Origin: Ignisphaera aggregans DSM 17230
GTDB lineage: Archaea; Thermoproteota; Thermoprotei_A; Sulfolobales; Ignisphaeraceae
Reading direction: 5' to 3'
Length of the DNA stretch: 64,000 nucleotides
Assembly: GCA_000145985.1 (NCBI GenBank)
Contig: CP002098.1
Location: 1,468,501 to 1,532,500 of the forward strand
Positions 1-64,000 of the stretch are shown here, piece by piece; the first letter of the stretch is position 1; every line of letters starts with the position of its first letter. The notes beneath the pieces were generated by a model that ran no database searches, was not told where the DNA came from, and worked only from the letters and a program-made list of their open reading frames with translations. A program made the position numbers and the translations under genes.

Positions 1-214
1 GGTATTAATAGCGAGACAATACCTCCTGCAGACATATGTATAATCTTTCTATTGTAATACACAGCTACATTATGCTTAATATTTCTAGAAGTCATAAAGT
101 TGTATAGCTTTTTAGTAAGAAGAAGTACTATAAACATTATGTATATAAGAAGTAGTATTGCTATGATAGTATCATGGATAATATTCTCAATATTTATTAG
201 ATTAACTATGTTCA
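1..214 (-). CDS. Partial membrane protein, N-terminal part only
   Basis: An open frame on the minus strand runs off the left edge. I place the start at a TTG (212-214) because GGTG lies about 8 bases upstream; no in-frame ATG sits near the front. The visible 71 residues hold one hydrophobic helix (about residues 18-35, rich in Ile and Leu) followed by a basic stretch and the segment RKIIHMSAGG, then more hydrophobic residues. A basic RK..H..GG step before a membrane helix resembles the start of CTP-dependent polyprenol/dolichol kinase or phosphatidate cytidylyltransferase-like proteins, but too little is visible to assign it. Confidence 0.45.
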
Positions 215-385
215 AAAAATCTACACCTTATTAACAACTAGAAAAGTAGGGATATATAAAGGTGTCGTAACTTATTGAGAGGATATTATTCTAGTATCAC
301 TATAGGTTATGAGCTGTTTATACATCTCTATAGGGGGTATATATATAATATATGTCTCACTCTTCTTTGAATTGGACTGAATATA

Positions 386-637
386 ATGTCTATAGCAATT
401 GAATGCAATGGTATTGGTATACTAGCTCATAGTATTAGGAGAGAACTTAGAGATCTTATATCTAGATATCCATGGATAAGGAGATCGCTGAGAATAGTCA
501 TTTTGACGCATAGAAAATTGTTAATAGTGATAGATAATGTTGTTGAGAATAATGTTGCTGTAAAGCTCATTACTGAGATACTAGATAGACATAGCATAAA
601 ATATGCTCTCCATATGCAGGCTCCACTAAATACATAG
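386..637 (+). CDS. Small hypothetical protein, 83 aa
   Basis: This short ORF has the ATA/AGA-rich codon use of its neighbours and lies alone between two intergenic stretches, with a TATATAATATA-like box about 40 bases upstream. The product is basic at its centre, with an alternating beta/alpha pattern (LRIVILTHRKLLIVIDN, then a helix) and no membrane segment. I do not recognise a family. It is read in the same direction as the Lrp regulator that follows 57 bases later and may share its transcript. Confidence 0.5.
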   Translation: MSIAIECNGIGILAHSIRRELRDLISRYPWIRRSLRIVILTHRKLLIVIDNVVENNVAVKLITEILDRHSIKYALHMQAPLNT

Positions 638-694
638 ATTTATTGTTATAAACATTAAAATTCTTGGAATGTATATATCTTTCTGGTAAATTAA

Positions 695-1150
695 ATGGTT
701 GAACTAGATGAAATAGATATATTGATACTTAGGCTCGTTATCCATGACTGTAGTTTAAGTGTAAGAGAGATTTCTAGATTATTACAGAAGTCTCCCACTA
801 CCATAGCTAAGAAGATTCAAAGGCTAAGAGATTCGGGAGTCATAGAAAGATGTGAGGCTATACTGGATTATAAGAAACTTGGATACAATATAATGGCATT
901 GATATTGATAAATGTTGAGGGAGCTCATATAGAGGATGTAGAGAAGATGCTCTCTAGTGAACCAAATGTAAGAGCCGTCTATGACATTACAGGTGAATTT
1001 GATGTTGCTATAATTGCTCTCTTTAGAGATGTAGATGAGCTTGATAGATTTGTTAAGAGATTGTTAAAGAATCCATATGTTAAGAGAAGTGTAACTAACG
1101 TAATATTTAAAGCTGTTAAGGATGGAGTTAATATAGATGTGTTTGGTTAG
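695..1150 (+). CDS. Lrp/AsnC family transcriptional regulator
   Basis: The 151-residue product has the standard layout of the family. An N-terminal helix-turn-helix lies at about residues 5-55 (SVREISRLLQKSPTTIAKKI, then RLRDSGVIERCEAILDYKKLGYN). A C-terminal RAM ligand-binding domain lies at about 65-145 (VRAVYDITGEFDVAIIALFRD, the usual xVxxxxxxTGxxD pattern). Such proteins bind DNA as dimers or octamers and sense amino acids or related small molecules. The next gene is a helicase 60 bases downstream, so the context does not reveal a target. The length is normal. Confidence 0.92.
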   Translation: MVELDEIDILILRLVIHDCSLSVREISRLLQKSPTTIAKKIQRLRDSGVIERCEAILDYKKLGYNIMALILINVEGAHIEDVEKMLSSEPNVRAVYDITGEFDVAIIALFRDVDELDRFVKRLLKNPYVKRSVTNVIFKAVKDGVNIDVFG

Positions 1151-1213
1151 CAAATAGATTAAGATATGATGATTGTGGTGGGCTCTGAATAGTGATGACA
1201 CGAATCCTCTCTG

Positions 1214-4200
1214 ATGATAAAACTTATGGTGTATAGAGATGAGATTATGAATATCATAGATACAGAATCTATTCTAACTAGTCTAGGCTATGAATATTTA
1301 AAACGTATTGAACCTCCAATAGAACCTGAGAGAGTTTCACTAAGATTTATCGATATAGTTCCAGAGCTAAAGAATTTTGAGATAGCAAATTATAATATCT
1401 ATAGACATCAGCTCGAGTCTTTAGAAGGGCTTGAAAATGGTTACAACATTATTCTAAGATCTGGTACGGGATCTGGTAAGACTGAGGCATGGTTCTTCTA
1501 CTTCTTTAACAAAGCTAAGAGAGATCCTAGTTATAGGGCTATAGCTCTATATCCAACACTAGCTCTAGCCAATGATCAGATAAATAGAATATCACGGTAC
1601 TCATCTACAGTAGGAATAAAGGTTATGAAGCTTGATGCACAGTATAGGGATCTTATAGTTAGGGAGAGTGGTGTTGCAGGTCTAAGGAGGAGTATTGCAT
1701 CATCACAGCTCATCATAACAAATCCTGCATTTCTATTGAATGAAGTTAAAAAGTTATTACTAAAACCACAAGCTTCACATCTTCAGAGCTTCTTTAAGAA
1801 ACTCAATCTATTAGTTATAGATGAGATGGATTTTTATGGACCTAGAAGTATTGCTTTGATACTAGCTATGATGAAAATACTAGTTGATTATAGTGATGTA
1901 AAGCCTCAGATAGCTATTCTTACAGCAACTCTAGCTAATCCTGAAGATGTTTGTATTTACCTAGAGAAGTTAACTGGTAGAAAGTGTCTAGTAGTTGATG
2001 GTAAACCATTTAGAGTTGAGAATAGGGTTTATATTGTTTTGGGAAAGAATATTAGAGATATTTGGGAGAAGATGAGGGGGTATAGCAAAGAGATATTGAG
2101 GAGAGATGATGTTGATAGGGATATAGTTAGAGCACTTAACGATTTTGAATTCTTTCGAAGAAATCCATATAGAGTACTACAGTATCTAGAGGCACTAGGC
2201 TTTAGCGTTCCATCGATTAATATGGATTATAGAGAGATAATCTCTAACTACTCAAGAGACGATGGTGTTACACTTGTCTTTACCAGAAGTATAGCTAGGG
2301 CAGAGGAGGTAGCAAAAGGTGTAAAGGAGATTGTTGGGGATGTTGTTTCAGCTCATCATCATCTGATATCAAAATCTCTTAGGGAGATTGTAGAGGAGAA
2401 AGCTAGGAGGGGAGAGATGAAGATAATTGTTAGTCCAAGAACATTAGTGCAGGGTATTGATATAGGGACTGTTGTACGTGTTGTTCATATAGGTCTTCCA
2501 GAGAATATACGTGAGTTTATTCATAGAGAGGGTAGAAAGGGGCGTAGGAGGGAGATTCCATTTACAGAAACAGTAATAATACCGTCTACCCGATGGGATT
2601 GGGAGATACTTTCAAATGGGTTTGAAGTACTTGAGAAATGGCTTAGTCTACCACTAGAGAAAACAATTATCAATCCTAGTAATAAGTATATAAAGCTGTT
2701 TATCACCTTAGCCAAAATTCTTTCGCCATGGTATAGAGGAGATATATCAAAGGATGAATATGAGGTGTTAAAAGAGGTAAAGATTGTTAGAGCTGATGGC
2801 TCTATAGATATTGATAAAGCTAAATATGTTTGGGAGAGAATTAATTTCTATGAATTTGGTCCTCCATATGGAGTTAAGAGATATATTGAAGAGGATGGGA
2901 AGCTAATCCCCTTAGAGCCTATAGGACACTGTGATCTTGTTGAAAGATTTCAGATTGGTTGTCTAGATTCTTCACAGGATGCTATGGTTATAGGGATTGA
3001 GAAGAGTCATAAGGGTAGTAAGATTGTTAGATATGTTCTTGAGAAGAAGTTGTCGAAGCTAAATATATTTAGTATTGATGCTCTAGCAGAGGCATTTGAA
3101 GAATATAGGTATATTAAGATGCTCTGGGGCGAGGAGATATCGTTTTTAAGAGATATAGCTAGGGGTAAGCTACATAGCTATGTTTTAGCAGTTGTATATC
3201 CACCGAGACAAGGTTTTGGAGAGTTAAAGAAGATACCGAATAGGGTTCTATGGCAGTTAATATCAAATAGACCTAGAATTTCGAGAATTGGTAATAGATA
3301 TATAATTTCATATGATAGAAAAACGATTTACGTACCTGTGGAAACCGCTGGTGAATATAGAGACTATACATATGGAATGATATTTGATGTTGAGGATTCC
3401 CAAGATTCTACTCTTCTAAGAATAGGTCTAGCATATCTAATGATTATACTGAGAAAAGTCTATGGAATTCCATTTGAGACTATAATGTATAGTGTTGAGA
3501 AAATTGGTGAGAAAAAATTCTTTACATTACACGAACCTGAGGCAGCAGGGCTTATAGAATCTATTGACTGGAACTTAGTGAGGAAGGTTGTAGAGGATTA
3601 TAAACCTGATGAACTTGATATTATATTGATGGGACAATTAGATGATATTGCTTATTCAGAGCTATTGTCACTAGGGATAGATCTGTCTATAGTGAAAAAC
3701 CTTGTGCTGAAGGTTATAGACTATATACAGTTGATGGATAGAGTATCAGTATTATTTAGAGGTAGAAAGTTTACTATACCAAAACCTAGTAAAGCTCTTA
3801 GACTTCTAAGCATTGATGCACTCTCCTATACAGTTAATGAAGAAGAGTCTATTCCTAAGGTAGTTGTAGGTCTAGATATATATGATGGTGAGGAAGAGAG
3901 GAATTGTGTAGAACTATATATAAGATATCCATTTACTCCTCCACCAAAATCTTTAAGAGATTTAGAAAATATCGTTGAGGATCTCGTATATTATAACGAC
4001 TATAGTATTATAGTATTTGACAGAACATCAATAGTGAAGGAACTTGAGAATGCAAATCTAAAGAGGTTATCAAAAACTGTAAATGAAAAGGCGATAAGTC
4101 TTAAGGATCTCTTTACGAAAATTGGAATTGAAACTCTATCGTTAGGAACGATACTATCTGAAATATCTATAGAGGGATATGATATATCGAGCTATATAGA

Positions 4201-4381
4201 GGATATTATAGGCTTATCAAAGATTTTAATAGAGAATATGGAGGATAGCTATAAAATGGGAAAAATGTCAAAGAAGTTCATAGATAGTATTACAAGATTT
4301 CTATCAGCAAGAACTAAGGTATTATATATCCTATATCTAGCTATGAACAGTTTGATAGATGAAGTAAATAAAAAAGAATAA
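1214..4381 (+). CDS. Large SF2 DEAD/DEAH-box helicase, 1055 aa
   Basis: The N-terminal half is a superfamily 2 helicase core. The Q/R-rich entry motif YRHQLESLE is followed by Walker A SGTGSGKTEA (about residues 83-92), YPTLALANDQ (motif Ia), DEMD in place of DEAD (203-206), LTATLAN (motif III), VSPRTLVQGIDIG (motif V) and HREGRKGRR (motif VI, about 435-445). The C-terminal 550 residues have no zinc-binding cysteine cluster and no domain I can name. The layout resembles YprA/Lhr-type archaeal helicases in core motifs only, so function in DNA repair or RNA work is open. Starts at 1214 or at an internal ATG (1229) are both possible. The small gene that follows is convergent, 27 bases away. Confidence 0.88.
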   Translation: MIKLMVYRDEIMNIIDTESILTSLGYEYLKRIEPPIEPERVSLRFIDIVPELKNFEIANYNIYRHQLESLEGLENGYNIILRSGTGSGKTEAWFFYFFNKAKRDPSYRAIALYPTLALANDQINRISRYSSTVGIKVMKLDAQYRDLIVRESGVAGLRRSIASSQLIITNPAFLLNEVKKLLLKPQASHLQSFFKKLNLLVIDEMDFYGPRSIALILAMMKILVDYSDVKPQIAILTATLANPEDVCIYLEKLTGRKCLVVDGKPFRVENRVYIVLGKNIRDIWEKMRGYSKEILRRDDVDRDIVRALNDFEFFRRNPYRVLQYLEALGFSVPSINMDYREIISNYSRDDGVTLVFTRSIARAEEVAKGVKEIVGDVVSAHHHLISKSLREIVEEKARRGEMKIIVSPRTLVQGIDIGTVVRVVHIGLPENIREFIHREGRKGRRREIPFTETVIIPSTRWDWEILSNGFEVLEKWLSLPLEKTIINPSNKYIKLFITLAKILSPWYRGDISKDEYEVLKEVKIVRADGSIDIDKAKYVWERINFYEFGPPYGVKRYIEEDGKLIPLEPIGHCDLVERFQIGCLDSSQDAMVIGIEKSHKGSKIVRYVLEKKLSKLNIFSIDALAEAFEEYRYIKMLWGEEISFLRDIARGKLHSYVLAVVYPPRQGFGELKKIPNRVLWQLISNRPRISRIGNRYIISYDRKTIYVPVETAGEYRDYTYGMIFDVEDSQDSTLLRIGLAYLMIILRKVYGIPFETIMYSVEKIGEKKFFTLHEPEAAGLIESIDWNLVRKVVEDYKPDELDIILMGQLDDIAYSELLSLGIDLSIVKNLVLKVIDYIQLMDRVSVLFRGRKFTIPKPSKALRLLSIDALSYTVNEEESIPKVVVGLDIYDGEEERNCVELYIRYPFTPPPKSLRDLENIVEDLVYYNDYSIIVFDRTSIVKELENANLKRLSKTVNEKAISLKDLFTKIGIETLSLGTILSEISIEGYDISSYIEDIIGLSKILIENMEDSYKMGKMSKKFIDSITRFLSARTKVLYILYLAMNSLIDEVNKKE

Positions 4382-4408
4382 TGAAGCATAGCTTAGGTTT
4401 AAGGATAT

Positions 4409-4729
4409 CTATTCTAGTTCTGCTCTTAGCGAACCTCTGTTTACTAGAGATGTTACTATTCTCCAGAACTTATTCTCTGTTATCATAGATGTATCAAATC
4501 CTTGTTCCTCTAGATATTTTAGAACAGCCTCATAGAGTTCATCTATTGTGTATCTATTTATAGAACCACCAGAGATTTCCTTTATTGCTTCAATGATATC
4601 TGCATAACTTGGGAATTTTCTCTTCTTTTGAGATCTTCTCCTTCTCTCTATATTTTGTTCCTCATATTCCTCTATTTCCTGTAAGGCATCTCTTGGAATA
4701 TTCATTAAAGCTTTTTCGTATTCAGACAT
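4409..4729 (-). CDS. Small charged protein with winged-helix-like C-terminus, 106 aa
   Basis: The product begins with an acidic helix, then a very basic patch (IERRRRSQKKRKFPSY, about residues 27-42), then a helical domain (ADIIEAIKEISGG...IDELYEAVLKYLEEQG...FWRIVTSLVNRGSLRAELE) whose helix-helix-strand order would fit a winged helix. This is an inference from spacing, not a family match. It faces the helicase gene tail to tail and is separated from the next plus-strand gene by a promoter-sized gap. Confidence 0.7.
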   Translation of the reverse strand: MSEYEKALMNIPRDALQEIEEYEEQNIERRRRSQKKRKFPSYADIIEAIKEISGGSINRYTIDELYEAVLKYLEEQGFDTSMITENKFWRIVTSLVNRGSLRAELE

Positions 4730-4803
4730 ATTCTCGATATCTCCTACAGAATTTAAATACAGGTTTTGTTTAGGTATATATAGCTTTTGTATAATACGTT
4801 ATT

Positions 4804-5157
4804 GTGATAATTATGTTGGATGATAGAGATATTGAGCAATATCAGGCATATATATTGTATAGCAAGAATATTATAGATATAATTAAGAGAATTTCTAACT
4901 ATCTTAGTGGATGCAACAAGATGTTTATAGATATAGAGCTCAAAGAGATTTCACAACAAGTATGTGGAGAGAATATGCCTAGATATGTAGAGTTGAAGAG
5001 CTATGACGATGTCAATAAGCTTATTCTTGAGAGTGAAAATGGATATGGAATTATATTTAGAGTTCCATCACCCAAAGACAATGTTTATGCAATAGCATTC
5101 ATACCTATAAACAATCATAATAAGAATGTGATCCAGAGGTTGAAGAGAAGTGCCTAA
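4804..5157 (+). CDS. Hypothetical protein, 117 aa, coupled to a SecB-like gene
   Basis: The reading frame starts at GTG 4804, with an in-frame ATG at 4813 that may be the real start. The product is a mixed alpha/beta soluble protein with no membrane segment and two cysteines. I do not recognise a family. Its end overlaps the next gene by 8 bases (start GTG at 5150, stop at 5155-5157), which implies translational coupling and a shared task with the SecB-like protein. Confidence 0.65.
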   Translation: MIIMLDDRDIEQYQAYILYSKNIIDIIKRISNYLSGCNKMFIDIELKEISQQVCGENMPRYVELKSYDDVNKLILESENGYGIIFRVPSPKDNVYAIAFIPINNHNKNVIQRLKRSA

Positions 5158-5551
5158 TCTTGGGTTTAGATTAGATAGTATAAGAGCTGAGAGATATAGT
5201 TTTGATGTAGTTCCACAGCTAAACATAAATATGAATATAATGTTTGGAAAGCCCGAGAGGAAAGATGATGGTAGTTATATAATTGGATTTGTGATAAAGG
5301 TTGATTGTGTTCCTCCTATAGCTTCTATAGATATTAAGGGTATTGTTATAGTTACACCCATAAATGTTGATGAGTCTAAAAATCTTGAGGAACACTTTAA
5401 GAAAAATACTATTCCATATCCATTAATGTTAGCCGTCTATAGCTATACCCTTCCAATAATAGCACTACTTTCTAGAGAGCTAGGTATTCCTCCTCCAGTT
5501 CAGCCACCAGTTCAGCAACAGCAAGAGAAAAGAGTTGGTTATCATCTATAA
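5150..5551 (+). CDS. SecB-like small beta-rich protein, 133 aa
   Basis: The sequence pattern is that of the SecB-like fold. An ERYSF-type strand is followed by INMNIMFGKP, a long strand pair (GSYIIGFVIKVDC, IASIDIKGIVIV), a linker, YPLMLAVYSYTLPIIALLSRELGIPP and a Pro/Gln-rich tail (about residues 113-128). SecB proteins are export or antitoxin-associated chaperones; archaeal relatives exist but are poorly studied. The assignment rests on pattern, not on a database search. The gene overlaps the upstream unknown gene, and its 3' end overlaps the convergent transporter gene by 6 bases. Confidence 0.6.
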   Translation: MPNLGFRLDSIRAERYSFDVVPQLNINMNIMFGKPERKDDGSYIIGFVIKVDCVPPIASIDIKGIVIVTPINVDESKNLEEHFKKNTIPYPLMLAVYSYTLPIIALLSRELGIPPPVQPPVQQQQEKRVGYHL

Positions 5552-7063
5552 AAATGTTGCTAGATATAGCCATAGCATAGCAACTAGTATCTGTGAAGTT
5601 GTTGTTACTATTGCTATCTTTAGCCAAGAACTCCACTTTATTCTTATCTTACGTTTCTCAGTCATGGATACAGCTACTATATTTGCTGTTGAGCCTATAG
5701 GTGTATAGTTTCCACCAAAAACACCTCCAAAGAGAAGAGCGAAATATATCATGAATCCTACCATGCCAAGGCTGTTGAGGAATTGTGCTACAGGTGTAAA
5801 TGTTACTATAACGGATAGATTATCCAATACAGCTGAGAGGAGTGCTGAGCTTAGCAACATTATTGGTAAAAGCAGTGTCTGGCTATTAGCTGCTGAGAAT
5901 ACATATGCAAGTTTTGTCATAACACCTGTATATGTTAAGCTATAACTTAGTATGAATAGACATATGAAAAACATTAGGGATGACCAATCAACGCTTCTCT
6001 CAACATGTCTAGGAATATCTTCAAGAGGTATACCTGCTATGGATAGAGCTATAAATATATATGGTATAAATGCTAGGAATGAATGAGGATCTATTATCAT
6101 ATCCGAGACTCTGCTCAAGAAAGATGCAATATGATCGTTTAGTGATACCATTGCTATGAATAGAACAAGAAGGATTAAGCCATAGTATATTAACCTTCTT
6201 TTCCTTGAACCATTAAGTTCAATCTCATGGTGAGTAATATAGGTCTCAATAAGTTTTCGCTGTTTTATTAACCTATCTTTAATACTATCAATGTATTTTC
6301 TCATAACAACTAATGACAAAAAAAGTAGTACTACATAATCGAGAAACGATAGTGGGAGAGCATATCGTATAAATGTAGAGATATTCATCTTTGTAGTAAA
6401 TAGTAGGTAGACCCCTATAGGATTACCTATAGGGAGAGCAACACTTCCAGTATTTGTAGCTAGAACACCAAAGATTATTAAGGGCTCCACATCTATCTTT
6501 AGTATCAATCCTATCTCTAGAATAAGCATAACTATATAGATTATACTCGTAACTTCGTCAACTACTGCAGCTAGAGCTGTAGCAAGAAGGCCTACAAGTG
6601 CTATTAACATGTACACATTGCCCTTGCTAAGGTTTAGAATCTTTATTGAGAGATATCTAAATACTCCCATCTCCCTTAGAATACCAGCAAAGCTCATGGA
6701 ACCTATTAGGAAGAGTATCAAGTTCCATTCTATAGCATTGTGAATTAGTGATTGTGGTGATACAATAGATAGGAATATTATTATTACAATAGCAAGAATT
6801 GCTACACCTGTCCTCCACTCCATTTTTACTATAGTAGCTGCTATAACAAATAGAAATAGTGATAGGGCAAGACTCTGTATGTATATCATTGTGGGTGAGT
6901 TTATATCTATAGTGTGAGAACTAGTATTATTTCTCTCATAGATCCATGCATCAACTAGTTTTTTACCTATAGGATCGTTGCCAACTTTAATCATTGACAT
7001 TATGGAATAAGAGATAATAAACAGTATTATGTATATTATAATCATTTTGTATATTGTTTTCAT
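5546..7063 (-). CDS. ArsB/NhaD/CitT-type ion transporter, 505 aa
   Basis: This is an integral membrane protein with about 11-12 hydrophobic segments and a cytoplasmic charged loop near residues 255-290. Features of the ion transporter superfamily are AALAAVVDEVTSIIYIVMLI (about residues 162-181), the LATNTGSVALPIGNPIGVY segment and the repeat-related C-terminal SAVLDNLSVIVTFTPVA with GGNYTPIGSTANIVAV. These paired D-x-x/N-P motifs are typical of NhaD-type Na+/H+ antiporters and ArsB-type arsenite pumps; the sequence alone does not choose between them. No ars regulator or reductase is nearby. The gene stands alone on its strand. Confidence 0.85.
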   Translation of the reverse strand: MKTIYKMIIIYIILFIISYSIMSMIKVGNDPIGKKLVDAWIYERNNTSSHTIDINSPTMIYIQSLALSLFLFVIAATIVKMEWRTGVAILAIVIIIFLSIVSPQSLIHNAIEWNLILFLIGSMSFAGILREMGVFRYLSIKILNLSKGNVYMLIALVGLLATALAAVVDEVTSIIYIVMLILEIGLILKIDVEPLIIFGVLATNTGSVALPIGNPIGVYLLFTTKMNISTFIRYALPLSFLDYVVLLFLSLVVMRKYIDSIKDRLIKQRKLIETYITHHEIELNGSRKRRLIYYGLILLVLFIAMVSLNDHIASFLSRVSDMIIDPHSFLAFIPYIFIALSIAGIPLEDIPRHVERSVDWSSLMFFICLFILSYSLTYTGVMTKLAYVFSAANSQTLLLPIMLLSSALLSAVLDNLSVIVTFTPVAQFLNSLGMVGFMIYFALLFGGVFGGNYTPIGSTANIVAVSMTEKRKIRIKWSSWLKIAIVTTTSQILVAMLWLYLATFL

Positions 7064-7201
7064 ACTATTTTATCGCCATAATTCGATTAATATGTATTCC
7101 AATGGAATTAATAGTTTGCCTCTTGGCTAATATTTAAGCTTTGTGTTTACTAAACATTGTATTGTTATAAACGTGTTAACTGTCTATAAAACCTATCTAT
7201 C

Positions 7202-9016
7202 CTAGTAATATAGATTTCTAATGGTGTTATATATAAGGTTAAAAGCTTCGATAATATTTAATGATGGTATTCCCAATCTAATACTTCTAAGAGCTATATA
7301 GACATTATATCTATTATTTATATGGATTGGAGCTAGATTAAGTCTATATGCCTTGATTAAATAGTCTAATCCATCATCAAGTACTATGGCGTTTCTTTTC
7401 TTTGTATTATCAATACATGCTCTATATAAACTATATTTATCTGGCCCCACTCCCCAGTCTCTACCTATAACTATATCTATATACCTTTCTAAGCCATATT
7501 TAGCAAGAAAACGCTGTATAATGTTTGAAGCCTGTTTTGATGCTATACATATTGGGAAATATCTATGTATCCTCTCAACATCTGTAACATGTATCAAGAG
7601 CTTAGCTTTATCCAATACACTCTCTTCATATTTCTCAATGATTTTCGAGGCCTCGTTATATATATCACGATTTTGGTTCCACAGTCTATGTAGACCTCTT
7701 CTAATGGATTCCCATCTATATAGATATCCCCTAGATACAAGCTCTCTTTTAATAGCTGTCCAATCTATTGGAAGTTCTGCTATAGTTCCATCAAAATCCA
7801 TTATTAGAACCACATCCCTAGATTTTACTGTATCTAGAAATCTTTTTATCCATATAGAGCATTGTTGTTGGGAGGAAGCTATATAGCTATTCCATTTTTG
7901 TTTCTCTCTACCAAATCTCTTTATAGCTGTAACTATCTGAAGAAATGATTTGCCTAGATCCATTATATCCATATCCGTCTTCACAGGATTTCTAAGGGCG
8001 TCTAAAGACATTTTAAGCCATATTCTTAGTGATTTAGGTATATATCTAAGTCCATCTAGAACCCATGTAAATACACCTATAGATCCATATAAACTCTTCA
8101 CCAATCCTCTTGCTCTTTCATATCCATAGACATAGAGAACTGTTGCAATAGCCGGGAAATGGAATCCTAGATGTATAGATAGATCTATGCTTCCCCAGAA
8201 CTTTGGATTTATCTCAATGACGTAGTAATCTCCTGTTTCAGGATCCATCCTCGTCTCAATCATTATATGTCCACTCCAATTCAGTATTTCAATAGCTTTT
8301 CTACCAATTGATATAAGTGATGGGTCATAGACATATCCTCTAGCCTCAAGACTAGCACCACCTATAGGCTCATACTCAATAACTCTCTCATGAGTAAACT
8401 CTAGAAGTGGTTTACCCATATATGAAACTGTATAGTAACCTCTTCCAACACCCTCAACATATTCCTGGATAATGCATGGAGCTCTAGATCTAGCTTCTCT
8501 AATAGCCGAGTCATAGTCAAGATGATAACTAGGGTTTGAGGCATCTCCCAAACCCTTTACAACAAGTGGTGGTTTTAAAGAGCTAATTTCGTCTATAGAA
8601 TCATTCCTATATAGAACTTGTCTTGGAAATGGTAATACACTACTCAATCTTTCATAGATTTTAACTTTATTAGATGCAAATAAAATATCTTCATACCTAG
8701 GAGCAACAACCTTTACACCTCTATCCTCAAAAACATCTCTATATTTGCTAAACATCAGGGTATCAATAAAATCTACTGGTACAACCCCTATACAGCCATG
8801 TCTATATGCAACTGAAGCAACAGCTAAAACCCATTTAACACTATTTCTCTCAACATTAAACATATATCTACTATCAAAATATCGTGATGCTAGAAAAGGA
8901 TGAAAGGTATGGAAAACACCAATGGTTTTAAACATTAGAATCTTCTTAATAGATTTTGCTATAGCTATAGACTTTCTCGATGCTGCTGATGCTATCACTA
9001 TACATTCTGTATCCAA
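7202..9016 (-). CDS. ATP-grasp ligase fused to a HAD phosphatase, 604 aa
   Basis: Residues 1 to about 330 form an ATP-grasp module: a Rossmann-like pre-domain, LVVKGLGDASNP (nucleotide loop), CIIQEYVEGVGRGYY, and the metal-binding end MIETRMDPETGDYYVIEINPKFWG. The relatives are carbamoyl-phosphate synthase-like ligases that join a carboxylate to an amine. After a basic linker, residues from about 395 form a HAD phosphatase: DFDGT (motif I), CIASKQ (motif II), DKYSLY (motif III lysine) and LDDGLDYL (motif IV). No signal peptide is seen, so it acts in the cytoplasm. It is divergent from a deacetylase gene with only 54 bases between them, which suggests a shared promoter region and a cell-surface glycan or modified sugar as substrate. 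Substrates cannot be read from the sequence. Confidence 0.85.
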   Translation of the reverse strand: MDTECIVIASAASRKSIAIAKSIKKILMFKTIGVFHTFHPFLASRYFDSRYMFNVERNSVKWVLAVASVAYRHGCIGVVPVDFIDTLMFSKYRDVFEDRGVKVVAPRYEDILFASNKVKIYERLSSVLPFPRQVLYRNDSIDEISSLKPPLVVKGLGDASNPSYHLDYDSAIREARSRAPCIIQEYVEGVGRGYYTVSYMGKPLLEFTHERVIEYEPIGGASLEARGYVYDPSLISIGRKAIEILNWSGHIMIETRMDPETGDYYVIEINPKFWGSIDLSIHLGFHFPAIATVLYVYGYERARGLVKSLYGSIGVFTWVLDGLRYIPKSLRIWLKMSLDALRNPVKTDMDIMDLGKSFLQIVTAIKRFGREKQKWNSYIASSQQQCSIWIKRFLDTVKSRDVVLIMDFDGTIAELPIDWTAIKRELVSRGYLYRWESIRRGLHRLWNQNRDIYNEASKIIEKYEESVLDKAKLLIHVTDVERIHRYFPICIASKQASNIIQRFLAKYGLERYIDIVIGRDWGVGPDKYSLYRACIDNTKKRNAIVLDDGLDYLIKAYRLNLAPIHINNRYNVYIALRSIRLGIPSLNIIEAFNLIYNTIRNLYY

Positions 9017-9070
9017 TGATGGGACACCGCTATTAATAAACCTCAGAAATATAGTGTTAAATACTTTTGT

Positions 9071-9877
9071 GTGGTGTCTATGGAGAAGATGTTACTAGTA
9101 TTGACACATGATGTTGACTGGAGTAGGAGAGGCCCCTCTGAGTTACATGTGATTCAAAGGTTTGATAGATTTTCATTTGAGGATAAGCTTAGATTCTTTA
9201 CATTGAGGGAGAATCTATATGATGGTATAAGAGATATTATGGAGGTAGAGGAGAGATATGGAATCAAATCAACATTCTTCTTCAGACCATTCTACGATGA
9301 TAATACCTCTATTGAGCTTTATAGTGATATTATTTCAGAACTAGTTAGAAGGGGCTGGGAAATAGGGCTTCATGCAAATAATACAAGTTCTATTGAGTCT
9401 ATTTCTCAGGAAAAGAAAGAGATTGAGAGGATATGTGGATGTAGAGTTAGGAGTATGCGAGCTCATTATCTAAGAATAGATATTTCAACTATAGGAAAGC
9501 TTAGTGCTATAGGTTTAGAGCTTGATAGTAGTATATGTCTATCAAGAGATGGTCTATCTATAGAGAGCTCAGGATGTTTCCTAATCGATAATGTTATTGA
9601 GTTACCAATAACAATTATGGATACATATATGTTTACATATTGGAGGATTAGTCCTGATAAAGTATTTGAGGTATTGTTAACAAGTCTTAGAAAATTATAT
9701 GAATCTAGTATTAGAATAGCGACAATTTTATGGCATACAAATAGTATAAGGATGATCGGTGGTAGAGAGTATCTAAGGTTTATTGAAGATTTATTGAGAT
9801 ATGAATGGATTGAACCTATAAGGGTTATTGATATAAGGAGTCTTAGATATCTATGTACTAATAGGAATATTATCTAA
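9071..9877 (+). CDS. Polysaccharide deacetylase-like (NodB-type) hydrolase
   Basis: The 268-residue protein shows NodB-fold motifs: THDVDW near the N-terminus in place of TFDDG, FFFRPFYDD, the GLHANNT segment in the position of the metal-binding histidines, RAHYLR, and LWHTNS near the end. These enzymes remove N-acetyl groups from sugars using a divalent metal. There is no signal peptide, so the substrate is probably a cytoplasmic sugar or lipid-linked precursor. GTG codons at 9071 and 9074 or ATG at 9080 could start it; the last leaves a compact N-terminus. It is paired head to head with the ATP-grasp/HAD gene. Confidence 0.83.
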   Translation: MVSMEKMLLVLTHDVDWSRRGPSELHVIQRFDRFSFEDKLRFFTLRENLYDGIRDIMEVEERYGIKSTFFFRPFYDDNTSIELYSDIISELVRRGWEIGLHANNTSSIESISQEKKEIERICGCRVRSMRAHYLRIDISTIGKLSAIGLELDSSICLSRDGLSIESSGCFLIDNVIELPITIMDTYMFTYWRISPDKVFEVLLTSLRKLYESSIRIATILWHTNSIRMIGGREYLRFIEDLLRYEWIEPIRVIDIRSLRYLCTNRNII

Positions 9878-9882
9878 ACTCG

Positions 9883-11217
9883 CTAGAATGTCTTTATCAA
9901 ACCGCTTCTTATTGCTATATCCATATATTTTCTAGCTCTATAGATATGCTCCCTAATTTCATATTCAAGTTCATTTCTAGATAGTTTTCTTCTTGCGTAT
10001 CCAAGCTCCATTGCTTTCTCTGCAACAGCTATAGCCTCTCTAACATACATCTCTTGTTCCTCCATACTAGGTATAATTCTATCTTCACTAAGACCTGTTT
10101 CCTCAGTATACTTCGCAATTGCATATGCAGCAGCTATAAACATTTCATCAGTCATCTTCCTAGCTCTAACAGTTAGAATACCTCTAAATACAGCTGGAAA
10201 TCCAAGACTATTATTTACCTGGTTTGGAAAATCAGATCTACCTGTAGCAACAATTCTTGCACCAGCCCCCTTCACTTCCCAAGGCCATATCTCTGGGATG
10301 GGATTTGAACATGCAAATACAATTGCATCTCTATTCATCTTCGATACCCACTCCTTCTTAATGACCCCTGGACCTGGTCTAGACATGGCTATAACAACAT
10401 CAGCTCCATCCATAGCTTCAGCTATTCCACCTCTAACATTGGGACTCGTCTCTATAGCTAATTGATACTTCCATGGATTATACCTCTTGATATGCTCCAT
10501 ATCCTCTCTCTCTGGATAGATAATGCCTTTAGTATCAACAGCAATAATATTCTTAGGATTTGCACCAACAATCTTTAGATATCTATAGATAGCTATATTA
10601 GCAGCACCAGCACCTATAAGAGCTATTCTCACATCCCTAATATTTTTACCAACAATCTTCAAAGCATTAATTAGAGCTGCAATTGTTACTAAAGCAGTTC
10701 CCTGTTGATCATCATGCCATACAGGTATGTCGAGAATCTCCTGAAGTCTCTCAAGAATATAGAAACACTTAGGGCTCTCAATATCCTCAAGATTTATAGC
10801 ACCAAAGCTATATTCCAATGATTTTACTATCGATATAAATCTATCTGGATCCCTCTCATTGATTACTAGAGGAATTGCATCAACACCTCCAAGATATTTG
10901 AATAAAAGAGCTTTTCCCTCCATAACAGGTAGAGCTGCAAGAGGACCAATATTACCTAATCCCAGCACTCTTGAACCATCACTAACAACAAGAGCGGTAT
11001 TACATCTATTAGTATATTCACATGAAATATCCTCCCCCATCATAATAGCATCATATATAGCTTTACTAGTAGCTGCAACACCAGGTGTATACCAAATAGA
11101 AAAATCGTTGATATTCTCTATAGGTACCTTTGGCACAACCTCTATCTTACCCCTATAAAGCTTATGCATGGATAAAGCCTTAGCATTAAGCTTATCATCT
11201 AAAGCCATAGACATCAC
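9883..11217 (-). CDS. Malic enzyme (malate dehydrogenase, decarboxylating)
   Basis: This is a short archaeal-type malic enzyme of about 440 residues. It has IENINDFSIWYTPGVAA, the KYLGGVDAIPLVINERDPD region, the metal/malate site DIESPKCFYILE with HDDQQGTALV, the dinucleotide loop IGAGAANIA, and the C-terminal VFACSNPIPE and TGRSDFPNQVNNSLGFPAVFRG. It converts malate to pyruvate and CO2 with NAD(P)+, linking C4 acids to pyruvate. GTG, ATG and ATG starts (11217, 11214, 11208) lie close together. A TTTATAT box is seen just upstream. The gene ends 5 bases after the convergent deacetylase gene. Confidence 0.93.
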   Translation of the reverse strand: MMSMALDDKLNAKALSMHKLYRGKIEVVPKVPIENINDFSIWYTPGVAATSKAIYDAIMMGEDISCEYTNRCNTALVVSDGSRVLGLGNIGPLAALPVMEGKALLFKYLGGVDAIPLVINERDPDRFISIVKSLEYSFGAINLEDIESPKCFYILERLQEILDIPVWHDDQQGTALVTIAALINALKIVGKNIRDVRIALIGAGAANIAIYRYLKIVGANPKNIIAVDTKGIIYPEREDMEHIKRYNPWKYQLAIETSPNVRGGIAEAMDGADVVIAMSRPGPGVIKKEWVSKMNRDAIVFACSNPIPEIWPWEVKGAGARIVATGRSDFPNQVNNSLGFPAVFRGILTVRARKMTDEMFIAAAYAIAKYTEETGLSEDRIIPSMEEQEMYVREAIAVAEKAMELGYARRKLSRNELEYEIREHIYRARKYMDIAIRSGLIKTF

Positions 11218-11296
11218 ACAGCATTAATCTATGTCTAGAACTCTAGATATAAATCTACATCCTTGAATAATGGTGAGAGGTATTGAGTATATATCC

Positions 11297-11346
11297 TCAC
11301 TGCGGGGCAACATCATCTAATCAGTCTCGGAGATCACAGTCATCTA
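11297..11346 (-). ncRNA. Candidate C/D box guide RNA, about 50 nt
   Basis: This is a locally G+C-rich island in an A+T-rich gap. Read on the minus strand it has a TAGATGA box (11340-11346), a guide-sized stretch, a perfect CTGA (D', 11321-11324), then TTAGATGA again (C', 11313-11319), a second guide (TGTTGCCCCGCAG) and GTGA in the D position (11297-11300). Archaeal C/D RNAs have RUGAUGA and CUGA boxes in this order and about this length. Here both C boxes and the terminal D box each deviate by about one base from the core, so the call is tentative. No rRNA or tRNA target could be tested. Confidence 0.3.
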
Positions 11347-11431
11347 AAACATTAATTATGTGTAGAAGATATTAAGTTTAGATGTACTTAAATTCAAAAG
11401 CTATATATGAAGATAATGTAATATAGCGTCT

Positions 11432-12376
11432 ATGGCGATACATATGAATAATCATAAAATCTTTAGAATGTTGTTGACTATATCCATAGCAGTTCTATTG
11501 CTATACATTGTCTCTATATACATGATGCTAAAGGCTTCTAATAACTCTAATAGCTATACAAATATCGATGTCTATATAGATAGCTATGGAATTATGCATG
11601 TATCTATGGAGATAAAACCAATTGCTACTGGTATGACAACTATCCATCTTCCAATACCTCCAGTTATAGCATCAATAGATGTTGCTGTTGATGGTAGAAC
11701 TATACCATTTATCATATGTGATAATGAGAGCTACATATGTGTACCTATAGAGGAGGGCATATCCATAATTAAAATAAACTATATTGCCAATACCTCATTA
11801 TCACAAGGAATCTTCGAAGTTATTGTCAAACCATATACAAATGTTTCTCTCACCATAGCCCCAAATATAATTCTATTGGGTATCCCAACAAACATATTTA
11901 AAGGGCCAGAGATAAACAATGGGAATATGACTATAGTATTCCTTGTTACAGAGCCCTACACAATTAGATACATGGTTAGGAGCTCTATAGAGATACCATC
12001 TACATCTACTACCTTCACTACATCTATACCTCAATATGGTGAAGCTCCAAAGACATCAACGACATCTCTAGATATTCACAGCATTATTATAGTTATAGCT
12101 GTTGTTATCGCCATAGCTATAATAATGCTCTACATCTTTATCAGAAGAAGACATGTCCATGGCGAAGAATCTGAAGTGCTTGGGGATATTGATACAATGA
12201 TTATAAAGAGTCTTGAGAAAAAGGGTGGTTCTGCTTTTCAGAGTGAGTTACAGAGGGCTATCCCAATACCAAAAACAACTCTTTGGAGGCATATCAAAAA
12301 ACTTGAGAGGATGGGTATAGTTAGAATTGAGAAGGTGGGTAATCAGAACAGAGTTGTTTTGGTTAAGAGGCGCTAA
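11432..12376 (+). CDS. Membrane-tethered winged-helix regulator with outer sensor domain
   Basis: The 314-residue protein has an N-terminal membrane helix (about residues 9-31), an extracytoplasmic beta-rich domain (about 45-185), a Ser/Thr-rich stalk (about 185-212), a second membrane helix (about 216-238), an Arg/His-rich stop (FIRRRHVHGEE) and a cytoplasmic winged helix (about 247-314: DIDTMIIKSLEKKGG, ELQRAIPIPKTTLWRHIKKL, ERMGIVRIEKVGNQNRVVL). This layout suits a one-component regulator that senses something outside and binds DNA inside. The outer domain resembles the one in the protein at 14344-15246, two genes downstream. The start is GTG/ATG-proximal, with ATG at 11444 as an alternative. 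Confidence 0.85.
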   Translation: MAIHMNNHKIFRMLLTISIAVLLLYIVSIYMMLKASNNSNSYTNIDVYIDSYGIMHVSMEIKPIATGMTTIHLPIPPVIASIDVAVDGRTIPFIICDNESYICVPIEEGISIIKINYIANTSLSQGIFEVIVKPYTNVSLTIAPNIILLGIPTNIFKGPEINNGNMTIVFLVTEPYTIRYMVRSSIEIPSTSTTFTTSIPQYGEAPKTSTTSLDIHSIIIVIAVVIAIAIIMLYIFIRRRHVHGEESEVLGDIDTMIIKSLEKKGGSAFQSELQRAIPIPKTTLWRHIKKLERMGIVRIEKVGNQNRVVLVKRR

Positions 12377-12460
12377 CTTGATTTATCTTCTATTCAAAGT
12401 ATATGAAACACTAGTTTCACGGTGTACTATATAAGGCTATACAACCTATCTTATACTTAG

Positions 12461-14278
12461 GTGGGTAGACTCATGAAAAATAACACAAGTCTGAGTATGA
12501 GAGGTGTAATGGGGTTTGCAACAATATTGGTGATAGTTATAGGAATACTTAGTGCTATAACCCTTCCAATAACATTGTATGTAAAAACAGTTGCGGAAGA
12601 GACAAGCACAACAACTACCACAACCAATACAGAGAACAGAGGTGTTCTAGTAGCACAGCTAATGCTTATAAGAAACATGCTATCTAGGATGCTGAACATC
12701 AATATATCTACAGAGCTTAGACAAGCAATAGAGAACTTCTTAACCAAAACACAGAATGTTTCAGCCTCTCTACCAGTAGATCAGCTAAAGGCATATATAG
12801 ATGAGGGACACAACCTATTGGGGCAGGTAGCTTCAGAGATTAGGAATATGTATAGCTATAGACATGAGGTTGAGGAGCGATATGTACAGCAACTCAGGTT
12901 GATGCTTGAGAATAGGATTAGGCAATGTGCAAGACTATACAATGTTTCTGAAGAGTATATAGACAAGATATTAATGAATATGTCAAGTGCTAAGAATGTA
13001 AAAGATTTTGCAAAAGCCTTAGCAGAGATGAATAAGATTGTTGCTATGTATAGATATAGAGCATTTGGAGATAAGCTTGTTGAGATAAATATAAAGGGTA
13101 TTGAGAGAAATGTCAAGGGACTTGATAAAGCATATAAAGAGCTTTCAAAAGCTGAGGAAATTCTCAATAAAACTATTGAAAAGCTTAGAGATGTAAACGT
13201 CTCTCAAGTAGCTGTTGAAAATCTTGAGGAGGCTATTGAGAAGATATCCCTTGCCAAGGAGTTGATAAGAAATACTACAAAGGTAATCGAGGAAGAGGGT
13301 ATAGATATTAAGAAGGCTCTCAATAAGAGTCTAGAGAAACTTGCGTCAAGGGTTAACGATACAATTGAGGAGCTTAGAGAAGAGCTCAAGGAGATGCTGG
13401 ATAACGCTATAAAGATTAATGATACAAGGCTTATGGAAGACATTACCCAGCTTCTCCAGAAGCTAGACAACCTAAGTAGAATGATTGTAACAAATAATGT
13501 ATCTATATATCAGGCTCTCAGCATATTGGCAAAGATAAAAGTTGAGGCTAAAGCTATTGAGAAAATGCTTGAGTTTAGCGTTAGAGTAATGCCTGCTGTT
13601 GATAAGGCATATAGTGTAGCTCTAGAGAGAGCTGAGAAGCTTCTAAATGAAACAAAAGAGATGGTGGAGTTTATAGAGAATAAGAGTATTGTATGTATAC
13701 AAACAGTCTCTCCACCACCTCCAATAGTATGTAGATATAACATCACAATGGTTCTAGAGAAGGCTAGAAAGGACATAGAAATAGCTGAGAAGCTTATAGA
13801 GAATGCAACTAAGCTCTATGAAGAAGGTAAAAAGGTTGAAGCGTTACTGACTCTAAACAGAGCTAATGCTATATTGAGTATGGTTAGAGCACAGCTAATG
13901 CCTATATACATGTTGTTAAAGATGAGTGAACATAGAGAAATAAAAGTTCCAACAATAACACCTCCAAAACCTGGGAACATTACTAGTGGGAAAGATATTG
14001 AGAAAAGGTTGGAGGATCTTGAAAAGAGGCTGAATGAAACTATAGAAAAGCTGAACAATTTGAGCAACAAGCTTCAGAGAACTGGTGAAAGATCTAAAGC
14101 ATTAATGTATATAGTTAGTGGGCTAAGAATTAAGGTAGCAGAGGTACAGAAGCTTATAGAGAATTCCAAGAGATATCTGTCTATGGGTAACGAGGATCTG
14201 GCATTGATAGGTATTGCTAATGCTGAATCACTATTGAGTAGCATAGAAGAGACGCTAAACAATATAGAAGAGTCATAG
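12461..14278 (+). CDS. Membrane-anchored coiled-coil surface protein, 605 aa
   Basis: An N-terminal membrane helix (about residues 14-40) is followed by a Thr-rich linker (SSTTTTTT-like, about 46-56) and then some 500 residues of charged helix with heptad spacing. Examples are LRDVNVSQVAVENLEEAIEK, LEKRLEDLEKRLNETIEKL (written in part) and many NxS/T sites. A Pro-rich break with two cysteines (CIQTVSPPPPIVC, about 409-421) splits the coil, and the cysteines could form a disulfide outside the cell. No C-terminal membrane helix is seen. It sits between two genes with related outer domains, so a structural or signalling partner role is likely. I recognise no named family. Confidence 0.85.
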   Translation: MGRLMKNNTSLSMRGVMGFATILVIVIGILSAITLPITLYVKTVAEETSTTTTTTNTENRGVLVAQLMLIRNMLSRMLNINISTELRQAIENFLTKTQNVSASLPVDQLKAYIDEGHNLLGQVASEIRNMYSYRHEVEERYVQQLRLMLENRIRQCARLYNVSEEYIDKILMNMSSAKNVKDFAKALAEMNKIVAMYRYRAFGDKLVEINIKGIERNVKGLDKAYKELSKAEEILNKTIEKLRDVNVSQVAVENLEEAIEKISLAKELIRNTTKVIEEEGIDIKKALNKSLEKLASRVNDTIEELREELKEMLDNAIKINDTRLMEDITQLLQKLDNLSRMIVTNNVSIYQALSILAKIKVEAKAIEKMLEFSVRVMPAVDKAYSVALERAEKLLNETKEMVEFIENKSIVCIQTVSPPPPIVCRYNITMVLEKARKDIEIAEKLIENATKLYEEGKKVEALLTLNRANAILSMVRAQLMPIYMLLKMSEHREIKVPTITPPKPGNITSGKDIEKRLEDLEKRLNETIEKLNNLSNKLQRTGERSKALMYIVSGLRIKVAEVQKLIENSKRYLSMGNEDLALIGIANAESLLSSIEETLNNIEES

Positions 14279-14343
14279 GTGTATCCTATACACAACTACA
14301 TATTTTAATCTTTTTAACTTGTTATAGTCAAATCAAATAAAAT

Positions 14344-15246
14344 ATGTGTTACCTAGGGTTGAACCACATGGATAGATTGAGGAGTATAGATGTAGTAATC
14401 TATCTATCCTTAGCATTGTTGATACAAATACTATCTGTATATATAAACAATGTATTGGTTTTTGGATCCGGTGTATCAGACATAGATGTGTTTATAAATA
14501 GCTATGGGGTTGCCAACGCCGTCCTACAAATAGATCTAGATATGGGGCTTAACAATATAACACTTCCTGTAGCACCAATAGAAGAATCTATAAGTATTAG
14601 TTGCAGTGGTCATGAACTTCCATTTGTATATGAGAATGGGGTGCTATACATCGTATCAGATAGATCATGTAGTGCTATGATAAGCTATATTGCAGATGTA
14701 TCGTATAGTAACAATACATTCACTCTAGATATAGCTACACCATATAAAGTTGTTCTCACCATACCGAGAAACATATTGCTAATATCTATGCCAAACAATA
14801 TAGTGTCTATAGATGAGAGAGATAATAATACTATAATAACATTCCTAGGCCCTTCAACAATAATATACACAATTCTACCTACTACAACAACCCCTATATC
14901 AATCCCCATAGACACACAGACACAGATTTCCACATCAGTACAAATATCTTCATCAACCATACCCACAACATCTACATCTACCATCGAGACCCATACAACC
15001 CAGGTAGTAACAACATCTCTAGTTATAACTACTATGCTAACAACATCTGTTAGCCAAAGTGTGTCCTCTCCACAAATATCTATTCAATCAACATCTGTAT
15101 CACCAACAACTTCGACAACGATGCAGGGAGCAACCACAACAGCAACACAATCTCCATCTCTATTGTATCAATATCTAGTACCTCTAGTGATAATCATAGT
15201 TATTGCTGTTGTGGCTATAGCGGTAGTGTTTATCTTGAGGAAATAA
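14344..15246 (+). CDS. Outer-domain paralogue of the tethered regulator, without DNA-binding part
   Basis: The 300-residue product has an N-terminal helix (about residues 13-33), an outer domain aligning by eye with that of the gene at 11432-12376 (shared IDV.I.SYG, ..ITLP..P and the Y.ADVS...FTLD/PY segment), a long Ser/Thr-rich stalk (about 180-272) that is probably glycosylated, and a C-terminal helix ending in LRK. It ends right after the membrane, where the paralogue carries a winged helix. It may be a co-receptor, decoy or sensor partner. An in-frame ATG at 14371 could be the true start. The end overlaps the convergent Nre gene. Confidence 0.82.
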   Translation: MCYLGLNHMDRLRSIDVVIYLSLALLIQILSVYINNVLVFGSGVSDIDVFINSYGVANAVLQIDLDMGLNNITLPVAPIEESISISCSGHELPFVYENGVLYIVSDRSCSAMISYIADVSYSNNTFTLDIATPYKVVLTIPRNILLISMPNNIVSIDERDNNTIITFLGPSTIIYTILPTTTTPISIPIDTQTQISTSVQISSSTIPTTSTSTIETHTTQVVTTSLVITTMLTTSVSQSVSSPQISIQSTSVSPTTSTTMQGATTTATQSPSLLYQYLVPLVIIIVIAVVAIAVVFILRK

Positions 15247-16480
15247 ATTGGTCAATCCTTCTCTCTTTCAACATTTTTCTAATTATATATGATTTTTCTG
15301 CCCATGTCCTTGAACCTACGACACTATATCTATCTAAGATATTTAGTGCCTCCCTAATTGTTTCTACAACAAATGGCTTATCTCTATACATCTCCCTAAG
15401 CTGTTCTCTCACAAACCACACACCTATAGGTATATCGAAACCAGGGTAGATCTCTCTCAAAACAACAGCTGTAGCCTTCCTACCTATTCTCTCAAGATAT
15501 TCAGCTGTTGCTAGCCTAGCTGCATAGTAGCATCCACCTATAGCTGCATAGTCCCTTCTATTAGCTGTATAAAGCTCGTAGTCACCCTCAATAACAACTG
15601 TATCTCCATACATATTCCATGTTGATCTCGGGAACCATGCCTCCATCCACTCAAAGCTCCATTCACCGGGTATTAGTATCGATACAAATAGGTTTTTGTG
15701 TATAGATCTGACAAACACATATATCTTGTCTATCTCTTGGTAATACTTAATCCTATTCTCTATCAAAAACTTTGAGATAGTGTCGTCAACAGCTGTTATA
15801 GACCATCTTGTGGGTACAAGTCTCCTATTCTCCTTCCTCCCAAGAGCACCAACACTAAGGAGACGCTGAATGACGGTAACAGGTGTATTGCTTCTATATA
15901 GCTCTACTATAGCTATAGATGCTTTTGCATCTGCATCACTATAGAATTTCTCTATAACCCTAGAACTAGCTCCAGATCCCACAACCCTAAACTCCTTCAA
16001 TGGAGCTCTAGGTCCTATGGGAGGCTCAAACTCGCTTAGATTAAAACCCTTTGGGGGTTTCTCCAAATGCATCTCGATATCCACAGGCTTTAGGCTTAGG
16101 ACGACTTCGTGTATAGAACTAACAAATCTATTCTCAATATCTCTAACCATAACACGTGTTCTACCCAGGATAAGGCTCATCCTCATATCAATGATATCTT
16201 CAAGTGGTAAAGAACTCCATTGTTCGGGGAGATCATATATAGATGTATCACCAGATATGGGGGGTGTGAGAGGACCTATATATACATATGGATAACCAAT
16301 TCTACCGACGAATACCGAGGGTGGAGATGAACCTAGGAGTTCAGTAGAACTTCTCATCTCAATAGCTTTACTCCATAGACGAGTTCTAGTAATAATTGGG
16401 CAGTATGCTTTTCCACACAGATATCTAGCTCCTCTACACAATAAGCATAGCTTTGGATCTATATTGCTATCCTTCCCCAA
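15230..16480 (-). CDS. nreA: Archaeal Nre family DNA repair protein
   Basis: The N-terminus has the family zinc motif C-x2-C-x4-LCG-x4-CP (about residues 13-28: CLLCRGARYLCGKAYCP). It is followed by the conserved SSTELLGSSPPSVFVGRIGYPYVYIGPL and DLPEQW segments and the C-terminal block of the family (ALGRKENRRLVPTRWSITAVDD, GGCYYAARLATAEYLE). Nre proteins are found throughout archaea and act in repair of alkylation damage with PCNA. The C-terminus reads RRIDQFISSR, which could be a degenerate PCNA-interacting motif, though the standard QxxLxxFF is not present. The length (416 aa) is typical. It converges on the surface protein gene with a 17-base overlap. Confidence 0.88.
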   Translation of the reverse strand: MGKDSNIDPKLCLLCRGARYLCGKAYCPIITRTRLWSKAIEMRSSTELLGSSPPSVFVGRIGYPYVYIGPLTPPISGDTSIYDLPEQWSSLPLEDIIDMRMSLILGRTRVMVRDIENRFVSSIHEVVLSLKPVDIEMHLEKPPKGFNLSEFEPPIGPRAPLKEFRVVGSGASSRVIEKFYSDADAKASIAIVELYRSNTPVTVIQRLLSVGALGRKENRRLVPTRWSITAVDDTISKFLIENRIKYYQEIDKIYVFVRSIHKNLFVSILIPGEWSFEWMEAWFPRSTWNMYGDTVVIEGDYELYTANRRDYAAIGGCYYAARLATAEYLERIGRKATAVVLREIYPGFDIPIGVWFVREQLREMYRDKPFVVETIREALNILDRYSVVGSRTWAEKSYIIRKMLKERRIDQFISSR

Positions 16481-16538
16481 GTTTTAACCCTATAGAAATA
16501 CTTTTCTTCTAGAAGATATTAACACTTCCCTTCTAGAA

Positions 16539-16916
16539 TTAATCGTGTGGTAGTGGAATATAGCGTGTTGTACAACTACATAGAAGCTTTTTATGTAATT
16601 CCGTTACACGTTCAGAATCTCCATAGACAATAACTGTCAGGATACATTCACCTGCTATATGGTGATGAGAATGACTTACTATTATATCTCTATAATCCTC
16701 AAATACCTCATCTATCTTAGGCTCTCCACCCTTATTACGAACAATGAATATACCTCTACATATATGTTTCTTTGTAAAATGTTTGTATTCTTCGATATAG
16801 CTTCTAATAGCTTCTTCAACAAGACGAGATCTATCTAAGCCAAAGTTTTTCGCTATTTCATCTAGTGCCATAGCTATATCGCTATTAATAGATATGCCAA
16901 ATCTCCTCTTAGCCAA
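16539..16916 (-). CDS. nikR: NikR-type ribbon-helix-helix metal regulator
   Basis: The 125-residue protein has an N-terminal ribbon-helix-helix (RRFGISINSDIAMALDEIAK...DRSRLVEEAIRSYIEEY) and a C-terminal ACT-like metal-sensing domain. Histidines and cysteine in IIVSHSHHHIAGEC (residues 78-91) align with three NikR nickel ligands. The position of the fourth, His76 of E. coli NikR, appears to hold an acidic residue here (Glu73), so metal choice may differ. It overlaps the ABC permease gene by 8 bases and is the last gene of the transporter operon. It most likely represses that operon through the palindromes at 18803-18843. Confidence 0.85.
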   Translation of the reverse strand: MAKRRFGISINSDIAMALDEIAKNFGLDRSRLVEEAIRSYIEEYKHFTKKHICRGIFIVRNKGGEPKIDEVFEDYRDIIVSHSHHHIAGECILTVIVYGDSERVTELHKKLLCSCTTRYIPLPHD

Positions 16917-17799
16917 AGACCTTCAACCTCTTTAGTATATATACTAGGAGATATATAAACAGTACTATAATCCCTATAGCACCTGAGGGAGCTAGATTCA
17001 TATCTATAGATATCTTCAGCCCCAATAAACTCGATAATAGAGCTATAAAGATACTTATTATGAGGACCATATAGGAGCTTTCAGATATAGTCATAGCGAT
17101 TTGAGCTGGTAGGAGTATTAATACATGTTCTAATACAAATCCAACAATCTTTAATAGTGCTACTGATGCAATAGCTACAATGGTATACAGAGCATAGCTA
17201 TAGATCCAAGGCCTGCTCAACCCTATCTTTACATACTCTCTATCTATACCCATATACACATTAACACTATATGTAGCTATAGCAATAAGCATAGCTATTA
17301 TACATACAGCTCCAAGGAGATAAACATCATTCCATGTTGATAGCAGAGGATCTCCTAAGATAATACTCCATAGATTATAGCTAACACTATATCTTGTCAA
17401 AACATGGTATAGAGCTATAACACTACCAGAAGATGATAGTGCAACCATGGCTGAAGTAGCTATATCTGGATCAACACCCTTCTCTATGGCATAACCAACA
17501 ATATATATTAGAATCATAGAGATGATTATAGACCATATAAATTCGTTAAAAATCCCAATGCTTCTACTAAGAACTATTGATATAGCAATAGCAAATAATG
17601 CTGTATGGGGACCCTCTGTTGCAAGGAAGTAGAATCTTCTTGCTGCAATCAATGGGCTTAGAACACCATAGATAGTAGCAGAGAGAATAAATATTAATAG
17701 CCATACAATAGGTGTTGTAAAAACCATATATATTGTAAGTATTAGTAGGATAGAGAAGAGGAGTAATAGGATATATCTATTATTCACATTCTCACCCAT
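16909..17799 (-). CDS. ABC-3 family metal transporter permease (ZnuB-like)
   Basis: The 296-residue product has eight to nine hydrophobic segments with the family's AARRFYFLATEGPHTALFAIAIS segment near residues 52-74 and the LLILLPAQIAMTIS-type stretch (about 228-240) seen in ZnuB/MntB permeases. It forms the membrane channel for Zn, Mn, Fe or Ni with the ATPase and binding protein encoded next to it. It overlaps the binding protein gene upstream by 16 bases and the regulator gene downstream by 8, so the three are translated from one message. Confidence 0.9.
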   Translation of the reverse strand: MGENVNNRYILLLLFSILLILTIYMVFTTPIVWLLIFILSATIYGVLSPLIAARRFYFLATEGPHTALFAIAISIVLSRSIGIFNEFIWSIIISMILIYIVGYAIEKGVDPDIATSAMVALSSSGSVIALYHVLTRYSVSYNLWSIILGDPLLSTWNDVYLLGAVCIIAMLIAIATYSVNVYMGIDREYVKIGLSRPWIYSYALYTIVAIASVALLKIVGFVLEHVLILLPAQIAMTISESSYMVLIISIFIALLSSLLGLKISIDMNLAPSGAIGIIVLFIYLLVYILKRLKVFG

Positions 17800-18782
17800 C
17801 TTCTATACAGTAGAACTATTGCTATGAGAATTGCTATGGCTATTATGATATAGAGTAGAACTCTAACATCAACATTATAAAGATTTGCTGAAGGCTTTGT
17901 AGAAGATGTTGAGAGGCTTTGAATAGAAAGCTTTGATACATATTCAAGTGTATCGATAATTGAGTTAGTTGCTACTATATCTGGTAATACTAGGATAGGC
18001 CTATTGTATTTCTCCGACATTTCAATCAATAGACTATATGCACTAGAACTATTTGTAGTAAGTATAATGACATTTGTATTATTTTTCAATATGTTTTCAG
18101 CCATAATAACATCGTTTGGTATTATGGGAGCATCGTGTTCCTTCTGGATAATAAATACATTTCTTATTCCAAGCCAATAACCTATATATTGTAACACAAG
18201 TGTATCGAGTATAGCTATATATTTATCAAGCTTTGGAGTATTCACCGATATATTTCTAATTTCATCTATCAAAGAATCTATCTTAGAGCTATAGATATTG
18301 CTACACTCTGGTCTGGTAGATACGAGGATATTTCTAAGGTATTCTAGGAACGCTATATAGTTGTCTGGATAAAATAGTAGTGCATGGTAGTTGGGTTGAC
18401 CTGTTGCTGGATTGGTTAATATAGTGATGTTTGGAATAGACGGAATCTCTATTAGCTTCGCCTTCAACTCCCCCTCATCAACAAGCTCTCTTATCCTTAT
18501 CTCAAAGTGTGTATGGGCTGTAGAGATAATTATATCTGCCTTCCTAAGATTTTCTACATCAGAGGGTGTAAGCATATATTCATGGGGATCTATACCAGGT
18601 CTTAATAGATATATAATTGAGTCGTTCCCACATAGTATACGTGATAGATCTTTGTAGAGCCATGGAAATGTTATAACTATGGTCAATCCATTATCATTGT
18701 TGGCTAAACCTAGAGATATTGCTACACTAGTATTCATAGTGATTAACAGTGTTATTAGTATGGATATAACTGTTATTCTCAT
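17784..18782 (-). CDS. ZnuA-like metal-binding protein of ABC transporter, C-terminally anchored
   Basis: The open frame extends to 18842, but I choose the ATG at 18780-18782 because it begins a clean signal sequence (MRITVISILITLLI) and frees the operator region. Family metal sites are visible: GIDPHEYMLTPSDV (first histidine), ADIIISTAHTHFE, NYHALLFYPDN (second), KEHDAPIIPND (third) and VLPDIVATN (fourth, acidic). A C-terminal helix (LLYIIIAIAILIAIVLLYRR) would hold it to the membrane on the outside, in place of a lipid anchor. It is the first gene of a binding protein-permease-nikR operon and shares a promoter region with the divergent ATPase gene. Confidence 0.88.
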   Translation of the reverse strand: MRITVISILITLLITMNTSVAISLGLANNDNGLTIVITFPWLYKDLSRILCGNDSIIYLLRPGIDPHEYMLTPSDVENLRKADIIISTAHTHFEIRIRELVDEGELKAKLIEIPSIPNITILTNPATGQPNYHALLFYPDNYIAFLEYLRNILVSTRPECSNIYSSKIDSLIDEIRNISVNTPKLDKYIAILDTLVLQYIGYWLGIRNVFIIQKEHDAPIIPNDVIMAENILKNNTNVIILTTNSSSAYSLLIEMSEKYNRPILVLPDIVATNSIIDTLEYVSKLSIQSLSTSSTKPSANLYNVDVRVLLYIIIAIAILIAIVLLYRRWVRM

Positions 18783-18802
18783 AGATATTACCGCAAATGT
18801 TA

Positions 18803-18843
18803 TGTGCACAGAAAATTTATAAGCTTTACTAGAGCTGTGCACA
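18803..18843. promoter_or_regulatory. Divergent promoter with two identical TGTGCACA palindromes
   Basis: TGTGCACA occurs at 18803-18810 and again at 18836-18843. Extended to 12 bases (18800-18811 and 18835-18846) the two form an inverted repeat with one mismatch. Between them, TTTATAA at 18816-18822 can serve as TATA box in both directions. Each palindrome then falls between the TATA box and the expected start site of one transcript. This suits a repressor blocking the binding protein operon (minus strand) and the ATPase gene (plus strand) together. The NikR-type protein encoded in the operon is the obvious candidate, which is an inference. Confidence 0.75.
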
Positions 18844-18857
18844 TTAGGAGAGCTACA

Positions 18858-19625
18858 GTGTTGCTAGAGACAAGAAAATTGACGATAGGATATGGAAAGC
18901 CTCTGGTTAGAGATATAGAGCTATCTCTTGATAGAGGAGAGCTATTACTAGTTATGGGTCCTAATGGCGCTGGTAAAACAACATTATTAAAAACCTTAGC
19001 AGGACTTTTAACACCTTTAGATGGGCATATATATATTGATGGTGTAGAGGTTACCCATAATCCAAAGAGTGTTGGGAGATATATTGGCTATCTACCCCAA
19101 CTCTCATTGTACAACACATCAATTTTTCCAATAACAGTATATGAATTTGTTAAGAATGCTTATGAGATCTATCTAAAATCTCTCGATATTCGGCTATCTA
19201 AAAATGAAATTGTTAGAAGGGTAGCAGAGGTATTGGATATGGTTGGAATAGATAGGGAGTTATGGGGTAAAAGTATATGGAAATTATCTGGTGGTCAGAG
19301 ACAGAGAGTTTTATTAGCTAGAGCATTAGTGCATGACCCATTGATACTATTGTTAGATGAACCCTTCTCATCTATAGATCCAGAGGGTAGGAAGGTATTT
19401 GCAGATATGATAATAGATTTAAAGCGAGATAAACTCATTATCTTAACATGTCATGACCCTATAATCTTAGTTAATCAAAGTGATAATATAATGGTTATTG
19501 GCAGAGGAAGCTATGTTATAGGGAAACCCGGTGAGGTGCTGAGGGATGAAATTCTAAGGAAATTCTATGGTGATAGCATTTTCGGTGTAGAGAAACATAT
19601 CCATATATATGATTTTCACAGCTAA
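18858..19625 (+). CDS. Metal ABC transporter ATPase (ZnuC-like)
   Basis: The frame is open from a GTG at 18804, but that codon lies inside the operator. I choose GTG 18858 because AGGAG stands 7 bases upstream and the protein then begins directly with the first strand (VLLETRKLTIGYG). Walker A is MGPNGAGKTTLL, the signature is LSGGQRQRVLLARAL, Walker B is ILLLDEPFSSID and the switch histidine is in ILTCHDP. It powers the metal permease encoded on the other strand. Its C-terminal region contains His-rich EKHIHIYDFH, common in zinc/manganese transporters of this group. Confidence 0.92.
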   Translation: MLLETRKLTIGYGKPLVRDIELSLDRGELLLVMGPNGAGKTTLLKTLAGLLTPLDGHIYIDGVEVTHNPKSVGRYIGYLPQLSLYNTSIFPITVYEFVKNAYEIYLKSLDIRLSKNEIVRRVAEVLDMVGIDRELWGKSIWKLSGGQRQRVLLARALVHDPLILLLDEPFSSIDPEGRKVFADMIIDLKRDKLIILTCHDPIILVNQSDNIMVIGRGSYVIGKPGEVLRDEILRKFYGDSIFGVEKHIHIYDFHS

Positions 19626-20357
19626 TTCTCAGCATTCCTATTGCCTACAAATCTCAGTAATATTCTATCCCATCGTATAAATAGAAATAGAGCCATTATA
19701 ACCAGAAGGAGAATTGTTGTAACTATAAACATTATAACGTCACTAAATTCAGATTCAATACTTTCACCAATTACAGATCCCCATAGACTTCCAGCAGTAA
19801 TTACAATATATGTCATTAAGATCTTTCCTAGTAATGTAAATGGCAATACTTTCTTTAGATCGAAACCCAGTAGTCCAAGTGGTAGATATAGCAGCTTATC
19901 AGGTGCTGGAGTTAAAGCAAATAAAAATGCTATTAGTGGCATCATCCATGAAGCTTTTTTTCTCTAGATATCTAAGAAGAGTATTGAGTCTTACAACATA
20001 TTCTGTATCTTCAAGCACATCCTTACTTCCTCTACCAATTACCCATGCAACTGCCTCTCCCAAACCAGCACCAACACCACTTACTATTGAAGCTATAATA
20101 GGATTTAACTGAATTGTTGCTGCTATTAAGAATACAATATATGTATAGGGTATAGGTAGAAGTGCTATACATGAGATAAAAGATAGTATAAATATTGATA
20201 TCATTACCGGAAAACCTAGTATAGTCCTTATAACATATTTTCTAAATGCAAAGATTATAATGCTAATTATAATTAGAGCTAGAAACATTGAAATACTTTC
20301 CCCAAGTTTAACTATCCTTTTCCTGGCACTCTTCAGCATTCTTGTCCCTCTAATCAT
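19622..20357 (-). pseudogene. DedA/VTT-type membrane protein gene with a frameshift in an A7 run
   Basis: Two frames together encode one protein of about 240 residues. The first (start ATG 20357) gives two membrane helices and LPIPYTYIVFLIAATIQLNP, GAGLGEAVAWVIGRG and LLRYLEKK. The second frame then continues with ASWMMPLIAFLFALTPAPDK, LPLGLLGFDLKKVLP and two more helices. This is the layout of YqaA/DedA (VTT domain) lipid scramblase-like proteins. The switch falls at seven As (plus-strand T-run 19955-19961); with six As the frame would be continuous. It could be a true mutation, a sequencing error, or slippage/recoding that makes both products. The final codons overlap the end of the ABC ATPase gene by 4 bases. 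Confidence 0.7.
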
Positions 20358-20464
20358 ATTGGGGTATGAAGATTAAAAGTATGTTTAATCTTAATATTTA
20401 ATAGTGTTAAAAAATTAAAATAATGCTATGATAATAAGATTCAGATAGTCGAGGCGTTTAGCTG

Positions 20465-21175
20465 ATGAAAATTAGAGTGAGACTCTTCTCAATATATAGA
20501 GATGTTGTTGGAAGAGAACAGATAGAGATTGAGGTATCTAGTGGTATAAGTGTTAATGAAATTATTAACTATCTCATGGATATGTATCCCAAATTGAAAA
20601 GCGTTTTCAGTGAGATAAAACCATTGGTATTAATAAATGGTGCTATAGTTGATGAGAACAATATAGTTGATAGCGATGCTGAAATAGCAATTATACCACC
20701 TGTCTCTGGTGGTATGGATAATAGGATTAAAACAGGGTTATTCTTAAATGATACAGATATTGATGTTGATAAAGAAGTCAAAGAATTGATAACTGCTACT
20801 GAGGGTGAGGGTATCGGTGCAATAACTATTTTCATCGGAGTAGTCAAGGACTATGTTGAGAATGCTAAAGTTAATGAACTTATATATGAGGTTTATGAGC
20901 CATATGCTTCTAGATATCTTGAAAAAATTGCGAGGGAGGAGATTGAGAGGGGTAGGATAAAGGCTATAAGGATTTTCCATAGGGTTGGCAGTGCAAAGCC
21001 TGGTGAAAAGACTTTGTTTATAGCTGTAGCTGGTACTAATAGAAAGGAATCTATTAGTGCCTTGGAAGAGGTTCTGGAGAGGGTTAAACATGAGGTTCCG
21101 ATATTTAAGCTTGAGAGAAGGGAAGATGGGGAATACTGGATAGTTGGCGATGGTAGAAGGGTTAAGAGGGTATAG
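20465..21175 (+). CDS. MoaD-MoaE fusion, molybdopterin synthase
   Basis: Residues 1-83 are a MoaD ubiquitin-like domain (VRLFSIYRDVVGREQIEIEV ... LVLINGAIVDE ... AIIPPVSGG) ending in Gly82-Gly83. Residues 84-236 are MoaE (AITIFIGVVKDY, YEPYASRYLEKIAREE, IFHRVGSAKPGEKTLFIAV, HEVPIFKLERREDGEYWI). The pair makes the molybdenum/tungsten cofactor by moving sulfur from the MoaD C-terminal thiocarboxylate to precursor Z. In a fusion the Gly-Gly is buried, so cleavage after Gly83 (as reported for mycobacterial MoaX) or internal initiation at ATG 20714, directly after the GG codons, is needed. Hyperthermophiles use this cofactor in tungsten oxidoreductases. Confidence 0.93.
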   Translation: MKIRVRLFSIYRDVVGREQIEIEVSSGISVNEIINYLMDMYPKLKSVFSEIKPLVLINGAIVDENNIVDSDAEIAIIPPVSGGMDNRIKTGLFLNDTDIDVDKEVKELITATEGEGIGAITIFIGVVKDYVENAKVNELIYEVYEPYASRYLEKIAREEIERGRIKAIRIFHRVGSAKPGEKTLFIAVAGTNRKESISALEEVLERVKHEVPIFKLERREDGEYWIVGDGRRVKRV

Positions 21176-21188
21176 ATATACATTATCT

Positions 21189-22205
21189 CTATAGTATAGC
21201 TTTCATAATCTCATTTCTAGATGGTATCTCTATGGATAAGGTGTTGAGTAATAGAGATAGCGAATGTTTGTCAATTTCAGGGTCATATCTATAGAGGTTT
21301 ACTGCCTTTTTTAGCAATGATATATCGATATTTGTTTTTAGTGAATACCACTCTAAGAATCTTGTAGGATCAGCTAGGAATCTCTCTATAGACATCCTAT
21401 AGATAGAACCTAACTTCTCAATATTCTCAAAGCCAAGTCTTCTCGATATAGCTAGAGTACAACAGTGATATATCTCTTCAAGATCTCCACACCCTAAGAC
21501 CTTTCTAGCACCAAGCATCTCTATAGATAGTGATAGAGGATGCCAAACAATAATATACTTAGCTAAGCCTCTTTTAGCAATACTAATAGCCTCGCTAGGG
21601 CTATAGAAATAATTTGTATCACTAGCATCAATAAGCCCTCGTTTAATAGCTATATATCTACATAAATCCATTGTCGAAACATTACTAGATACGACGATAT
21701 TCCTCCTACTCTCAGGTATTTCATAGATATATGAGCCTCCACCAGCTCCACCACCAACAATAACAATATCCCTAGACAGTATATATCCATAGAGCTCTGT
21801 TACCAGAGGACTTAAAGCCATATCAATATTACCCTTTATCATTTCAACCATGGTTTGAATAGCATTTGGATAAACATTAACCTCTACATCTATATCCATA
21901 GAATCCTTAACCATTTTAACAAAGTAGCCCAAGAATAGATATTCACTAGACCATACAATTCCCATCCTAAGCACCTTGTCACTAGACCTATGATATATCT
22001 GCAATGGTTTAACAATATATGTAGTTCCAATCTTAATTCGTTGAATCAATCCCTGTCTCTCTAAATCTCTAAGAATAATACTTAGATAGGATCTTGATAT
22101 GTTTAGTAGGTTGGGAAGTTGTGATTGCTGTATCCCCCCAGGATTTTTAGAGAGTATATCAAGTATCTTCTGTATTACTCTAGAGTGATCAATATGTGAT
22201 ATCAT
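21189..22205 (-). CDS. Winged-helix regulator fused to a periplasmic-binding-protein-like domain
   Basis: Residues 1-67 are a winged helix (IQKILDILSKNPGG, LPNLLNISRSYLSIILRDLE, RQGLIQRIKIGTTYIVK). Residues about 78-290 look like a type 2 periplasmic binding domain of the NMT1/TauA kind (RMGIVWSSEYLFLGYFVKM, AIQTMVEMIKGNIDMALSPL, IVIVGGGAGGGS, YYSPSEAISIAKRG-like). No signal peptide or membrane helix is present, so it is a cytoplasmic sensor that binds a small ligand and DNA. It converges on the MoaD-MoaE gene with a 13-base gap. Ligand and targets are unknown. The start ATG at 22205 is supported by the compact N-terminus. Confidence 0.82.
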   Translation of the reverse strand: MISHIDHSRVIQKILDILSKNPGGIQQSQLPNLLNISRSYLSIILRDLERQGLIQRIKIGTTYIVKPLQIYHRSSDKVLRMGIVWSSEYLFLGYFVKMVKDSMDIDVEVNVYPNAIQTMVEMIKGNIDMALSPLVTELYGYILSRDIVIVGGGAGGGSYIYEIPESRRNIVVSSNVSTMDLCRYIAIKRGLIDASDTNYFYSPSEAISIAKRGLAKYIIVWHPLSLSIEMLGARKVLGCGDLEEIYHCCTLAISRRLGFENIEKLGSIYRMSIERFLADPTRFLEWYSLKTNIDISLLKKAVNLYRYDPEIDKHSLSLLLNTLSIEIPSRNEIMKAIL

Positions 22206-22303
22206 TATCTCACTATTCTCTAAAAAACACTATGCTGAGAAGCTATATAAGGTATATGGATGAATTCCATCTATCGATTAACGACATCTCAATGTATTAT
22301 AGA

Positions 22304-23134
22304 CTAATGCTGTTTTTTGTATATGTCAAGAGATATACTATATCTATCTCCTTCCTTTTCACCGAATCCGGGTCTACATAAAACATTGTATTCCTTACAA
22401 AGGCTCTTTATTATTGAGAATAGATCATTCCATCTATATCTCTTTACCTCTTTCACAATATCTATTAAATATTTGTTTCTCATCATAAATGGCTTTATAT
22501 GGAGTGAATCATAGTATAGTATGCTATTTGTCTCCTTAGCAATCGTTAATATCTCCCTTATAGTATTAATATCATCATTTATTCCAGGAACTATAGGGCC
22601 AAAAAATATCCATACCTTTATCCCGGCTTCAGAAAGCTTACGAATAGCATTTATCCTTGCCCAAGGTGGTGAAGCTCTAGGTTCGAGAAAAGCCATTGAG
22701 TTATCTATAGATGTTATTGTTATACCCACATCTATAAGATCACGATATTTTGTTAGAAGATCAATATCCCTTAGAATAAGACTACTCTTAGTTTGTATAC
22801 TAATAGGGAATTTCTTTGTAGCTAGAATCTCTATACTACCTCTAGACAGTTTATATATAGCTTCTACAGGTTGGTAAGGATCTGTAATAGTTCCTATACC
22901 AACAACACCTCTCTTAATGCTATTAACCTCTCTTTGTAGAACATTGAGAAGATTCTTCTTAACAGCTACAACCTCTCCCCAATTATCAGATATATATCTA
23001 TCACGTGTATATAGCCTTGCATAACAATAGAGACATCCATGATAACATCCAAGATAGGGATTTAAAGCATAGTCAATATCTGGTAAGCCTGAGGGTGATA
23101 ATGCCGATGATATCTCAATCTCGATAATCTTCAA
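22304..23134 (-). CDS. Radical SAM protein, SplB-like, 276 aa
   Basis: The iron-sulfur site is CYHGCLYCYAR (C-x3-C-x2-C, about residues 30-37), preceded by the group's NPYLG. It is followed by VGIGTITDPYQPVE, SIQTKSSLILRDIDLL, VGITITSIDN and IKVWIFFGPIVPGIND, which are hallmark blocks of SplB/Rv2578c-type radical SAM proteins. These cleave S-adenosylmethionine to begin radical chemistry; archaeal members have no proven substrate. The length is typical. It stands alone, 98 bases upstream of the regulator gene start. Confidence 0.9.
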   Translation of the reverse strand: MKIIEIEISSALSPSGLPDIDYALNPYLGCYHGCLYCYARLYTRDRYISDNWGEVVAVKKNLLNVLQREVNSIKRGVVGIGTITDPYQPVEAIYKLSRGSIEILATKKFPISIQTKSSLILRDIDLLTKYRDLIDVGITITSIDNSMAFLEPRASPPWARINAIRKLSEAGIKVWIFFGPIVPGINDDINTIREILTIAKETNSILYYDSLHIKPFMMRNKYLIDIVKEVKRYRWNDLFSIIKSLCKEYNVLCRPGFGEKEGDRYSISLDIYKKQH

Positions 23135-23569
23135 GATATTCTACACCTACAAGATAAAATTGTTATAGAGACAAAATCTCTAGTAGTAAAGGAAGAGCTG
23201 TTTCAATTTCTCTAGACATCTTCTAATACCTTTAATCACTCTAATACACTATCATCCTCCTTCCATAGAATTCTTCACTTCACTCTCTTAGTGAATAGAC
23301 TATATATCTATTACCTCATACAGCTTATAGTACTTATAAATCTATTTCCTATATATGGCCAAAAGACGATTTTTCATCACTTTTACCATTTCTAACTACT
23401 TCTAATTCCTCTGTATGTATCATGTTCATAGCTAGGATAAATCCTATGTTTTGTTATGAAATCCTGTGTACTTCAAAGAGCTTACTTACAAAGGATGTCA
23501 TGAGAAGAGCTATATAGAGGTGATGAATAAATGAAAATTGTTTAAATTTTATGATGAAGCTAAAGCTCT
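23135..23569. other. Gene-free A+T-rich gap, 435 bases
   Basis: No open frame with coding character, no RNA-like G+C island and no repeat is visible here. The stretch holds several short pyrimidine-rich runs (TTCTCT, CCTCCTTCC) and a TATATATCTATT box. It lies between the radical SAM gene start and a decayed gene, so it may include the radical SAM promoter at its left end and worn coding sequence in the rest. Confidence 0.5.
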
Positions 23570-23989
23570 TTACCGCTCCTCTAATGATGTAGATGTTCTT
23601 ATAGTAGTTGGAGAATCGTCTATAAGTCTCCAAAGACCTTTCTTTATATCTATCAGCATTATTCCAAATAGACTTGAAACATAGTCGCTTAGAATAACTT
23701 CATGTATATATGGATTGACTATGACATTAGCTATAATTTTCTTTGGTTCTCTATCACTTAAAATAAGCTCTAATTCACAACAGATTCGCTATATATTGTT
23801 GTAGTTTCTCCACCACCAGTTTCTAAAACAATTGTATGTGCTTCCTTGGGGCCATAGACCGAGTCTTTTAGTAACTTCAATAGGTATTACAATATCTGGT
23901 GCATCATTCTCAAAACCACTGTTGACTAAGGCTGATGTCTCAACAATATTATTATTATGTCTAATTCTAATCCTAACTCTACACACCAT
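23570..23989 (-). pseudogene. Decayed retropepsin-like aspartic protease gene
   Basis: Joining three stretches on the minus strand restores one protein of about 135 residues. The first, from ATG 23989, contains SALVNSGFENDAPDIVIPIE and TKRLGLWPQGS. The second has TIVLETGGGETTTIYSESVVN and then a stop. The third has ELELILSDREPKKIIANVIV, NPYIHEVILSDYVSSLFGIM, LIDIKKGLWRLIDDSP and ends at 23570. A-LVxSG with a later GG strand and LG...D.KRGLWR-like tail is the pattern of archaeal clan AA proteases. The catalytic Asp of D-S/T-G appears as Asn. One frameshift plus a stop/shift mark it as broken. The small gene upstream overlaps its start. Confidence 0.7.
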
Positions 23990-24099
23990 TATTTGATAAC
24001 ATATATTTTTCTCATATATCCCAGCTTCTTCCTAGGCCCTATAGCTCTTCTAAATTCTCTCAAGATCTTTAGAACTTCATCATCTAAAGGCTTAGACAT
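23989..24099 (-). CDS. 36-residue basic protein coupled to the decayed protease gene
   Basis: This tiny ORF starts at ATG 24097-24099 and ends at TAA 23989-23991, which overlaps the protease ATG as TAATG. The product (MSKPLDDEVLKILREFRRAI, then GPRKKLGYMRKIYVIK) is helical and basic. The frame remains open for about 36 codons upstream of that ATG (KYPYSTSKFFKTQ ... YIGLK), but without a good start. The overlap suggests a two-gene unit with the protease, perhaps toxin-antitoxin-like, which is only an inference. It may be a remnant too. Confidence 0.4.
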   Translation of the reverse strand: MSKPLDDEVLKILREFRRAIGPRKKLGYMRKIYVIK

Positions 24100-24283
24100 T
24101 TTCAATCCAATATAGTTCTTCCTTAAGAAACTTATATAGCTATGTGATACTATAGAGTTTTGAGTCTTAAAAAATTTTGATGTGCTATAGGGATATTTGT
24201 CTATTCCATAACAGTTCTAAAGATTCATCTATAGTTAATGAATTTTAATTAGCTTTCTATAGATGGATTAAACCATTAAAATG

Positions 24284-25009
24284 CTATACCTTTGCTATCT
24301 TTTTGAATTCCTCTGTTGTTTTCCAAAACCTTTTTAGTTCTCCAGATTTTGCTTGTTCAACAAATTTTTCGAACCACTTCCAATCTCTTTCATATACATG
24401 GTAGCTATCAGCTATATGGATATATCTACCTGGCTCAACACCAAGTTCATTTGCTACAAATCTCTGTAGCTCTGTAAATGCATACATATTCATGAAAGCA
24501 GCCTTGAATGCATCATTGCTTCTCATATGTATATGCATAACGAGTTTTCCATCTATAACTCTAAACCATATCCTCTGTAGACATGGTGGATGCTCAGTCT
24601 CTAAATCTTTCCACGGCTGCCATGTTATTGCCTGTGCTCTTCTCGTATATGGAGTCTTCCTAAGCTTTTCTACAATCTTCTCAATCTGGTTAACAATTCT
24701 TCCATCTGGTAGTCTATAGGCAAAAAGTCTCTCATGATATGTATAGCCAAATTTCTCAACTAGATAGTCGTGAATCCCATGGATAATCTCATCAACATAT
24801 TCAAAAAGACCCTTTAGAGAACCTGCAACAATACCCTTTAGATGTATCCTCGGCTCTGAAAACGGGTTTCTAACAACTATTACAGCAGGTGCATCAATAC
24901 TTCTCTCATTATACTCAGTCTCAATTACAACACCTTTCTCACTAAGCATCACAAGACTCCTCTCCCATGCCTCAGGCAAAGAATCTGCCTCGAGATAGAC
25001 TATAGACAT
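24284..25009 (-). CDS. thyA: Thymidylate synthase, archaeal ThyA type
   Basis: The 241-residue protein shows the archaeal form of the ThyA fold. The catalytic cysteine is Cys143 in HPPCLQRIWF; RRAQAITW precedes it; MHIHMRSNDAFKAAFMNMYA is the dUMP-binding block; and YIHIADSYHVYERD is the C-terminal HxY block. It is shorter than bacterial ThyA (264 aa or more), as usual in archaea. It makes dTMP from dUMP with a methylene-folate-like cofactor. No other folate gene is near. It stands between the decayed protease locus and the CRISPR leader. Confidence 0.93.
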   Translation of the reverse strand: MSIVYLEADSLPEAWERSLVMLSEKGVVIETEYNERSIDAPAVIVVRNPFSEPRIHLKGIVAGSLKGLFEYVDEIIHGIHDYLVEKFGYTYHERLFAYRLPDGRIVNQIEKIVEKLRKTPYTRRAQAITWQPWKDLETEHPPCLQRIWFRVIDGKLVMHIHMRSNDAFKAAFMNMYAFTELQRFVANELGVEPGRYIHIADSYHVYERDWKWFEKFVEQAKSGELKRFWKTTEEFKKIAKV

Positions 25010-25563
25010 GTTTATCCCAAATACAATATATTTTCGCTTGTCCTAGTTATTATCTAGAGAGCTAGGAGAAACTTTAAGTATAGAGGCTTTTAACTATATT
25101 GATTAAGATCTCAACAACTTCTCTACTAGTCGTTTGCTAATCTATCTACATCTCTACACATAACAGACTACATAAAACAATGAAAATTGGAATATCAATA
25201 TGTCAGACACCTCCTTCAACTCCATTTATTAAACTCTCATAAGAATACTTATCACACATTCTATCCATATAGACTATTGCAATAGGCTCTATGCAATATT
25301 TATAAACCTATATATAAGCTTATTTTACATATCTAGAGATTGTACGTACCTTTATTGTTATGAATGTGCACTCATTATTCTAGTTGACACCTTTGCAATA
25401 ACTCTATTGCCAGATCATAGCCTTTATACCATTGATGGTTGAAGAATATTGCCTTTGATGATCTGCAAAAAGATTTAAAAATCTTTATCAAGTTATTGTA
25501 GATAGAACTCTGAATCCATATATGGAAACTACAATAGGAAAGGGATAGACAGGTCATAACCCG
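25010..25563 (+). promoter_or_regulatory. Probable CRISPR leader region
   Basis: This stretch of 554 bases has no credible gene. It precedes the first repeat on the side expected for a leader, since repeats end in ATTGAAAG on the plus strand and the variant terminal repeat is at the far end. It is A+T-rich and holds TATTTATAAACC and TATATAAGC boxes near 25295-25320. The part about 25378-25475, read on the minus strand, gives a short open stretch (AIFFNHQWYKGYDLAIELLQ) that could be a worn gene end. A degenerate repeat-like copy lies at 25512-25535. The exact leader limits cannot be set from sequence alone. Confidence 0.55.
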
Positions 25564-26500
25564 GAATCCAATAAATGGAATTGAAAGTACAGGTTGTCTT
25601 CCGATCATGACTGGAACACCTGCGAGAGGCGAATCCAATAAATGGAATTGAAAGTTGCAAAGAATATTGTTCAGCTGGGCGAGAACGGGGCATCTGGACA
25701 CGACTGAATCCAATAAATGGAATTGAAAGTCTTCGATGCGTGGTACGATGAGTCGAAGAAGCAGTACATAGGAATCCAATAAATGGAATTGAAAGTGTTG
25801 AAAATACCGCATAATCATAACCACCGTAAAACGCTAGAACACCTGAATCCAATAAATGGAATTGAAAGATCTTCCGTTATAACAAGGTATTCCGCAAGTG
25901 TAGCTAGTTGTGGAATCCAATAAATGGAATTGAAAGTACTTGGGATGATAGGTCTTGGTGTAGCTACATGGATATTTGTTGGAATCCAATAAATGGAATT
26001 GAAAGAGGTATGTTATCAGGTAGTAGGTCTGGGCTGGGATAATTACGTGGGGTGAATCCAATAAATGGAATTGAAAGAGCCATATCCCAACCTATTATTG
26101 CAAAATTATATTTATTTAGGAATCCAATAAATGGAATTGAAAGTTCTTAACAATGTCCTCGACTATATGTATCTGGAGAGCGTTTGGTAGAATCCAATAA
26201 ATGGAATTGAAAGATTTCCAGATCGGAAGTTGTTATCATTTATCCACACACTATACTTTATGGAATCCAATAAATGGAATTGAAAGGTATATCCTTAGCT
26301 GCTTAAGTTTCTCTTCAAGCATCTTCTCATCTAGGAATCCAATAAATGGAATTGAAAGAACTATGTTATATGTGAAGAACCCTACAAGTGTGTTTGTAAA
26401 TCCAGAATCCAATAAATGGAATTGAAAGTTGGAATTCTGTATGTTATCATTGAACCTGCTAATGGAATTGACACTAGAATCCAATAAATGGAATTGAAGG
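25564..26500 (+). CRISPR. CRISPR array: 14 repeats of 24 bases, 13 spacers
   Basis: The 24-base repeat begins GAATCCAATAAATG and ends ATTGAAAG. Copies start at 25564, 25631, 25706, 25772, 25845, 25913, 25982, 26054, 26120, 26190, 26263, 26335, 26405 and 26477. The first 13 are identical; the last ends GAAGG in place of GAAAG. Spacers are 42-51 bases. The ATTGAAAG end matches the 8-base handle of crenarchaeal type I/III crRNAs, so transcription runs on the plus strand. No cas gene lies in the window, so processing must depend on cas genes elsewhere. Confidence 0.98.
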
Positions 26501-26576
26501 TGGGTGTGGAGATTTTTAAGTGTATTGATTATTGATAGAGAATAATGGGAATTCGATGAGTGTATTTGGATGTTGG

Positions 26577-28427
26577 TTAGGGGAGTGATAGGTTTTCTGT
26601 AAATATTTTTCTAAATAGTGGGTCTATGGAGAGCTCTATATATTTCACTTTTCTGGTTAGTTCTTCTGCTTCCCTCCTAATTTTAATAGATTTTAGTGCT
26701 AGTTTTGCTCCGCTGATAGCTGTATTGCCCACAAAGACAATTTTGTTGGTGTCCACCTTAGGTATTAGTCCTATGGCTATAGCGTTTTCAATATTGATGT
26801 AGCTACCAAATGAGCCTGCGATAAATATCTTTGATAAGTCTTCAGCATCTATACCTGCTCTCCTCAGGATAATCTCTATGCCGCTGGCTATAGCTGCTTT
26901 TGCTAGGATAAGCTCATTGATATCCTTTCCATATACAGCTATATCCCTACCTATCCCTGTTTCACTACTCCAAGCAACTATAAACCTAGGACCTTCTTCA
27001 TCATCTAAAACAATTCTCTTGGAATCTATATCTCTATTAAACCTACCCCTCCTATCTATTATGTCAAGTCTATACAAATTTGCGACAATATCGATATAGC
27101 CCGAGCCGCATATCCCAATAGGCTTTACATTATCTATAACATTATATCTAACGATATAGTCTCTAGAATCATTGTCAAAATATATGAAGACTTGGTCTAT
27201 AGCTCCAGATGCAGCTCTCATACCAAATCTCATTGTAGCACCTTCAAATGCTGGTCCTGCAGGTGTTGAACATGCATATATCTCTCTCCCTGTATTCAAT
27301 AGAATCTCTGTATTTGTTCCAATGTCTATGAGTAGACATGGCTCTTCACATTTGTTTAGCTCTACAGCTATAGCATCTGCAACAGCATCTCCACCAACAT
27401 ATCCAGCTATATTTGGAAATGTATATACAACTCCATTCTCATTGATTTTCAATCCTATATCTCTAGCCCTAAGCCTTAGCCCCCTCATACTTATAGGTAC
27501 ATATGGTGCTATCGCTAAATATCTTATTTCTACACCAAGGAATAGATGATGCATAACAGTATTACCAACAACAACAGCTTCATAGATATTCTCCCTCTGG
27601 ACACCAGCCCTCGAGATAACTCTATCAATCAAACTATTTATTCCCTGAACAACAAGATTTTGAAGCTTAACAAGATTCTCCCTATCCTTTAACGCATATG
27701 TAACTCTAGATATTATATCTGCACCAAAAGATATCTGGGGATTAGGCATAGACTCTATAGCTATAGTCTCACCAGAGACTAGATCAACTAGATGGAGAAC
27801 AATCTTAGATGTACCAATATCTATAGCTATACCATACATCCTCTTACTGGTATCCCCAGGCTCAACATCTATAACCTTCTCATTATTCCATAGAGCTATG
27901 GTTATATTCCATTTAGCTACTCTAGCTACCTCAGGAATCTTTCTAATAACATCTATAGGTATCTCAATATTGTCTAGACCAGAATCTATTCTCTCTAGAA
28001 TCCTATCTATATCTGGTTTAGGATCCTCAAGACTAGGTATAGGAGCAGATATAAAGATTTTTCTTATAGCTGGTTCCAATGGAATGCTTCTCTCATAGCC
28101 AATATCAGCAGATCTATACCTCTGAAAAACACTTTCAGGGGGTATAGTAACTCTAAACTCACCACTAAGAAGCTTTACCTGGCATGCCAATCTATATCCT
28201 TGGGAGATACCCTTATCACCAAGAATCTTAATCTCATTGGGTGTAGGTGGAGATAGTTCTCCTCTACCCTCAACTATAACCTTACACTTACCACATATAC
28301 CAATACCACCACATTCAGCTCTAATAGGTATTCCTATAGATCTAGCAATATCTAGAAATGTTCTACCAGATAAACTCTCTACATATCTATTATACGGCTT
28401 TATCTCTACCATAACCTCCTTAGACAT
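26577..28427 (-). CDS. Ferredoxin-ASKHA reductive activator (RACo-like, DUF4445), 616 aa
   Basis: The N-terminal domain is a plant-type 2Fe-2S ferredoxin with Cys39, Cys45, Cys48 and Cys82 (AECGGIGICGKC, then RLACQ). After a linker, residues from about 200 form an ASKHA ATPase-like fold: GIAIDIGTSKIVLHLVD, NPQISFGADIISR, VVVGNTVMHHL, CLLIDIGTNTEI and FIAGSFGSYINIENAI. Proteins of this layout reduce the cobalt of corrinoid proteins using ATP so that methyl transfer can restart. No corrinoid protein or methyltransferase gene is in the window, so its partner is unknown. A TTTATAAA box at 28465-28472 fits its promoter. Confidence 0.88.
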   Translation of the reverse strand: MSKEVMVEIKPYNRYVESLSGRTFLDIARSIGIPIRAECGGIGICGKCKVIVEGRGELSPPTPNEIKILGDKGISQGYRLACQVKLLSGEFRVTIPPESVFQRYRSADIGYERSIPLEPAIRKIFISAPIPSLEDPKPDIDRILERIDSGLDNIEIPIDVIRKIPEVARVAKWNITIALWNNEKVIDVEPGDTSKRMYGIAIDIGTSKIVLHLVDLVSGETIAIESMPNPQISFGADIISRVTYALKDRENLVKLQNLVVQGINSLIDRVISRAGVQRENIYEAVVVGNTVMHHLFLGVEIRYLAIAPYVPISMRGLRLRARDIGLKINENGVVYTFPNIAGYVGGDAVADAIAVELNKCEEPCLLIDIGTNTEILLNTGREIYACSTPAGPAFEGATMRFGMRAASGAIDQVFIYFDNDSRDYIVRYNVIDNVKPIGICGSGYIDIVANLYRLDIIDRRGRFNRDIDSKRIVLDDEEGPRFIVAWSSETGIGRDIAVYGKDINELILAKAAIASGIEIILRRAGIDAEDLSKIFIAGSFGSYINIENAIAIGLIPKVDTNKIVFVGNTAISGAKLALKSIKIRREAEELTRKVKYIELSIDPLFRKIFTENLSLP

Positions 28428-28464
28428 CTATATTCACAGCATAGCTCAAAATATCAATTCCAAC

Positions 28465-28543
28465 TTTATAAATCTTAGATGAGAAGATATTTACATAAAC
28501 GATGAAAGAAACTCCATAGATGATAAAATACTGTGTTTATAAA
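28465..28543. promoter_or_regulatory. Two divergent TATA boxes between the activator and the ABC transporter genes
   Basis: TTTATAAA at 28465-28472 lies 38 bases before the minus-strand activator start, and TTTATAAA at 28536-28543 lies 36 bases before the plus-strand binding protein start. Both distances suit archaeal promoters with short leaders. A ribosome site AGGTGGT (28566-28572) precedes the plus-strand ATG at 28579. I see no shared inverted repeat between them. Confidence 0.6.
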
Positions 28544-28578
28544 CCTTTAGAGAGTTTTTAACCATAGGTGGTATAAAC

Positions 28579-30027
28579 ATGGCTGTAAAGACATCTATAG
28601 CTGTAATAGCCATTATAATAGCTCTTATAGCAGGAATAGGAATAGGATATATAATTACACCTACACCACCAGCTACAACCATTACAACTACAGCTCTTAA
28701 AACAGAGACAATAACAGTAACACCAACATCTGTTGGTGTTCAATATACACCTCCAGAGAAGATTAAAGCTGCATGGATCTATGTTGGTCCTGTGGGAGAT
28801 TATGGATGGTCATATATGCATGATGTTGGGAGGAGAGTTGTAGCTGAGCTATATAAAGACTGGCTAGAGACTACATATTATGAGTCTATCTCTAAGGAGG
28901 GTGTAGCTAGTGTTATAGATGACCTAGTTAGAAAAGGGTATACAGTAATATTTACTACAAGCTTTGACCATATGGATCCTACATATGATAAAGCAAAGGA
29001 GTATCCAAATATAATGTTCTTCCACTGCTCTGGCTATAAAAGAGCTCCTAATATGGGGACATACTTTGCTGATCTATATCAGATATACTACCTCAATGGA
29101 CTTATGGCAGGTGCTCTCACAAAGACAGGTAAACTTGGATATATAGCAGCTCACACTATTCCAGAGGTTGTAAGACATATCAATGCCTTTGCTATAGGGG
29201 CTATGGAGATGGGCAGACTTCTTGGTAAGAATATTACTGTATATGTAATTGAAATTGGTGATTGGGTAGCACCTGATAAGGCTAGGGCAGCTGCAGAAAC
29301 CCTTGTTAGAGAATACAATGTTGATGCAATTGCATTTACTGAAGATACTACTGCAACTGTAGAATTTGCACAGAAACTATATAGAGATGAAGGTAAGCAG
29401 ATATACGTATTTAGCCACTATAGCCCTATGTATAGCTCTGGACCCGATGTTGTTGTTAGTGGACAGCTAGTAAGATGGGAGGTAATATATGCAGATATAT
29501 TAGCTAAGGTAAAAGCAGGTATCTATAGACCTGACAATCTTGAAAATGTTGATTATTGGTATCTACTGAATACAGGAGCTGTAGAGCTAGGGGCAGAGGT
29601 TTATCCAAATGGTACTATCATGATGATTAGCCCAAAGTTTATACCAGTTCTTAAAGAGATAATGGTTAGAGATCCTATATATGGAGATACTGTATCAGTC
29701 TATGACTATGTGATGAGGAGATACTACTTAATGAAGGAAGCACCAATGCTACAATCGCTACAAGGTACAGCTATAACACATCTATATGAATCATTATCAA
29801 GCGTATCAACAGGTGCAAAATATGTACCAATACAGATAATAGCACCAATGTTCGACCCGTTTACAGGGCCTTTACAGGGATACTGTATAGCTCAGTACTC
29901 AAGATTCTGTCAAGGAAAACCAGCAGGGACAGAGATAACAGTTCCTGCTGGAGAGAGACTTACACATGATGATCTATGGAATATGGATTGGTTTGTAAAA
30001 GGAGTTATCTATATGGGTATGAAATAG
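28579..30027 (+). CDS. BMP family substrate-binding protein (PnrA/Med-like)
   Basis: An N-terminal helix (about residues 5-26) and a Thr-rich stalk anchor the protein outside the membrane. The mature domain has the family layout: IKAAWIYVGPVGDYGWSYMHD, RRVVAELY, YESISKEGVASVIDDLVRKG, VIFTTSFDHMDPTYDKAKEY, FFHCSGYKRAPNMGTYFADLY, YLNGLMAGALTKTGKLGYIAA and NVDAIAFTEDTTATVEFAQ. BMP proteins bind nucleosides or related compounds in bacterial NupNOPQ/PnrA systems. It is followed by the ATPase and two permeases of the same transporter. The exact ligand cannot be read. Confidence 0.92.
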   Translation: MAVKTSIAVIAIIIALIAGIGIGYIITPTPPATTITTTALKTETITVTPTSVGVQYTPPEKIKAAWIYVGPVGDYGWSYMHDVGRRVVAELYKDWLETTYYESISKEGVASVIDDLVRKGYTVIFTTSFDHMDPTYDKAKEYPNIMFFHCSGYKRAPNMGTYFADLYQIYYLNGLMAGALTKTGKLGYIAAHTIPEVVRHINAFAIGAMEMGRLLGKNITVYVIEIGDWVAPDKARAAAETLVREYNVDAIAFTEDTTATVEFAQKLYRDEGKQIYVFSHYSPMYSSGPDVVVSGQLVRWEVIYADILAKVKAGIYRPDNLENVDYWYLLNTGAVELGAEVYPNGTIMMISPKFIPVLKEIMVRDPIYGDTVSVYDYVMRRYYLMKEAPMLQSLQGTAITHLYESLSSVSTGAKYVPIQIIAPMFDPFTGPLQGYCIAQYSRFCQGKPAGTEITVPAGERLTHDDLWNMDWFVKGVIYMGMK

Positions 30028-30079
30028 CTTAAAATATTTTTTACTACACTTTTTATCTAGCTCAATAGTATAACAGGTA

Positions 30080-31543
30080 TTGATTATGGGTGTTATTGTT
30101 AATGCATTGAATATAGTAAAACGCTTTGGAAGTATCATAGCTCTAGATAATGTTTCTATACAGATTTTTGAGAGTGAGATTCTCGGATTACTTGGAGAGA
30201 ATGGTTCTGGAAAATCAACATTTGCAAAAATTCTCTATGGAGTCTATACACCTGATAAGGGAGTTATAGAGATTAATGGTAGAAGAGTCTTTCTCTCTTC
30301 TCCAAGTGATGCTAAGAAGCTAGGAATAGTAATGATTAGCCAAAGACCTCAGTTGATAGATGAGCTTACAGCTGTTGAAAATATAGCAATGTTTCTCAAT
30401 ATATCTATAGATGCTGTGTATAGAAAAGCTTTAGCTATTTCGAAAGATCTTGGGATAGGTATAGATCTTAGAAAACCTGTGTATATGCTTAGCTATACTG
30501 AGAAACAATTTGTTGAATTGATAAAGAGTATTATGGCTAGGCCAAAGCTATTAATAGTTGATGAAACTACAACATATCTACCAAAAGATGTTAGGGAGAA
30601 ATTCTATAGAGCTTTAAAGACTATTAATCTAAGTGGTGCAGGGGTAGTATTTATTACACATAAGATACCTGAGGCTATAGAGGTTTGTGATAGAATTGCT
30701 GTTTTGAGAAATGGTAAACTTGTAGGTATATTTAATAAAGGGGATGTAGATGTAGATATGCTTAGAAAGGCTATGTTTGGAGAGAGAAGTCTTTATATAG
30801 AGAAGAGGGAGGTTAGACAGGTTGTAGGAGATAAACCTATGCTGATATTAGATAATATCACTATATTCAATGAATACAAATTGAAGGCTGTAGATAATCT
30901 CTCACTCAATGTCTATAGAGGGGAAATAGTATCAATAGTAGGTATAGCTGGTAATGGTCAGAAGGAGCTTTGTGAAGGTATAGCTGGTTTTATTCCTCTG
31001 GCTAGAGGGAGAATAATATTCAATGGCATTGATATATCTAGGAAGAGTGTATATGAACGTATATCTATGGGCATTAGATATATTCCTGAAGATCCTTTTA
31101 GAGATAGCGTAGCTACAGATCTAACTCTATATGAGAATATAAGAATGTTTTTATCGGGTAAGATAAGTTATGATGATGTTATTAGATATGTAAAAGAACT
31201 TGGAATATATCCACTAGATCCAAAGATAAAGGCTTATAAGTTATCCGGTGGAAATATACAGAAAACATCTCTAATTAGACTATATCAAAATGGAATTAAA
31301 CTCATTATAGCACATAACCCTACTAGAATGTTAGATGAGGCAAGTAGTGCCATGGTTTTAAAGAAATTCAGAGAGTTGTCTAGCCATGGAATATCAATAC
31401 TTCTTGTAACTGAAGATATAGAGGAGGCTTTATCAATAAGTGATAGAATAGCTGTAATATCTAGGGGAAGGATTAGGGCTATACATAGTTCTAGCGATAT
31501 AGATTTAGATACTATAGAGAGGGAGATGACGGAATATGCTTAA
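30080..31543 (+). CDS. Double ABC ATPase of BMP/nucleoside transporter
   Basis: Two fused ABC domains, as in RbsA/NupO. The first has LLGENGSGKSTFAKILYG and LIVDETTTYLP, with an altered signature (LSYTEKQFVEL). The second has IVGIAGNGQKELCEGIAG, signature LSGGNIQKTSLIR and IIAHNPTRMLD, so its Walker B lacks the catalytic glutamate position typical of active sites. Such asymmetry is normal in this family. The ORF starts at TTG/ATG codons near 30080; ATG at 30086 is equally likely. Its 3' end overlaps the first permease gene by 8 bases. Confidence 0.92.
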   Translation: MIMGVIVNALNIVKRFGSIIALDNVSIQIFESEILGLLGENGSGKSTFAKILYGVYTPDKGVIEINGRRVFLSSPSDAKKLGIVMISQRPQLIDELTAVENIAMFLNISIDAVYRKALAISKDLGIGIDLRKPVYMLSYTEKQFVELIKSIMARPKLLIVDETTTYLPKDVREKFYRALKTINLSGAGVVFITHKIPEAIEVCDRIAVLRNGKLVGIFNKGDVDVDMLRKAMFGERSLYIEKREVRQVVGDKPMLILDNITIFNEYKLKAVDNLSLNVYRGEIVSIVGIAGNGQKELCEGIAGFIPLARGRIIFNGIDISRKSVYERISMGIRYIPEDPFRDSVATDLTLYENIRMFLSGKISYDDVIRYVKELGIYPLDPKIKAYKLSGGNIQKTSLIRLYQNGIKLIIAHNPTRMLDEASSAMVLKKFRELSSHGISILLVTEDIEEALSISDRIAVISRGRIRAIHSSSDIDLDTIEREMTEYA

Positions 31544-32591
31544 GATAGCTGTTGTAAGGAGAGAGTTATCTCTATGGAAAAACATTATCTTGAGAATCTC
31601 TATAGCATTAATAGGCATTGTACTAATATCACTTATAGTATCTATATCGATGGGGATAGACTTCATTAAAATTCTTAGCAAGGTACTATCTGTATTCATA
31701 AGTCTTGACCCACTGAGATATGTTCAAGTATTTCTACCTATTGCACTAGGGCTGAGTATAGCTTATCATGCAAAGCTTTGGAATCTGGGTGCTGAAGGAC
31801 AGTTGGTTATGGGGGCAATAGGTGCAACATTTATTGCTCTCTTTACACCATTTGGTAGAATGGATATAGTAGGACCTTGTATTGAGATAATTGCATCTAT
31901 GGCAATGGGAATTCTATGGGCATTGATACCAGCTCTATTAAGAATATATCTAGGTGTTAATGAGGCTTTAACATCGCTAATGCTAAACTATGTAGCTTAC
32001 TATATAGCTAACTATTTAGTTTATGGTCCTTGGAAAGGAAGAGGTGTCTATGGATATCCAGAGACTGATATGATTCCAGAGGCATCGAGAATACCTAGAG
32101 TATATGGATATAGCTTTTCAATATACCCAATAATTCTCTCCATAATAATTATGGCTATTCTATGGATATTCCTATATAGAACTCGTATTGGTATAGCTAT
32201 AAGAGCTCTTGGATCTAGCCCTAGAGCTCTAGAGATAAGTGGGATCTCAACTAGAAGGATTATTCTATTAGCATTTATAATCTCTGGAGCATTAGCAGGA
32301 TTTGCTGGTGGTTCAGAGGTTCTAACCTATCATAGAAAACTAGTTCCAGGGGAGAAAATAGGTGCTGGAATGGGATATACAGCAATTATGGTTGCATGGT
32401 TTGCACAACTACATCCTCTTCTAATCCCATTATCTTCATACTATGTAAGTTCTCTCTATGTTGTAAGAATGTTTATACAGGAGGGGACAGCTATAGGTGA
32501 CGCTGTTGCTAGAATGTTTATAGGCACTATATTTATTCTAATATTGATAACAGAGTTTATTGCTAGATACAAACTGGTGGTTAAGATATGA
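31536..32591 (+). CDS. Permease 1 of BMP/nucleoside ABC transporter
   Basis: The 351-residue product has eight to nine membrane helices and family blocks AYHAKLWNLGAEGQLVMGAI, GVNEALTSLMLNYVAYYI, FLYRTRIGIAIRALGSSPRA, ISTRRIILLAFIISGALAGFAG and GMGYTAIMVAWFAQLHPLLI. These mark YufP/NupP-type permeases. It overlaps the ATPase gene before it and the second permease gene after it (4 bases), which gives one operon. Confidence 0.93.
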   Translation: MLKIAVVRRELSLWKNIILRISIALIGIVLISLIVSISMGIDFIKILSKVLSVFISLDPLRYVQVFLPIALGLSIAYHAKLWNLGAEGQLVMGAIGATFIALFTPFGRMDIVGPCIEIIASMAMGILWALIPALLRIYLGVNEALTSLMLNYVAYYIANYLVYGPWKGRGVYGYPETDMIPEASRIPRVYGYSFSIYPIILSIIIMAILWIFLYRTRIGIAIRALGSSPRALEISGISTRRIILLAFIISGALAGFAGGSEVLTYHRKLVPGEKIGAGMGYTAIMVAWFAQLHPLLIPLSSYYVSSLYVVRMFIQEGTAIGDAVARMFIGTIFILILITEFIARYKLVVKI

Positions 32592-33451
32592 TTGAAGTGT
32601 TATTTAATCCATTTAATCTATCAATACTACTGTTTGTTCTTGGAGATATTATTGTTGAGAGAAGTGGTATTATTAATCTTGCTATCGATGGAGCAATAGC
32701 ACTATTTATATCAGTAGCATTTATATTGACACAGAGGTATGGTCCGATCAATTCCTTGTTATATACATCGCTAATAGCAATAGCCTTAGCTCTATTAATA
32801 TCACTATTGATAAATGTTCTACATTCATCACATATATTAACAGGGCTTTCACTAAATATAGCATTATATGGACTTAGTGCATATATTGGAACACAGTTTC
32901 AGATAGGTACAACAATTGGAAAAACTGTTAGATTGAGTACATGGCAAATACTACTAATATCCATAGGTGTAACATTAGCTGTATGGTGGTTTCTATATAG
33001 GACTCGTATTGGTATAGCTATAAGGGCTTGTGGCTATAATCCTAGAGCAGCAGATCATATCGGTGTTAGAGTATGGCTATATAGGACCGTGGCATTGGTT
33101 ATTGGATATATTGTAATAGCTATTGGCGCATATATACACATAGTTATATATAGAGGTGGATGGAGAGCATACACAGGGATAGGTCTAGGATTTGTATCGC
33201 TAGCCCTAGCAATGGCCTCGACATGGCATCCCCTACTAGGTCTTCCAATATCAATACTCTTTGGATATATGTATACATCTCTCTATGGCTTACAAATAAG
33301 ATATGGTATACCCTCACCTATACTTGATATGGCACCATTTATTGCCTCTATAGCTATAGTAACTATAATCATGGTTACACCACTAGGTAAGAAACTAGGT
33401 ATGCCAAAGGCCTTGGGAGAGATATACTTTAAGGAGGAAAGAGCTGTTTAG
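32588..33451 (+). CDS. Permease 2 of BMP/nucleoside ABC transporter
   Basis: The 287-residue product has about eight helices and the partner permease blocks DIIVERSGIINLAIDGAIAL, WWFLYRTRIGIAIRACGYNP and GLGFVSLALAMASTWHPLLG. It pairs with the first permease to make the channel. The repeated FLYRTRIGIAIRA segment shows that the two permeases are homologous. It is the last gene of the four-gene transporter operon. Confidence 0.93.
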   Translation: MIEVLFNPFNLSILLFVLGDIIVERSGIINLAIDGAIALFISVAFILTQRYGPINSLLYTSLIAIALALLISLLINVLHSSHILTGLSLNIALYGLSAYIGTQFQIGTTIGKTVRLSTWQILLISIGVTLAVWWFLYRTRIGIAIRACGYNPRAADHIGVRVWLYRTVALVIGYIVIAIGAYIHIVIYRGGWRAYTGIGLGFVSLALAMASTWHPLLGLPISILFGYMYTSLYGLQIRYGIPSPILDMAPFIASIAIVTIIMVTPLGKKLGMPKALGEIYFKEERAV

Positions 33452-33535
33452 ATAAGATAGATATTGAGGTATTATCAACATAGTTTTTGATTGTATTACT
33501 ATGAAACTATGAAAATATATTTCTAGGGAAATGAG

Positions 33536-34193
33536 TTAGAGATTCAATAATACAATACTTCTTATAATATCAGCTACATCCTCACATTTGTCAGCAGCAT
33601 TTTCGATAGAATCTATAATCTCCTTCAATATTAGGCATGTAGATATCTTTACCTCATTACATATATTAAGAATTTCTCTAAGAGTCTCTACTCTCACATC
33701 ATCTACGAATTCCTCTATCCTCTCAGCTATTGCTAATACATCTCTAGGATCTTCAATAAGCTTTCTTGCTGCATCCCCTATAAGTTTAGCTGCTTCATAA
33801 ACCATTGATGCCATTGACATAAAAGCTTTCATAATATTTTCAGGTATTTTCTCATTAATATCAATGAACGTTATTCTTCTGCTCCATGCCTTTGCATAGG
33901 CAGCAATATCATCTGTTGTAAATACAAGTCTAATTACATCTTCTCTATCTATAGGATGGAACGTTCCTTGTGAGAGATCCTGAAAGATTCTCCTCTTTAT
34001 ATTATCAGCCTCCTCCTCAAGCCTAAAAACATTTTTGCCACTCCTTCTCTATAGAAGCTAGATCCCTTCTATGATATGCCTCTACAATGTTTTTAGCATG
34101 TTCTATAACCTCTATAACCTTATTCACATGATCCATATATAGTAGCATAACTTCTCTATGTCTACGCCTAGATATCCAGCCCCATGTACTCAA
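33536..34193 (-). pseudogene. DUF47/PhoU-like phosphate transport partner, single frameshift
   Basis: Start at TTG 34191-34193 with GGGTGTGAT upstream. The first frame encodes STWGWISRRRHREVMLLYMD, HVNKVIEVIEHAKNIVEAYH and RRDLASIEKEWQ. One base later the second frame continues NVFRLEEEADNIKRRIFQDL, FHPIDREDVIRLVFTTDDIA and runs to the end at 33536. Together they make a normal PhoU/DUF47 helical protein of about 216 residues. The switch is at five As (plus-strand T-run 34032-34036); four As would restore the frame. It follows the phosphate transporter by 16 bases, the usual Pit-DUF47 operon. It may be a sequencing error or a real knock-out. Confidence 0.75.
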
Positions 34194-34209
34194 AAATCAC
34201 ACCCAGTAT

Positions 34210-35217
34210 CTATATAATCCATGATAAGAAGTAATAAATTCCCATGCTTAGTAATGCTACAAGAGGTAGTGTCAACATCCATGACATGAATATGAATATA
34301 GCTATTTTTAGATCAATTGCATGTATATCTCTACTCTTTATAATTCCAACACCAATTATGGATCCCACTACAGCATATGTTGTAGAAATAGGCATTCCAT
34401 AACCAAATAGTATATATGGTACTGTAGTAAAGAGCCAAACTGTAAAAGCATTTGAAAATCCAGCTGCAACAGCTGTATAAATATCTAAACGAGTAATTCT
34501 ATAGGCCATAGTTCTAACAACTCTCTGCCCTAGTACTAATCCTCCTAATGCTATGAAGAGCGATGCAAAAAGCGATAATACTCTCATAGATATAGATTCT
34601 GAAATCCCAAAGATATTAGATGTGATATGTACATAGACACCAGTAACATTAGCAACATAATTAGCACCGAATGAACATGCTGAAAATATTGATAGAAGTA
34701 TTATCAATATCCTTAATATAGATTCATTTAGATTTCTAATTCTCATGAGAATAGAGTAGAAAAGAATAGCTAGAGCCATAGCAGCTAGAGGAGAGACGAT
34801 CCAGCTAAGAATAATCTTTACAATAACATCTATATTAATTGAATTATCTATATGGTTAATAAATTTATATGCTATTCCTATACCTATCACAGCACTTGTA
34901 ATAGAATGTGTAGTAGAAATAGGTAAGCCCTTTAGAGTCATAATAACAATCCATAGAAAAGCTGCTATAACACTTGAAATAGCACCAACAATATTCATAT
35001 TGGGAACAACACCACTACCAAGGGTCTTCATAACCATATATCCCTGAAGAACTGCTCCAAGCAATTGTGAGAAAATGAATATTAAAACAGCATATTTATA
35101 TCTAATAGCATTTGAGCCAACGGCAATACTGATAGAGTTAGCCATATCATTTGCTCCAATAGACCATGCTATTGCAGCTGAAAGTCCTAGACCTAGTAAT
35201 ATTCCAATGTAGCTCAA
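34210..35217 (-). CDS. PiT family inorganic phosphate transporter
   Basis: The 335-residue protein has about ten helices in two halves. The first half carries the family signature SIGANDMANSISIAVGS and KGLPISTTHSITSAVIGIG. The second half carries FGANYVANVTGV and YGMPISTTYAVVGSIIGVG. The second GANDxAN signature has Tyr in place of Asp, which may alter phosphate or cation coupling. It imports phosphate with Na+ or H+ and is followed by its DUF47 partner gene on the same strand. Confidence 0.93.
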   Translation of the reverse strand: MSYIGILLGLGLSAAIAWSIGANDMANSISIAVGSNAIRYKYAVLIFIFSQLLGAVLQGYMVMKTLGSGVVPNMNIVGAISSVIAAFLWIVIMTLKGLPISTTHSITSAVIGIGIAYKFINHIDNSINIDVIVKIILSWIVSPLAAMALAILFYSILMRIRNLNESILRILIILLSIFSACSFGANYVANVTGVYVHITSNIFGISESISMRVLSLFASLFIALGGLVLGQRVVRTMAYRITRLDIYTAVAAGFSNAFTVWLFTTVPYILFGYGMPISTTYAVVGSIIGVGIIKSRDIHAIDLKIAIFIFMSWMLTLPLVALLSMGIYYFLSWII

Positions 35218-35500
35218 TTTTATGCCCTATTTATCTATCTAGGCCATAGTTATAAGAGTTATTTATAGAAGGCTATATAGATCTATAGATATCTATACAC
35301 TATATACTATAGCTTTATAGATATTAATTTAATACTATATTATTAACTCAAGTAATAGAATAATATATCTGGATGACTATTTTATGTGTATTAAGGGCTT
35401 GTATTTTACATATCCTAGATTTATTAAGCTATTAATGATTAAAACATTTAAAATATTTATTTTGCTGAGGTACAAAGTAGTTTTTAGCAGGTGTATCGGA

Positions 35501-36967
35501 TTGGAAAAGGATATTTTTATAGGTATTGATCTTGGGAGTAGTGGTGTAAGGATAGAGGTATATGATATTGATGGAAATCTCATTGCAGAGGGTCGTGAGG
35601 CAATCTCTAAACAGGATGTTGATGAATGGCTAATGGCTATAGCTAAAGCTATGCCTAGAGCTATATCAGAGTATAGGGGTTATAGAAAGCATGTTGTTAT
35701 TGATAGTACCTCTGGTACATTTATAGCTGTAGATGCTTATGGAAGACCATTGCTAAAGCCTGTGATGTACTATGAGAAGGCTGTTGATATTTGGGATAAG
35801 GTGAAGGGTTTGTCATCTATTAAAGATATTGGTATGAGAGGTGTTACTATAGATGCAGCTTCACCTCTTGTTAAGATTCTTGATATAAGGGAGAGGAAAC
35901 CTGATATCTATAGAAAGATAAAGTGGATTATTCCTGCATCTACATGGATATCCTATAGACTTTGTTTTAGTGAGGGGGAGATTTGGAGAGATATATATAC
36001 TGATTATACAAATGCACTTAAATTTGGACTAGATATAACCTCTAGCCCTCCACAGTGGTATAAACCATTATTTGACGATCTTGGTATAGATCTAGAGATA
36101 ATGCCTAAACCAATAGGTTGTGGAGAATATATGTGTACTGCTAGAGGTGACTATGCATCTATTCTAGGTCTTGAAGGTGCTGAGGTATACCATGGAATGA
36201 CAGATGGGAATGCATCAGCACTTGCAGGTGGTGCTCTAAAGATAGGTGATACCAATATCTATACAGGTTCTACAACAGTACCAAAATTTGTTACAGATAA
36301 ACTTATTCCACATCCAGCTCTATACTACCATATACATCCAATAAATGGCTATCTAGCAGGTTCAGCAACAGGTTTTACAGGATATATACTATCGTGGTTT
36401 ACAGAAAAAGTATTTGGGATAAATATTAGTGAAGCGTTCAACTATATATCAATTGTTGAACCAGGATCTGAATACATATTCTTCCCACCTGGCGATAGAG
36501 GGCCATTCTATGATACAGCATTAAACCCTGCAATAGTAGATATAAAGATATATGATGATACACGTGAGAAAATTATAGGGAGGTTCCTTAGGAGTATAGT
36601 CCTAGGGATAACACTTCTTGAATATACATATATAAAGCTATTTGAGGAGCTATTCAATACAAAGATAAATACAGTAAGACTAACGGGAGGAGGAAGCAAA
36701 TCGAAGATATGGAACATAATAAGGGCATCAATATATGAGAAAAAAGTGGAGATATTTGGAGATAGAGTTGCTATAGGAGCAATAATACCTATACTAATAA
36801 AGAATAAGATATATACAAATGTGATAGAGATAGAGAAGAGATTTCTAAAGCCGTTAGATATCATAGAACCTGATGAAAATCTTGTAAAGATATATAGAGC
36901 AAAGATGATTAAAGAGAAATATCTAGAAAAATTGAAAAAGCTCCAAGAGCTATATCGTATAGCCTAA
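35501..36967 (+). CDS. FGGY-family carbohydrate kinase
   Basis: The frame is open from 35384, but the first 39 codons add a non-family hydrophobic/basic leader. I choose TTG 35501 because AGGTG lies 7 bases upstream and the protein then starts LEKDIFIGIDLGSSGVR. Other blocks are VVIDSTSGTFIAVDAYGRPL, GMTDGNASALAGGALKIGD, NIYTGSTTVPKFV, SATGFTGYI and LTGGGSKSKIWNIIRASIYE (adenosine motif). It is closest in pattern to xylulo/glucono-kinases; the sugar is not clear. It precedes the decayed PfkB gene and the deoxysugar genes in the same direction. Confidence 0.87.
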   Translation: MEKDIFIGIDLGSSGVRIEVYDIDGNLIAEGREAISKQDVDEWLMAIAKAMPRAISEYRGYRKHVVIDSTSGTFIAVDAYGRPLLKPVMYYEKAVDIWDKVKGLSSIKDIGMRGVTIDAASPLVKILDIRERKPDIYRKIKWIIPASTWISYRLCFSEGEIWRDIYTDYTNALKFGLDITSSPPQWYKPLFDDLGIDLEIMPKPIGCGEYMCTARGDYASILGLEGAEVYHGMTDGNASALAGGALKIGDTNIYTGSTTVPKFVTDKLIPHPALYYHIHPINGYLAGSATGFTGYILSWFTEKVFGINISEAFNYISIVEPGSEYIFFPPGDRGPFYDTALNPAIVDIKIYDDTREKIIGRFLRSIVLGITLLEYTYIKLFEELFNTKINTVRLTGGGSKSKIWNIIRASIYEKKVEIFGDRVAIGAIIPILIKNKIYTNVIEIEKRFLKPLDIIEPDENLVKIYRAKMIKEKYLEKLKKLQELYRIA

Positions 36968-37071
36968 TCTAATTGTTAAGCATTGTGCTAGTACTATTTA
37001 ATTTTTCAGAGGATTGGAATTAGATATAAAGCTCTTTTGTTTGATAACAACAATGTTAAATATGTTGTTGG

Positions 37072-37642
37072 TTGACGTCTCTTTGTAATTTTATTGTTAC
37101 AGGTATTGGTAGACCCGCTGAGCATAGTAGTATTGTCTATCTATCTAATGATGTTGTTATCTCTATAGATGATCATCTATATGGTGAAAAGAGTTGGAGA
37201 CTTACTATAGATTCTCTTGATATAGATATACTTAATGTATATGAGGCTAGAGATGAGTTATCTGAAGAGAATATTGCTAAAGCTATAGATGGACTCTTAT
37301 CCCTAGGAGCTAAAATGGTTTTAATAACCAATGGTGAAAATTGTGCATATCTAACAAATAGAGGTATAGCAATATATCAACCAACATTTAATGTATCTGT
37401 AGATCCAGGCTTTGTATAAATTGATAGAGTTTCTTAGGGATAATCTATCTAGTGAAGAGGTAGAGAGAATCAGTGATATTGAGATGCTTAGTAGAATTCT
37501 TCTCTATGCACAGGCAGCAGGTGCTGTATGTGTTATGGCACTAGGGGCAACAACAAATGTGTCTAGAGATAGTATTGAGAATCTCTTAGACAAATATGGA
37601 TACAATATATTGAGTAGTACGAGAGTAGTTAAAAATAGTTAA
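37072..37642 (+). pseudogene. Decayed PfkB-family sugar kinase
   Basis: Two overlapping frames (37072-37419 and 37412-37642) form one degraded kinase. The first has IVTGIGRPAEHSSIVYLSND, YEARDELSEENIAKAIDGLL and LGAKMVLITNGENCAYLTNR, then VDPGFV and a stop. The second has YKLIEFLRDNLSSEEVERIS and LLYAQAAGAVCVMALGATTN, the usual PfkB C-terminus. The GAGD anion-hole segment expected between VD and the helix YKLIEF is missing, and most of the N-terminal domain is absent. Deletion and frameshift indicate a non-functional kinase. It lies at the head of the deoxysugar gene group. Confidence 0.7.
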
Positions 37643-37649
37643 AATATGT

Positions 37650-38549
37650 CTATCCTAAGAACTGCTTCCAGTATTTAACAGATATCTCTAAATCTCTTAA
37701 TACATCGTCATCAGGAGCTTCTGCTGGTGGTATATACTCTAGGAATAGATATACCTCTTTAGCACCTGAGGCATCTATTGCTTCTATAACTTTATCCGGT
37801 TTTATTATCCCAATCTTATTGTATTCTTCTGTAAATGACCAATGTCTATCTGCTTTACCATCTGTTTGCTGTATGTGTATAGCTGGAGACTCTGGTGCAA
37901 ATCTCTTTAACCAGTTGTATGGGCTCCATTCATCTCCTTTGAGAGTGCATTGATGACCTAGATCAATATTTAGTTTCACAGGTACACCAGGACCCTCATT
38001 AGCTTTTCTAAGGATTTCCTCTGTCTCGTTCATGGTCCAAGGAGTCTCTCTTGGGACTGGCATAGGCTCCCAGAGAATCATCTTTAGATCTCTTGTCTGT
38101 GCATACAGCCTCAATACCTTTACATTGTCTATAAGGACAGAATCTATGTAGCTTCTCCTACTAGGATCTCTATAATCCCTAACACTCTTGGCAGCTATAT
38201 GACCGCCTGTAATTCCTACACCTAGCTTTGCCGTGACATCTACTGCAGATAGATACCAATCAAGTGCATCTGCTCTCATAAGAGGATCTGGATGTGCTAA
38301 TAGATTTAGTGAATATCCTATCAAACCTGTAAATGTCGAATGTATAACAAGTCCATATCTCTTGACAGCATCCTTTATAAGACCAACCATATGGTCTATC
38401 GAACGACTATGTATCTTTGGATCGAGAAGATCGAATGAAAACTGTAGGTATTTCACATCGAGCTTTGCATAGATCTCTGCCCATTCGTCGGGCATTGGCC
38501 ATCTCTTAACAGCGAAACAGTTATTTATGCCAAAATATATTTTAGCCAT
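37650..38549 (-). CDS. Xylose isomerase-like TIM-barrel sugar isomerase/epimerase
   Basis: The 299-residue protein has the AP endonuclease 2/xylose isomerase-like barrel. It starts FGINNCFAVKRWPMPDEWAE and shows YGLVIHSTFTGLIGYSLNLL, GVGITGGHIAAKSVRDYRD, MILWEPMPVPRETPWTMNET (metal-binding Glu), LNIDLGHQC (Asp/His) and AIHIQQTDGKADRHW. These metal ligands suggest a working ketose/aldose epimerase or isomerase. It is divergent from the fucose isomerase-like gene by 151 bases and most likely belongs to the same sugar pathway. TTTTTAAATA at about 38580 fits its TATA box. Confidence 0.83.
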   Translation of the reverse strand: MAKIYFGINNCFAVKRWPMPDEWAEIYAKLDVKYLQFSFDLLDPKIHSRSIDHMVGLIKDAVKRYGLVIHSTFTGLIGYSLNLLAHPDPLMRADALDWYLSAVDVTAKLGVGITGGHIAAKSVRDYRDPSRRSYIDSVLIDNVKVLRLYAQTRDLKMILWEPMPVPRETPWTMNETEEILRKANEGPGVPVKLNIDLGHQCTLKGDEWSPYNWLKRFAPESPAIHIQQTDGKADRHWSFTEEYNKIGIIKPDKVIEAIDASGAKEVYLFLEYIPPAEAPDDDVLRDLEISVKYWKQFLG

Positions 38550-38700
38550 ACTATCCCCACAACAATCTATTTATCCGTATTTAAAAATTTTTTGGTAGAA
38601 CAAAACATAGAAATAGATATATGAGCTCTACATAGCTTTGCAATGATTTGCTCAAAATTTATATTTTAACACCAAGGATATTCTTAAGATGGGTTAGAGT

Positions 38701-40098
38701 ATGTTAAAACTAGGTTTTGTCCCTTTACATAGATATCCATTTGATGAGAACTGGGCTATAGAGTTAAAGAATAGATTTATCGATGTTCTATCTAAAGAAT
38801 TTAGAGATGTAGCAACTATTGTATATCCATTAGAGAAACATACTAAGATGGGTCTTGTAACAGATGATGTTGATGCTAGAAATGTTGTTAAACTCTTTAA
38901 GGATGAAGATGTTGATGGCATTATACTAACAACACTAACATTTGGTGATGAACTTGCAGGTGCTCTTATAGCGGAGGAGTTTAGGGGTAAGCCAATAATA
39001 ATTTTTGCTACAAAGGAACCTCCAACACTTCCTGGAGGTTTTAGGAGATCCGATTCCTTCTGTGGAACACTGTCTCTAGCATCGGCTCTATATAGGAGGA
39101 AGATACCGTTTATGTTTGGAGGAATAGTATTTCCAGAGGACCAGGAATTTAGAAGAGCTATGGATGTGTTCATTAGGGTTACAAATATTGTTAAGAATTT
39201 TATAGGTGCTAGAATAGGTATTGTTGGTCCTAGGCCAGAGAGATTTGAGACTGTTACATATAATGAGGCTAAAATGGCTGAGAAATATAGGCAACGTGTA
39301 GTTAATATGGAGCTTCTAGAAATTGTTGAAGAGGCTAAGAAGCTTAGTGATAATGATCCTAGGGTTATTGATGTTGTTAACGATATGAGTAAATCTGTAG
39401 ATTTATCAAAGATTTCTAAGGAATATGTATTAAAACTTGCAAAACTTGAGGTTATACTAAGTGAAAAAGTAAAGGAGAAGAGCCTTAGTGGACTAGGCAT
39501 TAGATGTTGGACAGAGATTCAGAGATACTATGGTGTATCGCCATGCTTTGTTATGGGGAGGCTAACAGATAGAGGTATAATGGCTGCATGTGAAGTTGAT
39601 GTATATGGTGTTCTAACAATGATTATGCAGTACTCAGCATCACTAGGTAAGACACCTCCATTCTTTATAGACTGGACGATTAGACATCCTGAGAAGCCAA
39701 ATGTATTTCTTGCATGGCACTGTGGAAATATGCCCCCATCTCTATGTCTCCCAGGTACATGCAACCTTGTATACCATAGCATAATGTATAGAGATGTAGG
39801 AGTGGAGAAAGCATATGGAACACTAGAGGGTAGAGTAAAACCTGGTATAGTTACTATAAGTAGACTTGTAGAATATGATGGAGAATTTAAACTATTTATA
39901 ACTAGGGGAAGAGCCCTAGACGAACCAGGTCCATTTAGAGGTAGCTGGGTATGGGTAGAGGTTAGCGATCTTGATAAAGTGTATAGAACCCTTATAGAGG
40001 AGGGATTTGTCCATCATGCAAGTATGATACATGGAGACTATGTAGAGCCTCTAGTAAATGCTGCTAAAATACTTGGTATAAAAGCTATAGTTGTATAA
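38701..40098 (+). CDS. L-fucose/L-arabinose isomerase-family protein
   Basis: The 465-residue product follows the fucose/arabinose isomerase layout: IILTTLTFGDELAGALIAEE, RGKPIIIFATKEPPTLPGGF, RRSDSFCGTLSLASALYRR, IGIVGPRPERFETVTYNEAK (metal-site region), LGIRCWTEIQRYYGVSPCFV (second metal site), ACEVDVYGVLTMIMQYSAS and AWHCGNMPPSLCLPGTC. These enzymes interconvert aldose and ketose with a divalent metal. With the aldolase and rhamnulokinase genes downstream it completes an isomerase-kinase-aldolase set for L-fucose or L-rhamnose. It could also act on another 6-deoxy sugar. Confidence 0.87.
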   Translation: MLKLGFVPLHRYPFDENWAIELKNRFIDVLSKEFRDVATIVYPLEKHTKMGLVTDDVDARNVVKLFKDEDVDGIILTTLTFGDELAGALIAEEFRGKPIIIFATKEPPTLPGGFRRSDSFCGTLSLASALYRRKIPFMFGGIVFPEDQEFRRAMDVFIRVTNIVKNFIGARIGIVGPRPERFETVTYNEAKMAEKYRQRVVNMELLEIVEEAKKLSDNDPRVIDVVNDMSKSVDLSKISKEYVLKLAKLEVILSEKVKEKSLSGLGIRCWTEIQRYYGVSPCFVMGRLTDRGIMAACEVDVYGVLTMIMQYSASLGKTPPFFIDWTIRHPEKPNVFLAWHCGNMPPSLCLPGTCNLVYHSIMYRDVGVEKAYGTLEGRVKPGIVTISRLVEYDGEFKLFITRGRALDEPGPFRGSWVWVEVSDLDKVYRTLIEEGFVHHASMIHGDYVEPLVNAAKILGIKAIVV

Positions 40099-40138
40099 CA
40101 TACACACTAAATACTTTGTAAAGTACTAGGATGAGACT

Positions 40139-40726
40139 ATGAGCAATGAGTATCTCGAAATGATGTGTGAGGTTATGAAGATGCTCTATTTGCGAGGATT
40201 GATTTCTTCTACTGGTGGAAATGTTAGTATAAAGCTAGATGATAATACAATTGCAGTAACTCCTCGAGGCTTTTCAGAATATCCAAAGTTTATGCTAAGA
40301 CCTGAACAGATCTCTATAATAGATATGAATGGTAATCACATTAGAGGTTGGCCTCCAACAACTGAGGTAAAACTTCATATAGCTGTATATAGAGTTTGTA
40401 AAGATTGTAAAGCTATCCTACATACACATCCACTGATCCTCCCATTTCTACCACCAAATGTTGAGCTACCAATTGATACAGAACTCAAATATTTTCTTGA
40501 ACCAAAAATATGTTGGGTAGAGGAGTTAAGACCTAGAACAGAGGATTTGGCACAAGCTACTGCATCTAAAGTTAAGGAGGGCTGTAATATCATAATATTG
40601 CAAAACCATGGCTTAGTTACAACAGGTAGAACATTAATGGAGGCTGTAGAGAGAACAGAAGCTGTTGATTTGGCATCTAAAAGATTTCTAGTATTAAAGC
40701 TACTTTCAAAGTATCTCTCTGCATAG
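40139..40726 (+). CDS. Class II aldolase (fuculose/rhamnulose-1-phosphate aldolase-like)
   Basis: The 195-residue protein has the class II aldolase/adducin fold. Markers are LRGLISSTGGNVSIKLDDNT, AVTPRGFSEY, the zinc site ILHTHP, the catalytic region with Glu in WPPTTEVKLH, and IIILQNHGLVTTGRTLMEAV (third zinc histidine in NHG). It splits a 6-deoxyketose 1-phosphate to DHAP and L-lactaldehyde. It starts 40 bases after the isomerase gene and precedes the kinase gene. Length fits FucA-type enzymes. Confidence 0.88.
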   Translation: MSNEYLEMMCEVMKMLYLRGLISSTGGNVSIKLDDNTIAVTPRGFSEYPKFMLRPEQISIIDMNGNHIRGWPPTTEVKLHIAVYRVCKDCKAILHTHPLILPFLPPNVELPIDTELKYFLEPKICWVEELRPRTEDLAQATASKVKEGCNIIILQNHGLVTTGRTLMEAVERTEAVDLASKRFLVLKLLSKYLSA

Positions 40727-40956
40727 TTAAATATTATTAGATTTTAAAACTATCATATAGAATTAATGATAATACTGAAATCTATATTGCTTTTATTACT
40801 ACTCTTTTTATCGAATTTCTTATTCATATCATTCCATTCTTAATATTAATAGTTTTACATTCTAATAGACTATACACCTGAGTTCAATACTTTTAAATCT
40901 GAGGAATCTAGTAAGATTGTGGAGTTTGTCACAAAATATGTTGGGGTGAATTAGAT

Positions 40957-42456
40957 ATGGATACTATCTATGTTTTAGGATTTGATCTTGGTGCAAGTAG
41001 TGGTAGAGCTATGATAGGTATTATCGATGAGAATGAGAAGAAGGTCTCTATAGAGGAGATCTATAGGTTTCCAAACTTCATGATTAGACTTGGTGATAGT
41101 CTTTATTGGGATGTTTTGAGGATTTGGCATGAGGTTAAACAGGGTATTAGACATGCTTATAAGAGGTATGGAGATAAGATAGTGTCTATAGGTGTAGATA
41201 CATGGGGTATAGACTTTGGGTTGCTTGATGAGCATGGCGAGCTTATAGGATTTCCACATACATATAGGGATCCGAGAACAGAGGGTATGATGGAAGAGGT
41301 TCTTAGGATTATACCAAAGGAGAAGATATATGAGAGAACAGGTATACAGTTCATAAGGATAAATACATTGTATCAGATATATTCTATGGCTAAGAGAGGC
41401 TCGCCACAGCTAAGAATAGCAAAAACATTTCTAATGATTCCAGACATATTTAACTACTGGCTCTCTGGTGTAGCTGTAGCAGAGTTTACAGAGGCTACCA
41501 CAACACAATTTGTTGATCCTAGAGCTAAGAAGTGGTGTTATGATATATTAGAAGCTCTTGGAATACCAACACATATATTTCCTGAGATCATAGAACCTAC
41601 AACAAGACTTGGAAAAATATCTCCAAAACTAGTTGAGGAACTTGGTATATCGAGAGGTATAGAGATTATTGCTCCAGCTACACATGATACTGCATCAGCT
41701 GTAGCAGCAGGTCCTATGGTTGATGAGAATGCTGGATATGTTTCATCTGGTACATGGAGTCTTGTTGGTATAGAGCTTCCAGAGCCTTTAATAAATAGAA
41801 AGGCGATGGAGTATAACTATACTAATGAGGGTGGCGCGTTCAATACTATTACATTTCTAAGAAATATACAGGGTATGTGGCTTGTCGAAGAATCTAGAAG
41901 AGTTTTAGCTGAACAGGGTATAACATTATCATATGATGAAATTCTAAGGCTTGCTAAGGAAGCAAAACCATTTAAGGCATTGATAGATCCCGATCATCCA
42001 AGGTTTATAGCCCCTATAAACATGGTTGAAGAGATTAATAGATATTTGGAAGAGACGAAGCAGGAGAAACCTAGTAATCTAGGTGAATACTTTAGAATAA
42101 TATTCGATAGTCTTGCACTCAAATATAGGGTGGCATGGGAGCAGGCAGAGGATCTTACTGGGAGAAGACTTACACATATAAATATCTTTGGTGGTGGTTC
42201 TAGAAACTGGTTGTTGAATCAGATTGTAGCTGATGTAATGAATCTACCTGTTTATGCAGGTCCAGAAGAAGCAACAACAATAGGAAATATATTACTACAG
42301 GCTGCAGGTCTGGGTATTATAAAATCTCTTAGAGAGCTTAGAGAATATGTAAGAAATTCATATGAGATAAAAGTGTATCAGCCTAACCATACAAAGATTC
42401 ATGACGATGCATACACAAAATTCTTAGAGATTTTAGAATATACTCCTAAGCCATAG
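40957..42456 (+). CDS. rhaB: Rhamnulokinase (FGGY family)
   Basis: The 499-residue protein matches the RhaB branch of FGGY kinases: GFDLGASSGRAMIGII, SLYWDVLRIWHEVKQGI, SIGVDTWGIDFGLLDEHGEL, FPHTYRDPRTEGMMEEV, PATHDTASAVAAGP, VSSGTWSLVGIELPEPLI, NYTNEGGAFNTITFLRNIQG and INIFGGGSRNWLLNQIVADV. It phosphorylates L-rhamnulose (or the related L-fuculose) at C1 with ATP. It sits 230 bases after the aldolase gene, with its own TATA-like TTTTAAATC upstream, and before rbcL. Confidence 0.9.
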   Translation: MDTIYVLGFDLGASSGRAMIGIIDENEKKVSIEEIYRFPNFMIRLGDSLYWDVLRIWHEVKQGIRHAYKRYGDKIVSIGVDTWGIDFGLLDEHGELIGFPHTYRDPRTEGMMEEVLRIIPKEKIYERTGIQFIRINTLYQIYSMAKRGSPQLRIAKTFLMIPDIFNYWLSGVAVAEFTEATTTQFVDPRAKKWCYDILEALGIPTHIFPEIIEPTTRLGKISPKLVEELGISRGIEIIAPATHDTASAVAAGPMVDENAGYVSSGTWSLVGIELPEPLINRKAMEYNYTNEGGAFNTITFLRNIQGMWLVEESRRVLAEQGITLSYDEILRLAKEAKPFKALIDPDHPRFIAPINMVEEINRYLEETKQEKPSNLGEYFRIIFDSLALKYRVAWEQAEDLTGRRLTHINIFGGGSRNWLLNQIVADVMNLPVYAGPEEATTIGNILLQAAGLGIIKSLRELREYVRNSYEIKVYQPNHTKIHDDAYTKFLEILEYTPKP

Positions 42457-42555
42457 AAATAGTTATTATTTTTAACTATGTTTTTTATAATATAGATATC
42501 ACGGTTATTATGGTATACTCAGTATACTCATTATTATAGTTATAGAATGGGTAGA

Positions 42556-42598
42556 TTTATATAACAGTTTGGCTATATAGATTACTTGAACTGGGGGG
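42556..42598 (+). promoter_or_regulatory. Strong promoter and ribosome site of rbcL
   Basis: TTTATATAA at 42556-42564 is a good archaeal TATA box 38 bases ahead of the RuBisCO ATG (42602). A run of six G (42593-42598) stands 3 bases before the start codon. The expected transcript start near 42590 gives a leader of about 12 bases. This suggests RuBisCO is driven independently of the kinase gene before it. Confidence 0.65.
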
Positions 42599-42601
42599 AA
42601 T

Positions 42602-43936
42602 ATGTCTAAACCCGATTTTGAACCATATTCAGCATGGGTAGAGAAGAGCTATACCCCAGATCCAAAGAGTGATGTCATTGTAACATTTAGGATAACACCT
42701 GCTGAGGGATTTACTATAGAGGATGTTGCTGGAGGTGTTGCTGCTGAGAGTAGTACTGGTACATGGACAACGCTCTATCCTTGGTATGACGAAAATAGAT
42801 TGAGGAGGCTGAGGGGTAAGGCATACGCATTTAAGGATCTAGGAGATGGCTCATATCTTGTTAGGATTGCCTATCCTGTAGAACTATTTGAAGAAGGTAA
42901 TATGCCTGTATTTCTAGCTTCTGTTGCTGGAAATATCTTTGGTATGAGGAGAGCTAAGTATCTAAGGGTAGAAGATATCTATATGCCATATGACTTTATA
43001 AAGTATTTCAAGGGTCCTGTAAAGGGTATTCAGGGTGTTAGAGATACTCTAAAGGTTTATGATAGACCTATTGTAGGTACAGTTCCAAAGCCAAAAGTTG
43101 GATATACTGCAGACGAAGTTGAGAAACTTGCTTATGAGATTCTCAGTGGTGGTATGGACTTTATAAAAGATGATGAAAATCTTGGTGGTCCTAGCTACTG
43201 TAGATTTGAGGCAAGAGCTAAAGCTATAATGAAGATTATAGACAAGGTTGAGAAGGAGACTGGAGAGAGAAAGGTTTGGCTAGCCAATATAACTGCAGAT
43301 GTAAGAGAAATGGAGAAGAGGCTAAAGCTTGTTGCAGACTATGGAAACCCTGTTATAATGGTTGATGTTGTGATAGTTGGATGGGCATCTCTTGGATATA
43401 TAAGAGATTTAGCAGAGGAATACAAGCTGTATATACATGCTCATAGAGCTATGCACGCAGCTATAACGAGAAATCCATATCACGGAATATCTATGTTTAC
43501 ACTAGCAAAACTATTTAGAATCATAGGCGTTGACCAGCTACACATAGGTACACCAGAAGTTGGAAAGTTAGAAGCAAGGACAATAGATGTGATAAGAAAT
43601 GCAAAGGTATTGAGAGAAAATCCATTTAAGCCTGATAAAGATGATGACTTCCATCTAGAACAAGAATTCTACCACATAAAACCAGCTCTACCAACATCCT
43701 CTGGAGGACTACACCCAGGAACACTACCAGAAGTTGTAAGGGTTATGGGCAAAGATCTTGTGATACAGGTTGGCGGTGGAACTATTGGTCATCCAGATGG
43801 ACCTAGAGCTGGCGCAATGGCTGTTAGACAAGCGTTAGAAGCTATAGCAAAGGGTATTCCACTAGATGAATATGCCAAGGATCACAAAGAGTTGAGAAGA
43901 GCTTTAGAGAAATGGGGTTATGTAAAGCCGATATAG
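42602..43936 (+). CDS. rbcL: Ribulose-1,5-bisphosphate carboxylase, form III large subunit
   Basis: All catalytic residues known from plant RuBisCO are present. Glu49 and Thr54 lie in AAESSTGTWT, Asn111 in VAGNIFG, Lys163 and Lys165 in VPKPKVG, the carbamate Lys189 with Asp191 and Glu192 in FIKDDE, His281-Arg282 in HAHRAMH, His314 and Lys322 in loop 6 LHIGTPEVGKLEA, SSGGLHPG, and GGGTIGHPDGPRAGA. It is therefore a real RuBisCO, not a RuBisCO-like protein. The 444-residue length, without small subunit gene, and the loop sequences fit archaeal form III, which turns RuBP from nucleotide ribose into two 3-phosphoglycerate. No AMP phosphorylase or ribose-1,5-bisphosphate isomerase gene is in the window. 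Confidence 0.96.
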   Translation: MSKPDFEPYSAWVEKSYTPDPKSDVIVTFRITPAEGFTIEDVAGGVAAESSTGTWTTLYPWYDENRLRRLRGKAYAFKDLGDGSYLVRIAYPVELFEEGNMPVFLASVAGNIFGMRRAKYLRVEDIYMPYDFIKYFKGPVKGIQGVRDTLKVYDRPIVGTVPKPKVGYTADEVEKLAYEILSGGMDFIKDDENLGGPSYCRFEARAKAIMKIIDKVEKETGERKVWLANITADVREMEKRLKLVADYGNPVIMVDVVIVGWASLGYIRDLAEEYKLYIHAHRAMHAAITRNPYHGISMFTLAKLFRIIGVDQLHIGTPEVGKLEARTIDVIRNAKVLRENPFKPDKDDDFHLEQEFYHIKPALPTSSGGLHPGTLPEVVRVMGKDLVIQVGGGTIGHPDGPRAGAMAVRQALEAIAKGIPLDEYAKDHKELRRALEKWGYVKPI

Positions 43937-44024
43937 CTTTTCAACATATAATATTTTTCATATTTCGATTAACATAATTCTTTTTAATTCATCTCTATAG
44001 ATCATCTACTTTAGGGTGTAAGAA

Positions 44025-44783
44025 GTGGGTAGTATACTAAGAGTTATTAAAGAGTTTTTCAATGGTGTAAAACCAGATATGATGTTTATAGATATCGATG
44101 GAGTAATGACCATAACTAGGGGTAGCTATATACTTGATCTAGATGTAGTTAAACTGCTTAGAGAGGTTGAAAGTCTTAAACTTCCTATATGTCTAACATC
44201 GGGAAATGCATATCCTGTTGTATTAACTCTTCAGAGATATCTAGGTTTTTCATCACTATTTATAGCTGAGAATGGATGTGTTATCCATATCAATAAAAAC
44301 TATATAAAGCTGTGTAGAGAGTCTCTAGATCCAATAGTTGAGGAGATTTCAAAGAGATTTGGATTACCTAAATCTGATAGTAATCTATATAGATTCTGTG
44401 ATAGAGCATTTAGAATAACAGGAGATCTTAGATCTAACATCTCTAGAGTTCGTGAAATTGAGAAAGAGATAATGAATCTATATCCAAATATATATGCTCT
44501 ATACACAGGATATGTTATGCATATCTATCCTAAGGATTGTGATAAGGGTAGAGCAATGGAGATTATAGCAGAGAATCTAAATATAGATCTAGGTAGATCT
44601 ATAGCAATAGGCGATAGCGTTACAGATATTCCAATGCTAAAGAAGGTTGGTTTTGGTGTTGCTGTAGGAGATGCTGATGAAGAGCTTAAGAGTATAGCTA
44701 GACTCGTTCTACCCTTTAAAGCATCTGAATCCACAAAGATATTTCTATTAGAGCTTATAGAATATCTAAAAAGTATAGGATAG
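44025..44783 (+). CDS. Archaeal phosphoglycolate phosphatase (HAD, Cof/TA0175 type)
   Basis: The 252-residue HAD protein has MMFIDIDGVMTITRGS (motif I), ICLTSGNAYPVV (motif II), AENGCVIHINK, a C2 cap, DKGRAMEIIAENL (motif III Lys) and IAIGDSVTDIPMLKKVGFGVAVGDADEEL in part (motif IV). Archaeal members of this group hydrolyse 2-phosphoglycolate. The start is GTG 44025 with GGGTG about 10 bases upstream. It follows rbcL by 88 bases in the same direction. 2-Phosphoglycolate is the product of RuBisCO oxygenase activity, so the pair makes biochemical sense. A sugar phosphate substrate is the alternative. Confidence 0.85.
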   Translation: MGSILRVIKEFFNGVKPDMMFIDIDGVMTITRGSYILDLDVVKLLREVESLKLPICLTSGNAYPVVLTLQRYLGFSSLFIAENGCVIHINKNYIKLCRESLDPIVEEISKRFGLPKSDSNLYRFCDRAFRITGDLRSNISRVREIEKEIMNLYPNIYALYTGYVMHIYPKDCDKGRAMEIIAENLNIDLGRSIAIGDSVTDIPMLKKVGFGVAVGDADEELKSIARLVLPFKASESTKIFLLELIEYLKSIG

Positions 44784-44935
44784 ATATCTATGTAGCTAAA
44801 ATCTATGTATATCAGCACATCTTTACAATATTTGCTGGGCTCTACTATAATGATTCGCTAGCTCTATGAAACACATATTTATTAGCTATTCTCAATCCAA
44901 GACTAACGATAGTAGATGAGGGCTGTTAAAAACCT

Positions 44936-45412
44936 ATGGGGCTTGGTCTAGCTAAAAAGCTTAGCTTTGTTAACTTTGGTGATATATGTAGGGGATGCAG
45001 TGTAAATTGTTGTAAGAAATTCTATGCAGTACTTTTACCAGAGGAGGAAAAGATATTCAATGGAGTATCATTTGATATGGATACTAAGCTAGGTAGTGTA
45101 AAGGCTATAGGGAGTTATAGGGGGAGGCAGTGTATATTTCTAGATGAAAATGGGTTCTGTAAAATATATGAGAATAGACCTTTTGACTGTAGGCTATGGC
45201 CCATTATACTATACTATGATTTTAACACTAATGAGAAAGTAGTATATCTAGATCTTGAGTGTCCAGCAGTTGAATCAGGTAGAATTCCTAAGGATTTTAT
45301 CGATAGAGTTATAGATATTTTGAGAAATTCTGATATAGATATTGAATGGCTGAAGAAATATACCCTAGCTCCCTGGCCAAATAGATTAAAGGAGATTACA
45401 AGATTTAGATAA
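44936..45412 (+). CDS. YkgJ-type cysteine-cluster protein
   Basis: The 158-residue protein shows the CxxCxxxCC-like cluster CRGCSVNCCKKFY (about residues 18-30), then GRQCIFLDENGFCKIYENRP and FDCRLWPI. This is the YkgJ/Fe-S or zinc cluster family (C-x2-C-x3-CC ... C-x7-C-x5-RP-x2-C). Family members are thought to bind metal and some act in protein or RNA modification; none of this can be read here. No partner gene is clear; the neighbour downstream is convergent. Confidence 0.85.
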   Translation: MGLGLAKKLSFVNFGDICRGCSVNCCKKFYAVLLPEEEKIFNGVSFDMDTKLGSVKAIGSYRGRQCIFLDENGFCKIYENRPFDCRLWPIILYYDFNTNEKVVYLDLECPAVESGRIPKDFIDRVIDILRNSDIDIEWLKKYTLAPWPNRLKEITRFR

Positions 45413-45416
45413 ATAT

Positions 45417-45830
45417 CTATATTTTTTCAATTCGAGCACAAAGCTTTTTTCCATGCATTGGATAAACCTCTATAAACCTCATTATAAATCTCTCAACTAT
45501 AGGCTCATCAATATATCTAATTATTTTACTAATAAGATAGACAAAATCATCGCATTCCAATTCCATAGAGCTATACATTGTTAATATTGGGTCAAGGTTA
45601 ATGGTCTTCCAATGCCATGTTCCATAGCTTTGAAACATATTTAAATGGCTAGCATATCCTCTACCAATACCAATAATATCTATTTTACCATTATAATCAA
45701 ATCTTAGAAGAATACCGTGTACAAGCCCATGGGATTCAGATTCAAGGAATCCAACCTCTAGAGATTCTCTGTCCCTAGATATAAATATTTTTTTCTCTAA
45801 TGGCTTAAAATTTATATTGTCGATATTCAC
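45417..45830 (-). CDS. Hypothetical protein, 137 aa
   Basis: The product is a soluble alpha/beta protein with a beta-rich N-terminus (FISRDRESLEVGFLESESHG, then ILLRFDYNGKIDIIGIGRGY) and a helical C-terminus. It carries single His and Trp clusters (GTWHWKTINLD), but no known motif. It ends 4 bases from the convergent cysteine-cluster gene. I do not recognise a family. Confidence 0.6.
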   Translation of the reverse strand: MNIDNINFKPLEKKIFISRDRESLEVGFLESESHGLVHGILLRFDYNGKIDIIGIGRGYASHLNMFQSYGTWHWKTINLDPILTMYSSMELECDDFVYLISKIIRYIDEPIVERFIMRFIEVYPMHGKKLCARIEKI

Positions 45831-45906
45831 GTCTTAAGCCCGGGATAAATAATTTCTAAAGGGTCATATAACTCTTTATGAATATTGTCTCATCATACTA
45901 AGAATT

Positions 45907-46791
45907 TCATATGAATTTCAAGAGTATTGATAGCACAATTGATATAGGTGTCATTACAACTAGTAGAAGTGTTGATAATTTGCTATTCAATCTATAGACC
46001 TCTGAAATCACTATAACATTTATTGCTGGTGGCATAATGCTTTGTAGGATATATCCATCTAGATATTCCCGAGATATATCTCTATAGAGTGTAGTTATGG
46101 AGAATAGTGTTAGTGCTGTAATAGGAGATATTATATATTTTGCTATACTAGCTAGGAGGATAACTCTTTTTGCATTACTAATATCTTTTGTTGATACTAA
46201 TGCTAGTTGTCCTCCTAAAACTATAAATGATAGATAGTTCATATAGTTAACAATTTCTGAAAGAGCTATAGGTATTACGAATTGCCCTATGAGTATCTTT
46301 ATGGTGATAGCAATTATGAATGTAGCTATATGTGGCACTGGTCTTAGCAATAATCTGTTTCCTGAGCTGCTTCCGAGCGTTAGGGAGAGATATAGTAGTA
46401 ATGGTGGAAGAAATAGGTTGAACGCTGTCATATATGGTATAACAGGTGATGATTTTCCAAATATTATTAGTGATAGTGGTATTGCTAAATATGCTGTATT
46501 TGGCATGGATATAGCTATTGTCATAGTAATTCTATCTATCCTATTACTGAGAATAGTTCTAGATATATAGTAGGTACCTAATAACATGGTTAGTATATGG
46601 ATAAGTGAGATTAGAAGCATTATGAGAAACTCTTCAACGTTTTGAAGACCTAGGATAGATAGGAATATCAGTATTGGTACTGTTACAAAAAATAGAAAGT
46701 TGTTTATTATTGATATAATCTTTCTATAGTTTAGAAAGCCAATAACATAGCCTATTAAAATAAGTATAGCCATAAGTAAGAATTGTATCAT
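45907..46791 (-). CDS. AEC-family transporter (auxin efflux carrier-like)
   Basis: The 294-residue protein has about ten helices in two five-helix repeats. AISMPNTAYLAIPLSLIIFG is the family's conserved N/P motif after the first repeat, and ILQSIMPPAINVIVISEVYR is the matching motif in the second repeat. Such carriers export or import organic anions, often malate-like in prokaryotes. It starts 32 bases after the end of the RNA methyltransferase gene on the same strand. Confidence 0.85.
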   Translation of the reverse strand: MIQFLLMAILILIGYVIGFLNYRKIISIINNFLFFVTVPILIFLSILGLQNVEEFLIMLLISLIHILTMLLGTYYISRTILSNRIDRITMTIAISMPNTAYLAIPLSLIIFGKSSPVIPYMTAFNLFLPPLLLYLSLTLGSSSGNRLLLRPVPHIATFIIAITIKILIGQFVIPIALSEIVNYMNYLSFIVLGGQLALVSTKDISNAKRVILLASIAKYIISPITALTLFSITTLYRDISREYLDGYILQSIMPPAINVIVISEVYRLNSKLSTLLLVVMTPISIVLSILLKFI

Positions 46792-46823
46792 CTAAAATCA
46801 CCGCGATGTAGTTAAGCTCTATG

Positions 46824-48077
46824 CTACCTCTCTAGACGTGCTATAAAGAATCCCTCGCATTCATCTATATGTGGAAATGTTCTTGATACCAAGCTCCATA
46901 TCTTATACCTCTTATATCCTCTCGATGTTGGTATTCTAGTATCTACAACTCTATGCTCTATACCTCTATCTGTTAATGTCTCTACTACTTCTTCACCCTC
47001 TTCTGGGAATAGGGAACATACTGCATATACAGCTATATCGGTATACCTAAGAGTGTTTTCTAACATAGCTATCTGTATCTTCTTCATCTTCTCCGGTATG
47101 CTTGGATCTCTAAGAATAATCCTAATACTTGGATCTTTTGGCATAGCTCCACTAGAGCTACACACAGCATCTATAAGTGATGCATCTGCTTTTCTAGCCA
47201 TAGATATATATCTACTATCTGAGAGAACTAGATCTACTCTAGAGGTATCAACACCATATCTCTTTAGAAGAAGCTTCATAGCCTCTAATCTTCTTCGAGA
47301 TAAATCTATAGCTATAATCCTCGCTCTATTCTCTGTCAACTGCATTATTAGCGATGTTTTTATCCCTGGAGCAGCAGCAAAATCATATATAACCATATCT
47401 GGCTCTGGCCTAAGTGCAAGAACTGTAAATATACTTGCCTTATCCTGTATCACTATAGATCCATTCTTAAACAGTTCTAATGTTCTTATAGGTCTCTTTG
47501 TCTTAACTATTCTAAGTATAAATGGATATGTTTTATCCTGTATAAATACAACATCACTATTCTCTAGAACTTTAAGAGCTTTGTCTATATCTATCCTCAG
47601 TGTATTTATCCTAATCCAGAGAACCCTCCTATTAATAGCTCTAAAAAGTTCTTCAACATCCTCTCTAGGTAATACCATAGAAAGTTTATCATATATCCAT
47701 TTTGGAACTGAGTATAGAGCCCATAGCTCTTCAACACTATAACTCCTCTCTATCCCAGGTATATCCCTAGCAATAGCCTTTCTAAGCTTTGTCGGAATTT
47801 TTTCGCCTGATTCACGTAGCTTTAGATATAGATAGATCTTTGCTAAAGTCTTATGACTTGGTTCAGAACCTCTAATACTCTTAGCTATATATAGAAGCTT
47901 ATGATAATTCGTAATGAAGTCTATAGCTAATCTATATAGCTCCTCTCTATCTATACCACTTATTCTACAGCCAAAACGTCTACATACATATGAAAAAGCT
48001 CTTCTAGTTGAAATCCTCCTACGTTTAACTGTATATAGAGTTGTTGCTAGTATTGATACAATAGCATCGATATTCAT
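46824..48077 (-). CDS. RsmB/NSUN-type RNA m5C methyltransferase
   Basis: The C-terminal 270 residues hold the SAM-binding fold: IVIQDKASIFTVLALRPEPD, YDFAAAPGIKTSLIMQL (motif I), IIAIDLSRRRLEAMKLLLKR, and the two cysteine motifs DAVCSSSGAMPKDP (motif IV) and VYAVCSLFPEEGEEVV (motif VI). Motif IV has Val where Pro is usual (D-A-P-C). The N-terminal 130 residues are NusB/PUA-like helices. It methylates cytosine in tRNA or rRNA. It follows the 140-aa gene by 11 bases, so the two are one operon. Confidence 0.9.
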   Translation of the reverse strand: MNIDAIVSILATTLYTVKRRRISTRRAFSYVCRRFGCRISGIDREELYRLAIDFITNYHKLLYIAKSIRGSEPSHKTLAKIYLYLKLRESGEKIPTKLRKAIARDIPGIERSYSVEELWALYSVPKWIYDKLSMVLPREDVEELFRAINRRVLWIRINTLRIDIDKALKVLENSDVVFIQDKTYPFILRIVKTKRPIRTLELFKNGSIVIQDKASIFTVLALRPEPDMVIYDFAAAPGIKTSLIMQLTENRARIIAIDLSRRRLEAMKLLLKRYGVDTSRVDLVLSDSRYISMARKADASLIDAVCSSSGAMPKDPSIRIILRDPSIPEKMKKIQIAMLENTLRYTDIAVYAVCSLFPEEGEEVVETLTDRGIEHRVVDTRIPTSRGYKRYKIWSLVSRTFPHIDECEGFFIARLER

Positions 48078-48088
48078 AGACTATATCA

Positions 48089-48511
48089 CTAGATATTTCT
48101 AACAATCTTCCTCAAATCATTTAGAAGCTCATCTAAATCTCTATACCTTATAGATATATATAGGAATGGATAGCTAGGCAAACTTGTATCAAGCTCATAT
48201 ACAAGTTCTCTTTCGGTTATAGATAAGAGCCTAAGGGTTTTTCCCAATACATTTACAATTCTATCGATATCCTGTAGACTGGGCCTCGACGATAGTTCTA
48301 TACTTGCTACAATGGTAAAACCTCCATCCTCTGTCTCACTTATCTGAAGAACCATATCATCAATATGTATTCTAATAGCTTCCTCAGCCTCATATCTAAT
48401 TCCAACACTATCTAGTATCTCTCTAACCTTCTGAATCCACTCACTACTACTTTGAATAGATATATATTCCTCTAACATCATTATATAAACCTCTTTTTCT
48501 ATATGTATCAC
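48089..48511 (-). CDS. Conserved-looking small protein, 140 aa
   Basis: The protein has an N-terminal helix, then two beta-alpha halves (EEAIRIHIDDMVLQISETED, GGFTIVASIELSSRPSLQDI) and a C-terminal helix (DLDELLNDLRKIVRN). No membrane segment or motif is visible. Met11 or Met12 could be the true start. Being in one operon with an RNA methyltransferase suggests a link to RNA, but this is an inference. Confidence 0.65.
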   Translation of the reverse strand: MIHIEKEVYIMMLEEYISIQSSSEWIQKVREILDSVGIRYEAEEAIRIHIDDMVLQISETEDGGFTIVASIELSSRPSLQDIDRIVNVLGKTLRLLSITERELVYELDTSLPSYPFLYISIRYRDLDELLNDLRKIVRNI

Positions 48512-48548
48512 TAGTGAAGATAAATAAAAGTGTATTTGGTATAATGAT

Positions 48549-50012
48549 ATGGAGAGAGGTAGATATAGCTATATAATGGTATCGCTATTGATATGCATAT
48601 CTATATCAGTATCAATTCTATCGATATTTACACCTATAGAATATGGTGTATATACTCAGCATACATATGATCTTCAGCATATATTTAGAGGTAATAAGAC
48701 AGATTATAGGGGGAAGGTTCTTAGGCTAATAGATGAGATAAAAAGTAGTGTTTCGTCTATCAGAGGTTTAAAGTTTAGTAAGGAGCTAAATGTTGTATTC
48801 ATAAATACCTCTTGGGCTCTCGAGCAATGGGCTCCTAAGAGTGAGAACGAGAGTAGTATCCCTATAGATATGCTATATAGGGAGAAGATATATAAAATGA
48901 CATTTATAGCTCCATACAACTTCAGTATAGTCTCTGGACAAAGATCATGGATAGCTATGTTTATGGCTGCAGTAGCAGGAACTACAATATATATAAACAC
49001 AGATTATTTCAATCCTGATGATAGATCTGTAAGAAATATATTATCACATGAACTTACACATGTTTTACAATTCCTAAACCTAAATATATATCATAATCCA
49101 AATACAACAGATTCTCAATTAGCTTTCTCAGCACTTATAGAGGGGGATGCGGGATATACACAACATCTATACTGTATAACAACAGGTCTATGCAAACCAT
49201 CGCCACCTACATTTATAGATCTTAGCAATCTCTATCTATCTATAAACCTGTTTCCCTATATATATGGAGAAAACTTTATTCGCTATCTATATAACTACTA
49301 TGGGAATTGGACTCTGGTGAATAGAGCATATGATAAACCACCGATATCTACATCTATGGTTATGCATCCAGAGAGATATATAGCATATCTATTCAATGGA
49401 AGTTTTACTCCAGAGAGAATAGCTATACCATATTGCTATACTGGAAATCCAAGCTATATAGATACCTTGGGTGAATACTATCTACTCCTAATACTTGCAC
49501 CTGTAATAGGTCTCGAAAATGCTTCAACCATTTCAAGTGGATGGAATGGGGATAGAATATCTCTATATCTAGTAAATAAATCAGAGGGTTATGAGAAATG
49601 GGTATTGTGTTGGAATATCTCATTCTTCTCCATGGATAATGCTAAAAATGTGTTTTCATCTATGGAAAGAGTTGTTAGAAGATATATGGAGAATGTAAGT
49701 ACCCTTGAAAACAATACCATTATCTCCTCCACTATTAAAAGAATAGATAATAAAATTGTTTTCCATGGCATGAAGATATATCTAGATGGAAAATACATAT
49801 TTATGTATTCAGAATATGAGGAGAGATACAATGTATCTAGCAATAAGATTAGTACTATAACACCTACTCCAAACACTTCATTGACAGCCACTACCTCTAA
49901 TCGCACTATAACATCAACTATATTGGCTATTGATTGGAAAGTAACAATAGTATTGGCAATAGCTCTATTAATAATAGGATTTGTAATAGGATATCTAGTA
50001 AAGTTAAAGTAG
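48549..50012 (+). CDS. Membrane-anchored extracellular zinc metallopeptidase-like protein
   Basis: A signal-anchor helix (about residues 10-30) and a C-terminal helix (about 461-484, followed by LVKLK) hold the protein at the cell surface with its body outside. The active site reads HELTHVLQFLN (zinc His167 and His171, catalytic Glu168), and Glu198 in IEGDAGYTQH is a fitting third ligand, as in gluzincins. Thr/Ser-rich sequence near 440-460 forms a stalk. It probably degrades or processes proteins outside the cell. The neighbour downstream is a glycosyltransferase, so it may act on surface glycoproteins. Confidence 0.85.
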   Translation: MERGRYSYIMVSLLICISISVSILSIFTPIEYGVYTQHTYDLQHIFRGNKTDYRGKVLRLIDEIKSSVSSIRGLKFSKELNVVFINTSWALEQWAPKSENESSIPIDMLYREKIYKMTFIAPYNFSIVSGQRSWIAMFMAAVAGTTIYINTDYFNPDDRSVRNILSHELTHVLQFLNLNIYHNPNTTDSQLAFSALIEGDAGYTQHLYCITTGLCKPSPPTFIDLSNLYLSINLFPYIYGENFIRYLYNYYGNWTLVNRAYDKPPISTSMVMHPERYIAYLFNGSFTPERIAIPYCYTGNPSYIDTLGEYYLLLILAPVIGLENASTISSGWNGDRISLYLVNKSEGYEKWVLCWNISFFSMDNAKNVFSSMERVVRRYMENVSTLENNTIISSTIKRIDNKIVFHGMKIYLDGKYIFMYSEYEERYNVSSNKISTITPTPNTSLTATTSNRTITSTILAIDWKVTIVLAIALLIIGFVIGYLVKLK

Positions 50013-50061
50013 ATGGTTTTCAGTATCTATGTCTATTCCATAAACCTAGTTAGAGGGTGTT

Positions 50062-51219
50062 GTGAGATATATGATCGGGGTTAATAGTATCTATATATAT
50101 TATTTCCTCATTATCTTATCATTTATGGATATAGCTGTATGGGTGTATAGCCATAGAAATGCTTTAAAAAGTCTTGGCTATATCCATAAAGACTGTAATG
50201 TCTATGTATTGAGAGATATACCGAGAATCTCTATAATCATTCCTGTTAGAAATGCGATAGACACTATATCTCGATGTCTAGACTCTATAGTTAATATGGT
50301 TAGGGATTTTGATGAGATTATAGTTGTAGATGATGGTAGTACTGATGGCACTGATAAAATTGTTTTAAGATATTTAGATACATTTGGAAATATTAGATAT
50401 TTAAGAATAGATAGTGTTCCAGATGGCTGGAATCCAAAGAGCTATTCGTGTTATATAGGCTATAAACATTCTAGGGGAGATATACTACTGTTTTTAGATG
50501 GAGATACATGGTTTTTGAGTAGAGATTCCATCTATAGGTTAGCTTATTGTGCATATATCTATGGAGTAGCTTCATATATGCCTAGATTCATATGCCTGTC
50601 TAGAAGATGTAGAGCTATTGAAACAGTATTAACAACATTTTCACATGCGTTCACAGGTTTTAATAGGGTTTTCAATCCCAGGAATACATTTTCATGGTTC
50701 TACGGCTGTTGTTGGGCTATAAGAAGAGATCTTTATGAGGCTATAGATGGGCATAGATCTATATATAGTGAGTTATTGGAGGATAAAGCTATTGCAACAA
50801 AGCTAAAATCTATAGGTATACTACCTATGGTTCTAGATGGTGTTAGAGATGTTGAGACTCTATGGTATAGCAATATATCTGATACTATAGATGCTCTTAC
50901 AAGGATACTATATAGCTATGTCTATAGGAATAGGGTTAAAGGATTTGTTAGTGGTATGGTTATTGCTTTAGGCTATCTACTCCCATTGATAGATATAGCT
51001 ATAGGTATAACATCATTTAGACCCCTTCTCTTTATCGGATTACTCCTCTATATAGTTATATGCTTAGCACATATACCTGGCTCTAGGATAAATGGCTATA
51101 GCTTGATATACATATTTATAACACCATTAATAGGTATAGTAATACCTATAGCAATATTTAGATGTATCTTTGCAAAAGATGTTGTCTGGAGGGGTAGAAG
51201 AATTTCAATATATAAATAA
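50062..51219 (+). CDS. GT2-family glycosyltransferase, membrane protein
   Basis: A short N-terminal helix is followed by a GT-A domain: SIIIPVRNAIDTISRCLDSI, DEIIVVDDGSTDGTDKIVLR, the metal-binding DGDTW (about residue 153-157), CCWAIRRDLYEAIDGH and SELLEDKAIATKLK, which give the DXD and ED motifs. Three to four C-terminal helices anchor it. Such enzymes pass a sugar from a nucleotide donor to a lipid or protein on the cytoplasmic face. Start GTG 50062 is preceded by GGGTG. The domain order suits glycolipid or S-layer glycan synthesis. Confidence 0.88.
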   Translation: MRYMIGVNSIYIYYFLIILSFMDIAVWVYSHRNALKSLGYIHKDCNVYVLRDIPRISIIIPVRNAIDTISRCLDSIVNMVRDFDEIIVVDDGSTDGTDKIVLRYLDTFGNIRYLRIDSVPDGWNPKSYSCYIGYKHSRGDILLFLDGDTWFLSRDSIYRLAYCAYIYGVASYMPRFICLSRRCRAIETVLTTFSHAFTGFNRVFNPRNTFSWFYGCCWAIRRDLYEAIDGHRSIYSELLEDKAIATKLKSIGILPMVLDGVRDVETLWYSNISDTIDALTRILYSYVYRNRVKGFVSGMVIALGYLLPLIDIAIGITSFRPLLFIGLLLYIVICLAHIPGSRINGYSLIYIFITPLIGIVIPIAIFRCIFAKDVVWRGRRISIYK

Positions 51220-51376
51220 TAGCTCGTTGCTTAGTATCCTAATAAATATATTTATCATTAGTTCTATAGAGGTGCTCAAATCAAATACTCCAATAGATAC
51301 ATTGTCTTCCCCTAATAAATCTGGTTAAGTTTTATAGTGATAAGCTATCCAAGTTCTAGAGGATGGTGTTACTAGG

Positions 51377-51790
51377 ATGGTTAAGATAGTGCTCACAGCT
51401 GATAGAGCTACTATATAAGTTGAGAGATGGGAATTTTGATGAATGGACATTCCCACTACTCTTAGCTCCAATAGGAAATACATTGATTGAGGATAAAACA
51501 GATTTTAAGAATATTAGAGAGCTTTCTAAGACTATGATTGAGGCTATAGTGATTGGATGGAGAATAAGCCTAGATTTTCAAGAAAAGCATATAGATATCT
51601 CACACACGGTGTTAGAAATAGTTTATTGAGAAGATTCATAGAGATTATAGTTGATAAGACTTTCAATACATTAGAAATATGGATAAGAAGTTTAGAAAAA
51701 TCTATTGATGTTGTTGAAGAATATAGTGAGACTAATATAAGATCTCTACCAAGGCTGATATATACAATACTCTCCAACATATTGAAATAG
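51377..51790 (+). pseudogene. Frame-broken gene remnant, possibly a B12-binding radical SAM protein
   Basis: The locus starts with ATG 51377 and 13 codons reading MVKIVLTADRATI and then a stop. Next is an open frame shifted by one base (LRDGNFDEWTFPLLLAPIGN and SKTMIEAIVIGW). From about 51551 the first frame resumes (SDWMENKPRFSRKAYRYLTH, GVRNSLLRRFIEIIVDKTFN). Return to the original frame after two shifts shows one damaged gene. The start resembles the N-terminus of archaeal radical SAM proteins with a B12-binding domain, but the core with its CxxxCxxC site is absent. This similarity is from memory and was not tested. Confidence 0.45.
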
Positions 51791-51818
51791 GATCTGGGGT
51801 AGAGATAAGTAGTAATAT

Positions 51819-52775
51819 CTATCTAAGATTTCTAATAGTAATTCTAAGAAGATTTTCCTGTTCAACTCTCTGTAGAATTCTCTCAATTTCGTCTCTATAT
51901 GGTGAATCTCTAGATGATATTCTGGACATTTTTATTGATGCAGCAACTATAGCTCTCTTTAACGATTCAATAATGTTATTTGTCTCTATATAGGAAGCTA
52001 TAAAGACTCCTGTAAAGGTATCTCCACATCCAGCTGTTGACATAGGTTTTAGACCTATTCGTTCTATTGGTATTGATGATAGTTCTACTATATAGCCCTC
52101 TAACCAGTTTATTGCCATTGAACCTCTTGAACCCATCTTTACTATAGGGATACATCTACCTGTATCAATATCTTGTATGTCATCTATATCTCTATTGAAT
52201 AGATATCTAAATTCATCTATATTTGGAAGAAAGAAACATTCAGTTTTTATCAATCTAAGATCCTCTTTCCTCATCCAGCTCTTCCCAGGATCTAAAAAGA
52301 GTTTCAAATCCATATCATTAGCAATATTAATAAGCTTTAAAGCTGTGGTTCTCTGTGTATTTGCTATAACTATAATGGAATCGCTATGTATTTCACCAAG
52401 CTTATCTAAGCTATAGAGATCATTTGCTCCAGATAGTGTCACTATTGTTGATTCTCTAGAGCTGTTGATGAATATATATGCTCTGCCTGTATAGCTATCA
52501 GTTATTGATATATATGAGCATTCTATCCCTTCAGATTCTAGCAATCTAAATATATAGTCCTTATAGTCCTTCCCTATAGAACCTAGTATAAAGACTCTAT
52601 GCCTTCTATCATATCTCTTTATCGCTGTTGCTATATTTGTAGCTGTTCCCCCAAGATCTTCAAGTACAAGCTTTCCAGTATACTTCATCCCTGGAGAGAT
52701 ATGCCCCTCTATCTCTATAATTGTATCTATATTAATTCTTCCAGCTACATAAATATTCAAGAAGATATACACCAA
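51819..52775 (-). CDS. PfkB-family carbohydrate kinase (ribokinase-like)
   Basis: The 318-residue kinase begins IYVAGRINIDTIIEI and has the ribokinase blocks LEDLGGTATNIATAIKR, VFILGSIGKDYKDYIFRLLE and the anion hole STAGCGDTFTGVFIASYIE, where the usual GAGD is GCGD. It phosphorylates a sugar or nucleoside with ATP or ADP. Unlike the decayed copy at 37072-37642, this gene is intact. It is the nearest kinase that could make phosphorylated pentose for RuBisCO, which is only an inference. The next gene on the same strand, HtrA, lies 48 bases upstream. Confidence 0.88.
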   Translation of the reverse strand: MVYIFLNIYVAGRINIDTIIEIEGHISPGMKYTGKLVLEDLGGTATNIATAIKRYDRRHRVFILGSIGKDYKDYIFRLLESEGIECSYISITDSYTGRAYIFINSSRESTIVTLSGANDLYSLDKLGEIHSDSIIVIANTQRTTALKLINIANDMDLKLFLDPGKSWMRKEDLRLIKTECFFLPNIDEFRYLFNRDIDDIQDIDTGRCIPIVKMGSRGSMAINWLEGYIVELSSIPIERIGLKPMSTAGCGDTFTGVFIASYIETNNIIESLKRAIVAASIKMSRISSRDSPYRDEIERILQRVEQENLLRITIRNLR

Positions 52776-52823
52776 ATTTATATAGGGATCAAAAGATTTT
52801 TATCTCTATGTACTAATGTCTAT

Positions 52824-53780
52824 CTATTCTACTTCTTCTATAACTATGGGTACCTCAACTCTATATATTCTTCCATTTCTATATATCTCTAGCTCTACAT
52901 ATCCTCTATCAATAGATTCTTCGACAATTGTTCTTAGATCGCTAACCCTATAGAGATCCTTACCATTTGCTCTAACTATTATATCTCCCCTCTGTATCCC
53001 AGCTCTATATGCAGGTCCACCTCTAACTATACCTACAACAACAAGACCATTACTTATAGGGAATCTTATAGCCTTTGCAGTCTCACTAGTTAGAGGAGCT
53101 ACATATACTCCTATGAAGGCTATTACAGGTCTACCAAATCTAGATATCATCTCTAGAAATCTCTTCACAGTATTTATAGGGATTGCAAATCCTATACCCT
53201 GTGCAAAGGGTATAATAGCTGTTGTAACTCCTATAGCCTCTCCAGAAGCATTTATCAGAGGACCACCACTATTACCAGGATTAATAGCAGCGTCAGTCTG
53301 GATAAGATCTTCTAGAACAATATTTTCAGCAGCAATAGTTCTTCCAACTGCACTGACAACACCCATAGTAACAGTAGGACCTGGTAAACCTAGTGGAGAG
53401 CCGAGTGCAAATACTATTTCACCAACTCTAATCTTATCAGAATCCCCCATCTTAATAGGCTTTAAACCACTCATAGATATCTTAATCAATGCTAAATCTC
53501 TATATGGATCACCTGCTATAACCTCACCATCAATAGATTCGCCATTGGGAAGAATAACAGTGACTCTAGACGCTCCCTGAACAACATGGTTATTAGTTAC
53601 TATAAACCCTCTTTCATCCACTATAAAACCAGAGCCAACACCTTTGATAGGGGCAAGACCAAATAGTATATCTATAGCCATTCTAACAGTTGATATAGTT
53701 ACAACACTATTCATAGCACTATTAATTACCTCTGATATAGCCTTGCTAATCTCCTCTAATCTCATACAGTTAAACACCAT
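52824..53780 (-). CDS. HtrA/DegP-type serine protease without signal peptide
   Basis: The protease domain is complete: His65 in VTNNHVVQGA, Asp95 in YRDLALIKI and Ser171 in INPGNSGGPL. One PDZ domain follows (about residues 230-310: LVVVGIVRGGPAYRAGIQRG, DIIVRANGKDLYRVSDL). It lacks the N-terminal signal or membrane helix common in HtrA proteins, so it is probably cytoplasmic. The start is GTG/ATG near 53780, or Met6 at 53765. It degrades or refolds damaged proteins. The kinase gene follows on the same strand. Confidence 0.92.
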   Translation of the reverse strand: MVFNCMRLEEISKAISEVINSAMNSVVTISTVRMAIDILFGLAPIKGVGSGFIVDERGFIVTNNHVVQGASRVTVILPNGESIDGEVIAGDPYRDLALIKISMSGLKPIKMGDSDKIRVGEIVFALGSPLGLPGPTVTMGVVSAVGRTIAAENIVLEDLIQTDAAINPGNSGGPLINASGEAIGVTTAIIPFAQGIGFAIPINTVKRFLEMISRFGRPVIAFIGVYVAPLTSETAKAIRFPISNGLVVVGIVRGGPAYRAGIQRGDIIVRANGKDLYRVSDLRTIVEESIDRGYVELEIYRNGRIYRVEVPIVIEEVE

Positions 53781-53828
53781 ATGTACTATAATGTATTTGA
53801 TATTTATATATTTTATAGCTATGAATAG

Positions 53829-54158
53829 TCATGAAACTAGTCTAACAAGAACACCACAACTCTTAAGAATATTGTATATATGTTTAGCTGTATCCACTAC
53901 ATCCCTAGCCTTCTCACCCTCTATACTAATAATAATACTTAGTGTCTGAGGCTGTGGCTGTAGTGGTGAGAACTGCTGTGGTTGTTGATATGGTATAAGC
54001 TTTATCAGTGTATCGCCATAGAAACATACAAAAGATGTTTGACTCCCAACACAATTGTCCATAGTATTAAGAGCTTCATTCAACTTAATAACACATTTTA
54101 GCTCCTCTGGAAACCCATGGAGAACTATCTCATAGGATACTCTATACATAACTCTCAA
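53829..54158 (-). CDS. Small hypothetical protein with Pro/Gln-rich insert, 109 aa
   Basis: The product has a compact alpha/beta N-terminus (YEIVLHGFPEELKCVIKLNE), a Pro/Gln loop (YQQPQQFSPLQPQPQ, about residues 64-80) and a C-terminal helix (DVVDTAKHIYNILKSCG). Four cysteines are scattered. I know no family. It follows the gene at 54172-54555 by 13 bases, so the two probably form an operon. Confidence 0.55.
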   Translation of the reverse strand: MRVMYRVSYEIVLHGFPEELKCVIKLNEALNTMDNCVGSQTSFVCFYGDTLIKLIPYQQPQQFSPLQPQPQTLSIIISIEGEKARDVVDTAKHIYNILKSCGVLVRLVS

Positions 54159-54171
54159 CAGAATCTATACA

Positions 54172-54555
54172 CTAGCTACTACTATACAGAGAATTCCTTC
54201 TCAAGAAATATATATGAAAATCATTATTTCTAGTAGCTTCTTCAAGCCATGAGTATAGCCATGGAGAAACACTTTTTCCATTACCATTATGCTGAACTAT
54301 ATTAGAAACACTATTGCCATTGCCATTACCCTTAGTATTTAGATACAGTCTTACTGCAATTATAACTGCAGTAATTTCATCTAGATTAAGACTAGAAGGC
54401 TCTTTGCCTATGTCTATATCGTTGATGGAAGAGATACAGATCTTACCATTGCCATTACCTGCTTCTTCAACACATAAGAAAGCTTTATCCACACCATTGT
54501 TTTCTCTGTGTAGGACTATATTGTCCACCCCATATATAGACATTTGTCGAAGCAT
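54172..54555 (-). CDS. Hypothetical protein with three Asn-Gly repeat linkers, 127 aa
   Basis: NGNG appears three times (AGNGNGK, KGNGNGNS, HNGNGKS at about residues 33-39, 75-82 and 89-95) with near-repetitive codons (GGTAATGGCAATGG-like in the coding strand). Between them lies a short helix (LDEITAVIIAVRLYL) that may be a membrane or packing helix. The repeats look like replication-slippage products and act as flexible linkers. No function is known. It could start at Met5 (54543). Confidence 0.5.
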   Translation of the reverse strand: MLRQMSIYGVDNIVLHRENNGVDKAFLCVEEAGNGNGKICISSINDIDIGKEPSSLNLDEITAVIIAVRLYLNTKGNGNGNSVSNIVQHNGNGKSVSPWLYSWLEEATRNNDFHIYFLRRNSLYSSS

Positions 54556-54760
54556 ATCGTAGGCGCTTTATCTATACAATAAGGTATAAGGTGGGCTAAA
54601 TAAGACTTTCGCTCTACCTAATCATATCCTGGATATGTGGATCCGTAATACTATGCTATACAAGGGTATTATATAGCTTACTATATCATTGTACTACTCA
54701 TAAGATCTGCTATACTTATTTACCTCTATACGAATAATAGCTTAAGGGTGTAGCAATTAG

Positions 54761-55822
54761 ATGCCTAGGAGAGTCATTAGAACTAGAGAGGGTACTGTGG
54801 TAGATAGCGATACAGGTGAGGTTATTGATGATAGACCTATAGATTTTGAACACCCTGAATATAGAGTCTATACACATGATGACTATATGAGGAAGAGTCA
54901 TTATGAACCAATGGTCTATGGATATAGTGGTGAAAGGCTGTGTATAGATGATAGATTGGCAGAAGAGCTTATCTCTATACTCATTCCCGGGTTGGTAGAG
55001 ATTTTAAAGGCATATCTAAGGAAGAGTATATGTAGAGCAAATATAGATGAGATTAACAGGGTTTTTCAGAGTCTTTGGGGTAGTGAAGGAGCAGAGATTG
55101 TACAGAGTATTATACAGAAGAAACTTTCTCTATCTCCATATGAATCAAGAGTACATGATGTATCAGGTCTTCTAGGTCTAGCTACATTTAGATGTCTAAA
55201 ATCTGCAGGTTTTAATGAGGAGAAGGTTTTTGAGGCAATAAATAGTGTTGTCGATGGTAAGACTTATAGAGATGAAGAAATCTATAGTATTGTTAAAGCG
55301 TTGTTGGAATCCCTAAGAAATGCCAGGCTAGATACCTATGTAAGATGGGTTTCTAAGCCTCTAGAAGAAGAGATAGATCTTGAATATGCTTCTAGAGTCC
55401 TAGGAACAGAGATAAAGATAGCAAAGAACGTTTCATATATTCTAACAAGAGTTAATGAACTAGGTGTTCAGATAACACGTACAAAGATAGATATATCTTC
55501 TAAAGCTAATGACTATCAAAAAGTATTATCAGCTATAGACTATCTCTCAAGAAGACTTGGTGTAACACTATCGAAACCCATACCAATGATAGCTACAACA
55601 GTTATTAGATTACCATTTAAAATAAATCTAAATCTACTTGAGAGATTTGAAAATGCACAGCGCCAGGGGAATAGAGTGAAGTTTTCTAGAGGTAGTTGGA
55701 CAGCATTGGTATATACATCAACAGTAAATCTCTATATAAATCTACAGGGGAATATAAATAGGATAGATACAGATATAGTTGAAGTTCTACCAATTGTCTG
55801 TACATATATAGAAAAGAAATAG
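54761..55822 (+). CDS. Possible TFB/TBP-like transcription factor, 353 aa
   Basis: The N-terminus (EGTVVDSDTGEVIDDRPIDF, then EHPEYRVYTHDDYMRKSHYE) matches, by eye, the end of the zinc ribbon and B-reader of archaeal TFB (SxTGxVIDxxxIDxGPEWRAF), though the zinc cysteines are absent. The middle 200 residues are helical and could be worn cyclin folds. The last 75 residues (IPMIATTVIRLPFKINLNLL, SWTALVYTSTVNLYINLQGN) resemble one half of the TBP saddle (xNIVASxxLxxxxNL, LLIFxSGKMVxTGAK). I propose this as an inference; no paralogue is in the window. It is a lone gene with a start ATG 54761. Confidence 0.5.
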   Translation: MPRRVIRTREGTVVDSDTGEVIDDRPIDFEHPEYRVYTHDDYMRKSHYEPMVYGYSGERLCIDDRLAEELISILIPGLVEILKAYLRKSICRANIDEINRVFQSLWGSEGAEIVQSIIQKKLSLSPYESRVHDVSGLLGLATFRCLKSAGFNEEKVFEAINSVVDGKTYRDEEIYSIVKALLESLRNARLDTYVRWVSKPLEEEIDLEYASRVLGTEIKIAKNVSYILTRVNELGVQITRTKIDISSKANDYQKVLSAIDYLSRRLGVTLSKPIPMIATTVIRLPFKINLNLLERFENAQRQGNRVKFSRGSWTALVYTSTVNLYINLQGNINRIDTDIVEVLPIVCTYIEKK

Positions 55823-55844
55823 AATATCTCTACCACAATCCTTG

Positions 55845-56087
55845 CTAACTAAATTCATCATTACACAGCTCATCTATATCTATATACCTCAAGATAAATT
55901 CTATCAAATCCCTATTCTCCTCACCATAGAACGCATACATAATATCCCTAATAACACTATATACATTATCTCTATCTTTACTATCTTTACAGATATCATA
56001 TCCTCTTCTAAGCAATGGTATAAGAAAAGTTCTATAGCCAGGTAAAACCTTATCAAGTCGATTATCAGCTTTTTTACTTAGTGTCAT
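55845..56087 (-). CDS. Small acidic/basic helical protein, 80 aa
   Basis: The product (KADNRLDKVLPGYRTFLIPL ... DRDNVYSVIRDIMYAFYGEE ... LIEFILRYIDIDELCNDEFS) is all helical, without membrane helix. It converges on the 353-aa gene with a 22-base gap. I do not recognise a family. It could be an ORF of chance, but the codon use is like its neighbours. Confidence 0.5.
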   Translation of the reverse strand: MTLSKKADNRLDKVLPGYRTFLIPLLRRGYDICKDSKDRDNVYSVIRDIMYAFYGEENRDLIEFILRYIDIDELCNDEFS

Positions 56088-56180
56088 TAATCCTACACCG
56101 AGCTTAATCTCTATAGTCGGCAGATTACTCTATAGCTAGATGTTTAACTCGACTGCTAGAAGATATGGGGAAAAATATGA

Positions 56181-57704
56181 CTACCTTTTTCTTCCGATGA
56201 GTAGCAGTAGAGCTGCTACTATAGATGATAACGCTATGACTATGACTGTTGTATATTGGTTTAAAGATATAGCTGGTGTTTGAGATTGTTGTTGGGGTGT
56301 TGTATTTTGGGTAGCTGTTGTGGTTTTCTGGCTCATGTCTATAGATATAGTATTGCTCTCTGTATATATAAATACATTGTTTTCATTTATAACTGCTTTG
56401 AATTCATAGATATCTGGCTGTAGTGCTGTGAATATAGTTTCTCCCTTTCCACTACTATCAGTTTTTACTGATATATATTTCCTCCAGCTATAGTCTCTAG
56501 ATGTTCTATACATAATATCTACATCTATCTGCATCTTTGGATCTACCTGTATAGATAACTTTATCTGTGATCCCGATGCTATATTTCCAGATAACTGTAT
56601 CTTTGGTGTAATCTTCTCTACAGATATATGCAGTATATTGCTTGTAGAGGATGAGTATAGATCTGTAGGGTGGAGGAAAGCTCTTAGCATATATGTACCA
56701 GAGCTATTAGGCGTCCATATATATCTAAAGGAGTTTCCATCGACATAGATTCTCGATAGTTCTTGCCACTCAATACCATTCTGGCTAATCTCTATAGATA
56801 TAGTGCTTCTTATCGGTGTTGATACCATGCCGCTGATTTCTATTGGTTTAAACACCTTTGCTGTAGATGTATTGCTAGTTATATAGATGCTAGGTCTACT
56901 CTTAACAACTGTTATAGCATTTGCAAGACTGTATCCTGTTACACCTAGGGGAGTTGTATAGTTTGCTGTGGCAGATACTATGTATATTCCTGGTCTATCT
57001 ATAGCTATAGGAATTACTGTCTTAGTAATATTGTTTGGATCTATAGATCTTAGATATAGTGCTCTATACAAAGAACCGTTTATATATATAGCTAGATAGG
57101 TATTGAATAGAGGTGTAGAACCCATATTAATAGCTGTAACAACAACTTGGAAAAATCTTGTATCAGCTTCAACAGTTTTCGGACTATCTATAGAGAGTCC
57201 CAATACAGATGGAGGTGAACTAACTACTACAGGGAATGAGAAGCTCCTTGAAAAATTCTTTCTAGCACCATCAACAGCATTCTCTATATAGCCATTGAGA
57301 TGAATATCAACAAAGATATTTCTCGATTCTCCAGATTTTATAGATGTGAGACTCGGTTCAACAACTGGTAGAGTTATGGTGGTAGTCCTCTGTTCATTGC
57401 TACAGTTGAAAATACCTATATATCTAGATATCGATATATTTCCTGTAGATATAGCTAGATTTGTTATTGATAAAACACTATCTGCTTTACATTCAACGGG
57501 ATATATAGATATGTTTATAGATGCTATAGATCCTATAATCCATGGAATTACTGTTGTAGCATTAATCTGTAGAATCCATTCATAGACTTCATATACATAT
57601 GAATATCTTCTTACTGAGAACTCCTCTACACTCTGTATATAGACAATAGCTGAGGTGGTTAGGAGCATTATTACCGATAGCCCAATAGCTAGAGCTTTAT
57701 GCAA
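56181..57704 (-). CDS. Surface protein with Ig-like/CARDB-type repeats, C-terminally anchored
   Basis: A signal helix (about residues 4-24) leads into a 440-residue beta-rich outside region of three or more Ig-like modules. One block has STPLFNTYLAIYINGSLYRA and another has ITSNTSTAKVFKPIEISGMV. A Thr/Gln-rich stalk (about 450-480) and a C-terminal helix ending LIGRKR follow. Many NxS/T sites are present. It is probably a surface-layer associated or adhesion protein. It follows the large surface protein gene by 13 bases on the same strand. Confidence 0.82.
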   Translation of the reverse strand: MHKALAIGLSVIMLLTTSAIVYIQSVEEFSVRRYSYVYEVYEWILQINATTVIPWIIGSIASINISIYPVECKADSVLSITNLAISTGNISISRYIGIFNCSNEQRTTTITLPVVEPSLTSIKSGESRNIFVDIHLNGYIENAVDGARKNFSRSFSFPVVVSSPPSVLGLSIDSPKTVEADTRFFQVVVTAINMGSTPLFNTYLAIYINGSLYRALYLRSIDPNNITKTVIPIAIDRPGIYIVSATANYTTPLGVTGYSLANAITVVKSRPSIYITSNTSTAKVFKPIEISGMVSTPIRSTISIEISQNGIEWQELSRIYVDGNSFRYIWTPNSSGTYMLRAFLHPTDLYSSSTSNILHISVEKITPKIQLSGNIASGSQIKLSIQVDPKMQIDVDIMYRTSRDYSWRKYISVKTDSSGKGETIFTALQPDIYEFKAVINENNVFIYTESNTISIDMSQKTTTATQNTTPQQQSQTPAISLNQYTTVIVIALSSIVAALLLLIGRKR

Positions 57705-57717
57705 TTGGCTAACACCA

Positions 57718-60105
57718 CTACCTATATATCTTTCTCAGAACAAGAATAAATAGTGTTATTGATAAAAGAAGTGATGTGAAAGAAGCTATCAGGACAACTG
57801 TATTGATATAGTTTACATTACTCACATTACTGCCTAGAGTGCTAGAACTCATATTAGCTATACTGCTCTCTATAGCCCTAACCCTTTCCTCTAGATCTAG
57901 AACCCGGGACTCAACTCTAGATATAGCCATAGTATTATTCTGTATAGCTCTCCTCAAAGAATCTATATCTATATCGCTAAACGGTATTGATATCTCTACA
58001 TACCATCTCCTACCCTCATCAGGGGTATGTATCTTCAATACAAAATCTCCATATACATACCTTATATATAGCCATACATCAGAATCTATCGGAAGTTCTA
58101 GACGTGCTTCACCAAAACCATCTGTAACAGTAGATATGCTATACATATTCGATATAGCTGTAACAACAATTCCTCTCCCTAGAGATCCACCAATAGAAAC
58201 TCTAACTATAGTCTCTATAGTCTTTGGAATCTCCATAAAAACTATAATTCTATCAATCTGAGTTCTACATATATCATTCAATGGAATTATATAACCATAG
58301 ATAGGTGTATTATCTAGAAATATATTTTTGGGCTCTAGACCCCATCCAACTATATACATAGGTATCTGTCTACCACATATATATAGCGTTAGATTGGTAT
58401 TAGCCATTTCCCTAGGGATAGAGGGATATATAGAAAGGCTATAGATCCCAATATCGAGACCTAGTAAACCATATATAAATATTGATAGTGGTGAAAGAGA
58501 TATTGTATCTCTAGCAAAATCAATATTGTTAATATATTGAAGCAGTAGTTTTGTAGCTGTATATAGATATCCATATCTTAGGAGAATAGCTATTGATATC
58601 CATGAATATGGATCTTCATAGAAGATTCTATCTGTATATAGTAAGTAGTTCATATAGTTAACTACATATGTTACATGTCTATCTATATCTGGGAGATCTG
58701 CTATAGCTATTGAGAGTGCTCTAAAAATATTGCTCTGATTGATATCCTCTATCACACCTCTATTCCATCTAAGGATGTAGTGACCTTGATAATACATAGT
58801 GTTTCTAAGTATACTATCTATATTACTTAGAATAGTATTGATAGAGCTAGGAGCATAGCCATAGCTCTCTACAAACATAGATAGAACCTTTCTTAGAAGC
58901 ACCAGCTCAATGACATCATATATATCGTTATTCGCCACATTATCGATATATCTCTCTATACCCTCTATAACAATGTCTATATTCTCTAAGGTAATATTGC
59001 TGTGAATAGCATTTGCATAGAGATATAGAGCCTTGACCATATCGTCTATTGACATCTCTTTATTTATATTTATACACTTTGCAAGATTGCTTACTATATA
59101 ACCATAGTCTCTAGCTATCTTTGCAAAATCTATAATAGCTATAGTTTCAACAAGGCTTCTCATACATAAATCGTTTCCTGGGTAGCCATAGACAATATTT
59201 ATGAGGCTATAGACAACGTATCTATATAGATTATCTACAGCTATATTGTTTGTATCTATATCTGGATATCCACTTAGAATCTCTAAGAAGAAACTCTGAG
59301 ATTCTTTAGCTAGTGAATCTGTATTTCTATAGATATCTAATAGATATCCATTATCAATACTATCTCTTGATATCACAAACAATATGTCTATACATCTACC
59401 GCTGATAAGAGGTATTTCTATCGATAGTGATGAAATGTTTATTGTATCTATATTTAGTTGATATTGTGATAAAATTGCAAGATTATAGCTAATATTGTCT
59501 ATAAGTAAATTGATTATATTTTGAATACCTCTCTCAACTATATATTCATATCTATTCCCTATATTTATAACAATTGAAAGATTTGTAGTTGGTATGTATG
59601 AGGATAGACATATTGTTGTGTAAAAGGCTCTATATCCATATAGAACATATGTATATATGCTAAGTGTATTGCTATTTATAGATAGTTTTGATGATATTGA
59701 GTAACCCGTATATAAGACAGTATATCTATTAGCTATATTTTCTATAGGGGTTTTGTTAAGGTATAGAGAGAGGTATATTCTTTTATAGAAATCGGCATTT
59801 TCTATGCTAAATATTTTTGGAATTCCATTTACTAGAATAAGCTCTATATTCTCCTGAGACTCTTGAGAGGTTTTTATATCTCTAAGTAATGTGTATAGCT
59901 TTGTATTATTCGCAACACTGAATAATGCTTGCTCTATCTTTTCTGCATACAGCTCTCCACAACATATGTTTATTGTTGAGATCATTAGCATGATTATTAT
60001 TAGAATTGCTAGAATCCTCATTCTAGACACTATACAGTGTATAGCATTGTGATAATATAATCTAGTATTTATTCTGCGACTAAAAAGCGTTATCATCTTA
60101 TTCAT
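57718..60105 (-). CDS. Large surface protein with C-terminal coiled coil and membrane anchor, 795 aa
   Basis: A hydrophobic helix (about residues 29-48) leads into a long, Tyr/Ile/Asn-rich outside region with many glycosylation sites. Around 680-700 is a beta strand pair (GRGIVVTAISNMYSISTVTD, GFGEARLELP) like a carboxypeptidase-regulatory repeat. A short coiled coil follows (ISRVESRVLDLEERVRAIES, about 735-755), and a C-terminal helix ends LVLRKIYR. ATG at 60018 (IRILAILIIIMLMISTINIC follows) could be the real start, giving a cleaner signal. It starts an operon with the Ig-like surface protein. Confidence 0.78.
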   Translation of the reverse strand: MNKMITLFSRRINTRLYYHNAIHCIVSRMRILAILIIIMLMISTINICCGELYAEKIEQALFSVANNTKLYTLLRDIKTSQESQENIELILVNGIPKIFSIENADFYKRIYLSLYLNKTPIENIANRYTVLYTGYSISSKLSINSNTLSIYTYVLYGYRAFYTTICLSSYIPTTNLSIVINIGNRYEYIVERGIQNIINLLIDNISYNLAILSQYQLNIDTINISSLSIEIPLISGRCIDILFVISRDSIDNGYLLDIYRNTDSLAKESQSFFLEILSGYPDIDTNNIAVDNLYRYVVYSLINIVYGYPGNDLCMRSLVETIAIIDFAKIARDYGYIVSNLAKCININKEMSIDDMVKALYLYANAIHSNITLENIDIVIEGIERYIDNVANNDIYDVIELVLLRKVLSMFVESYGYAPSSINTILSNIDSILRNTMYYQGHYILRWNRGVIEDINQSNIFRALSIAIADLPDIDRHVTYVVNYMNYLLYTDRIFYEDPYSWISIAILLRYGYLYTATKLLLQYINNIDFARDTISLSPLSIFIYGLLGLDIGIYSLSIYPSIPREMANTNLTLYICGRQIPMYIVGWGLEPKNIFLDNTPIYGYIIPLNDICRTQIDRIIVFMEIPKTIETIVRVSIGGSLGRGIVVTAISNMYSISTVTDGFGEARLELPIDSDVWLYIRYVYGDFVLKIHTPDEGRRWYVEISIPFSDIDIDSLRRAIQNNTMAISRVESRVLDLEERVRAIESSIANMSSSTLGSNVSNVNYINTVVLIASFTSLLLSITLFILVLRKIYR

Positions 60106-60149
60106 ATCTATTTATATTCTCTGTAACAATTAATAGCTAGGAGTGTGGT

Positions 60150-60512
60150 ATGGTTGATAGAAAGAGATTTACATATCTATTACTAACCTCATTAACAGTA
60201 ATGATTAGTACAACGGCTATGCTATTCCTATTTATAGGTACTCCAAGGTTCTTTGTAGAATATATGTCTATTCTAGTTAATGATCCTATAGCTCTTATAC
60301 TAATATTTGTAGTGTCAATAATAGTTACATCTATAGGAGGTATACTAACATTTTCATCGGATAATGAGTATCTTATGGCTGTAGGTGTTATTATGATGCT
60401 TATAGGGATTTTAATGGTGGTGACATCTCTACCAAGACTTGTTGATATGGCTTATAGATCTCTTGGTAAAGGTTTTGAAGAGTTTATGAAGAGGATAACG
60501 AATACTAGTTAG
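60150..60512 (+). CDS. Small membrane protein with three helices, 120 aa
   Basis: Three hydrophobic segments (about residues 10-27, 42-64 and 73-92) are joined by short loops, with a basic, amphipathic C-terminus (SLGKGFEEFMKRITNTS). The ribosome site GGAGTGTGG is 5 bases before ATG 60150. It overlaps the convergent arlJ gene by 4 bases. The context suggests a surface or archaellum link, but no family is recognised. Confidence 0.7.
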   Translation: MVDRKRFTYLLLTSLTVMISTTAMLFLFIGTPRFFVEYMSILVNDPIALILIFVVSIIVTSIGGILTFSSDNEYLMAVGVIMMLIGILMVVTSLPRLVDMAYRSLGKGFEEFMKRITNTS

Positions 60513-62119
60513 CTCGTAGGTGTGAATATCTCTTCGATGTTAAATAGTTTGAATAGTGATTGTGAGAACATTGATGCTACTATCATTGTTGCTCCACTTA
60601 ATATCAGTAGTATTGATACGTGTATCCATGCAGAACCTGTAAAACCTCCTCTTGCAAACTGTATCGCAAATGCATTTAGTATTGTTATTATGAATACAAG
60701 CATCATTTTTACTATAGCTATAATGTTTGGATCTATATATGTCATAGGTATTATCTGTATAGGCATTGTACCCATTGCCTGGATCAGTTGTTGGAATAGT
60801 ATGACAAGTGTAAATACTATTTCTGCTAGAGCTACTGTTAATATATGGAGTATATAGATAACTCCTTGAAAAGCCCTTGCAATCTGCTCTCTCTGCTTCC
60901 TCAGATTTATAATTCTCTGAATAGTTGTGCTCAATATCTCTCCAACTTTTGTTGGATCTCCACCAGATTCTACAGCATCGTAGAATATATCCATTCCCCT
61001 CCTAACAGTCTCACTACCTGTCTCACCTATGAAGAAATACATAGCTATATTTCTATCAACACCATTTCTAAGTCTTGAATATAGTCTCTGTAGAGGTTTA
61101 GTAAGTTCACCAAAATCTGTTCTTAGAATACTTCTTAGAGACTGTGCATAATTTCTTAGAGTAGTAAATGCGAGCCCAAGGCTCCTTATAAATACTGTGA
61201 AGAAACTCTCAATATTTTTAACCTTATTCTCAATTCTCCTACCAATTATCCCTGGTATTATCATGAATACTCCAAAGCCTATTAAGAAATATGATGGATC
61301 TCTATAGATATTAATGATAAGAATACCAACAGTACTTGAGATTATTACTGAGGCTAGGAGTGAATATAGATAGAGTTTTCTCTCAGGCATATTTATCTTC
61401 ATATCATGGACTATATCTTGTTTTGGTAGAGATCTTCTTATTAGATATACAAGAGCTGCTAGAGCTAGAACTGTTCCTATAAATGATACTAATATTGTTG
61501 TTATTCCTCCAAAGAATAGAATTGATATTAGTATCAGATTTATATTTATGAATAGTGCAGATGATATAGATGCACTATATATACCCAAAAGAATTCTTGT
61601 AGCCTCTAAAACTCTTGCATAGTCAGCCTCATAGCTTACAACCATTGTCTGTTGCTCCATTAAAAGAAATTTCTCTAGATCTTCACCAACATTTATAGCT
61701 TCAGATAGTCTCGTAAGAAAATCTCTAAATATAGGATTAGAAACATTTTTTGCCTGGATCCTTGTAGCTACAACAAATCCATATCCCCATCTCTTTGCCA
61801 GATTAGCTATTCTATTTAGAATAGAGCTATACTCCTTATAACCCTTACCAGATATATTGCTAAGCCTAAAGAGTTTCTCATGTGGTGGTCTTCCTGTTGA
61901 TACTGAGTACATATGTGTAACAAGATATAATAGATCTTCATCTATAACTACAGTTACCCCTCTCCTCCTAAGAAGATCAATAATATATTTTAGTAGTATT
62001 GGTATAGGTGACATAGTTATAGATAGAATGTTGTAGGGAGATGGAGCTATGAATGCTATTACTATAAGCGATATTGATATCCAGAAAGCAGGGGTTTTAA
62101 CGATACTCTTTAGATCCAT
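60509..62119 (-). CDS. arlJ: Archaellum assembly platform protein ArlJ (FlaJ, TadC-like)
   Basis: The 536-residue integral membrane protein has about nine helices in two GspF/TadC-type blocks, for example NAKNVSNPIFRDFLTRLSEA-like and LRTDFGELTKPLQRLYSRLR, with GGDPTKVGEILSTTIQRI. ArlJ anchors the archaellum motor in the membrane. The gene order arlH-arlI-arlJ on the minus strand, with 9-base gaps, is the canonical end of an archaellum operon. A pilus-type secretion platform is the alternative, but the neighbour arlH end motif favours archaellum. Confidence 0.88.
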   Translation of the reverse strand: MDLKSIVKTPAFWISISLIVIAFIAPSPYNILSITMSPIPILLKYIIDLLRRRGVTVVIDEDLLYLVTHMYSVSTGRPPHEKLFRLSNISGKGYKEYSSILNRIANLAKRWGYGFVVATRIQAKNVSNPIFRDFLTRLSEAINVGEDLEKFLLMEQQTMVVSYEADYARVLEATRILLGIYSASISSALFININLILISILFFGGITTILVSFIGTVLALAALVYLIRRSLPKQDIVHDMKINMPERKLYLYSLLASVIISSTVGILIINIYRDPSYFLIGFGVFMIIPGIIGRRIENKVKNIESFFTVFIRSLGLAFTTLRNYAQSLRSILRTDFGELTKPLQRLYSRLRNGVDRNIAMYFFIGETGSETVRRGMDIFYDAVESGGDPTKVGEILSTTIQRIINLRKQREQIARAFQGVIYILHILTVALAEIVFTLVILFQQLIQAMGTMPIQIIPMTYIDPNIIAIVKMMLVFIITILNAFAIQFARGGFTGSAWIHVSILLILSGATMIVASMFSQSLFKLFNIEEIFTPTS

Positions 62120-62128
62120 GTAGACACC

Positions 62129-63823
62129 TTATAGGAGAGAACCTCTCTCAAGCCTTCTTAAAGCTGTTTCAATCCCAAGCTCATACGTCTTTACAATAGC
62201 TTTCCACACATCGAAATAATTAAAAATCTTCTTTTCTACAAGAGTTCTAAGGAATTGTGCTCTTAGATCAAGTTCATCATATATCTTCTTCATATTAACT
62301 CTAGATATACCTCTCATTACAGCTATCTTCTCCTCTAGTAGATGGCTTGCACCTCTTCCTCTAAATACAAATCTATCTCTAACAGGATCCCATACAAATA
62401 CAGGTACATATATAATTGCATCTGCCTTAGGATCATATCCGATGATCTCATTTACACTTAGAACCCTTCTAACCATTACACCCTCTCTCCATACAGCACT
62501 CTGAATAAGAACAAAGTTTAGATTATCCATAAACGTCTTTGGAATATTTATAGGATCTCCAGTAAGTCTCTGAACAACTCTTTCAACAGATGCTGCATGG
62601 AATGTTGATAGAACTGGGTGTCCTGTCTGCATAGCTTGGAAAGCTATAGATGCTTCAACACCTCTTATCTCACCAACAATAATATAGTTTGGTCTCTGTC
62701 TAAGAGCAGCTCTTAGAAGATCAAACATTGTTACAGAAGACTCCTTACTACCTGTATCCCTAGTAAGCTCTCTTACCCAATTTGGATGTGGAAACTGTAC
62801 CTCTGCTGTATCCTCAATAGATACTATCTTACTTGTTGGTGGTATGAATACAGCTATAGCATTTAAAGTTGTTGTCTTTCCACTAGCAGTTTCACCACAT
62901 ATAAATCCACTCATAGAATTATTGAGAAGCATCCATAGATATGCAGCTATCTTCTCATCAAATGTATTCCAAGCTATTAGCTGTGTAACACTTATGGGTA
63001 CCTTAGCAAATTTTCTTATCGTAAAGTTACTTCCATGGAGACTCACATCACTGCCATAAACAATGTTTATCCTTGATCCATCTGGAAGTGTTGCATCTAC
63101 TATAGGTCTTGCATGAGAGACAGGTTTTCCTATTCTCTCAGCAAGTTTTATGACAAATGTATCTAGTTCTTCCTCTGTCTTAAACTCTATATTTGTCTCT
63201 AGAGAACTAAATATCTTGTGTACAACATATATATATCCAGAGCCCTTACAAGTTATATCCTCTAGCCATGGATCTCTTATAAATGGCTCTAGTATCCCTA
63301 GCCCAACCTTCTCCCTCAGTATGTGGTATCTTAGATACTCAAGCTCTGGTCTATAGACAGGTATATACCTAGAGTTATTCTTTATCTTACCATAGTCTAC
63401 AGGTGTATCTACAACTCTTACAATCTTATCTAGTTTAGAGAGAATTACCTTCTTCCTCTCCTCTACATCCTCAGAAACATCCTTCTCAGTTATAAGCTCA
63501 GCAAGTCTAATCTCTAACATCTCCATAAGCCTTGGATCAGGCTTTGGAGGCTCTATAGCAACATACTTCCTATACCCACTAACAGTTCCCTGGGGAGGCA
63601 TATAGACATGGATGAATATTCCTTCTCCAAGTGGATAAACTATATTTACATTTCTAATCTTCTTAAGATCATAGCTAAGCTCATAAGTGTCATAAAATGT
63701 TGGTATTCCAACACTATTCGAAATACTCTCTATATATCTATATAGATAGGGATATATCTGCAATAATCTAGAGAATCTCTTATCAGAAACAACAATCTTC
63801 TTAACACTCTTTGTTACCGCCAT
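62129..63823 (-). CDS. arlI: Archaellum motor ATPase ArlI (FlaI, type II/IV secretion-like)
   Basis: The 564-residue ATPase has the N-terminal region of ArlI (VGLGILEPFIRDPWLEDITC, KGSGYIYVVHKIFSSLETNI) and RecA-like core motifs: Walker A GETASGKTTTL (residues 310-320), the Asp box VSIEDTAEVQFP, Walker B NYIIVGEIRG and the His box GHPVLSTFHA. It powers archaellin assembly and rotation. The C-terminal IYDELDLRAQFLRTLVEKKI resembles the ArlI end. Length is slightly above the usual 510 aa. Its start is 9 bases after the arlH stop. Confidence 0.92.
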   Translation of the reverse strand: MAVTKSVKKIVVSDKRFSRLLQIYPYLYRYIESISNSVGIPTFYDTYELSYDLKKIRNVNIVYPLGEGIFIHVYMPPQGTVSGYRKYVAIEPPKPDPRLMEMLEIRLAELITEKDVSEDVEERKKVILSKLDKIVRVVDTPVDYGKIKNNSRYIPVYRPELEYLRYHILREKVGLGILEPFIRDPWLEDITCKGSGYIYVVHKIFSSLETNIEFKTEEELDTFVIKLAERIGKPVSHARPIVDATLPDGSRINIVYGSDVSLHGSNFTIRKFAKVPISVTQLIAWNTFDEKIAAYLWMLLNNSMSGFICGETASGKTTTLNAIAVFIPPTSKIVSIEDTAEVQFPHPNWVRELTRDTGSKESSVTMFDLLRAALRQRPNYIIVGEIRGVEASIAFQAMQTGHPVLSTFHAASVERVVQRLTGDPINIPKTFMDNLNFVLIQSAVWREGVMVRRVLSVNEIIGYDPKADAIIYVPVFVWDPVRDRFVFRGRGASHLLEEKIAVMRGISRVNMKKIYDELDLRAQFLRTLVEKKIFNYFDVWKAIVKTYELGIETALRRLERGSLL

Positions 63824-63832
63824 AGACTCACC

Positions 63833-64000
63833 CTAGGATCTAGCAACAGATAGTGGAAGAATCTTTATACCAAAAGCAGGATCTACATCAAATGCAATCA
63901 TATTGTCAACAGGCCCTAGAGCACCCCTAAGTTTTACTATCTCCATAGCCTTTATAATCCTTCCACCAATCTCAAAAGCCCTAAGCTTTATATATCCATC
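63833..64000 (-). CDS. arlH: Archaellum accessory ATPase ArlH (FlaH, KaiC-like), C-terminus only
   Basis: Only the final 55 residues lie in the window. They read RAFEIGGRIIKAMEIVKLRG and NMIAFDVDPAFGIKILPLSV before the stop at 63833-63835. The end FDVDPAFGIK with a short basic tail is typical of ArlH, a KaiC-family ATP-binding protein that docks on ArlI. It is the upstream member of the arlH-arlI-arlJ set; the rest of the gene, and the filament genes expected before it, lie beyond the right edge. Confidence 0.85.
   Translation of the reverse strand, partial: DGYIKLRAFEIGGRIIKAMEIVKLRGALGPVDNMIAFDVDPAFGIKILPLSVARS

Follow-up and report, generated by a model that had tools for sequence, protein, structure and literature searches.

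The gene R of Ignisphaera aggregans probably encodes a membrane-tethered one-component regulator of the coiled-coil protein gene CC, and the two would be paired at the cell surface as regulator and target, an arrangement that recurs phylum-wide. We put the probability of this reading at roughly 0.74. The architecture, linkage, operator, spacing, and covariation rest on sequence, whereas the binding of R, its activating sign, its signal, and the role of a third gene, D, are what we infer. The genome of I. aggregans is one contig of 1,875,953 bp, and the window, that is, the whole 64,000-nucleotide stretch of DNA analyzed here, is G000:C1:1468501-1532500. The three open reading frames (ORFs) and their common strand, given in a preliminary description of this DNA, were verified (Table 1). 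That description had read the three genes as one sensing unit. We conclude that the triplet reading is wrong and that a widely conserved, predicted surface-to-promoter regulator with its coiled-coil target underlies it.

Table 1. Features of the R-CC-D region, in positions of the window
Feature	Position	Strand	Basis
Gene R: predicted membrane-tethered one-component regulator, 314 aa	11432..12376	+	ORF, Pfam, homology search, AlphaFold2
R outer domain, residues 42-182, all-beta	11555..11977	+	AlphaFold2 model, structure search
R winged helix, residues 252-310, Lrp/AsnC-like HTH, recognition helix PKTTLWRHIKKL, W class	12185..12361	+	Pfam, model
Predicted CC operator, perfect palindrome TGAAAC-ACTA-GTTTCA	12404..12419		Motif conservation
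CC TATA box TATATAA, 8 bases downstream of the operator	12428..12434	+	Read from sequence; spacing conserved in the phylum
Gene CC: N-terminally anchored extracellular coiled-coil protein, 605 aa, sequon-rich	12461..14278	+	ORF, profile, model
CC loop CIQTVSPPPPIVC, residues 412-424, possible disulfide-closed turn of a helical hairpin	13694..13732	+	Conservation; disulfide inferred
Gene D: R paralogue with the same outer domain, no winged helix	14344..15246	+	ORF, reciprocal search, profiles

R consists of a helix (residues 7-36), the beta domain, a short S/T-rich linker, a second helix (residues 215-247), and the winged helix. Since the winged helix must face inside and the S/T-rich linker outside, R would be oriented with its beta domain on the outer face of the membrane. 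The AlphaFold2 model (pLDDT 84.9) had high confidence in both domains, with most of the outer domain above 90. Together with Pfam, it supported the tethered DNA-binding receptor of the preliminary description, with an outer input domain and a cytoplasmic DNA-binding domain in one membrane protein. HTH_24 matched R at 1.3e-6, above the cut-off. The winged helix also resembles DUF7343 (PF24034; E 1e-4) but scores under the curated cut-off (22.6 versus 27.6 bits), and no mention of that family was found in the open-licence papers searched. Its closest solved structures are Lrp/AsnC HTH domains. For the outer domain, the nearest solved folds were 8j9c (2e-5), 1z1w (1e-4), and 6c26_1 (2e-3), representing the M1 aminopeptidase N-domain and Ost1/ribophorin I; at about 10% identity, the likeness lies in the fold alone. 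Unlike M1 aminopeptidases, R has no peptidase domain: no peptidase family matched, and no HEXXH motif is present in the translation. The R family is represented in 189 of the 200 Thermoproteota genomes sampled, a count that may include some generic winged-helix matches, and some genomes hold several paralogues.

CC was confirmed as a coiled-coil protein with one membrane helix. It has the features of its family, namely an N-terminal membrane helix, a helical outer part, and a profile match to the Ignisphaera CC proteins. Heptad-like windows cover 63% of its residues, compared with 26% in shuffled sequences. N-x-S/T sequons number 20 against 5.3 expected (about fourfold), an excess common to the relatives of CC defined by gene neighborhood and one that suits an outer, N-glycosylated protein. 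The structural model is all helix (pLDDT 73). Searching solved structures gave no significant match to the fold, and the sequence matches among them were mostly designed coiled coils. The two cysteines of the loop CIQTVSPPPPIVC are invariant in 11 Ignisphaera CC proteins, and it is possible that they form a disulfide closing the turn of a helical hairpin. CC is probably an N-glycosylated, all-helical outer protein, judging from model and composition, and likely serves the cell envelope as a stalk or spacer. Archaeal coiled-coil surface stalks include the SlaB-type stalks of S-layers and tetrabrachion, which are anchored at the C terminus. Unlike them, CC has its sole membrane helix at the N terminus and is not anchored C-terminally.

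D, of 300 residues, is an old paralogue of R. A search with R retrieved D in the same genome at E 2.2e-17, with 34% identity over R residues 4-227, and the reverse search returned R at 4.2e-18; the outer-domain profile matched D at 8e-46 when D was included in the build and at 2e-33 when built without it. The outer domain common to R and D, part of the preliminary description, was thereby borne out. In D, it is followed by a long S/T-rich stalk, a C-terminal membrane helix, and a stop. D lacks the winged helix because it terminates with RK after this last membrane helix.

The preliminary description had further proposed that local duplication produced a unit of receptor, spacer, and decoy. The three genes are adjacent on one strand, the homology of the outer domains is clear, and CC and D adjoin each other in two other genomes (G002 and G008). 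However, the order R-CC-D was found in none of 40 relatives, the very outcome that the preliminary description had named as counting against it, and D usually lies apart from R. Six Ignisphaera genomes contain D-type outer-domain paralogues, which for the most part are not linked to R. In the outer-domain tree, five of the six D proteins, the copies of the five other genomes, group together, which speaks against local duplication; the placement of the window's D and R is ambiguous, R sitting on a long branch. All three genes, R, CC, and D, are present throughout the genus, often on separate contigs or far apart. Where one genome contains all three, they are usually scattered (G005, G006, and G007), and the recurring neighbor pairs are R-CC (G003 and G020), CC-D (G002 and G008), and CC-R (G040). 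The receptor-spacer-decoy unit is therefore very improbable, and a three-gene operon was rejected on the same lack of conserved order. Among the genomes sampled, only I. aggregans has the triplet. Even there, the three genes are probably not transcribed simply as one unit, since the 84-base gap after R contains a TATA box and an operator belonging to CC. With regard to a viral or plasmid origin, R and D had no phage-family match, and no plasmid match was found. Rather than as a spacer, CC is better read as the regulatory target of R.

The association of R with CC extends far beyond Ignisphaera. Scanning species genomes with the R alignment yielded 47 loci, which belong to Desulfurococcales, Thermofilales, Thermoproteales, Geothermarchaeota, Nezhaarchaeota, Bathyarchaeota, and Nitrososphaeria. 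Most full-length R genes adjoin a gene for a protein of 300 to 1000 residues whose single membrane helix is N-terminal and whose body is rich in heptads. With this architecture as the sole criterion, in loci fetched for holding R, a CC-like gene adjoined 72 of 112 R genes compared with 65 of 1252 other genes of the same loci (Fisher, 4e-52), and 72 of the 85 CC-like genes in R loci were next to R. With the Ignisphaera CC profile, CC proteins linked to R in other families were recovered, down to about 1e-5; away from R, the fetched loci gave no confident match, save for unlinked CC genes fetched as CC. When a CC profile was run against 200 whole genomes, nearly all strong matches (E <1e-9) lay beside R, with G007 as the clear exception. 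In much of Ignisphaera, R and CC are not linked, and 37 R genes with a W-class recognition helix (see below), some at contig ends, had no CC-like neighbor by the criteria used. R is first in 36 pairs, CC is first in 22, 20 are convergent, and 9 are divergent; such variable orientation means that co-transcription alone cannot account for the linkage. Not all of the convergent 600-residue genes in Thaumarchaeota are unrelated to CC, as those of loci L135, L140, and L142 carry the CC-type operator. By linkage and profile matches, the R-CC pair is conserved across the phylum Thermoproteota.

The CC promoter carries a palindrome that is the only perfect TGAAAC-N4/5-GTTTCA match in the 1.88-Mb I. 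aggregans genome. CC starts with GTG at 12461, and its mRNA is probably nearly leaderless. The operator precedes CC in most Ignisphaera genomes, including ones where CC is unlinked to R. Palindrome matches of at least 10/11 were found in 10 of 14 Ignisphaera-type CC promoters compared with 1 of 344 other promoters, a comparison that leaves out three sites shared with a divergent gene. CC promoters of other families contain two to four half-sites, GTTYCA or TGRAAC. Over 52 pairs and 683 other genes, these six-mers averaged 1.69 per CC promoter, 0.15 per R promoter, and 0.14 elsewhere. At least three core sites were present in 56% of CC promoters and in 2% of other genes (p 2e-28), and a reversed-motif control gave no such enrichment. 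Half-sites are spaced by one or two helical turns (10/11 and 22/23 for direct repeats; 9/10 and 19-21 for inverted ones). The array ends 7 to 8 bases before the TATA box, next to the BRE, and in 26 of 38 promoters a TATA-like box begins 13 to 14 bases after the start of the last GTTYC.

A plain palindrome search is a weak detector alone: it matched in 72 of 200 genomes, and the reversed control also matched in many. Among the 76 perfect palindromes listed from the 200 genomes, 13 lay within 2.5 kb of R, compared with 0.37 expected. Autoregulation of R through the same operator was rejected, since R promoters are at background; the six pairs in which R and CC overlap have no operator before R either. 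As to a wide regulon in I. aggregans, the near-matches inspected besides the one at genome position 1480904, a nonexhaustive set, were mostly inside genes. These promoter data bear on whether R and CC merely share islands of surface genes without regulation. As such islands would have it, a surface location is predicted for the products of all three genes, R, CC, and D. Phased operators, however, stand at CC and not at R or other neighbors, and the enrichment is specific to the immediate neighbors of R. We regard mere island sharing as scarcely credible.

The main reason for naming R itself as the binder is that the operator class follows the class of the R recognition helix. Two main classes were found, W (P-K/R-x-x-x-W-R) and Y (P-K-S/T-T/P-L-Y-R), the latter drawn from several families. 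The helix change from ..WR to ..LYRR accompanies an operator change from GTTYCA to TTCCC. Of 74 W-class pairs, 55 had GTTYCA, 1 had TTCCC, and 18 had no clear operator; the 12 Y-class pairs showed TTCCC in 9 cases, GTTYCA in 1, and no clear operator in 2. The association had p 2.7e-9, with operator classes defined after part of the promoters had been viewed and with related genomes that are not independent. On each of four Geothermarchaeota contigs (L122, L130, L131, and L145), a W-class pair and a Y-class pair occur together, each with the operator of its class. A less common helix, PRSTAHR (L234), is accompanied by a third repeat, TTTCTCGA, spaced by about one turn.

A different soluble factor might bind the CC operator, with R linked to CC otherwise, for example through binding of its outer domain to CC at the surface. 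The operator does persist where R and CC are unlinked, and R promoters are without it, as such a factor would allow. Its class nevertheless tracks the recognition-helix class of R, even between two pairs in one genome, and perfect sites cluster near R, so that we consider another factor improbable. The regulatory link between R and CC is well supported by sequence, and R itself would bind the CC operator.

In the mechanism that we propose, R would sit in the membrane with its M1-N-domain-like beta domain outside and its winged helix inside. R subunits would bind the array of half-sites, which follow one another at intervals of about one helical turn and lie immediately before the weak BRE/TATA of CC; the in-phase spacing suits a regulator reaching DNA from the membrane side. 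Bound R would most likely activate CC by recruiting TBP/TFB. EarA of Euryarchaeota is a winged-helix activator that acts through several hexamer repeats preceding a poor-BRE promoter (PMC5512572, PMC13286277). The CC array likewise lies upstream of a poor BRE, which makes activation likelier than repression, and the sign of R action on CC is probably positive. R might instead repress CC if an array ending at the BRE blocked TFB/TBP until a surface signal released R. Such a blockade would fit sites that end 7 to 8 bases before the TATA box and adjoin the BRE. Most of the array, however, is upstream of the core promoter, the usual position of archaeal activators; the bases between array and TATA box are unlike a strong BRE; and EarA, whose repeated sites precede a weak BRE, activates its target (PMC5512572, PMC13286277). 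We consider repression unlikely.

Under the activation model, the outer domain of R would sense the state of the cell surface. CC itself is the simplest candidate signal because it is the most constant partner of R, and R would then match the supply of CC to the state of the surface. D, which has the outer domain of R but no winged helix, could bind the same surface partner without signaling. A stricter version is tentative and, on balance, doubtful: R and CC may form a closed surface homeostat through most of Thermoproteota, in which the outer domain of R directly reads the amount or loading of CC, R lines up along the CC promoter on the face of the DNA turned toward the membrane, which would explain the spacing of sites by one helical turn, and D is a competitor for that contact.

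Bacterial CadC and ToxR have an N-terminal OmpR-type winged helix, one membrane helix, and an outer C-terminal domain. R is similar in joining an outer sensing domain and an inner winged helix in one polypeptide and, by prediction, in binding DNA at the membrane (PMC5430869). In R, however, the domain order is opposite, the winged helix is Lrp/AsnC-like rather than OmpR-type, and the outer fold differs. ArnR and ArnR1 of Sulfolobus acidocaldarius are membrane-bound one-component activators of flaB, with an N-terminal HTH, a HAMP and a sensing domain, and two C-terminal membrane helices; their operator consists of paired inverted repeats, TCGAC-N5-GTCGA, upstream of BRE/TATA (PMC6396743). Like them, R is an archaeal membrane-bound HTH regulator, with predicted control of a surface structure through repeats before the promoter. 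Unlike them, it has a C-terminal winged helix and one membrane helix on each side of the outer domain, CC promoters carry GTTYCA or TTCCC arrays, and the target differs. R resembles EarA in its winged helix and in its predicted action through repeats before a weak-BRE promoter; EarA is not described as membrane-bound in the papers cited, its hexamer is TACATA, and its target is the archaellum operon (PMC5512572, PMC13286277). The preliminary description knew of no system of this composition, and in the open-licence papers searched we found none either, nor any description of the R-CC pair.

Through this predicted link, a target and an operator are predicted for the R family, along with an apparent recognition code. 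The CC family is marked phylum-wide as extracellular coiled-coil proteins and probable parts of the envelope. To our knowledge, little is known about surface sensing in archaea without many two-component systems, and the few membrane-bound archaeal regulators studied control pili and archaella. The R-CC pair suggests a previously undescribed one-protein signaling line from the cell surface to DNA. If the homeostat reading were true, archaea would have in it a very old and widespread feedback line from surface to promoter.

The block downstream of D, the paralogue of the predicted membrane-tethered regulator R that has the same outer domain and no winged helix, keeps its gene order in G001 and G003. 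In both genomes R also precedes the counterpart of this block, which is a syntenic anchor for R. In three Ignisphaera genomes (L077, L080, and L083), D lies downstream of a conserved gene run whose products are a DUF4350-like protein and two further membrane proteins.

Coordinates of the features discussed
Feature	Locus	Positions	Strand
604-residue ORF	window	7202-9016	minus
416-aa protein, putative NikR-like regulator, ABC-transporter genes	window	15230-19625	
C-terminal end of CC	window	13970-14278	
Conserved run and D	L077, L080, L083	around 8,000-12,800	
CC-like gene -> 274-residue protein -> R-like gene	L102	4786-8088	
CC-like gene with promoter repeats, adjoining R	L234	4573-5601	
Split R	L133	8004-8903	
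Split CC	L091	2890-4901	
Second surface protein adjoining R	L186	4374-5219	
Same	L181	6306-7121	
Same	L235	3852-4637	

The C-terminal end of the extracellular coiled-coil protein CC varies within the genus, as compared between the window and L074, L078, L081, L084, and L086. In several genomes this end has a short beta-domain-like segment, the window has an extra coiled coil, and some relatives have neither. The R of L133 and the CC of L091 each occupy two ORFs, splits that are due to frameshift or sequencing error. Elsewhere in the window, the 604-residue ORF, as read from its sequence, appears to be a fusion of ATP-grasp-like and HAD-like parts.

Another three-gene set was found at L102. Its middle product has N- and C-terminal membrane helices, and the R outer-domain profile gave no match to this gene. 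At L234, TTTCTCGA repeats spaced by about one turn occupy the promoter of the CC-like gene, and the R recognition helix reads PRSTAHR; the repeats possibly represent a third operator class.

The second surface proteins beside R are 261-281 aa long, with a membrane helix at each terminus and numerous sequons. A full operator with three sites was found at the L186 copy, which may be a second target besides CC.
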